Assembly: GCA_937873675.1 (NCBI GenBank)
Contig: CALMYM010000411.1
Coordinates: forward strand, 1 to 32,896
Length of the DNA: 32,896 nucleotides
Origin: an uncultured Alphaproteobacteria bacterium
Lineage (GTDB): Bacteria; Pseudomonadota; Alphaproteobacteria; Rhizobiales; Ancalomicrobiaceae
Reading direction: 5' to 3'
The position numbers and the translations under genes are program-made. The notes beneath the pieces are model-generated. The model saw nothing but the letters and a program-made list of their open reading frames with translations. It did not search any database and was not told the DNA's origin. This document shows, piece by piece, positions 1-32,896 of the stretch; position 1 is the stretch's first letter; every line of letters begins with the position of its first letter.

Positions 1-374
1 TCTACGACGGCGGCTTGCGCGACGCGCATCTCGAGGCGGCTCGGGCGCGGGTCGCGGCGGCGGAGCAGGATCTCGCGCGAATGCAGAACGAGGCGGCGAA
101 GGAGATCGTCGTCGCCTACGACACGCTCCGAACCGCCCTCGCCGCCCATCGCGCGGCGAGCGAACTGGTCTCGGCCTCGACGGTGACCGCCGATGCGGCG
201 CGCGCCTACTATCGCAACGGCGTCGGCTCGCTCACCGATGCCATCGCCGCCGAGACGACGCTGTTGCAGGCCCGCCTCGCCAAGGCGGAGGCGCACGCCG
301 ACGCTCTGATCGCCGCCACCACCATCGCCTTCGCCTCCGGCACGCTCACCAACCGAGACGCCTCGCCCCATTGA
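1..374 (+). CDS. TolC-family outer membrane efflux protein, C-terminal part
   Basis: This is the 3' end of a gene that begins before the window. The reading frame starts at base 3 and encodes Y-D-G-G-L-R-D followed by a long amphipathic, Ala/Glu/Arg-rich helix. After that comes a short Y-Y-R-N-G-V-G-S-L-T-D segment and a second helix. The 'DGG' turn before a long helix, and the 'Y..G..s..d.l.a...l..a' pattern after it, are typical of the second repeat of TolC/OEP proteins, which form the outer membrane and periplasmic tunnel of type I secretion systems and RND pumps. About 124 residues are visible of an expected 450 or so. The partner membrane-fusion and pump genes would lie upstream, outside the window. 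The substrate cannot be inferred. Confidence 0.75.
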   Translation, partial: YDGGLRDAHLEAARARVAAAEQDLARMQNEAAKEIVVAYDTLRTALAAHRAASELVSASTVTADAARAYYRNGVGSLTDAIAAETTLLQARLAKAEAHADALIAATTIAFASGTLTNRDASPH

Positions 375-804
375 AGCGGTCCGCGGCTCCCCCGTCCGGC
401 CACGCACCACGCGCTCGCCGTCGGTCACTCGCCTCTTCGAATCGAACCGCTTCACCGCGCAGTCGGTCGGCGAACGCGGCCCGCCTCGTGAAGTCCGGTG
501 TTCCGCCAGAAGATCGACTCCTCCGGTTGTGAACAACCCGAGAGGAGAAGAACGCCGTCGACACCATCCGTCGGTTCGTCGGTTTCATTCGAAACCGGCC
601 CTTTCACCTGTTGCCCATGAAAACGGCATCTTTCGCCGATCTGCCGGAAAGTCGGCGAGGACCGATCAGAACTTGCGAAGCTCCACCCGAAAATTCGGGG
701 GAAGTCGGGCGAAACAGCGATCGAACGGATTTTCGTTAAATCGCCGTTGGTGATTCCCTCGATAGATTGCGCCGAGTTCGGCCAACGACACTGACGGCGA
801 AGGC
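375..804. other. 430-bp intergenic region without a convincing gene
   Basis: This gap lies between the TolC-like gene and the GGDEF/EAL gene. Short open frames on both strands have no recognisable protein features. It contains a hairpin at 518-547, a smaller one at 580-597 (CGGTTTC/GAAACCG), and a widely spaced 9-bp inverted pair (372-380 with 446-454). An A/T-richer stretch around 725-775 is the likely promoter region for the downstream gene and includes a TTAA at 736. No Shine-Dalgarno sequence better than GAAGG (798-802, close to the ATG at 805) is seen. Confidence 0.5.
518..547 (+). terminator. Hairpin, possible terminator of the TolC-like gene
   Basis: CTCCTC (518-523) pairs with GAGGAG (542-547), and GGTTGT (525-530) pairs with ACAACC (533-538), separated by a small internal loop. 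It sits about 145 bp past the stop codon and lacks a following T-run, so intrinsic termination is only a possibility. It could also be an unrelated stem-loop. Confidence 0.25.
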
Positions 805-3231
805 ATGGGGAACGTCTCCTCGGACGTGAGAAAAGGACTGCTGGCGCGCAGTGCGTGGGCCCTCTTCGGCCTGCGCTCCGACGACGTCGCGGTCGACGAG
901 GAGACGGCACGACGCATCCGGGGTGAACAGGTCTCGGCGATCGTCGAACTGGTCCCGATGAGCGCGATCGCCAATCTCCTGTGCGCCGCGATCATCGCCG
1001 CCGCCTTCCAAGGGACCACGTCCGAGATCTTCGCGGTCGTCTGGGCGCTCTCGGTCTTCGCCTTCGCCGGCATGGCGCTGCGCAACTGGTGGCGCAGCCG
1101 CGGCAAGGCGCGTGTCGGTGCGAGCCCGCGCGCCATCACCCGGCTGACCACCAATTCGGTGATCCTCGGCATCCTGTGGGGCATGGCCCCGATCTTCATG
1201 CTGCCGGGCTCCGACACCTACCACCAACTGCTGTTGCAGATCCTGGTGACGGGCATGACGGCCGGCGGCGCCTTCGGCCTGTCGACGGTGCCACGCGCCG
1301 GTCTCTTCTATGTCTGGATCATCGTCGCCTCGTCGACGGTCGCGATGTTGCTCGCCGCCGATGTCGAAGACATCCGCAGCGGGGCGGCGGTCGTGGCGCT
1401 GTGGCTCGGCTACGGCGGCTACCTCAGCCGCAACATCGCCATCCATGCGGCCCGCTTCTACGAGAACGCCAAGAACCGGGCCGAGCTGCTCGAGAAGAAC
1501 GAGGTCATCGGCCTGCTGCTCAAGGACTTCCAGGAGCACGGCGGCGACTGGTTGTGGGAGACGGACGCCGAAGGGCGGCTGGTCGACCCGACGCCGCGGC
1601 TCGCGGAAGCGGCGGGACGCACGCTCGAAGAACTCGACGCCATGCCGCTCCGCGTCCTCCTCGCCGGCGGGCACGCCGAAGGCGACGACGAGCTGCTGGA
1701 AGCGATGGAGTGGGACGAGATCTTCCGCGATCTCGTCGTCACCGTCCGCATCGGCGACAGGACCCGCCACTGGAGCCTGACCGGCCGGCCGGTGTTCCGC
1801 GGCAACGGCCGCTTCTGCGGCTATCAGGGCGTCGGCTCCGACATCACCGAACGGCGGGCGGCGGAGGAGCGCATCACCTACCTCGCCGAGACCGACCCGG
1901 TCACGGGTCTCGTCAACCGGACGAAGTTCTCCGCGGTGCTCGAAGGGGCGATGTCCGATCCGGACAATCTCGGCCGCAACATCCTGTTCTATCTCGACCT
2001 CGACCAGTTCAAGTCGATCAACGACACGATGGGCCATCCGGTCGGCGACGCGCTGCTCGATCAGGTCGGACGCCGGCTCGTCGACTGCACCGGGCCGAAC
2101 GACGTGGTCGCCCGCATCGGTGGCGACGAGTTCGCCATCCTCATTCCCGGCTCCGACCGTCCCGACCACGCCGCGGAGATCGCCGACAGGATCCTGGCGA
2201 CCTTCGACCTGCCCTTCACCCTCGACGGCGCCGACTTCTCGGTGGGCACGTCGATCGGCATCGCCATCGGTCCGGACGACGGATCGACGCCGATGGATCT
2301 GATGAAGAGCGCCGATCTCGCGCTCTACCGCGCCAAGGCCGAAGGCCGCGACGGCTTCCGCTTCTTCGAGCCCGGGATGGACGAGAACGCCCGTCGCCGC
2401 CGCCTGCTCGAACAGGGCCTGCGCAACGCGATGGACACCGACCAGCTCTATCTGGTCTACCAGCCGATCGTCGATCTCGTCTCCGATCGCATCGCCGGCT
2501 TCGAGACGCTGATCCGCTGGCGCTCGCCGGAGTTCGGCAACGTCTCGCCGGCCGAGTTCATCCCGATCGCCGAGGAGTGCAAGCTGATCGTGCCGATCGG
2601 CGAGTGGATCCTGCACGAGGCGACCCGGCAGGCGGCGACCTGGCCGCGCGACATCCGCGTGTCGATCAACCTGTCGCCGGTGCAGTTCCGCAATCGGCGC
2701 CTGCTCGCCACCATCGTCTCGGCGCTGGAGCATTCGCGCCTGCCGCCGAACCGGCTCCAGGTCGAGATCACCGAATCGACCCTGCTCGACGCCGGCGAGC
2801 ACACGCTCAACATGCTGCGGGATCTGCGCGAACTCGGCGTGCGCGTCGCCCTCGACGACTTCGGCACGGGCTATTCGTCGCTCAACTATCTGCGCAAGTT
2901 CCCGTTCGACAAGATCAAGATCGACAAGAGCTTCGTCGACGACATCGACCAGCGCGAGCTGAGCCGCGCCATCGTCCGCGCCATCATGGATCTGACCTCG
3001 GCGCTCGGCATGTCGACGGTGGCCGAAGGCGTGGAGACGAATTCGCAGCTCGCCACCTTGCGCGATCTCGGCTGCGACGAGATCCAGGGCTACGTCATCT
3101 CCGCGGCGGTGGACGTCGAAGCGATCCCCGACATGCTCTCGGCCAACTACGAATCGACCACCGGCGATCTGGTCGAGCCGATGGATCTCGAGCTGATCGA
3201 CATCGAGGTGAAGCCGTCCGCGGTCGCCTGA
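805..3231 (+). CDS. Membrane-anchored PAS-GGDEF-EAL cyclic-di-GMP signalling protein
   Basis: The predicted protein has 808 residues. Residues about 45-225 hold around six hydrophobic membrane segments, followed by a PAS-like sensor region (about 245-345; 'GDWLWETD' then 'GVGSDITERRAAEERI'). A GGDEF diguanylate cyclase domain follows, with an intact GGDEF motif at 439-443. The C-terminal EAL phosphodiesterase domain has ETL (567-569) in place of EAL. The other EAL residues are present: INLSPVQ, EITES, DDFGTGYS (684-691), KIDKSFV, AEGVET and QGY. The usual RxxD inhibitory site before GGDEF reads GPND, so product inhibition through that site is probably lost. The protein is expected in the inner membrane, making and/or degrading c-di-GMP in response to an unknown signal. 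The ATG at 805 is preceded by GAAGG. Which activity dominates cannot be told from sequence. Confidence 0.93.
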   Translation: MGNVSSDVRKGLLARSAWALFGLRSDDVAVDEETARRIRGEQVSAIVELVPMSAIANLLCAAIIAAAFQGTTSEIFAVVWALSVFAFAGMALRNWWRSRGKARVGASPRAITRLTTNSVILGILWGMAPIFMLPGSDTYHQLLLQILVTGMTAGGAFGLSTVPRAGLFYVWIIVASSTVAMLLAADVEDIRSGAAVVALWLGYGGYLSRNIAIHAARFYENAKNRAELLEKNEVIGLLLKDFQEHGGDWLWETDAEGRLVDPTPRLAEAAGRTLEELDAMPLRVLLAGGHAEGDDELLEAMEWDEIFRDLVVTVRIGDRTRHWSLTGRPVFRGNGRFCGYQGVGSDITERRAAEERITYLAETDPVTGLVNRTKFSAVLEGAMSDPDNLGRNILFYLDLDQFKSINDTMGHPVGDALLDQVGRRLVDCTGPNDVVARIGGDEFAILIPGSDRPDHAAEIADRILATFDLPFTLDGADFSVGTSIGIAIGPDDGSTPMDLMKSADLALYRAKAEGRDGFRFFEPGMDENARRRRLLEQGLRNAMDTDQLYLVYQPIVDLVSDRIAGFETLIRWRSPEFGNVSPAEFIPIAEECKLIVPIGEWILHEATRQAATWPRDIRVSINLSPVQFRNRRLLATIVSALEHSRLPPNRLQVEITESTLLDAGEHTLNMLRDLRELGVRVALDDFGTGYSSLNYLRKFPFDKIKIDKSFVDDIDQRELSRAIVRAIMDLTSALGMSTVAEGVETNSQLATLRDLGCDEIQGYVISAAVDVEAIPDMLSANYESTTGDLVEPMDLELIDIEVKPSAVA

Positions 3232-3245
3232 CCCGTCAGCGGCGA

Positions 3246-3653
3246 TCAGTGGTGACCGCGCACCGCCGACGCGGCGGCGGCGCCGACGGCGGCGGCGATC
3301 ATCACCGGCAGGACCACGACTATGGCGAACATGCCGGCGCTGAAAGCGGCCTGATCGACGGCGACGCGCGAGGTCGCGGCCCCGAGAACGGCGGCGCCGA
3401 AGAAGGCGGCGAAGGTCGCGGCGAAACCGATGCCGACGGCGCGGCCGTAGGAGACGCCGTCCGGGCGCACCACCAGACGTCCCCACAGGGTGAAGACGAC
3501 GAGCCCGGCGCCGAGCGCCGCACCGAGGGCCGGGAGCGGCTCGCCGACGATCTGATAGGCGAGGAGACCGGCGAGCGCGGCGAGCAGCGGTCCGGCGAAC
3601 AGGCGGCCGATGAAGCGGCGATGATCGAGATCGTGGTCGTGATTGTCGTTCAC
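3246..3653 (-). CDS. Small four-helix membrane protein, unknown function
   Basis: The predicted protein has 135 residues. I place the start at a GTG (3653-3651) because GAGAGGAG (3670-3663) precedes it by nine bases. The upstream extension of the open frame runs antisense-like through soxG and is not credible. The N-terminus is His/Asp-rich (N-D-N-H-D-H-D-L-D-H), followed by about four hydrophobic segments rich in Ala, Gly, Leu and Val, and it ends in R-G-H-H. I recognise no family. Its stop lies 14 bp from the convergent stop of the GGDEF/EAL gene. The His/Asp-rich N-terminal tail could bind metal, but that is only a guess. Confidence 0.7.
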   Translation of the reverse strand: MNDNHDHDLDHRRFIGRLFAGPLLAALAGLLAYQIVGEPLPALGAALGAGLVVFTLWGRLVVRPDGVSYGRAVGIGFAATFAAFFGAAVLGAATSRVAVDQAAFSAGMFAIVVVLPVMIAAAVGAAAASAVRGHH

Positions 3654-3680
3654 CGCGCCGAACTCCTCTCGTAGTCGGTC

Positions 3681-3710
3681 GATGAAATTCGGACCCGTCC
3701 GAACTTCACC
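3681..3710. repeat. Solo palindromic hairpin related to the composite repeat
   Basis: GATGAAATTCGGA (3681-3693) is an imperfect inverted repeat of TCCGAACTTCACC (3698-3710), matching 11 of 13 positions, with loop sequence CCCG. The two mismatches become G-U pairs in a minus-strand transcript. The stem is nearly the same as the inner part of the hairpin at 32796-32831. It lies in the 239-bp gap downstream of soxG and upstream of the small membrane protein gene, so it may sit in a 5' leader or act as a weak barrier between the units. Confidence 0.65.
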
Positions 3711-3892
3711 CCCTCGGTATCCGGCGCCGCGCGCCGTTGCCGATGACGGCGAACCCATGCCCGGAACCGGCCGCCACCGCAAGGGTATCGGTGACGCGGC
3801 GTGAAACCTCACCCGTGACCCGGGCCTCTCGGCAGGCACCGTCGCGCCTCGCCACATGGTGCTGACCGACAGCGATTTCGAAGATCCCGGCT

Positions 3893-4468
3893 TCAGTCGG
3901 CGACGGCGAATTCCGCTGCCGCATCGACGAGGACGCCGTGGACGTAAGGGGCGAAGGAACGGCCGCACTCGAGCCGGAAGCGATCGACGGCGCGGCGCCA
4001 GAGCACGATCTCGGCCTTTGCGTAGAGGGTGCGGGTGCACATGCCGACGGGGAAGGCGGCGAGGTGGAGATCGAGCGGGCAGCCGCTCGCGAGCACCGTC
4101 GTCACCTCCGAACCCGACAGGGTGAGCGCGGCGTTGCGATGGGAGATATCGACGAGCGAATGCGGCACGTCGATCTCCCGGAAGGCGGCGGCGATCGTCT
4201 CGCCCTCCCCGTCCGGCGCGAGGAGCAGCCACTCGTCGGGGCCGAGCCACAGGGCGGCGCGCTCGGCGGCCTCGGCGGCGCGGCAGGCGTCGCGCGGCGG
4301 GGCGACGCCGAAGGCGGCCGCAGCCGCGTCGACCGCCGGTCCGCGACCGCGGAAGACGAAGCGGGTCGCCGGCCCGACCGGTGTCGCGGCGAACCGGGAC
4401 CCGTGGGCGAGCGACGGCAGCGCGGCGAAGGCGTCGATACGGGCGAGCGGGGGCGCGAGATCAACCAT
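3893..4468 (-). CDS. soxG: Sarcosine oxidase, gamma subunit
   Basis: The predicted protein has 191 residues. SoxG is the small non-flavin subunit of the heterotetrameric, tetrahydrofolate-dependent sarcosine oxidase. The complex oxidises sarcosine to glycine, 5,10-methylene-tetrahydrofolate and H2O2 in the cytoplasm. Typical SoxG features are visible: 'LGPDEWLLLAP', 'SLVDISHRNAALTLSG', 'LASGCPLDLHLAAFPVG', and 'CTRTLYAKAEIVLWR' with a C-terminal 'FAPYVHGVL'. Length is normal for the family (about 180-200). Its ATG overlaps the last 8 bp of soxA, so it is probably translationally coupled. It is the last gene of the B-D-A-G series. No purU-like gene follows. Confidence 0.93.
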   Translation of the reverse strand: MVDLAPPLARIDAFAALPSLAHGSRFAATPVGPATRFVFRGRGPAVDAAAAAFGVAPPRDACRAAEAAERAALWLGPDEWLLLAPDGEGETIAAAFREIDVPHSLVDISHRNAALTLSGSEVTTVLASGCPLDLHLAAFPVGMCTRTLYAKAEIVLWRRAVDRFRLECGRSFAPYVHGVLVDAAAEFAVAD

Positions 4469-7463
4469 CGAGGCGCTTCCCTTCCTTGTCCCAGAACACC
4501 GGGTCGACCACCGTCACGGCGATCGGGCCGGTGGGCATCGGCACGTGCAGCTTCGCTCCCATGCGCGACCGACCGCCCTCGACCATCGCCAGGGCGATGC
4601 CGCGGCCGACGTTCGGCGACCAGTAGGCGGAGGTGACGTGGCCGAGGGCGTGAGCGCCCTTGGCCGGGTTCGCCTCCGCCGTGATCTGAGCGCCCTCGTC
4701 GAGCACGCATTTCGGATCGTCGGGCAGGAGGCCGACGATCTCCTTGCGGTGCGGACCGGTGAGGTCGGGCCGCGCCATGCCGGCCTTGCCGACGAAATCG
4801 GGCTTCGACTTTCCCACCGCCCAGCCGAGACCGGCGTCGGCGGGGGTCAGCGTGCCGTCGGTGTCCTGGCCGACGATGATGTAGCCCTTCTCGGCGCGCA
4901 GCACGTGCATGGTCTCGGTGCCGTAGGCGCAGCCGCCGACTTCGCCGGCGCGGGCGAGCACCGCGTCCCAAGCCGCCGCGCCGTATTCGGCCGGCACGTT
5001 CAGTTCGTAGCCGAGTTCGCCGGTGAAGCTCACCCGGAAGAGCCGGCCGGGCAGCCCCAGGATGCGGCAGTCGGCGACGCTCATGTGCGGGAAGGCGGCG
5101 CTCGAGAGATCGACCCCGGCGACGAGCGGCGCGATCACCTCGCGCGCCTTCGGGCCCTGGACGGCGACGACCGCCCACTGTTCGGTGGTCGAGGTCAGCC
5201 AGACGTCGAGCTCGGGCCATTCGGTCTGGAGATAGTCCTCCATCATCGCCAGCACGCGCGGCGCGCCGCCTGTCGTGGTGGTGACGTGGAAGCGGTCCTC
5301 GGCGATGCGGCCGACGACGCCGTCGTCGTAGACGTAACCGTCGTCGCGGCAGAGGATGCCGTATCGGCAACGCCCGACGCCGAGCTTCAGGAACGGATTG
5401 ACGTACATCCGGTTCAAGAATTCGGCCGCGTCGGGGCCGACCACCTCGATCTTGCCCAGCGTCGAAGCGTCGAAGACGCCGACGGTCTCGCGCACGGTGC
5501 GGCAATCGCGCGCCACCGCGGCATGGCGATCCTCGCCGTCGCGCGGGAACCACCAGGCGCGCTTCCACAGGCCGACGTCCTCGAAGGGCGCGCCGAGGGC
5601 GGTGGCGGCGTCGTGGGACGGCGTCCGGCGGATCGGATCGAAGAGGTCGCCGCGGTTCACCCCGGCGAAGGCGCCGAACGACACCGGCGTGTAGGGCCGG
5701 CGGAAGGTGGTGAGGCCGACCTGCGGCACGTCGAGGCCCATGGTCGCGGCGGCGACGGCGAGGGCGTTCATGTTGGACGACTTGCCCTGATCGGTCGCCA
5801 TGCCCGTCGTGGTGAAACGCTTGACGTGCTCGATCGAGCGGAAGCCCTCACGGGTGGCGAGGCGGATGTCCTTGGCGGTGACGTCGTGCTGGAGATCGAC
5901 GAAGCACTTCACGCGGGAAGCGTCGCGGCCGTGCGGCACTTCGCCGAAGTGGCCGCCGATCTCGATGGCGAGGCCCTCGGCTTCGTAAGCGCGCTCCGCG
6001 ACCTCGACGCCGGTGGCGGCGCGGGCCGCGGCGGCGCCGGCGGCATGGCCCTCCCCGAGGGCTGCGGCGAGCGTCTCGGCGCCGTTGCAGGCGCCGGCGC
6101 AGACCACGTCCTCGTGCGGCTCGTGGGGCAAGAAGACGCCGCGGTCCGCATCGAACCGCAGCTTGCCGCGCGACTGCGAGAAGAGATGCACCGTCGGGGT
6201 GAAGCCGGCGGAGTGGAGGACGAGGTCGCAGGCGATGGTCTCGCCGGGCGCGATCGACCCGTTGGGGGCGATGCGGGCGAGACGGACGCTCTCGACCGAT
6301 CGGCCGCCGGACGTCGCTTCGATCGTCGTGGCGAGATCGACGCGGATGCCGGCGGCGCGGGCGGCCTCGGCCGCGGGCGAGGCCTCGCGCCTCAGATCGG
6401 CGACGAGGGCGACGCTCACGCCGGCCGCCTTCGCCTCGATCGCGGCGGCATAGGCCGAGTCGGTGGCGGTGAAGACGACGGCGCGCGAGCCGGCGGCGAC
6501 GCCGTGACGGGTGAGGAAGGTGCGCGCCGCATCGGCGAGCATGATGCCGGGGCGGTCGTTCTCGGGAAAGACCAGCGGCCGTTCGAGCGCGCCGGCGGCG
6601 ATCACCACCCGCTTCGCCCGGACCTGCCACAGGCGTTCGCGCGGCAGATGGTCGGGCGGATCGGCGAGATGGTCGGTCACCCGCTCGATGAGGCCGACCA
6701 TGTTGTCCTGGTAGTAACCGAAGGCGGTCGTCCGGGTGAGGAGCGTCACGGTCTCGCGGGCGGCGAGATCGGCGGCGATCGAGGCGGCCCAGCCGGCGCC
6801 CGGTTCGCCGTCGATCATCGCGGACGGGTCGGCGAGGAGCGACCCGCCGAGCTCCGGGTTCTCGTCGCAGAGGATCACTCGGGCGCCGGCCTCGGCCGCG
6901 GCGCGGGCGGCGGCGAGACCGGCGGGACCGGCGCCGATCACCAGCACGTCGCAATGGGCGAAGCGGTTGGCGTAGCGATCGGGATCGGCGGCCTTCGGCG
7001 CCTCGCCGAAACCGGCGGCGGCGCGGATGCGCGGCTCGTAGACCTTCTGCCAGAAGGAGCGCGGCCACATGAAGGTCTTGTAGTAGAAGCCCGAAACGAA
7101 GATCGGCGAGAAGAGATCGTTGAGCGCGCCGACGTCCCACTTCAGCGACGGCCAGCGGTTCTGGCTGACGGCGACGAGACCGTCGTAGAGCTCCACCGTG
7201 GTGGCGGCGAGATTGGGCGTGGTGCGGCCGTCGTCGCGGATCACCGTGACGAGGGCGTTGGGCTCCTCCGAGCCGGCGGCGACCAACCCGCGCGGCCGGT
7301 GATACTTGAAGGAGCGAGCGAGAAGGCGGACGCCGTTCGCCGTCAGCGCCGAGGCGAGCGTGTCGCCCGGATGACCGGTCATGTGGACGCCGTCGAAGGT
7401 GAAGGCGAGCTGCGTCGACCGATCGATACGGCCGCCGCTCGCGGTCCGGAAGGCGGCGCTCAT
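4461..7463 (-). CDS. soxA: Sarcosine oxidase, alpha subunit
   Basis: The predicted protein is 1000 residues, the usual size for the large subunit. The N-terminus ('FTFDGVHMTGHPGDTLASAL', 'SFKYHRPRGL') matches the ferredoxin-like domain of heterotetrameric SoxA. A dinucleotide-binding GAGPAG lies at 177-182, followed about 25 residues later by an acidic 'CDENPELGG'. The C-terminal 400 residues resemble the GcvT/aminomethyltransferase fold that binds tetrahydrofolate ('RTVRETVGVFDASTLGKIEVVGPDAAEFLNRM', 'FTGELGYELNVP'). This subunit carries NAD and channels the methyl group to folate. I chose the ATG at 7463, preceded by GGGGAGGGG. It overlaps the soxD stop as ATGA. The open frame continues upstream but would run through soxD. 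Confidence 0.96.
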   Translation of the reverse strand: MSAAFRTASGGRIDRSTQLAFTFDGVHMTGHPGDTLASALTANGVRLLARSFKYHRPRGLVAAGSEEPNALVTVIRDDGRTTPNLAATTVELYDGLVAVSQNRWPSLKWDVGALNDLFSPIFVSGFYYKTFMWPRSFWQKVYEPRIRAAAGFGEAPKAADPDRYANRFAHCDVLVIGAGPAGLAAARAAAEAGARVILCDENPELGGSLLADPSAMIDGEPGAGWAASIAADLAARETVTLLTRTTAFGYYQDNMVGLIERVTDHLADPPDHLPRERLWQVRAKRVVIAAGALERPLVFPENDRPGIMLADAARTFLTRHGVAAGSRAVVFTATDSAYAAAIEAKAAGVSVALVADLRREASPAAEAARAAGIRVDLATTIEATSGGRSVESVRLARIAPNGSIAPGETIACDLVLHSAGFTPTVHLFSQSRGKLRFDADRGVFLPHEPHEDVVCAGACNGAETLAAALGEGHAAGAAAARAATGVEVAERAYEAEGLAIEIGGHFGEVPHGRDASRVKCFVDLQHDVTAKDIRLATREGFRSIEHVKRFTTTGMATDQGKSSNMNALAVAAATMGLDVPQVGLTTFRRPYTPVSFGAFAGVNRGDLFDPIRRTPSHDAATALGAPFEDVGLWKRAWWFPRDGEDRHAAVARDCRTVRETVGVFDASTLGKIEVVGPDAAEFLNRMYVNPFLKLGVGRCRYGILCRDDGYVYDDGVVGRIAEDRFHVTTTTGGAPRVLAMMEDYLQTEWPELDVWLTSTTEQWAVVAVQGPKAREVIAPLVAGVDLSSAAFPHMSVADCRILGLPGRLFRVSFTGELGYELNVPAEYGAAAWDAVLARAGEVGGCAYGTETMHVLRAEKGYIIVGQDTDGTLTPADAGLGWAVGKSKPDFVGKAGMARPDLTGPHRKEIVGLLPDDPKCVLDEGAQITAEANPAKGAHALGHVTSAYWSPNVGRGIALAMVEGGRSRMGAKLHVPMPTGPIAVTVVDPVFWDKEGKRLDG

Positions 7464-7762
7464 CGGGTCCCCTCCCCTGCGCCGGTCGCGGCGGCGAGAT
7501 CGGGTCGATGTTCGCCGACCCGGTAGGTGGCGACGAACTTGTCGGTCACGGTGTGGCGCAGCGCATTGAAGAAGCGGCCGCAGCCGGCGACGTGACGCCA
7601 GCGCTCGGCGATCACGCCCCTCGGGTTGGACCGGAGATAGAGCGACGCGGCGACGGCCTCGCCACCGGCATCGGGCGCGGCGCGGGCGACATGGGCCTCG
7701 CCGCGAGCGGCGAACTCGATCTCGGGGCGCGGGCCGCAATAGGGGCAGGTGATCAGCAACAT
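7460..7762 (-). CDS. soxD: Sarcosine oxidase, delta subunit
   Basis: The predicted protein has 100 residues, the usual size. It starts MLLITCPYCGPRPEIEF; this CPYCG and the later 'ERWRHVAGCGRFFNALRHT' are the SoxD signature, with Cys and His residues that form the zinc site. The delta subunit packs against alpha in the cytoplasmic heterotetramer. The gene lies 10 bp after the soxB stop and its own stop overlaps the soxA start by 4 bp, so the operon order soxB-soxD-soxA-soxG matches the classical arrangement. Confidence 0.95.
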   Translation of the reverse strand: MLLITCPYCGPRPEIEFAARGEAHVARAAPDAGGEAVAASLYLRSNPRGVIAERWRHVAGCGRFFNALRHTVTDKFVATYRVGEHRPDLAAATGAGEGTR

Positions 7763-7772
7763 GCGGTCATCC

Positions 7773-9023
7773 TCAGTGCGCCACGGCGGCGGCGGCCGCT
7801 TCGTCGATCAGGCGGCCGCGGGCGAAGCGGTCGAGCGAGAAGGGCGCGGCGATAGGATGGGGTTCGCCCTTGGCGATGGTGGCGGCGAGCAGGTGGCCGG
7901 CGCCGGGCGTCGCCTTGAAGCCGCCGGTGCCCCAGCCGCAATTGACGTAGAGACCGGGGACCGGGGTCGTCCCGAGGATCGGCGAGCGGTCGGCGGTGGT
8001 GTCGACGATGCCGCCCCAGTTGCGCATCATCCGGACCCGCCTGAGGACCGGGAACAGCTCGCAGATGGCGTCGAGCGTGTGGGCGGTGATCTGCATACCG
8101 CCGGTCTGGGAATAGGAGACGTACTGGTCGGTGCCGGCGCCGATGACGAGGTCGCCCTTGTCCGACTGGGAGATGTAGGCGTGGATGGTGTTGGACATCA
8201 CCACGCAGGAGACGATCGGCTTCAGCGGCTCGGAGACCAGCGCCTGCAAGGGGAAGCTCTCGATCGGCATGCGGACGCCGGCCATGTCCATCACCACCGA
8301 GGTGTGGCCGGCGGCGGAGCCCCCGACCTTCTTGGCGGCGATGACGCCCCTGGTCGTGTCGAGCGCCTCGATGGAGCCGTCGGCGGCGCGGCGGATGCCG
8401 GTCACCTCGCAGTTCTCGATGATGTCGACGCCGAGCGCCGACGCGGCGCGGGCATAGCCCCAGGCGACCGCGTCGTGGCGGGCGACGCCGCCGCGCTTCT
8501 GCAACGTCGCGCCGACGATCGGGTAGCGGATGTCCCTGGCGATGTTCAGGCCGGGGCACCAGTCGCGCGCCTCCTCCGGCGTCAGCCATTCGGTGTCGAT
8601 GCCGGCGAGGCGATTGGCGTGGAAGTGACGCTTGAAGCTCTGCACGTCGTGGGTGGTGTGGGCGAGCATCATGACGCCGCGCGGCGAGAACATGACGTTG
8701 TAGTTCAGAACCTGGGAGAGGTTCTCCCACAGCTTCAGCGCATGGTCGTAGAGCGCTTCCGATTCCTCGAGCAGGTAGTTGGAGCGCACGATGGTGGTGT
8801 TGCGGCCGGTGTTGCCGCCACCGATCCAGCCCTTCTCGACCACCGCGACGCTGCGGATGCCGAATTCGGCGGCGAGGTAGTAGGCGGCGGCGAGGCCGTG
8901 GCCGCCACCGCCGACGATCACCGCGTCGTAGGCCGGCTTCGGTTCGGGCGAGCGCCACTGCGCCGGCCAATCGCGGTGGGCGGAGAAGGCGTTTCGCAGG
9001 AGCGACAGGAACGAGAAGTGCAA
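7773..9023 (-). CDS. soxB: Sarcosine oxidase, beta subunit (TTG start)
   Basis: The predicted protein has 416 residues, the family's typical length. The beta subunit binds FAD and FMN and performs the oxidation of sarcosine. The N-terminus reads L/M-H-F-S-F-L-S-L-L-R-N-A-F, as expected for SoxB. It is followed by the FAD-binding GGGGHG at 38-43 and typical blocks such as 'WIGGGNTGRNTTIVRSNYL', 'SPRGVMMLAHT', 'CPGLNIARDIRYPIVGATLQKRGGVARHDAVAWGYA' and the C-terminal 'YVNCGWGTGGFKATPGAGHLLA'. No ATG is available near the family start. A TTG at 9023-9021 is placed exactly right, with GGGGGAG (9039-9033) nine bases before it. The longer open frame reaching 9785 runs antisense through the cytochrome gene and is rejected. 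Confidence 0.95.
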   Translation of the reverse strand: MHFSFLSLLRNAFSAHRDWPAQWRSPEPKPAYDAVIVGGGGHGLAAAYYLAAEFGIRSVAVVEKGWIGGGNTGRNTTIVRSNYLLEESEALYDHALKLWENLSQVLNYNVMFSPRGVMMLAHTTHDVQSFKRHFHANRLAGIDTEWLTPEEARDWCPGLNIARDIRYPIVGATLQKRGGVARHDAVAWGYARAASALGVDIIENCEVTGIRRAADGSIEALDTTRGVIAAKKVGGSAAGHTSVVMDMAGVRMPIESFPLQALVSEPLKPIVSCVVMSNTIHAYISQSDKGDLVIGAGTDQYVSYSQTGGMQITAHTLDAICELFPVLRRVRMMRNWGGIVDTTADRSPILGTTPVPGLYVNCGWGTGGFKATPGAGHLLAATIAKGEPHPIAAPFSLDRFARGRLIDEAAAAAVAH

Positions 9024-9032
9024 GGCGCGAAT

Positions 9033-9039
9033 CTCCCCC
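9033..9039 (-). promoter_or_regulatory. Ribosome-binding site deciding the soxB TTG start
   Basis: On the minus strand the sequence GGGGGAG stands nine bases before the TTG at 9023. Because no ATG or GTG near the conserved SoxB N-terminus is available, this site is the main argument for the TTG start. Confidence 0.7.
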
Positions 9040-9145
9040 TCGGCGCAGGGCCGTTCGCGGCCGCGGCGTCGTTCGGCCACGACACCCGGTTCGCTCCCGC
9101 GAAGATCGATCGAAACGGTCGCCCTGTCGATGGCCGACGGCGCAT

Positions 9146-9168
9146 GGCTCGTCGCCCCGCGACGGGCC
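9146..9168. other. Stem-loop in the soxB / cytochrome divergent region
   Basis: GGCTCGTCGC (9146-9155) pairs with GCGACGGGCC (9159-9168), ten pairs with one wobble and a three-base loop. It lies in the 291-bp divergent interval, about 120 bp upstream of soxB. The rest of the interval holds no gene. An A/T-rich patch with TATACC at 9261-9266 may be part of the cytochrome promoter. A regulatory role for the stem is not shown. Confidence 0.3.
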
Positions 9169-9314
9169 GATCGCCACGTCCGCGAGCGCCGAGGCGCGCG
9201 TTCACGTTTCTTTGAACGGTTCGCGGGTGCCCCGATGGCATTGCGATGCGGGTCAATACGTATACCTTGTGTCGTCACCGACGATCGGCGGCGACCGAAC
9301 CTGGGAGATCGTTC

Positions 9315-9773
9315 ATGTCCATCCGCACCACCACCCTCGTCTCGGCCGCGCTGATCGCCGTGATCGCCGCCGGAACCGCTCTCGCCGCCGATCCGATCGA
9401 GACCCGCAAGAAGACCATGAAGGCCATCGGCGGGTCGTTCGGTGGGGGGCTGGGCAAGAAGGTCAAGGGCGAGATCCCCTACGACGCCGCCGTCGCCAAG
9501 AAGGCCGCCACGACGCTGAACGAGACCGCCGCCGGCATCGACATCGCGGCGCTGTTCCCGAAGGGCTCGGAGAAGGGCGGCGAGACCGAGGCTCTGCCGG
9601 CGGTCTGGTCGGACGCGGCCGGCTTCAAGGCGGCGATGGACAAGATGAAGTCGACGATCGCGGCGCAGGCCGGCAACGTCGACCAGGGCGCCGACAAGCT
9701 CAAGATGGCGGTCGCCGAGATCGGCAAGACCTGCAAGGGCTGCCACGACACCTACCGGGCTCAGAAGCCCTGA
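9315..9773 (+). CDS. Periplasmic class II cytochrome c (cytochrome c' type)
   Basis: The predicted protein has 152 residues. An N-terminal Sec signal peptide (MSIRTTTLVSAALIAVIAAG, cleavage probably after TALA, before ADPIETR) is followed by a four-helix-bundle type sequence. The heme-binding C-K-G-C-H motif lies at 140-144, near the C-terminus, as in cytochrome c'/c556. The fifth heme ligand would be His144. Family members bind NO or transfer electrons in the periplasm; the role here is not evident. The gene diverges from soxB and is preceded by GGGAG. A longer in-frame start at 9246 would put about 23 extra residues before an obvious signal peptide, so I chose 9315. Confidence 0.92.
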   Translation: MSIRTTTLVSAALIAVIAAGTALAADPIETRKKTMKAIGGSFGGGLGKKVKGEIPYDAAVAKKAATTLNETAAGIDIAALFPKGSEKGGETEALPAVWSDAAGFKAAMDKMKSTIAAQAGNVDQGADKLKMAVAEIGKTCKGCHDTYRAQKP

Positions 9774-9779
9774 GTCCGA

Positions 9780-9892
9780 GGTCACGAAATTTCGGCCTCG
9801 TCGAAATTTCGTGACCGAAGGCGAGCCCGAACGGGCGTCGGCCGGTCAGGCCGAAATGCTCGCGAAAGTCGGATCCTCCGACTTTCACGAGC
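9780..9892 (+). repeat. Composite palindromic repeat, copy A (complete)
   Basis: There are four consecutive stem-loops. The first pairs 9780-9794 with 9802-9816, a perfect 15-bp stem around CGAAATTTCG. The second is GCCC-GAAC-GGGC (9825-9836). The third is TCGGCC-GGTCA-GGCCGA (9838-9854). The fourth pairs 9858-9873 with 9877-9892, 15 of 16 positions. The segment 9817-9859 recurs with only two differences, inverted, at the right end of the window. The element begins 7 bp after the cytochrome c gene stop. It may act as a transcription terminator or mRNA stabiliser, but it lacks a T-run. Its organisation resembles REP/BIME-type repeats in general. Confidence 0.85.
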
Positions 9893-10099
9893 CGATGCGA
9901 GGTCCGGCGCGATCCGGCGGTGAAAGAGGAGGGGCAGCGGGTTCGCCCGCGTCACGAGAGGACCCTTCACCGTCGGAGAGCCCGCCTTCGAGAAGGCCGC
10001 GTCGAGCGATCGGCGCGGCTTTCTCACGTTTCGGGGTGCATCCGACCGGGCGTACGACATTCGCGTTCGCCGGATTACGCCGCGCGGGGCGGCGGCCTC

Positions 10100-10221
10100 G
10101 CGCGATGGTTCGAGGCTCGCTGCGCTCGCACCTCACCATGAAGCGTCAGGTGAACGGACGACCGATCCGGGGCGCTTCATGGTGAGGTGCCCCGCGCCAG
10201 CGGGGCCTCGAACCATCGCGC
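10100..10221. repeat. Two Rhizobiales-type intergenic repeats in inverted orientation, forming a long stem
   Basis: GCGCGATGGTTCGAGGC (10100-10116) is a perfect inverted copy of 10205-10221. GCACCTCACCATGAAGCG (10128-10145) is a perfect inverted copy of 10173-10190. The 27-bp centre (10146-10172) is unpaired. The inner 11-14 bases differ between arms: one copy has TCGCTGCGCTC, the other a self-complementary CCCGC-GCCA-GCGGG. The pattern 'GGTGAGG...CCTCGAACCAT' resembles a class of short intergenic repeats I know to be widespread in Rhizobiales. That identification is from memory, not a database search. Confidence 0.8.
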
Positions 10222-10278
10222 ACGGAGCCGCGACCCGCGAAACAGGCCTCCGACCATTCCGCCTACGCCTCCCTCCCC

Positions 10279-10656
10279 TCACCCGTCGGTCTCGGCCTCG
10301 ATCCAGGCGCCGTAGGCGGCGGAGGCCGCGGCGACGGGGAGGACGAGGAGGGCCGGCAGCTCGTAGGGGTGGGTCGCGCGGAGCGCCGCCAACACCGCCT
10401 CGGCGGTCGACGCGCGGGTCTTGGCGAGGAGGACGGCCTCGTCGGAGCGTTCGATCGCGCCCTGCCAGCGATAGACCGACACGATCTTCGGCACGATCGC
10501 GACGCAGGCGGCGAGCCGCCGTTCGACGAGATCGCCGGCGGCGCGTTCGGCCGCCTCGAGGTCGGGATAGGTCGACCAGACGACGGCGTAACGCCCCGGC
10601 TCGGCCGATACCGCGATCGGGGGCGGCGGGGTGGTGTCGGCGGGCTGGGGCGCCAT
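10279..10656 (-). CDS. cutA: CutA divalent-cation tolerance protein
   Basis: The predicted protein has 125 residues. After a Pro-rich N-terminal tail of about 20 residues, the CutA fold is clear: '[30 protein letters not shown]', then '[22 protein letters not shown]', and '[14 protein letters not shown]'. CutA forms trimers of ferredoxin-like subunits; it was linked to copper tolerance, but its biochemical role is still unsettled. The ATG at 10656 is preceded by GGAGG at a good distance. It diverges from nadK across a 159-bp interval in which I see no further gene. Confidence 0.94.
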
Positions 10657-10815
10657 GTCGCAGCCTCCGATGGTAGGGCGGCCGGCGGCGTTGACCGCGG
10701 ACCGGCTCGCGTGGGATCAATCGCCACGGAGCGATGCGCCTCAGCATGGACCACGAGCCGCCCGCGAGGGAAGGCCGGGTCGGCGAACGGGCGCCGGACG
10801 CGGGGACGCAAGCGC

Positions 10816-11610
10816 ATGACGGGTTCGAGCGAACCGGCGGGACGCAAGTTCGAGAACATCGCCTTCGTCGCCTCGGCGAGCGAAGAAGCGGAGAAGGCGC
10901 GTCGCCACCTCTCCCATCTCTACGGCTCGTCGCCGCCCGACATGGCCGACGTGATCGTGGCGCTCGGCGGCGACGGCTTCATGCTGGCGACGCTGCGCCG
11001 CTTCATGAACACCGGCAAGCCGGTCTACGGCATGCATCGCGGCACCGTCGGCTTCCTGATGAACGAGTTCCACATCGACGGTCTCCTCGAGCGGCTGGAG
11101 CGCGCCCAGATCACCCGCATCCGGCCTCTCCTGATGACCACGCGCGACGTCGCCGGCGAGACCCACGAGGCGCGCGCCTTCAACGAAGTGTCGCTGTGGC
11201 GCCAGACCTATCAGGCGGCCAAGCTCCGGATTTCGATCGACGACAAGGAACGGCTCGACGAGTTGGTCTGCGACGGCCTGATCGTCGCGACGCCGGCCGG
11301 CTCGACCGCCTACAATCTCTCCGCCCACGGACCGATCATTCCGCTCGGGGCTCCCCTGCTGGCTCTGACGCCGATCAGCCCGTTCCGGCCGCGGCGTTGG
11401 CGCGGGGCGCTGGTGCCGGATCGCGCCGTCATCCGGGTGGAGGTCCTCGAAGGCGCCAAGCGGCCGGTCGGCGTGGCGGCCGATCACACCGAGATCCGCG
11501 ACATCGTCGACGTGGTGGTGCGTCAGGACACGGGCTCCGAGAGCCTGTTGATGTTCGACACCGAACACAGCTGGGAAGAGCGCATCCTCGCCGAGCAGTT
11601 CCAGTACTGA
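10816..11610 (+). CDS. nadK: NAD kinase
   Basis: The predicted protein has 264 residues. It phosphorylates NAD to NADP with ATP or polyphosphate in the cytoplasm. The family hallmarks are intact: the GGDG catalytic motif at 51-54 ('[18 protein letters not shown]'), '[15 protein letters not shown]', '[17 protein letters not shown]', '[36 protein letters not shown]' and the C-terminal '[16 protein letters not shown]' (quoted here in parts of known NadK blocks). Length suits the short alphaproteobacterial type. The ATG at 10816 has only a weak GGGGAC upstream. Longer in-frame extension runs antisense to cutA and is rejected. Confidence 0.95.
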
Positions 11611-11789
11611 GACGAGGCTCGGCGGATCGCTTCGCGACGTCGGACCCGGCTCATCGGAGAAGCCACTCCCCCATTTCGACAACGGAAACTTAAGGGGATC
11701 GCCTCATCCTTCCGACGAGGAAGGTACGGACCGACACGGCGTGGCGGCGCATGGTCGCGGACGCGGATCGGATCGTCCCGGAGGGTGCG

Positions 11790-12368
11790 ATGCGTAAGAA
11801 GTCCAAGACCGCGACGGCGGAACCGGAAGTCGCCGAAGAGGTGACCGCGGAAAGCGCCGACGGAATCGAAATCGGCACCGATGCCGAGTTCATGACGCCG
11901 CCGTCCGATCTTCGCAAGAAGGTCAAGCAGCGGGCGCCGAAGCCGGGCGACAAGGATCCGGTGGCGGAGGCCGAGGCGGCGCTGGCGCGCATGGCGACGA
12001 GCTTCGACGACTGGATGTCCGAGGAGACGCAGCGGCTGGCCGAGCTGTGGACCGCCGCCGACCTCACCGATTTCGAGATCGAAACGCGCGACGCCTTCTA
12101 TCGCGCCGCCCACGACATCAAGGGACAGGCCGCGACCATGGGCTTCCCGATGGCGGGGCGGATCGCCGGCTCTCTGTGCCGTCTGCTCGACGGGATCGAC
12201 GAGGTCGAAAGGCTGCCGCGCGAGCTGGTGCGCCAGCACGTCCAGTCGGTGCGCGCCATCATCGCCGAGAACGCCCGCGAACACACGTCGGAGACGGCGC
12301 GGCTGCTCGCCGAGCGGCTCGACGAGGTCACCGACGACTATCTCGAACGGGTGGCCCAGGCCGCCTGA
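11790..12368 (+). CDS. HPt (histidine phosphotransfer) domain protein
   Basis: The predicted protein has 192 residues. The N-terminal 80 or so are charged and probably disordered. The C-terminal part is helical with 'YRAAHDIKGQAATMGFPMAG', the HPt signature H-x-x-K-G, with the phosphorylatable His at residue 108. HPt proteins relay phosphoryl groups between hybrid kinases and response regulators; no kinase or regulator is adjacent, so partners are unknown. I chose the ATG at 11790 because GGAGGG lies four bases before it; an in-frame ATG at 11751 has no such site. A strong terminator follows at 12399. It is transcribed in the same direction as nadK, 179 bp downstream. Confidence 0.85.
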   Translation: MRKKSKTATAEPEVAEEVTAESADGIEIGTDAEFMTPPSDLRKKVKQRAPKPGDKDPVAEAEAALARMATSFDDWMSEETQRLAELWTAADLTDFEIETRDAFYRAAHDIKGQAATMGFPMAGRIAGSLCRLLDGIDEVERLPRELVRQHVQSVRAIIAENAREHTSETARLLAERLDEVTDDYLERVAQAA

Positions 12369-12398
12369 GCGGAAGCCCCGCGACGAAGAACACGAATG

Positions 12399-12427
12399 CG
12401 GCCGGCGCTTCGCCGGCCGTTTTCGTT
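12399..12427 (+). terminator. Rho-independent terminator after the HPt gene
   Basis: CGGCCGGCG (12399-12407), loop CTT, CGCCGGCCG (12411-12419), then TTTTCGTTT. This is a perfect 9-bp GC stem directly followed by a T-rich tract, 31 bp after the HPt stop and just before the convergent DUF2336 stop. Confidence 0.9.
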
Positions 12428-12436
12428 TCGGCGCGA

Positions 12437-14326
12437 TCAGGCGGCGCGGCGCGACGGGGCGAGGACGGCGTCGAGCGCGGCGCGCAGGCCGTCGACGAAG
12501 GCGTCGGTGTCGCGCGCGCCGGAGGTGGGCTCGGCCGGCGTCGGCGGAACGACGTCCACCGCGACCGACGGAGCTTCGGCGTCGCACGGGGCTTCGACGG
12601 TCGTCTCGAGATCGAGCTCGGCCACTTCGGCGGGCGAGAGCATTTCGGCGTCGGCGAGGCCGAGGGGGCGATCTTCGTCGGTCGGTTCGAAATCGAGCGC
12701 CGGCGCCGTCTCGTCGTCGGCTCCGGTGCGAAGCGCGAAGCCCGCATCGTCGCCGGTGCGGAGGCCGAAGTCGGCTTCGTCGACGACGAGGCGCAGATCG
12801 GGCGTGACGGCGCGGCGGACGGTGATCTCCTCGTCGCCGAAGATCGCTTCGGGCGCGATCTCCTCTTCGGTCCGCCATTCCGGCGGCAGATCCTCGAGCC
12901 GGACATGGGCGAAGAGCCCTTCGTAGTCGCCGACCTCGTCGAGGTCCGACGCCGGATCGATCGCGGCGAAGGCGAAGCTCGGCGCGGCGACCGGGATCTC
13001 GTCGAAGGTCGCGTCGGCAACGTCTTCGGCGATCGCGACGCCGAGTTCGGCGGCGACCGCGTCGAAGACGGCGGCGTCGACCTCGGGGGCGAGCGGCGCG
13101 GTGGCGACGTTCGCGTCCGTCGTCGCCTCGATCTCGGCCTCTTCGGCGTCCGGCGGGGGCAGCGAGCGGGTGGCGTCGGCCATGCGTTCGGCCATGACGT
13201 GGCGGACGTGGTCGCGGGCCGCATCGGCGGCGTAGCGGCGCAGCAGCACCAGCAGATCGTCAGCGTCGCGGCGATCGAAGGCGGTGAAGCGGGTGAGCAC
13301 GCGCTCGACCAGGCGACGGGAGAAGCGCGCCTGATCGCCGGGGCGGCCGTCGAGACCGCCGGTCTCGCCGAGGAGTTCGCGATGCACCTCGATCGCCGCA
13401 TGGAAGGCGGGCCAGGCGCGGTCGGGCATGGCGGCGCGACGATAGAGGGCGCGCAGCGCGCTCTCACGGCCATCGGCGACGAGGGCGGAGACCCGGGTCG
13501 AGGGCACATCGGAGAGACGCGCGAGCGCCTCCTCGACGAAGCGCAGATTGCCGACGCACGCGGCACGCAGCATCAGCCGCGTGGTGAGCTGACCGGTGCG
13601 GCGCAGATGCTCGACCAACACCACCGTCTCGGCCGCGCCGGCGGACGCCGCGAGCGCCACGGTCGCCTTGTCCTTGCTGTCGCGGGTGGTCACCTCGGCA
13701 CGTTCCCGCCCCATCCAGGACTTCACCACGACGAGGTTCTCCATCGCCTCGGCGAGCTTCTCCAGCACGCGGTGGCGAACGGTGATCGGCACGTGCGGCC
13801 GATCGAGCAGGGCGCGGCGGATCTCGGCGAATTCGCCGAAGCGTTCGACGATGCGCTCGAGCGCGATCGGCGGCGTCTCGGAGCCGGGGTTGGCGAGGAG
13901 CGCGGCGCAGGTCGCCCGATCGCCGGCTTCGGCCAGCGCAGCGGCGACGCTCGGGCCGACGCGACGACGACCAGCGACGGCGAGGCGGATCTCGTCGCAG
14001 CCGTGGGCGACGAGGTCGACCAGTTCGGCGTCGATCAGCGCCCGTGACTCGGCGGCGATCGGACGGGCGACGCTCGGATGATCGTCGAGGAGGGTGAGGA
14101 GCAGATGGCGCGGCGCGTGATCGTCGGCGGCCAGCACTTCGGCGAGACGGCGGCGCACCGTCCTGTCGGCGTCGTCGGCCACCAGCATCAACGCCGCTTC
14201 GATCGCCTCGCGGTCTTCGTCCGAGACGCGACGATCGTGCAGCGCCGTGACCAGCGCTTCGACCGCTCTGAATTTCTGTTCGACCGTCGCCTCGGCGACC
14301 CAGGAGAAGAACCGATCGACCACCAT
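12437..14326 (-). CDS. DUF2336 family protein
   Basis: The predicted protein has 629 residues from the ATG at 14326; a GTG at 14338 is an alternative, and neither has a strong ribosome-binding site. The first 370 residues or so are an all-helical, repeat-like (HEAT-type) sequence with DUF2336 patterns: 'VEQKFRAVEALVTALHD', 'VRRRLAEVLAADDHAPRHLLLTLLDDHPSVARPI' in successive blocks, and 'DELVDLV-HGCDEIRLAVAGR'-like units. From about 400 onwards it becomes acidic and Ala/Pro/Glu-rich, probably disordered. The molecular function of DUF2336 is unknown. It ends 68 bp from the convergent HPt gene, separated by the terminator, and follows the transglycosylase-like gene on the same strand. Confidence 0.8.
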   Translation of the reverse strand: MVVDRFFSWVAEATVEQKFRAVEALVTALHDRRVSDEDREAIEAALMLVADDADRTVRRRLAEVLAADDHAPRHLLLTLLDDHPSVARPIAAESRALIDAELVDLVAHGCDEIRLAVAGRRRVGPSVAAALAEAGDRATCAALLANPGSETPPIALERIVERFGEFAEIRRALLDRPHVPITVRHRVLEKLAEAMENLVVVKSWMGRERAEVTTRDSKDKATVALAASAGAAETVVLVEHLRRTGQLTTRLMLRAACVGNLRFVEEALARLSDVPSTRVSALVADGRESALRALYRRAAMPDRAWPAFHAAIEVHRELLGETGGLDGRPGDQARFSRRLVERVLTRFTAFDRRDADDLLVLLRRYAADAARDHVRHVMAERMADATRSLPPPDAEEAEIEATTDANVATAPLAPEVDAAVFDAVAAELGVAIAEDVADATFDEIPVAAPSFAFAAIDPASDLDEVGDYEGLFAHVRLEDLPPEWRTEEEIAPEAIFGDEEITVRRAVTPDLRLVVDEADFGLRTGDDAGFALRTGADDETAPALDFEPTDEDRPLGLADAEMLSPAEVAELDLETTVEAPCDAEAPSVAVDVVPPTPAEPTSGARDTDAFVDGLRAALDAVLAPSRRAA

Positions 14327-14408
14327 TCGACACACCACACTCGCGGCGGATCGCTCGTCGGGGGCGATGGCGCGGCTCGGTTTCGAGCCGTTTCACGCGC
14401 CGAGAGAG

Positions 14409-14431
14409 CGATCTCGACTGTTGCGAGATCG
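14409..14431. promoter_or_regulatory. Perfect inverted repeat upstream of the DUF2336 gene
   Basis: CGATCTCG (14409-14416) and CGAGATCG (14424-14431) are separated by ACTGTTG. The site is about 85 bp upstream of the DUF2336 start, in the 196-bp gap after the transglycosylase-like gene. It could be an operator or a leader hairpin. A TTAA-N7-TTCA box follows at 14450-14464. Confidence 0.35.
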
Positions 14432-14522
14432 AAGTTGGCACGCCGGTCGTTAACGACGGGTTCACCATGATTCGAAATCGCCCGGGTGTCGGCGCGTCCC
14501 GAAAAATCCGCGGCGACGGCCG

Positions 14523-16028
14523 TCACCCGCCGGTGAGGGCGCGGCGTTGCAGGCCGAGGAGGTCGAGCGGCCGGTGGCTGCGGCTCGACGAGCGCGTCGC
14601 CGTCGTGGCGACGGTGGGGACCGAAGGCGCGCCGGCATCGGCCGTCTCGCCGGGGACCGGCGGCAACAGCGGCCGGGCCGAACGCGCCGAGGCGGACGAG
14701 GCCGCCGGCGCCGGTGCGACCGACACGGTCTTGACCCGCGCCGCGCCGGCGGCGACGAGGCCGGAGGTTTCCGACGCCCCCGTCGACGTCCCGCCGCCGA
14801 TGAAGATGCGGCTCGGTCGCACCATGGTGCCGCCGTCGACCATCGGCAACGGCATGGCCGGGGCACCGCTCGCCGCCGCGGTGATCAGGCGGCTGGGACG
14901 AAGGCCGGCGGTCGACGTGGTCGCCGCGGCGAGCGTCGGCGGCGTCGGATCGGCACCGAGGCGCAGCGGTTGGTTGGGGTCGACGAAGGGGATGCCGCCG
15001 GCGACACCGCCGACCGCGAACCGGCTGCCGCCGGCGGCGAAGCGGATCGGCGTGGCGGTCGCGCCGGGATCGGTGGTCGCGGTCGACGCCGCGGCGGGAT
15101 CGGCGGTCGCGGCGGCGCCGTCGGAGCGCATCAGGACGGAGAAGGCGTCGCTCGCCGCCTTGGCGCGCCAGCCTTCGACGCGGGCGGCCGCGGCCGGGAC
15201 GACGTCGCGCGACGAGCCGGGCAGGCTCTTTTCGGTGAGGGCGACCCGAGCGAAGCGACCGCCGACCAGACGATCGAGCCCGTCACCGCCGATGCCCTCG
15301 CCCTTCACGCTCGACGCGGCTTGCGCCCGCACCAGCCCGGCGAGCGTCTGCGGATCGATTTTCTGCGACTTGACGGTGGCGGCGACGGCATGCGCTTCGG
15401 CGACGCGGGTCGAGGTGTCGGAGGAGGTCGCGGTGAGCGTGGTCAGCAGTTCGGCGGCGGTGCGGGCCTTGCCGGTCTTGCCGTAGAAGAGATCGGGATT
15501 GGCCGCCGCCGCCTTGGGGAAGGCGAGCGAGGCGGAGGTGTTCGGCTCGCTCGCGGCCATGCGGACGAGTTTCGTCGCGCCGGCGGAGCCGAGCACGTGA
15601 GCGGCGTAGACCTCGCCGTCACTGGGTGCGCGGCCGAGGCTGTCCGAGAGCAGGCGGGTGTTGGCGGCGGTGAAGCGGCCGGCCATGATCGAGGAGACCA
15701 GAGGATCGGTCTTCAGCGACAGGATCTTCGCCTTCTCGGCGGCGTCGGCGACGGTCCAGCCGCCCTTGCCGTCGGAGGTGATCGCGGACGCGAGACGATC
15801 GAGCCCGACCGAGGGCCCCTCCTTCTTGATCAGCTCGTACCAGGTCTGATCGACGAACTGGAAGAGCCCTTTGGCCGACGACGTGGAGGAGCCGAAATCG
15901 GTGCGGACGTCGGATTCGCGCGCCGCGGTGCGGGCGAGTTGATCGAAGGACGCGCCGGTCACCTCCGACGCGACGCGAAAAGCGCCGGCGATGCGGGCGT
16001 CGATCTTCGTCCTGTCGGTGATCTGCAT
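14523..16028 (-). CDS. Lytic-transglycosylase-like (SLT domain) protein
   Basis: The predicted protein has 501 residues. The N-terminal 200 resemble the lysozyme-like SLT fold: 'FDQLARTAARESDVRTDFGS' contains the expected catalytic Glu in 'A-R-E-S', followed by 'SAKGLFQFVDQTWYELIKKEG' (G-L-F-Q-F motif) and later 'AAHVLGSAGATKLV'. No signal peptide is evident (MQITDRTKIDARIAG), so export, if any, would need another route, as for flagellum-associated enzymes. Residues from about 230 are Ala/Ser/Thr/Pro-rich and low in complexity. The enzyme would cleave peptidoglycan glycan strands. I chose the ATG at 16028; the longer frame to 16094 lacks support. The gene is divergent from the MaoC-like gene. 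Confidence 0.75.
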   Translation of the reverse strand: MQITDRTKIDARIAGAFRVASEVTGASFDQLARTAARESDVRTDFGSSTSSAKGLFQFVDQTWYELIKKEGPSVGLDRLASAITSDGKGGWTVADAAEKAKILSLKTDPLVSSIMAGRFTAANTRLLSDSLGRAPSDGEVYAAHVLGSAGATKLVRMAASEPNTSASLAFPKAAAANPDLFYGKTGKARTAAELLTTLTATSSDTSTRVAEAHAVAATVKSQKIDPQTLAGLVRAQAASSVKGEGIGGDGLDRLVGGRFARVALTEKSLPGSSRDVVPAAAARVEGWRAKAASDAFSVLMRSDGAAATADPAAASTATTDPGATATPIRFAAGGSRFAVGGVAGGIPFVDPNQPLRLGADPTPPTLAAATTSTAGLRPSRLITAAASGAPAMPLPMVDGGTMVRPSRIFIGGGTSTGASETSGLVAAGAARVKTVSVAPAPAASSASARSARPLLPPVPGETADAGAPSVPTVATTATRSSSRSHRPLDLLGLQRRALTGG

Positions 16029-16086
16029 GGTGGATCCGGGGCCTCGGCAGAGACGGCTCGTGCTGTAAACTCTTCGTTCACAATGG

Positions 16087-16102
16087 TAAACCAAGTCTTA
16101 AC
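16087..16102 (-). promoter_or_regulatory. CtrA-like box in a divergent promoter
   Basis: On the minus strand the sequence reads TTAA-GACTTGG-TTTA, one mismatch from the CtrA consensus TTAA-N7-TTAA. It lies in the A/T-rich divergent interval between the transglycosylase-like gene and the MaoC-like gene. The assignment rests on the motif alone. Confidence 0.35.
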
Positions 16103-16152
16103 ATCCTCGCCGATCGCCGCGTCGGCGGCTCTCTCAGGAGGTGGAACACCCG

Positions 16153-16632
16153 ATGGCCGGTCTCTATTTCGAAGAACTCGTGCCGGGTCTGAAGATCCGC
16201 CATCCGATCACCCGGTCGGTGACCGAGATGGACAACGTGTTGTTCTCGAGCCTCACCTACAATCCGCAGCCGCTCCACATCGATTTCGATTTCGCCGCCA
16301 AGTCCGAATGGGGTCGGCCGCTGGTCAATTCGATGTTCACTCTGGGGCTGATGATCGGTCTTTCCGTCGGCGAGACGACGCTCGGCACGTTGATCGGCAA
16401 TCTCGGCATGACCGACGTGAAGTTCCCGGCGCCGGTCTTCCAGGGCGACACGATTCGGGTGGAGAGCGAGGTGGTCCTGGCGCGCGCCTCGAAGTCGCGC
16501 CCCGACGCCGGTATCGTCGAGTTCCATCACCGCGCCTTCAAGCAGGACGGAACCCTCGTCGCCGAATGCCGTCGTCAAGCCTTCATGATGCGACGGCCGA
16601 ATGACGGGCCGACCGATTCGGCTTCCGGCTGA
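16153..16632 (+). CDS. MaoC-like hot-dog hydratase
   Basis: The predicted protein has 159 residues. It is of the single hot-dog MaoC type that hydrates enoyl-CoA thioesters in the cytoplasm. The region normally reading L-T-G-D-x-N-P-x-H reads [11 protein letters not shown], so the catalytic His is present but the usual Asp appears to be Asn. '[18 protein letters not shown]' is the typical second half ('P-V-F-x-G-D-T'). AGGAGGTGG precedes the ATG at 16153 at good distance, better than a GTG at 16141. It lies 34 bp before a CitE-like lyase; the pair suggests hydration then cleavage of a branched C4-C5 dicarboxyl-CoA (for example mesaconyl- or itaconyl-CoA), which is inference. Confidence 0.85.
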
Positions 16633-16666
16633 TCGCCTCCCCGCCCCTTCGACCTCGGGATCGCCC

Positions 16667-17539
16667 ATGCGCTCGCTGCTCTTCGTCCCCGCCCTCGACG
16701 CCCGCAAGCTCGAGAAGTCGCTCACCTCCGGCGCCGACGTGCTCATCGCCGACCTCGAGGATTCGGTCGCTCCCGACGCCAAGGAGGCGGCGCGCGCCGT
16801 CGTCGTCGAGTTCCTCGAGGCCCATGCCGGTCGCGGCGACCGGCCGCGGCTCCACGTCCGCATCAACGGTTTCGACACGCCCCACGCCGATCGCGACATC
16901 GACGCGGCGGTGGCGGCCGGGGCCGAGGGGCTGATGCTGCCCAAGGCGGCGGGCGGCATGGACGTGACGCGGCTCGACGCCAAGATCGCCGTCGCCGAGG
17001 CGGTGCACGACATCCCCGACGGGCGCACCCGCATCGTCGCCATCGTCACCGAGACCGCCCACGCCGTGTTCCAGACCGGCACCTATCGCGGCGCCTCGCA
17101 TCGTCTCTCGGGCATGGCCTGGGGGGCGGAGGACCTCTCCGCCGATCTCGGCGCGGCGGTGGCGCGCGACGCCGACGGCCGGTTCTTCGACACGTTCCGG
17201 CTCGCCCGGACGCTGACGCTGCTCGGCGCGGTGGCGGCGGAGGTGACGCCGATCGACGGCGTCTACACCGACTTCCGCGACCTCGACGGGTTGCGGCTCG
17301 AATGCGAGGCGGCGGCGCGCGACGGCTTCACCGCCAAGATGGCGATCCATCCGGCCCAGGTGGCGGTGATCAACGCCGCCTTCACGCCGTCGGAAGACGC
17401 GATCGCCGAGGCGCATCGGGTGGTCGAGGCGTTCCGCGCCGCCGGCGATCCGGGCGTCGTCGGCCTCGACGGCAAGATGCTCGACCGGCCGCATCTGATC
17501 CGGGCGAAGCGCCTCCTGGCGCGCGCCGGAGTGGCGTGA
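16667..17539 (+). CDS. CitE-like CoA-ester lyase (HpcH/HpaI family)
   Basis: The predicted protein has 290 residues. It belongs to the citrate-lyase beta/malyl-CoA lyase family, which splits or hydrolyses 3-hydroxy-acyl-CoA dicarboxylates with Mg2+. The N-terminus 'MRSLLFVPALDARKLEKSL' and 'ADVLIADLEDSVAPDAKEAAR' are diagnostic. The substrate arginine lies in 'HVRINGFDT', a metal-binding Glu is expected in 'IVTETAHAVFQ', and the metal Asp lies in 'AWGAEDLSADLGA'. 'GFTAKMAIHPAQV' is the conserved C-terminal block. The true substrate (malyl-, methylmalyl- or citramalyl-CoA) cannot be told from sequence. It is likely co-transcribed with the MaoC-like gene. Its stop is 6 bp from the convergent co-polymerase gene. 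Confidence 0.9.
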   Translation: MRSLLFVPALDARKLEKSLTSGADVLIADLEDSVAPDAKEAARAVVVEFLEAHAGRGDRPRLHVRINGFDTPHADRDIDAAVAAGAEGLMLPKAAGGMDVTRLDAKIAVAEAVHDIPDGRTRIVAIVTETAHAVFQTGTYRGASHRLSGMAWGAEDLSADLGAAVARDADGRFFDTFRLARTLTLLGAVAAEVTPIDGVYTDFRDLDGLRLECEAAARDGFTAKMAIHPAQVAVINAAFTPSEDAIAEAHRVVEAFRAAGDPGVVGLDGKMLDRPHLIRAKRLLARAGVA

Positions 17540-17545
17540 GACGCC

Positions 17546-19900
17546 TCACGCCGCGCGGTTGAGGCCGACCATCACCAGACGGTCGCCGCCGTCGGACCAC
17601 AGTTCGGCGTTCTCGGCGACCTCGTCCATGGTGTTGCGGTCGCGATCGACGACGAGCAGGACCGCGCGGAAGGCGTCGGTCGGGGGCAGGACGTCGCGGT
17701 TCTCGTCCTCGGGCGCCGAGCTTTCCACCACCACCAGATCCCAGTGACGGGTGAGCCGCGCCATCAGCGCCGGCAGGCGGCCGTCCTCGGCGAGGTCCCA
17801 GAAGCCGTCGTCGCCGTCGCCGCCGAAGCTCATCACCGAGACCTCGTCGACGGTCTCGGGCGGCGGCAGGGCGGCGAGGTCGTGGCGGCCGGAGAGGACG
17901 TCGGCGAGCGAGGGATGGACGTCGTCGGCCTCGCCGTGGTCGTTGACGACCGGGGCGGAGAGGCGGACCGCTTCGGCCATGCGGGCGATGGCGAGCGCCA
18001 TGGTGGTGCGGCCGACGGCGCCGGGGACGTTGGTCACCATCAGCGCCTGACCGGGATTGGTCTTCAGGTGCGGGAAGAAGGTCTCGGCGAAGGGCATCAT
18101 CGCCGGACGGGCGTCGACCACCGCCAGATCGACCTCGCCGACGGCGCGACGCTCGCCACGACGGCCGAGGCGCGAGCGGGCCGGCAGGCGCGACAGATCG
18201 GCGACCACCGGGGTGCCGAGCGCGTCGAAGATCGCCTGCGGATCGGGACGGGCGGAGAGCCGGCGCGACTTCGCCCGCAGGGCCTCGAGGCGATCGGCGA
18301 CGGCGCGCACCGCGGAAGGATCGTCATCGGAACCGGCCGTATCGGAGAACGGGGTCCGCGGCGATGCGGAGGAAGCGGGCTTCGCCGGGGCGAACGAAGC
18401 GGCCTTCGCGGTCGGACGCGGAGCGGCGTGGAGCGGCGGATCGTCGGCGCGATGGATGGTCTCGCCACGGCGCTGGAAGGCGGGCTCCTCCCAGGAGGCG
18501 TGCCATTCGGGATGGGACTCGGCGTCGGCGGGCGAGCCACTCGCGGTGCCGGCGGCTTCGACGTCCTCGGGACGGCGGCGGCGCAGGAGGCCGAGGCCGA
18601 TCCCGGCGAGAAGGCCGGTGAAGAGACCGACCGGGGCGACCAGCGCCACGCTCGGCTTGTTCGACTTCACCGGCGGCACCGCCTTGGAGACGACTTCGGT
18701 CTCGGGACGGGTGAGCGTCGACTGTTCGTGCGCCGACTTCTGCCGGGTGAGGAACTGCTCGTAGATCTGGCGATCGGCTTCGGCCTGGCGGATCAGGTCG
18801 CGCAGCACCACCTCGTCCTGGTTCATCGCCAGTTCGGCGTTGGTGCGCTTGGCGATGTCGGATTCGAGCGCGGCGTTCTGCTTGGTCAGCGTGTCGACTT
18901 CGGCCTTGGCCTGTTCGACGAGGCGGGGGGTTTCGGTGCGGGTCTGGCTCTCGCGCGTGGCGAGGCGTTCCTGCGAGGTCTCGACGCGGGGATGACGTGG
19001 CCCGTAGATGCGGGCGAGCTCGGCCGACTGGCGCGTCTCCTCGGACAACTGATTGCGCAACGTGGCGAGGAGATCGGAGCGCGGCGTGGTCGTGCCACCG
19101 AAATCCTGCGGCTTCATTCGCCGCAATTCGTCGTAGCGCGCCTTGGCCTCTTCGAGTCGGGTCCGCAGGGCACCGGCCTGCTGGGTCAACGCGGCGAGTC
19201 GGCGCTGACCGACGGTCGAATCGGCGGCGACGTCGAGGAGCCCATGGCTCATGCGGTAGTCGGAGACCGCCCGCTCGGAGGCGATGGCGGCGGCGCGCAG
19301 CTCGGCGAGGCGGCCCTCGAGCGCGCCGGCGGCGTTGGTCGAGGCGTTGACGCGGGTGGCCGACTGGCGCGAGACGATGTCCGCGGCGACGAAGTTGGCG
19401 ATGCGCGCCGACTTCTCGGCGTCCTTGGCGGTGGCGGCGACCTCGATGACATAGGTCAGGCCGCGGCGGGTGACCTTCACCGCCCGGCGCAGCGCGGCGA
19501 CGGCATCGGCCTCGCTCGCGCCGGCGAATTCCGGATCCTGGTCGAGCTTTTCGGCCTTCACCAGCGGCGTCAGCGCGCCGTCGGAGGTGGCGATCTCGGC
19601 GATCGAGGCGATGGCGGCGCTGTCGCCGCCGATGCCCGGCAGCACCTCGTCGAGCGAGGTCACCTTGGCGGTGCGCGGGTCGACCATGACGAGGGCGGTG
19701 GCGGTGAATTTCGCCGGCAGGACGACCCAGGCGCCGACGGCGAGCACCGCCCCGAGCGCGCCGGCGACGGCGAGGCGCGGCGCTTCGGCCTTCAGGAAGG
19801 CGAGCGCGCGTGCGAGGTCGACGAGGCCCGGCTGGTCGCCGTCGCGCGTCGGCGCGGTCGTCTGCGTCGGTTCCTCCCAGTCGGTCGCGTCGGCACGCAT
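17546..19900 (-). CDS. Wzc/ExoP-like polysaccharide co-polymerase with degenerate ATPase domain
   Basis: The predicted protein has 784 residues. The N-terminal Wzz domain starts with a membrane helix (about 40-60), then 'KFTATALVMVDPR'. A periplasmic coiled-coil region follows (about 190-400), then the second membrane segment after a Pro-rich 'PPVKSNKPSVALVAPVG'. A disordered linker (about 460-560) leads to a P-loop-like domain. The Walker A position reads N-V-P-G-A-V-G-R-T-T, with Arg631 where BY-kinases have Lys, and the Walker B/A' segment reads D-L-V-V-V-E-S-S-A-P. There is no C-terminal tyrosine cluster. It therefore probably controls chain length and export as a scaffold, without normal tyrosine-kinase activity. 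The ATG at 19900 follows an AGGAAGGG-containing leader. It diverges from the polymerase gene. Confidence 0.88.
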   Translation of the reverse strand: MRADATDWEEPTQTTAPTRDGDQPGLVDLARALAFLKAEAPRLAVAGALGAVLAVGAWVVLPAKFTATALVMVDPRTAKVTSLDEVLPGIGGDSAAIASIAEIATSDGALTPLVKAEKLDQDPEFAGASEADAVAALRRAVKVTRRGLTYVIEVAATAKDAEKSARIANFVAADIVSRQSATRVNASTNAAGALEGRLAELRAAAIASERAVSDYRMSHGLLDVAADSTVGQRRLAALTQQAGALRTRLEEAKARYDELRRMKPQDFGGTTTPRSDLLATLRNQLSEETRQSAELARIYGPRHPRVETSQERLATRESQTRTETPRLVEQAKAEVDTLTKQNAALESDIAKRTNAELAMNQDEVVLRDLIRQAEADRQIYEQFLTRQKSAHEQSTLTRPETEVVSKAVPPVKSNKPSVALVAPVGLFTGLLAGIGLGLLRRRRPEDVEAAGTASGSPADAESHPEWHASWEEPAFQRRGETIHRADDPPLHAAPRPTAKAASFAPAKPASSASPRTPFSDTAGSDDDPSAVRAVADRLEALRAKSRRLSARPDPQAIFDALGTPVVADLSRLPARSRLGRRGERRAVGEVDLAVVDARPAMMPFAETFFPHLKTNPGQALMVTNVPGAVGRTTMALAIARMAEAVRLSAPVVNDHGEADDVHPSLADVLSGRHDLAALPPPETVDEVSVMSFGGDGDDGFWDLAEDGRLPALMARLTRHWDLVVVESSAPEDENRDVLPPTDAFRAVLLVVDRDRNTMDEVAENAELWSDGGDRLVMVGLNRAA

Positions 19901-19954
19901 ACCTCACCCTTCCTCTGCGGTGGCCCGATCTCACCGCCCATCGAGCACGATCAT

Positions 19955-19971
19955 GGTTAACCTTTGGTTTC
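19955..19971 (+). promoter_or_regulatory. GGTTAACC palindrome / CtrA-like box in the EPS divergent promoter
   Basis: A perfect GGTTAACC palindrome (19955-19962) begins a TTAA-CCTTTGG-TTTC arrangement (TTAA-N7-TTtC) in the 130-bp interval between the divergent co-polymerase and polymerase genes. It is one of the few A/T-rich spots in the region. A role in transcription is plausible but only suggested by the motif. Confidence 0.3.
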
Positions 19972-20030
19972 CGTTCGGCTGGTAACCAGGGAAGGAGCCA
20001 ACGAGGCGAGATCGCGGAGACGAAAAGAGG

Positions 20031-21560
20031 ATGGGTGCCCCCTCCTCCGGCATCGCCGCTGCGCCGGCGCCCTTCGCCCTCGACGCCCGAGGGGATGCGG
20101 CTCTGACCGCCGTGGCGACCCTGCTTCTCGCCATCGTCGCGACCGCGGTGCCGCTCACCGCACAGTTGGTCTCGCCGCTCATCGGACTGCCGTTGGCGGT
20201 GGTGATCGCGGTGGGACTGACGCTGCACCTGCCGCGTCTGGTTCCGGCGGTGGTGATCTTCGCCATGATGTACCAGAACCTGATCGTGTCGCTGCTGTCG
20301 CCGGCGATCACCGATCAGGAGGCCTTCAACTTCATTCGCGGCTACGCCTTCCTGACCACCGTGGTGGTGTGGCTGACCCTGGTCGGCGGGTTCCTCGCCG
20401 CGCCCGATCGCCATTCGCCGCTGGTGCGCCGGATGGTGCGGCAGGGGATCTGGCTGTTGATGATCGTCGGCCTCTTCGCGGCGATCGGCCTCGTCAAGAA
20501 CGGCTCGGCGGCGATCATCTACACCCGCAACATCGTCACCCCGATCCTGCTCCTGCACATCATGCTGCTGATCTCCGGCCGGATGCGGGTCGGGATCGGC
20601 CCGGTGCTGCAGATCTACGCCGGGATCCTCTTCGCCTGCGGCTGGTTCGAGATGCTGGCGCATCGCGAATGGCTGACGTTGATCAGCGGATACATGTACT
20701 GGGCGCTCAACACCTCACCGCTGTTCGGGACGGGTTACTGGGAACAGATCCTGGCGCAGACCGGCTTCGTCTACCGCGACCTCGACGACTTCTTCCGCAT
20801 TCACCTGTTCAACTCTTCGTTCTTTTCCGGCATCTCGGTGCTGCGTCTGCACGGGCCGAACATCCACGCGGTCAGCTTCGGCTACGCCCTCGCCTTCATG
20901 GCGCTCTACCTCCTGGCGTCGCGGCGCTTCCTCTTCGCCGCGCTCGCCGTGCCGCTCCTGGTGCTCGCCTCGGCCAAGGGGGCCTTCGTCGTGGTGCTGT
21001 TCGTCATCCTCGCCTGGACGGCGACCCGCGTTCTCGGGCCCCGGCCGGCGCTCCACATGATGCTCGCCCTCGCGTTGGTCTATGCGGTGACGATGTTCGT
21101 CACCGGATGGATGACCGGCGACTACCACATCATCGGCCTCGTCGGCGGCCTCAAGGGGTTCGTCTCGCTGCCGATCGGCCACGGCATCGGCTCGGGCGGC
21201 AATCTCACCGGCTCGGTGTCGGTCGAGGAGTGGAGCAAGGCCCAGGAATCCGGTTCCTTCGACGGCGCGGTGGAGAGCGCCGTCGGCGTGCTGCTCTACC
21301 AGATGGGTGCGGCCGGGTTGATCGTCATCGCCTACTACCTCGCGGTGGCGCGGGAGGCGTGGCGGCGCTATGCGCGGTCAGGACTTCTTCACCAAGGTTC
21401 CGCTGCGTTCGGCACCCTGGTGGTGGTCGTCAACGGTCTGTTTCAGGAAGAGGCCCTATTCTCCCCGCTGGCACTCGGTCTGATGCTGGCCTTCGCCGGG
21501 CTCGTGCTCGGTTCGGCCGAACGCGTCGAGACCCGCGAGGCTCGGTCCACGGGACCGTGA
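20031..21560 (+). CDS. Wzy / O-antigen-ligase-like polysaccharide polymerase
   Basis: The predicted protein has 509 residues and is strongly hydrophobic, with roughly 11-13 membrane segments. There is a periplasmic loop around residues 225-290 ('LFGTGYWEQILAQTGFVYRDLDDFFRIHLF') and a second around 385-420 ('GLVGGLKGFVSLPIGHGIGSGGNLTG'). The topology and the 'G-H-G-I-G-S-G-G' loop resemble Wzy polymerases and O-antigen ligases, which join lipid-linked oligosaccharides on the periplasmic face. These proteins diverge strongly, so family assignment rests mainly on topology and locus context. It is the first gene of the rightward EPS unit, 12 bp before the GT4 gene. The ATG at 20031 is preceded by GGAG and AAGAGG. 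Confidence 0.8.
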   Translation: MGAPSSGIAAAPAPFALDARGDAALTAVATLLLAIVATAVPLTAQLVSPLIGLPLAVVIAVGLTLHLPRLVPAVVIFAMMYQNLIVSLLSPAITDQEAFNFIRGYAFLTTVVVWLTLVGGFLAAPDRHSPLVRRMVRQGIWLLMIVGLFAAIGLVKNGSAAIIYTRNIVTPILLLHIMLLISGRMRVGIGPVLQIYAGILFACGWFEMLAHREWLTLISGYMYWALNTSPLFGTGYWEQILAQTGFVYRDLDDFFRIHLFNSSFFSGISVLRLHGPNIHAVSFGYALAFMALYLLASRRFLFAALAVPLLVLASAKGAFVVVLFVILAWTATRVLGPRPALHMMLALALVYAVTMFVTGWMTGDYHIIGLVGGLKGFVSLPIGHGIGSGGNLTGSVSVEEWSKAQESGSFDGAVESAVGVLLYQMGAAGLIVIAYYLAVAREAWRRYARSGLLHQGSAAFGTLVVVVNGLFQEEALFSPLALGLMLAFAGLVLGSAERVETREARSTGP

Positions 21561-21572
21561 CGGGGGAAGAGC

Positions 21573-22742
21573 ATGTCGATTGCGAACGACGGGGACGCCA
21601 CGGCGCCCGACAAGGGGGCCCGCCGCCACCTGCGCGTGATGATGGTGCAGACGCAGGCGGAGAACGCCGGGGCGCAGGAGATCTCGCGCCTCGTCGGCGC
21701 CGGGCTCGAGGCACGCGGCCATCGGGTCGACCACCTGTTCTTCTACAGCCGCACCGGCGGCGCGTCGGATCTCGGCAACGTCGAGGTCTGCGTCGAAGGC
21801 CGGCCGCGCGATCCGATCGCGCTCGCCCGCTTCGTCCTCGCCGCGCGGTCCAAGATCGCCGCCGCCAAGCCCGACGTCGTGCTCACCTTCCAGCACTACG
21901 GCAACGTCCTCGGCGCCCCCATCGCCCATCTGGCCGGCGTCCATCGGGTGATCGCCAATCAGGTCTCGGCGTCCGACGTGGTCGCGCCGGCGCTGCAACT
22001 CGCCGATCGGCTGTTCGGTCAGGCCGGGCTCTACGACCGCATCACCGTCAATTCCGACGACACCCGCCGGCTCTACGAGAACCATCCGGCGAGCTATCGC
22101 GACCGTATCGTGTCGATCCCCCACGGCTTCGAGGTGAAGCGCGGCGGGCTCTCCAAAGAGCAAGCGCGGGCGCGCTTCGGCCTGCCCGAGAGCGTCGATC
22201 TCCTCGGCTGTGCGGCGCGGCTGCACCCGACCAAGCGGCTCGATCTCGCCGTCCGCCTGCTGCCGCTCATGCCGGCACGCCATCTGGCGCTCGCCGGTCA
22301 GGGCCCGGATCGCGAGCGGCTCGAAGCGCTCGCCGTCGAACTCGGCGTCACGTCACGCGTGCATTTCGTCGGTGAACTGCAGCCGACGGCGATCGGCGAG
22401 TTCCTCGCCGCCCTCGACGTCTTCGTCTTCCCGACCATCGCCGAGACCTTCGGGCTCGCCGCGGTCGAGGCGGCGTCCGCCGGCCTGCCGGTCGTCGCCA
22501 CCGACCTGCCGGGGCTGCGCGAGGTGCTCGAGGTCGGCGGCCGTCCGGCGGCGATCCTGGTCGACACCGCCGACATCCCGGCCTTCGCGGCGGCGGTCGA
22601 GCGCGTCTTCGCCGACGCCGATCTCGCCGCCGGCCTACGTGCAGCCGGCGCCGGCCTCGCCCGTCGCTTCTCCCTCGACGCCATGGTCGAAGCCTATGCC
22701 CGGCTGATCGACGAAGTGGCCGAACGACGGAGGGCGGCATGA
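21573..22742 (+). CDS. Family 4 glycosyltransferase (GT-B fold)
   Basis: The predicted protein has 389 residues. The N-terminal half is acceptor-binding and begins 'RVMMVQTQAENAGAQEISRL' with a glycine loop. The C-terminal nucleotide-sugar domain has 'GCAARLHPTKRLDLAVRLL', 'LALAGQGPDRERLEALA', 'VHFVGEL' and the E-x7-E motif in 'AETFGLAAVEAASAGLPVVAT'. It should transfer a sugar from a nucleotide donor with retention onto the lipid-linked intermediate at the cytoplasmic face. The sugar is unknown. Its TGA overlaps the next ATG (ATGA at 22739-22742), so translation is probably coupled. Confidence 0.93.
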   Translation: MSIANDGDATAPDKGARRHLRVMMVQTQAENAGAQEISRLVGAGLEARGHRVDHLFFYSRTGGASDLGNVEVCVEGRPRDPIALARFVLAARSKIAAAKPDVVLTFQHYGNVLGAPIAHLAGVHRVIANQVSASDVVAPALQLADRLFGQAGLYDRITVNSDDTRRLYENHPASYRDRIVSIPHGFEVKRGGLSKEQARARFGLPESVDLLGCAARLHPTKRLDLAVRLLPLMPARHLALAGQGPDRERLEALAVELGVTSRVHFVGELQPTAIGEFLAALDVFVFPTIAETFGLAAVEAASAGLPVVATDLPGLREVLEVGGRPAAILVDTADIPAFAAAVERVFADADLAAGLRAAGAGLARRFSLDAMVEAYARLIDEVAERRRAA

Positions 22743-24268
22743 ACCTGCTTCTCGTCGTCGAAGAAGGTCGCGGCCGTCGTTGGATGAGCCGCCTCGCCGA
22801 GCGTCTCGGCGGTCTCGGCACCACGGTGCGCCTCGAGACGGTCGCGCCGCAGCACCCGGAGACCCGGGGCATCGACCTGCTGCTGCAGCTCGAGCGGATG
22901 ATCATGCGCCGGCAGCGGGCGGTCGGGGCGGAGCCGATCGACACGGCGACGATCGCGCCGCCGGCCGATGCCGGCTTCGCGCCGAGCCTCGTCGTCGACC
23001 TGAGCGCGCAGCCGCGGGCACGGACCGACGCGCGGGTGTTCGCCGTCACCTGGGACGGCCACGGCGGCGAGGAAGCGGCGATCGCCCGGCTGGTCTCGGG
23101 CGCCACGCCGCTCGCCGAGGTGATCGATCTCGCGACCGGCGAGGTGCTGGAACGCGGCCTCGCGTCGCTCGAGAACGCCGCCGGTCTCGGCGGCGCCATC
23201 GATTCGGTGATGGCGCGTCTCGTCACGCTGCTGGTGGCACGGGTTTCGTCGATCGTCGCGGGCCGCGCACGGCCGTCGCCGCCGGTCATCCCGGCGTTGC
23301 CGCGGCGGCCGGGTCGCGACGTCGCCCGGCTGGCGGCCGCGTCGCTCGCCGGCTCGCTCGCCCGCATGCTCTATCGTCTCTCCTGCCACGCGCCGCACTG
23401 GCGGGTCGGTTGGCGCTTCGTCGACGGCCCCGGCATCGCCGAGACCGGCGATCTCTCCGGACCGACGTTCCGGGTCGTGCCCGATCCCGGTCACCGCTTC
23501 TTCGCCGATCCCTTCCCGATCACCCGCGACGGCCGCACCTTCGTCTTCGTCGAGGAACTCGACCATCGCGTCGGCAAGGGGTTCATCTCGGCCATTCCCT
23601 TCGACGAGACGGGACCTTGCGGCGACTCGATCGTGGCGATCGAGGAGCCCTGGCATCTCTCCTATCCCTTCCCGATCGAGCACGGCGGCGAGCTGTGGAT
23701 GATCCCGGAGAGCACCAACGCGAAGGACGTGGCGCTCTATCGCTGCACCCGCTTCCCCGACCGCTGGGAGCGCGCGGCGACGCTGATCGACGGCGTCTCG
23801 CTCTCCGATGCGACCGTCTTCGAGGAGGGCGGACGCTGGTGGATGCTGGGGACGGATCACGACGGCGAAGGCGGATGGTCGGACGTGCTGACCATCCATT
23901 CGGCGCCGTCGCTGTTCGGACCGTGGACGGCGCACGACGCCAATCCGATCATGGTCGACCGCACCGCGGCGCGGCCCGCAGGCGCGGTCTTCCGCCGTGA
24001 CGGACGGCTGTTCCGCCCGGTGCAGGACTGCAGCGACGGCTACGGCGCCGCGCTCGCCATCGCCGAGATCACGCGCCTCGACGACCAGGGTTACGAGCAG
24101 GTGGTTCACCATCGGCTGGCGCCGGGGCCGCGCTGGCCGGGCCGCAAGTTCCATACGCTCAACCGTATCGGCCGGCTCGAGGTGATCGACGGCTCCGTGG
24201 TGCGACCCAAATGGTCGCCGCTCGCAGCGATCGTCGATCGCCTGTCGGCTCCCGGAGACGTGGCATGA
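22739..24268 (+). CDS. Two-domain protein with a GINT1-like beta-propeller
   Basis: The predicted protein has 509 residues. The C-terminal part (about 220-500) resembles the N-terminal domain of glucosamine inositolphosphorylceramide transferase 1, a GH43-like propeller: 'HRFFADPFPITRDGRTFVFVEEL', 'EEPWHLSYPFPIEHGGELWMIPES', 'LYRCTRFPDRWERAATLIDG', 'SDATVFEEGGRWWMLGT'. The N-terminal part (1-200) is distinct; its 'SGATPLAEVIDLATGEVL' and the 'LLLQLERMIMRRQ' helix recall formyltransferase-like proteins, but I cannot confirm that. In bacteria such proteins occur in polysaccharide loci, and a role in sugar transfer or formyl-sugar modification is inferred. It overlaps both neighbours by 4 bp (ATGA), placing it firmly in the EPS operon. 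Confidence 0.75.
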   Translation: MNLLLVVEEGRGRRWMSRLAERLGGLGTTVRLETVAPQHPETRGIDLLLQLERMIMRRQRAVGAEPIDTATIAPPADAGFAPSLVVDLSAQPRARTDARVFAVTWDGHGGEEAAIARLVSGATPLAEVIDLATGEVLERGLASLENAAGLGGAIDSVMARLVTLLVARVSSIVAGRARPSPPVIPALPRRPGRDVARLAAASLAGSLARMLYRLSCHAPHWRVGWRFVDGPGIAETGDLSGPTFRVVPDPGHRFFADPFPITRDGRTFVFVEELDHRVGKGFISAIPFDETGPCGDSIVAIEEPWHLSYPFPIEHGGELWMIPESTNAKDVALYRCTRFPDRWERAATLIDGVSLSDATVFEEGGRWWMLGTDHDGEGGWSDVLTIHSAPSLFGPWTAHDANPIMVDRTAARPAGAVFRRDGRLFRPVQDCSDGYGAALAIAEITRLDDQGYEQVVHHRLAPGPRWPGRKFHTLNRIGRLEVIDGSVVRPKWSPLAAIVDRLSAPGDVA

Positions 24269-25578
24269 CCACCCGTTTCCAGAGCGTGCTCTCCGAGCAC
24301 CCGGTGGTGGGGGCCGTCCTGTCGCTGGGCGTGAAGGTGTCGGGGTCCGGCGTGGCGCTGGTGATGTTCGCGCTCGCGGCGCGGACGATGGACGTCGCCG
24401 ACTTCGGCCTCCTGGTCATCGCCTTCAATGCCGTGTCGTTCCTCGCCGTCCTCGCCGTGCTCGGCCAGGACACGCTGATCCTGAGGTCGTGGGGCGAGTT
24501 CTTCGAGCGCTCGCCGGCCCTCGCCCGCGGTGCCGTCGCCTACGGCCTCAAGGTCTCGGCGCTCGGCGCGGTTCTCGCCGTCTCCGGTTTCCTCGGATGG
24601 GCGACGGCGATCGACGGCCGGCTCGGCACCGCCGATCTCGTCTCGGTCGCCGCCTTCCTCTTCACCCAGACGCTGCTCCACTACGGCTCGAGCCTGACGC
24701 GCGCGGTGCGCGGCGTGTTCCTCTCCGAGCCGAACCGCGAATTGACCTGGCGGTTGCCGCTGATGATGTCGCTCGGCTGGGCGCTGCTCTCGGGCGGGCG
24801 GACGTCGATCGCCTCGTTCTTCGCCGTCGCCGCCGCCGGACAGGTCGTCGCGCTCTTCTTCCAGTCGATCGCGGTGCGCAACGGTATGCCGGCGGCGATC
24901 CGCGCGACCACGGCCGAATACGCCACCGGCGACTGGACCCGGCGCTCCGCCGCCATGACCACCGCCGCGATGGCGGAAGCCGCCAACCAGTATGCCGACG
25001 TGGTGCTGATCGGCGCGCTGGCCGGTCCGGTCGCCTCGGCCGGCTATTTCGTCGCGGCGCGCATCGCCAGCGTCTTCCCGATGCTGACCTCGGGCCTGCA
25101 CAACTATTCCGCCTCGCGGATCGCCGAACTCTACTACGGCGGCCGCGCCCACGAGCTGCAGCGCCTGCTCACCCGGGTGATGATGCTGGCGTTGGCGCTG
25201 GTCGGCGCGCTGGTGGCGGTGATCGTCTTCGCCGGGCCGTGGCTCCTGTCGCTGTTCGGCGAGGCCTATCGCGACGAGTTCCTCATCCTCCTGGTGCTCG
25301 CCGGCGTCGCCGCCTTCACCACGCTGATGGGGCCGGGCAGCATGATGATGCTGACCATGGGGCGGGAGAAGCTCTATCTGAAGCTGGTGGTCGGGGCGCT
25401 GGCGGTGCGGGTCGCCGCCCTCGTCGCGCTGGTGCCGACGATGGGCATCCTCGGCGCGGCGATCGCCGTCGGCATCGCCATCGGGCCGTTCTCGGCCCTC
25501 GTCGCCTATCTGTGCGCCCGCGACACCGGCGTCGATCCGAGCGCCCTGGCGATCGTTCGAAATCGTTCGGACGCGTAA
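24265..25578 (+). CDS. Polysaccharide flippase (Wzx-like, MOP superfamily)
   Basis: The predicted protein has 437 residues with about 12 membrane segments. 'VKVSGSGVALVMFALAARTMDVADFGLLVIAFNAVSF' is the usual N-terminal half of polysaccharide export flippases. 'AEAANQYADVVLIGALAGPVASAGYFVAARIA' is the conserved centre, and 'GPWLLSLFGEAYRDEFLILLVLAGVAAF' follows later. It should flip the undecaprenyl-linked repeat unit to the periplasm for the polymerase. The ATG at 24265 overlaps the previous stop as ATGA; a longer frame beginning at 24211 would intrude far into the previous gene. The gene ends in an A/T-richer 100-bp gap. Confidence 0.9.
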   Translation: MTTRFQSVLSEHPVVGAVLSLGVKVSGSGVALVMFALAARTMDVADFGLLVIAFNAVSFLAVLAVLGQDTLILRSWGEFFERSPALARGAVAYGLKVSALGAVLAVSGFLGWATAIDGRLGTADLVSVAAFLFTQTLLHYGSSLTRAVRGVFLSEPNRELTWRLPLMMSLGWALLSGGRTSIASFFAVAAAGQVVALFFQSIAVRNGMPAAIRATTAEYATGDWTRRSAAMTTAAMAEAANQYADVVLIGALAGPVASAGYFVAARIASVFPMLTSGLHNYSASRIAELYYGGRAHELQRLLTRVMMLALALVGALVAVIVFAGPWLLSLFGEAYRDEFLILLVLAGVAAFTTLMGPGSMMMLTMGREKLYLKLVVGALAVRVAALVALVPTMGILGAAIAVGIAIGPFSALVAYLCARDTGVDPSALAIVRNRSDA

Positions 25579-25592
25579 CCTCTTCGTTAGGG

Positions 25593-25610
25593 TTTACGCA
25601 CGTTCGTAAA
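25593..25610. promoter_or_regulatory. 18-bp dyad TTTACG-N6-CGTAAA before the WecG-like gene
   Basis: A perfect 6-bp inverted repeat (25593-25598 and 25605-25610) lies in the 102-bp A/T-rich gap between the flippase and WecG-like genes, about 70 bp before the start. The gap also carries T-rich stretches (25623-25650). It looks like an operator with an internal promoter for the WecG-GH5-hydrolase part of the locus. The regulator is unknown. Confidence 0.4.
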
Positions 25611-25680
25611 TGCCGAAACAGTTGTTTTTGGCCGTCTTTTTACCTCTGCCGCCGAGAATTCCCCGCGGAGGTACGAAGAC

Positions 25681-26517
25681 ATGTCCGAGATCACCAGCAG
25701 TATCGCCCAGACGACCTACGTCCCCGGCGCATCGACACGAGTCGACAGCGAACGGCACGTGCATCGCCCCGGGACGATCCGGCTCGGCGGGCTGCCGATC
25801 ACCGTGGTCGATCGGGCGGAAGCGGCCCGACGCATGGTCGACGACGCGCTGGCGCGGCGCGGCACCGGCCTGCCGCCGCAGTATCTCACCTCCGCCAACG
25901 GCCAGGTTCTGGTCGAGTGCGCGCGCGACGCGAAGATCCGCGACCTCTTCCTCGAAGCCGACGCCATCCATGCCGACGGCATGCCGATGGTCTACGCCTC
26001 CTGGCAGATGGCGACCACGCCGCTGCCGGAACGGGTCGCCACCACCGATCTCGTCCACGACGTGATGAAGCTCTCCGCCGGCGCCGGCCTGCGCTCGTTC
26101 CTGCTCGGCGCGACGGCGGAGGCCAATGCCGCCGCGGTCGCCAATCTGCGCGCCCTCTATCCGGACGTACCGGAGATCGACGGGCGCGACGGTTATTTCT
26201 CCGAGGAGGAAGAAGCCGCCGTCTGCGAGGCGGTGAACGCCTTCGCCCCCGACGTTCTGTGGCTCGGTCTCGGCGTGCCGAAAGAACAGGCTTTCGTGGT
26301 GCGCAATCGCCATCGCCTGACCCGCGTCGGCGTGATCAAGACCTCCGGCGGGCTCTTCGACTTCCTGTCGGGCCAGCGGGCGCGGGCGCCGAAGCTGGTT
26401 CAGACGCTCGGCTTCGAATGGGCGTGGCGGGCGATGCTCGAACCGCGCCGGCTCGGCAAGCGCTATCTCGACACCAATTTCGCGGCGATCCGCCTTCTCC
26501 TGACCGAGACCGACTGA
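25681..26517 (+). CDS. WecG/TagA/CpsF family glycosyltransferase (GT26)
   Basis: The predicted protein has 278 residues. Family blocks are clear: 'YLTSANGQVLVECARDAKIR', 'FLEADAIHADGMPMVYASW' (with the conserved D-G-x-P/D-x-V region), 'RSFLLGATAEANAAAVANL', 'DGRDGYFSEEEEAAVCEAV', 'PDVLWLGLGVPKEQAFV' and 'GVIKTSGGLFDFLSGQRARAPK'. Relatives add N-acetylmannosamine or related sugars to lipid-linked acceptors. It would act as a peripheral inner-membrane enzyme early in the repeat unit. GGAGG stands nine bases before the ATG at 25681. The GH5 gene starts 2 bp after its stop. Confidence 0.93.
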   Translation: MSEITSSIAQTTYVPGASTRVDSERHVHRPGTIRLGGLPITVVDRAEAARRMVDDALARRGTGLPPQYLTSANGQVLVECARDAKIRDLFLEADAIHADGMPMVYASWQMATTPLPERVATTDLVHDVMKLSAGAGLRSFLLGATAEANAAAVANLRALYPDVPEIDGRDGYFSEEEEAAVCEAVNAFAPDVLWLGLGVPKEQAFVVRNRHRLTRVGVIKTSGGLFDFLSGQRARAPKLVQTLGFEWAWRAMLEPRRLGKRYLDTNFAAIRLLLTETD

Positions 26518-26519
26518 CG

Positions 26520-28403
26520 ATGAAGCGACGCGCCTTCCTCGCCCGATCGATCTTCGCCGCGGTGACCCTCGCCGCGGCGTCGGCCTCTGCCGAGGAGACG
26601 ACATCGGCGGCGACCTGCACGACGATCCATCCCGAACTGGCGCGCGGCTTCTCGCTCACCGGCTGGTTCGACGAACCGGTGGCGCGGCCGCCGGATCTCG
26701 TCCGTCTGCGCGCCCTGGCGCGGCGCGGCTTCACCCACGTGCGCCTGCCGGTGGCGGCGGAGAGCGTCATGACGCGCTTCTCGTCGCGGACCGAGATCGC
26801 GGCGCGGCGCCGCGCGATCGGCACCGGGCTCGATGCGCTGGCGGCGGCGGGACTCGCCGTCGTCGTCGACCTGCACGGCGGTGATCGCCTCGGCGACCTC
26901 TTCCGACGCGACCCGAAGGCGGCACGCGAGGCGGTGATCGAGGCGTGGGGCGTGCTCGGGCCGCTGGTCGAAGCGCGGGTGGCGCGCAAGGTGTCGGCGG
27001 AAGTGCTCAACGAGCCGCCGCTCGACGACGCGGCGTGGCGTCCGATGCAGGCGGCGATCGTCGCGGCGATGCGGCGCGAGATGCCGACGGCGACCTTCGT
27101 CGTCTCCACCGGCGGGCCGCAGCGCGTCGGGCACCTGACCGCCTCGGCACCGATCGCCGATCTCAACACCGTCTACGCCGTCCACTACTACGACCCGATG
27201 GTCTTCACCCATCAGGGGGCGGACTGGATCCGGCCCGATCCGATCGGTTGGCTGCACGACGTGCCCTTCCCGATCCGGGCGGGCGATCCGAGGTTCGCCG
27301 CTCTGCTCGCCTCGTTCCGCGCCACCGGTCCGAAGCGGGTCGCCGACTATCTGGCGAGCCTTTCGGGCCGCTCCTTCGGCGTCGCCGGCATCGAGCGCGA
27401 CATGCGGGCGCTCGGCGCCTGGAGCCGGGCTCACGGCCGCGCCGTGGTGATCGGCGAATTCGGCGTCTATCGCGACCATGCCGCACCGGCCGACCGGGTG
27501 GCGTGGCTCGCGGCGGTGAGCGCCGCGGCGGCGAAGAACTGCATCGGCTGGACCCATTGGGAGTACCGCGACGGCTTCGGGTTCGTCGACGCGACGAGCG
27601 GTGACGCCGACGAGGCGGTGCTCTCCGCCCTCTTCGGACGGCGAAGCGGCGGGGGGGCGCCCCGGGCGGGAGGACGGGCGCGGGGCGGAGGACGTGCGGG
27701 GGGACGGCCCGCGCGGCGGGGGGGACGAGGGGAGCGAACGGGCCCGGCGGAGCGGTGGGCTGGTTCCATCCGGCGACCGGTGGGCGTGGCGTGGTCGTCG
27801 TCGGCGCACACGGCTACGAAGACCTCTGCTCACGCGTCACGCTGCGCGGCCTCGCCGACGGGCTCGCCGCGGCGGGCCTTCCGACGCTCCGGATCGATCC
27901 GCGCGACACCGGCGACGCCGCCGATCTTCCCGCCGGCGCCGATCGGGTGGCCGCCTGGACCGCCGACACGATCGCCGCGGTGCGCTGGATGCGCGACACG
28001 GTCGGTGTCGGTGAGATCGTCCTCGTCGGGCTGCGGGTCGGGGCGCTCGTCGCCGCCGCCGCGGCACTCGACCTCGGCGACGTCGATCGGCTGGTGCTGC
28101 TGGCGCCGCCGGCGAACGGCCGCGCGCTCCGGCGCGAACTCTCCATCCTCGCCCGGCTGGTCGACGGCATGGGCGCCGGCACCCACGACGACGGGGCGAT
28201 CGAGATCGCCGGGTTCCGTCTCGACGCGGCGACGCTCGGGCGGCTCGAAGCGATCGATCTCACCGCCCTCCTCCGCGCCCCGGCGCGCGACGTGCTGCTG
28301 GTCGGCGAAGTCGGCGCCGCGCCCTTCGGCCGTCTCGTCACGGCGCTGGAGACGACCGGCGCGGCGGTCTCCACCCTGCCCTTCGAGGGCTATGCGCGGA
28401 TGA
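26520..28403 (+). CDS. Tat-exported GH5-type glycosidase; 3' part of the frame doubtful
   Basis: The N-terminus MKRRAFLARSIFAAVTLAAA is a twin-arginine-like signal (R-R-A-F-L) ending around ASA-EE. The GH5 fold follows: 'ARGFSLTGWFDEP', 'RGFTHVRLPV', 'VVVDLHGG', the acid/base Glu165 in L-N-E-P, 'YAVHYYDPMVFTHQG', the nucleophile Glu313 in V-I-G-E-F-G-V, and a final 'NCIGWTHWEYRDGFGF'. Recognisable similarity stops near 'ALFGRR' (about 27647, about 376 residues, a normal size). The frame then runs without a stop through a poly-G stretch and 650 bp of the hydrolase gene, out of its frame, to 28403. So the real 3' end is uncertain: frameshift, assembly error or fusion. In an EPS locus it probably cleaves the polymer in the periplasm. 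Confidence 0.75.
   Translation: MKRRAFLARSIFAAVTLAAASASAEETTSAATCTTIHPELARGFSLTGWFDEPVARPPDLVRLRALARRGFTHVRLPVAAESVMTRFSSRTEIAARRRAIGTGLDALAAAGLAVVVDLHGGDRLGDLFRRDPKAAREAVIEAWGVLGPLVEARVARKVSAEVLNEPPLDDAAWRPMQAAIVAAMRREMPTATFVVSTGGPQRVGHLTASAPIADLNTVYAVHYYDPMVFTHQGADWIRPDPIGWLHDVPFPIRAGDPRFAALLASFRATGPKRVADYLASLSGRSFGVAGIERDMRALGAWSRAHGRAVVIGEFGVYRDHAAPADRVAWLAAVSAAAAKNCIGWTHWEYRDGFGFVDATSGDADEAVLSALFGRRSGGGAPRAGGRARGGGRAGGRPARRGGRGERTGPAERWAGSIRRPVGVAWSSSAHTATKTSAHASRCAASPTGSPRRAFRRSGSIRATPATPPIFPPAPIGWPPGPPTRSPRCAGCATRSVSVRSSSSGCGSGRSSPPPRHSTSATSIGWCCWRRRRTAARSGANSPSSPGWSTAWAPAPTTTGRSRSPGSVSTRRRSGGSKRSISPPSSAPRRATCCWSAKSAPRPSAVSSRRWRRPARRSPPCPSRAMRG
27640..27754 (+). other. Poly-G, purine-skewed stretch open in all three forward frames
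   Basis: About 110 bp at the junction of the GH5 and hydrolase genes consist mostly of G on the plus strand. There are seven-G runs at 27651-27657 and 27718-27724 and a six-G run at 27698-27703. No stop codon occurs in any forward frame between 27605 and 27754. The GH5 frame encodes a Gly/Arg-rich tail. The run pattern could form G-quadruplexes and is the kind of sequence where indel errors and slippage occur. Confidence 0.75.
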
Positions 28404-29533
28404 TGTGCGATCCGACCGCCTCCGAGCCGGCGGTGGAGATGGCGGCCGCGCTGATCGAACGGCTCGCCCGTGGTCTTCCCGCGACCACGGGGGCGCCGGG
28501 GAAACTCCCCCCGGGGCGCCCTCCCGCCGAGGGGTGGGGCGAGGAACGGTTCGTCTTCGGCGACGGGCTCGCCGGCGTGCTCTGTCTGCCGACGGCGCCA
28601 GCCACGCCGCGGCGCACGGCGATCTGGCTCAACTCCGGGCGCAACCACCACATCGGTTGGGCGCGCCAGACGGTCGATCTGTCACGGCGGCTGGCGCGGT
28701 CGGGCGTGGCGGTGCTGCGCATGGATCTCGCCGGCATCGGCGACAGTCCGGCCCATGCCCACACCCCGCCGACGGCGCTCTATCACGACGTCGGCAAGGC
28801 CGACGTGGTGGCGGCGATCGAAGAGATGGCGCGGCGCGGCCTCGGTCGGCCCTGGGTGATCGGCGCCTGCTCGGGCGCCTATCAGGCCTTCCACACCGCC
28901 GTCGACGATCCGCGCATCGCCGGTATCGTGTTGATCAATCAGCTGTGTTTCGTCTGGGACGCGAGCTATGCGGTGCATCTGTCGGCGTGGATGAAGGCGC
29001 GGCCGCACGAGTTCGAAGCGGACGCCAAGCGCGCCGAGGAGAGCGATGGCGACGTGGGGCGCAGCGGCCCGGCGGCGCTCGCGTGGCGGCTCGCCAAGCG
29101 CGGCGTCCGTATCGGCCTCGACGCCTATCGCCGGCTGCGGGCCGGCGGTACGGCCGGTCGCCCCGGTCCGATCGAGAGCGGCTTCCGGGCGCTCTCGGCG
29201 CGCGGCGCCGGCGTGTCGATCGTCCTTTCGGAGGGCGACAAGGCGGTCGGCGAACTCGAACTCCACACCGGTCGCGACGGCGAACGCATCGCCGATCTGC
29301 CGGGCGTCGAGATCGTCGTCATCCCCGACGCGGATCATTCGCTGACGCCGCTCGCGGCGCGCGAACAGTTGGGCAACCACCTCGTGGCGCGGCTGGCCGG
29401 CGCGGACGGTGATCATGGCCGCCGGCTCTTCCATCCCGCGACCGAGGACCACGAGGACGGCGACCACGTGGTGACGCCGTCGAGCTTCGCGGCGGCGGCG
29501 CGGGCGGTGTTCGCCCGCGGCATGACCACCTGA
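27755..29533 (+). CDS. Tandem alpha/beta-hydrolase protein of the EPS locus
   Basis: The predicted protein has 592 residues from a GTG at 27755, the only usable start in this frame after the TGA at 27602. Two alpha/beta-hydrolase units are visible. Unit 1 (about 1-240) has 'GRGVVVVGAHGYEDLCSRVTLRGLA' and 'RIDPRDTGDA', but its nucleophile elbow reads G-L-R-V-G with Arg94. Unit 2 (about 265-592) has 'WLNSGRNHHIGWARQTVDL', 'RMDLAGIGDS', an elbow G-A-C-S-G with Cys372, and a likely catalytic His528 in D-A-D-H-S. Similar hydrolases are known to me from exosortase-A-associated and EPS gene sets; the substrate may be an acyl group on the polymer, which is inference. A hairpin-rich linker (28491-28521) separates the units. 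The start is uncertain because of the overlap with the GH5 frame. Confidence 0.78.
   Translation: MGWFHPATGGRGVVVVGAHGYEDLCSRVTLRGLADGLAAAGLPTLRIDPRDTGDAADLPAGADRVAAWTADTIAAVRWMRDTVGVGEIVLVGLRVGALVAAAAALDLGDVDRLVLLAPPANGRALRRELSILARLVDGMGAGTHDDGAIEIAGFRLDAATLGRLEAIDLTALLRAPARDVLLVGEVGAAPFGRLVTALETTGAAVSTLPFEGYARMMCDPTASEPAVEMAAALIERLARGLPATTGAPGKLPPGRPPAEGWGEERFVFGDGLAGVLCLPTAPATPRRTAIWLNSGRNHHIGWARQTVDLSRRLARSGVAVLRMDLAGIGDSPAHAHTPPTALYHDVGKADVVAAIEEMARRGLGRPWVIGACSGAYQAFHTAVDDPRIAGIVLINQLCFVWDASYAVHLSAWMKARPHEFEADAKRAEESDGDVGRSGPAALAWRLAKRGVRIGLDAYRRLRAGGTAGRPGPIESGFRALSARGAGVSIVLSEGDKAVGELELHTGRDGERIADLPGVEIVVIPDADHSLTPLAAREQLGNHLVARLAGADGDHGRRLFHPATEDHEDGDHVVTPSSFAAAARAVFARGMTT
28491..28521. 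other. GC-rich hairpin in the interdomain linker of the hydrolase
   Basis: GGGCGCC and GGGGA (28491-28502) pair with TCCCC and GGCGCCC (28506-28521), with a small bulge. The stem falls between the two hydrolase units and encodes a Pro/Gly-rich linker. It shares the string GGGCGCCCCGGG (in inverted orientation) with the poly-G stretch before the first unit. Confidence 0.5.
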
Positions 29534-29554
29534 CCCCCGACCCGCGAAGTCGCC

Positions 29555-30172
29555 TCACGCGCCGTTGCCGCCGCCCTTGGGGCGAGCCATGCGGAAGAGT
29601 TCGGTGACGTGGAGGAAGTCGGAATAGCCGCAGCGGGCGATGGTGCCGGCACGCACCATGTCGAAGCGGCCGTCGACGAGACAGTCGTCGGCGATGTGGA
29701 CGCCGACCACTTCGCCGAAGACGACGTGATTGCCGGTCGCCCGCCCGTCCACCGTCTTCGGATCGAGGATCTCGGTCACCCGGCATTCGAGCGCGGCCGC
29801 CGCCTCGGCGACCCGCGGCGGACGCACCAGTCGCGACGCCTCGCGCGTCAGACCGACGTGGTCGAATTCGCTCACCCCCCGCGGCAGCGGCGCCGAACTC
29901 TCGTTCATCTCTTCGCGCAGGTCGAAACCGGCGAGGTTGACGACGAATTCGCGCGTCTCGGCGCAGGCCGCCACCGTGTCCTTCCAACCGTCGGAAGAGA
30001 ACATCACCATCGGCGGCGCGGCGCAGATCGCGTTGAAATAGCTGTAGGGCGCGAGATTGACGCGACCGCCGGCGTCGATGGTCGAGATCCAGGCGATCGG
30101 GCGCGGCGCGACGATCGCCTTGAACGGATCGATGGCGAGGCCGGGCAGCCCGTCGGCGACGGCGTAGAACAT
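29555..30172 (-). CDS. Flavin reductase family protein (FMN-binding split barrel)
   Basis: The predicted protein has 205 residues. 'FKAIVAPRPIAWISTIDAGG' followed by 'NLAPYSYFNAICAAPPMVMFS' is the hallmark of the flavin-reductase-like split-barrel family, which binds FMN. 'EFVVNLAGFDLREEMNESS' and 'NHVVFGEVVGVHI' complete it. Members reduce flavin with NAD(P)H for a partner oxygenase or act as stand-alone flavoenzymes. It is 5 bp downstream of the nitroreductase gene, probably in one transcript, which suggests related redox work. The ATG at 30172 suits the family N-terminus (M-F-Y). Its stop is 21 bp from the convergent hydrolase stop. Confidence 0.92.
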   Translation of the reverse strand: MFYAVADGLPGLAIDPFKAIVAPRPIAWISTIDAGGRVNLAPYSYFNAICAAPPMVMFSSDGWKDTVAACAETREFVVNLAGFDLREEMNESSAPLPRGVSEFDHVGLTREASRLVRPPRVAEAAAALECRVTEILDPKTVDGRATGNHVVFGEVVGVHIADDCLVDGRFDMVRAGTIARCGYSDFLHVTELFRMARPKGGGNGA

Positions 30173-30177
30173 GGGCC

Positions 30178-30747
30178 TCAGGCGCTCCACTCGGTGACGA
30201 TGTCCTCGAAGCCGGGGCGCGGCCGGTCGACCGGCGGCACCGTCGGCGTGCCGATGGCGATCAGGCCGGCGATGCGCTCGCCCGCCTTCGCGCCGAGGAT
30301 GGCGGCGGCCTCGGCGTCGTAGCAGCACCAGCCGGAGAGCCACTGGCCGGCATAGCCGAGGGCGTGGACGGCGAGCAGCAGATTCATGCAGGCGGCGCCG
30401 ACCGAGAGCTCCTGTTCCCAGACCGGGACCTTGAAGTGCTCCTGGGTGCGGGCGATCACCCCGACGGTGAGCGGCACGCGCTGGAACCGGGTGACCTCGA
30501 ACTCGGCTTTCTCGGCCGGGACGTCCGGGAACCTGGCCCGGTAGAGCGGTTCGAGTCGCTCATCGAGAGCGGCGCGATCGGGGCCGCGATAGAGGACGAA
30601 ACGCCAGGGCGTCAGTTTGCCGTGGTCGGGCACGCGGGCGGCGACGGCGACGATACGGCGGATCTCGGCCTCGCTCGGGCCGGGTTCGGCGAGCTGGGCG
30701 GCGGCGATGGTACGGCGGGTCTCGAGCAGTTCGAGCGCGTCGGGCAT
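30178..30747 (-). CDS. Nitroreductase family protein
   Basis: The predicted protein has 189 residues. 'MPDALELLETRRTIAAAQL' and 'ARVPDHGKLTPWRFVLYRG' (FMN-binding Arg-rich start and the P-D-H-G-K-L-T-P-W-R block) mark the small oxygen-insensitive nitroreductase family of the YdjA type. 'SVGAACMNLLLAVHALGYAGQW' and 'GLIAIGTP' are the conserved C-terminal blocks. It would reduce nitro-compounds or quinones with NAD(P)H in the cytoplasm. The natural substrate is unknown. GAGGA precedes the ATG at 30747. The open frame extending to 32325 is antisense to the secreted protein and rejected. Confidence 0.93.
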   Translation of the reverse strand: MPDALELLETRRTIAAAQLAEPGPSEAEIRRIVAVAARVPDHGKLTPWRFVLYRGPDRAALDERLEPLYRARFPDVPAEKAEFEVTRFQRVPLTVGVIARTQEHFKVPVWEQELSVGAACMNLLLAVHALGYAGQWLSGWCCYDAEAAAILGAKAGERIAGLIAIGTPTVPPVDRPRPGFEDIVTEWSA

Positions 30748-30792
30748 GGGGTCCTCGGGGCGACGTGGATCGGGTCGAGGCGAGAGGGAAGC

Positions 30793-30827
30793 CGCATCGA
30801 CCGGCCCTGTCAACGCCGGTCGATGCG
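30793..30827. promoter_or_regulatory. Perfect 13-bp inverted repeat in a divergent promoter region
   Basis: CGCATCGACCGGC (30793-30805) and GCCGGTCGATGCG (30815-30827) are exact inverted copies with a nine-base spacer. They lie in the 189-bp interval between the nitroreductase start (30747) and the secreted protein start (30937). The position suits an operator for a dimeric regulator; it could also be a leader hairpin. Confidence 0.5.
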
Positions 30828-30936
30828 ATCGCCGCGACGAGGTTCGACTTGAAATCGCCACCCTTCTCGGGTTCCAGTTCGGTCGGGGACGAGTCGAGGC
30901 GCGGAAGCGCCCGATCCGCGCTGCCCGAGAGGAACC

Positions 30937-32007
30937 ATGGTTCGTGATCTTTTCCGTCGGAGTTGCCGTTTCGTCGCGTCGGTGACGACCGCGCGGGCGC
31001 GTCGGCTTTCGACCGTTCTCGTCGCCGCCGCGCTCGGCGTGGCGCCGCTCCCCGCCTTCGCCCAGGCGCCGGGACAGCCGCTGACGCTCTCGCCGCCGCC
31101 GATCGAGCCCATTCCCTATGCGCCCAATCCGCCGCCGGGGCCGCCCCTGGCGCTGCCGGCGCCGTCCGGCGGGCCGGGTTCGACCGGACCGGCGGCCGTC
31201 GGCGATGCGGCGCGGACGCTGCGCGCCAACCTGAAGCTGGCGGCGCTCGTCACCGAAGAGAGCCAGCCGATCCGCTCCGGGCTCGTCTGGCGCATCTTCA
31301 AGGAGAACGAGAAGACCAACGCCGACGACCGGCTCCAGGCGGTCGCCACCGCCTCCGGCGGCGACGCGGAGTTCCGGCTCGAGCCGGGCTCCTACCTCGT
31401 CCACGCCGCCTATGGCCGCGCCGGCGCCACCACCCGGGTCACGGTGGAGGCCGACAAGCTGCGCAAGGAGACGGTGATCCTCAACGCCGGCGGCCTCCGG
31501 CTGTCGGCGCTCGGCGTCGGCGACCAGCAACTGCCTGCCGACAAGATCAGCTTCGACGTCTATTCGCGCGACGTCGACCAGCGCGGCGAACGTCAGGCGC
31601 TGGTCACCGGCGCCAAGCCCGGCGGCATCATCCGCCTCAACGCCGACACCTATCGGGTGGTCGGCCACTACGGCGACCTCAACGCCGTGGTGCGCGCCGA
31701 GATCCACGTCAATCCGGGCAAGCTCACCGAGGCGACGGTCTACCACAAGGCGGCCCAGGTGACGTTGAAGCTGGTCAACGAACCGGGCGGCGAAGCACTG
31801 GCGAACACCTCGTGGATGGTGCTGACGCCGTCCGGCGACATGGTGACCGAGAGCGTCGGCGCCTTCCCGACCATCGTGCTCGCCGAAGGCGACTATGCCC
31901 TCGTCGCCAAGAACCAGGATCGCATCTTCACTCGCAACTTCACGGTCCAGCCCGGCTTCGATCGCGAGATCGAGGTGGTCGCCTTCGACCAGCCGGCGAA
32001 ACCCTGA
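30937..32007 (+). CDS. Secreted Pro-rich protein with repeated beta-sandwich-like units
   Basis: The predicted protein has 356 residues. A signal peptide lies within the first 42 residues (hydrophobic 'TVLVAAALGVAPLPAFA', cleavage likely before QAP). A Pro/Gly-rich linker (about 45-90) follows. Then come three or so similar units of about 80 residues, each with a pattern like 'LVW-IFKEN...GDAEFRLEPGSYLVHAAYGRA', 'SFDVYSRDV...IIRLNADTYRVVGHYGDL', and 'SWMVLTPSGD...FPTIVLAEGDYALVAKN'. The recurrent 'L-x-x-G-x-Y-x-V' resembles carboxypeptidase-regulatory or Ig-like folds. No enzymatic motif is seen; it may be an envelope structural or binding protein. GAGAGGA precedes the ATG. The next gene follows after 21 bp. 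Confidence 0.8.
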   Translation: MVRDLFRRSCRFVASVTTARARRLSTVLVAAALGVAPLPAFAQAPGQPLTLSPPPIEPIPYAPNPPPGPPLALPAPSGGPGSTGPAAVGDAARTLRANLKLAALVTEESQPIRSGLVWRIFKENEKTNADDRLQAVATASGGDAEFRLEPGSYLVHAAYGRAGATTRVTVEADKLRKETVILNAGGLRLSALGVGDQQLPADKISFDVYSRDVDQRGERQALVTGAKPGGIIRLNADTYRVVGHYGDLNAVVRAEIHVNPGKLTEATVYHKAAQVTLKLVNEPGGEALANTSWMVLTPSGDMVTESVGAFPTIVLAEGDYALVAKNQDRIFTRNFTVQPGFDREIEVVAFDQPAKP

Positions 32008-32028
32008 CGGCCAGGAGGCGATGCACCG

Positions 32029-32370
32029 ATGAGCGAGACCTCTCCGCCGTCGCCGACCGCATCGCTCGGGCGATCGACCCCGAACCCGTCTCCCCTCCCC
32101 CCGACCCCTCCCCCGCCGCCGTCGGCCTTCGCCCGCGCCTGGCGCTGGCTGTTGCCGCTCGGACTGGCCGTCGCCGCGGCGGCGCTGGGTCTCGGGGTGT
32201 TCGACACGTCGGCGGCCTCGGCCTGGATCTTCGTCGCCGGCTGCCTCGTCGGACTCGTCGGTCTGGCGAGCCTCGCCAATCACCTCTTCGACCTCGGGCG
32301 GCGCGAAGTGCGCGAACTCGAACAACGGCTCGAGAACGAACTCGACAGACGCGGAAACGGACGGACATGA
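32029..32370 (+). CDS. Small membrane protein with Pro-rich N-terminus
   Basis: The predicted protein has 113 residues. The first 45 are Ser/Pro-rich, followed by two hydrophobic segments ('WLLPLGLAVAAAALGLGVF' and 'AWIFVAGCLVGLVGLASLA') and a charged, probably coiled-coil C-terminus ('REVRELEQRLENEL'). I recognise no family. AGGAGG precedes the ATG at 32029; an ATG at 32020 is closed by a stop after three codons. Its stop overlaps the next start (ATGA), so it is coupled to the CoA-binding protein gene. Confidence 0.75.
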   Translation: MSETSPPSPTASLGRSTPNPSPLPPTPPPPPSAFARAWRWLLPLGLAVAAAALGLGVFDTSAASAWIFVAGCLVGLVGLASLANHLFDLGRREVRELEQRLENELDRRGNGRT

Positions 32371-32789
32371 ACCACGACAGCTACGCGGACGCCTACATCG
32401 TCGACATCCTGCGCTCGGTGAAGACCATCGCGGTGGTCGGCGCCAGCCCCAACGAAATGCGCCCCTCCTTCGGCGTCACCCGTTTCCTGAAGGCCAAGGG
32501 CTACGACGTGGTGGCGATCAATCCCGGCCACGCCGGCGGCGAGATCGCCGGTTGCCCGGTCTTCGCCTCGCTCGCCGAGGTGCCGCAGGCGATCGACATG
32601 GTCGACGTGTTCCGCAACTCCGATGCCGCCGGCGAAGCGGTCGACGAGGCGATCGCCATCGGCGCCAAGGTGGTGTGGCTGCAACTCGGCGTGCGCAACG
32701 ACGCGGCGGCGGCGCGGGCGGAAGCGGCGGGCCTGAAGGTCGTCATGAATCGCTGCCCCAAGATCGAGATCCCGCGTCTCGGGCTGTGA
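32367..32789 (+). CDS. CoA-binding protein (YccU type)
   Basis: The predicted protein has 140 residues and a Rossmann-like fold. 'VKTIAVVGASPNEMRPSFGV' contains the nucleotide-binding G-A-S-P-N turn, followed by 'FLKAKGYDVVAINPGHAGGEIAG', 'AIDMVDVFRNSDAAGEAVDEA', 'KVVWLQLGVRND' and a final 'GLKVVMNRCPKIEI'. This matches the single-domain CoA-binding family related to succinyl-CoA synthetase alpha. Its cellular role is not defined. The ATG at 32367 overlaps the preceding stop by 4 bp. It ends only 6 bp before the composite repeat copy B. Confidence 0.93.
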   Translation: MNHDSYADAYIVDILRSVKTIAVVGASPNEMRPSFGVTRFLKAKGYDVVAINPGHAGGEIAGCPVFASLAEVPQAIDMVDVFRNSDAAGEAVDEAIAIGAKVVWLQLGVRNDAAAARAEAAGLKVVMNRCPKIEIPRLGL

Positions 32790-32795
32790 TGCTCG

Positions 32796-32896
32796 GCCGA
32801 TGAAATTCGGACTCGTCCGAATTTCATCGGCATTACGGCCCGACCGGCCGACGCCCGTTCGGGCTCGCCTTCACCGACGAAGTTTCGAAGAGGTCG
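32796..32896 (-). repeat. Composite palindromic repeat, copy B (cut by window end)
   Basis: Read on the minus strand this has the same order as copy A. It shows the end of a first hairpin (32873-32896, truncated), the conserved core (32830-32872, 41 of 43 positions identical to 9817-9859), then the second hairpin. That hairpin, 32796-32811 paired with 32816-32831, is a perfect 16-bp stem. The stem bases differ from those of copy A, yet pairing is kept. It lies 6 bp after the CoA-binding protein stop. Confidence 0.85.

Follow-up and report, generated by a model that had tools for sequence, protein, structure and literature searches.

The intergenic palindromic repeat described here is very probably a non-autonomous mobile element, i.e., a MITE-like repeat of the CIR type that inserts at TNA triplets. 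This reading is based on a TNA target duplication, a clean empty site, a multi-copy family, and two covarying arms. Throughout, "the window" refers to the whole stretch of DNA analyzed (32,896 nucleotides), which belongs to the 4.1 Mb draft genome (G000; 475 contigs, 83% complete) of a Hyphomicrobiales MAG from the Pinisolibacter family.

Two element copies in the window

A first-pass annotation of the window had described a hairpin–core–hairpin arrangement at positions 9780–9892 and, inverted, at 32796–32896, and both copies were recovered, along with the 41/43 identity of their cores, the two small hairpins inside the core, and the compensatory changes on both arms of their D hairpins. The closeness to stop codons that it had pointed out proved tighter still, as the elements, once widened to about 9774–9897 and from 32790 to beyond 32896, directly abut a TGA. 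Chance is a very poor explanation for the arrangement. Two occurrences of the 21-bp inner core were counted in the window when 0.05 would be expected by chance, and the folding z-scores are −6.0 for copy 1 and −4.1 for copy 2. The features of both copies are as follows:

9246–9773, + strand: cytochrome c' gene (PF01322), at whose stop codon copy 1 is inserted
9771–9773, + strand: left target duplication of copy 1, a TGA that serves as the stop of this cytochrome c' gene
9774–9897, + strand: element copy 1, diverged and with a degenerate right end (from a covariance model match at 9774–9898 and the sequence)
9780–9816, + strand: hairpin A of copy 1 (arms 9780–9794 and 9802–9816, 100% complementary)
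9817–9859, + strand: copy 1 conserved core, enclosing two small hairpins
9825–9836 and 9839–9853, + strand: small core hairpins of copy 1, GCCC-GAAC-GGGC and CGGCC-GGTCA-GGCCG, respectively
9858–9892, + strand: hairpin D of copy 1 (arms 9858–9873 and 9877–9892, 94% complementary), loop without GANTC
9898–9900, + strand: putative right target duplication of copy 1, degraded to CGA
32331–32789, + strand: 3' part of a CoA-binding protein gene (PF13380), at whose stop codon copy 2 is inserted
32787–32789, + strand: target TGA of copy 2, a stop codon (TCA in the orientation of the element)
32790–32896, − strand: element copy 2, inverted, its left end lost at the contig end
32796–32831, − strand: hairpin D of copy 2 (arms 32796–32812 and 32815–32831, 100% complementary), loop with GAGTC (GANTC)
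32830–32872, − strand: conserved core of copy 2
32873–32896, − strand: remnant of copy 2 hairpin A, cut short where the contig stops

Copy number and distribution

The 31-bp core was found at 47 places in the window's genome, 20 of them exact, and a reversed pattern used as control was found at none. The two copies first noticed are thus not the only ones, and their earlier interpretation as members of a mobile intergenic repeat family stands. The best copies within this genome share 95–99% identity across the full element. A covariance model (R1) built from 38 full copies gave 81 matches each in this genome and in G002, of the same genus, counts in which many copies were matched on both strands; for the window's genome, they correspond to about 50 copies. 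R1 matches were also obtained in three genomes of the same family (G004, G010 with 40 matches, and G013) and in one of another family (G024), and the same-genus genome G001 yielded four, i.e., the family is nearly absent from it. Across an order-wide sample, a match was detected in 14 of 199 genomes, indicating a patchy distribution.

A pattern scan of named genomes retrieved the element from Pinisolibacter, several Methylobacterium species, and other Hyphomicrobiales MAGs, and a core-only model retrieved related hairpin–core–hairpin units from other families of the class. Elements with TACC...GGTA ends and a TNA duplication were identified in a genome from another alphaproteobacterial order (G432), as well as in G024 and G189. 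All named matches were alphaproteobacterial, except for a core-like sequence without arms in Microbacterium (L140). The frames that flank copies L037 and L129/L157 correspond in G000 and G002, so that these copies may be an insertion that two species of the genus have in common. RIME1 was also considered and set aside, the Rhizobium-type copy (L097) having matched Methylobacterium plasmids only.

Element architecture and covarying arms

Each element consists of a TACC end, palindromic arm A, a core linker, palindromic arm D, and a GGTA end, for a total of 113–127 bp. The core (~43 bp) has a GCRAGCSCGAMCGSGCGYCGGC-like sequence and is 93% identical between copies, compared to about 80% for the stems, which measure ~15–16 bp in the arms and 4–5 bp in the core. 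Terminal inverted repeats are limited to the very short TACC/GGTA, and these termini are worn in older copies.

The claim, initially made from two copies, that the flanking stems keep their pairing through changes on both arms was upheld with a strong signal in larger alignments. In a MAFFT alignment of 38 copies from the window's genome, standard pairs accounted for 96.2% of pair cells, and both sides had changed in 21 of 41 pairs (118 cells, compared to a shuffle mean of 35; 0/500 shuffles), a signal which was lost when pairing partners were slid. Across five genera, double changes were observed in 24 of 32 stem pairs (198 cells; mean 53 and maximum 71 over 300 shuffles). Methylobacterium copies combine the same core with an entirely different arm sequence. 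Two stem positions also co-vary between the A and D arms belonging to the same copy, which relatedness could explain. A search of Rfam returned no match to the element at gathering score.

Some copies depart from this layout. At L001 (G000:C41), an identical 31-bp core is accompanied by two much shorter hairpins of unrelated sequence, and one arm is partly or wholly absent from L007, L011, L023, L026, and L027. In L007, the loss apparently arose when short direct repeats (CGAGT) within the hairpin allowed slippage.

Insertion at TNA triplets and stop codons

Among 70 copies flanked by TNA triplets, 64 displayed the same triplet on both sides, when ~33 would be expected from triplet frequencies, and 6 displayed unequal ones. 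The matching triplets were mostly TGA (41) and TCA (19), with three TAA and a single TTA. For copies with matching triplets, 60 of 74 sites had the triplet closing a reading frame of 100 codons or more, compared to 93 of 292 neighboring TNA triplets, and this excess at element sites was found in each of four groups. Insertions at TGA or TAA stop codons occur in either orientation. Since the TNA is mostly a real stop codon, the gene stays intact. Part of the stop-codon bias may come from purifying selection rather than target choice. The left triplet is followed either by a T or, as a tendency, by the base that also follows the right triplet (19/29, permutation p = 0.006), a tentative hint of a four-base stagger.

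Empty sites were identified both within the genus and in Methylobacterium. In G001 and G002, loci with the same gene and stop codon lack the element. Since sequence divergence past the stop codon obscured the exact duplication at several of these sites, it was established from Methylobacterium currus, in which a 116-bp plasmid copy splits a Crp/Fnr regulator gene (L198 3780–4537, NZ_CP089297.1) at an internal TGA and not at its stop codon, so that the gene is annotated as two separate proteins. Excising the element along with one TGA restores the Crp/Fnr frame (...HSIAALTACEIVEIPR...), which is then collinear with three homologues, namely a paralogue, an M. radiotolerans gene, and a Paracoccus gene. 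In the first 300 kb of this plasmid, nine element places were detected at E ≤ 0.01, along with only one annotated transposase. Short, non-coding, bordered by a target-site duplication, and associated with a demonstrable empty site, the element shares these traits with MITEs in general.

These insertion data also bear on whether the repeat is instead an RNA structure at the 3' end of mRNAs (a stabilizer, terminator, or processing site) that is kept for the benefit of the host and spread by selection rather than transposition. The position against stop codons, the very stable hairpins, and the compensatory changes would all be expected of such a structure. However, the element occurs in both orientations, carries 3-bp target duplications, has empty sites, and interrupts a gene in M. 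currus. Mismatches over the whole structure show no clear strand bias either (24 G-T vs 20 A-C), and with numbers this close, selection acting on RNA from one strand in particular is not favored. As for an intrinsic terminator, copy 1 has no T-run. We therefore regard this explanation as very unlikely: a mobile element could still affect mRNA as a side effect, but a 3'-end RNA structure as the sole explanation is refuted by the empty sites.

Relationship to CIR and other known repeats

The first-pass annotation recognized no named family for this element, yet published repeats match its architecture. CIRs, for CcrM(CerM)-associated intergenic repeats, were described in Caulobacter and Brucella (Chen and Shapiro 2003, via PMC2229807) as ~110 bp sequences composed of two long inverted repeats and a linker, in which one arm bears a GANTC in its terminal loop and the ends are TA (PMC2229807). 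Likewise, the present element is multi-copy, intergenic, and alphaproteobacterial, measures 113–127 bp, and has two arms joined by a linker; its TACC...GGTA ends correspond to TA termini, and the GANTC methylation site lies in the loop of hairpin D. This site was found in the D loop of 24 of 38 copies in the window's genome and 33 of 43 copies over six non-Methylobacterium genomes, whereas neither the A loop nor the core ever carried it; the window background is about one GANTC per kb. As the CIR description fits on every feature tested, we consider it likely, on the basis of this published description, that the element is of CIR type. Differences include the Methylobacterium copies, which do not carry GANTC (0/8), the one copy inside a gene, and the TNA duplication with stop-codon bias, whereas a 2007 review (PMC2229807) recorded the target duplication of CIRs as unknown and left unresolved how they move.

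Other families share only part of these features. ERIC/IRU, RUP, and Correia/NEMIS are also non-autonomous elements of 100–200 bp with stable hairpins, target duplications, and TA ends; however, they either fold over their full length or bear longer terminal repeats, and their targets are of the TA type, unlike the two independent arms around a core and the TNA target seen here. GTAG REPs/REPINs and CGTC-tagged REPs (PMC3733652) are palindromic intergenic repeats as well. Their units are 20–40 bp long with a GTAG or CGTC tag, stems of 8–9 bp in the CGTC type, and a short tail, and CGTC REPs are mostly alphaproteobacterial and have no dedicated transposase (PMC3733652). In comparison, the unit studied here is ~125 bp and contains no conserved GTAG tag, and it does not conform to a CGTC-tagged REP (8–9 bp stem with A-T as its first two pairs, CGTC tag, CCA-like tail).

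Search for the mobilizing enzyme

The element had initially been compared to REPIN/BIME-type repeats, which would be moved by a RAYT, i.e., a Y1 tyrosine transposase. Its two palindromes with a spacer, intergenic location, and high copy number fit this reading, and a Y1_Tnp domain adjoins two copies in the window's genome. This domain is, however, the only Y1_Tnp match in that genome, is of the IS200 type, and is partial (profile positions 31–110 of 121; L197, G000:C315, 1468–1704), and the element copy beside it looks like one more insertion. In a domain profile search, no Y1_Tnp match was found in five copy-rich genomes (G002, G004, G010, G013, and G024). In addition, the elements carry target-site duplications, and a TNA target duplication is not a known outcome of RAYT transposition. 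While RAYTs are linked to REPINs, none is linked to the present element, and mobilization by a RAYT is thus extremely unlikely.

Derivation from a retro-element or a bridge-RNA (IS110) system moving via structured RNA was also considered, the conserved, structured core and its covarying arms being reminiscent of a functional RNA. Yet reverse transcriptases (RVT_1) are absent from G002, G004, G010, and G024, and IS110 (PF02371) is absent from G002, G004, G010, and G013, so that we give this origin hardly any credence.

A MITE origin from a conventional DDE insertion sequence that targets TNA (such as the IS1031 group of IS5) and is now lost from most hosts deserves more consideration, although we still judge it improbable. 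IS1031-type elements use TNA targets, and the 3-bp TNA duplication and short inverted ends observed here would be typical of such a derivative, as would a second palindromic family found in the same genomes with similar ends and flanks. On the other hand, DDE_Tnp_1 (PF01609) is absent from G010, despite its 40 model matches, and from G001, no insertion sequence with matching ends was found in the 1.1 Mb of fetched sequence, and a conventional MITE would be expected to conserve its ends above its core.

The second palindromic family has three hairpins, TACC-like ends, and TNA flanks, but no shared core (L185–L195). It directly adjoins the main element in the left flanks of L005 (G000:C170) and L021 (G000:C1) and in L193, and the two families may share a mobilizer.

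None of the tested transposase or reverse-transcriptase families was detected in copy-rich G010, and no autonomous relative, i.e., a long element with the same ends, hairpins, and duplication, was found in ~1.1 Mb of fetched sequence. These negative results weigh against the mobile-element reading, as do the very short terminal inverted repeat, the six copies with unequal triplets, the share of the stop-codon bias that purifying selection may account for, and the internal position of the M. currus insertion. Recurrent neighbor genes were discarded as candidates since the frames gathered in the large flanking clusters seemed to run through the element itself, and no neighbor resembling a transposase stood out among these clusters, which are unannotated. 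The mobilizer may have been lost, may belong to another IS family, or may be undescribed.

Proposed mode of transposition

For a non-autonomous, CIR-type element, the data are consistent with an enzyme provided in trans that would join the element to a TNA target after recognizing its TACC/GGTA ends along with its core and folded arms, the DNA probably being in single-stranded or cruciform form. The resulting duplication would recreate the stop codon and leave the coding sequence unchanged, so that stop-codon insertions would be tolerated and accumulate. Activity may also be coupled to the cell cycle by the GANTC that recurs in the arm D loop, a site of CcrM methylation, which we offer as a suggestion only. 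The most specific form of this scheme, in which an undescribed enzyme reads the folded arms and not their sequence, inserts at TNA stops, and is gated by CcrM via the loop GANTC and hence tied to replication, is speculative and in our view quite unlikely.

Implications

CIR-type repeats have been known for two decades, and the present data show, for a likely member of this type, transposition with a TNA duplication, which, together with the stop-codon bias, is new for such repeats. They also show how such an element lands on stop codons without damaging genes, and extend the CIR-type architecture to many Hyphomicrobiales, including Methylobacterium, as well as to another order. The arms provide a natural case of paired sequence drift under structural constraint, and the alignment and models can be used to hunt for the mobilizing enzyme.
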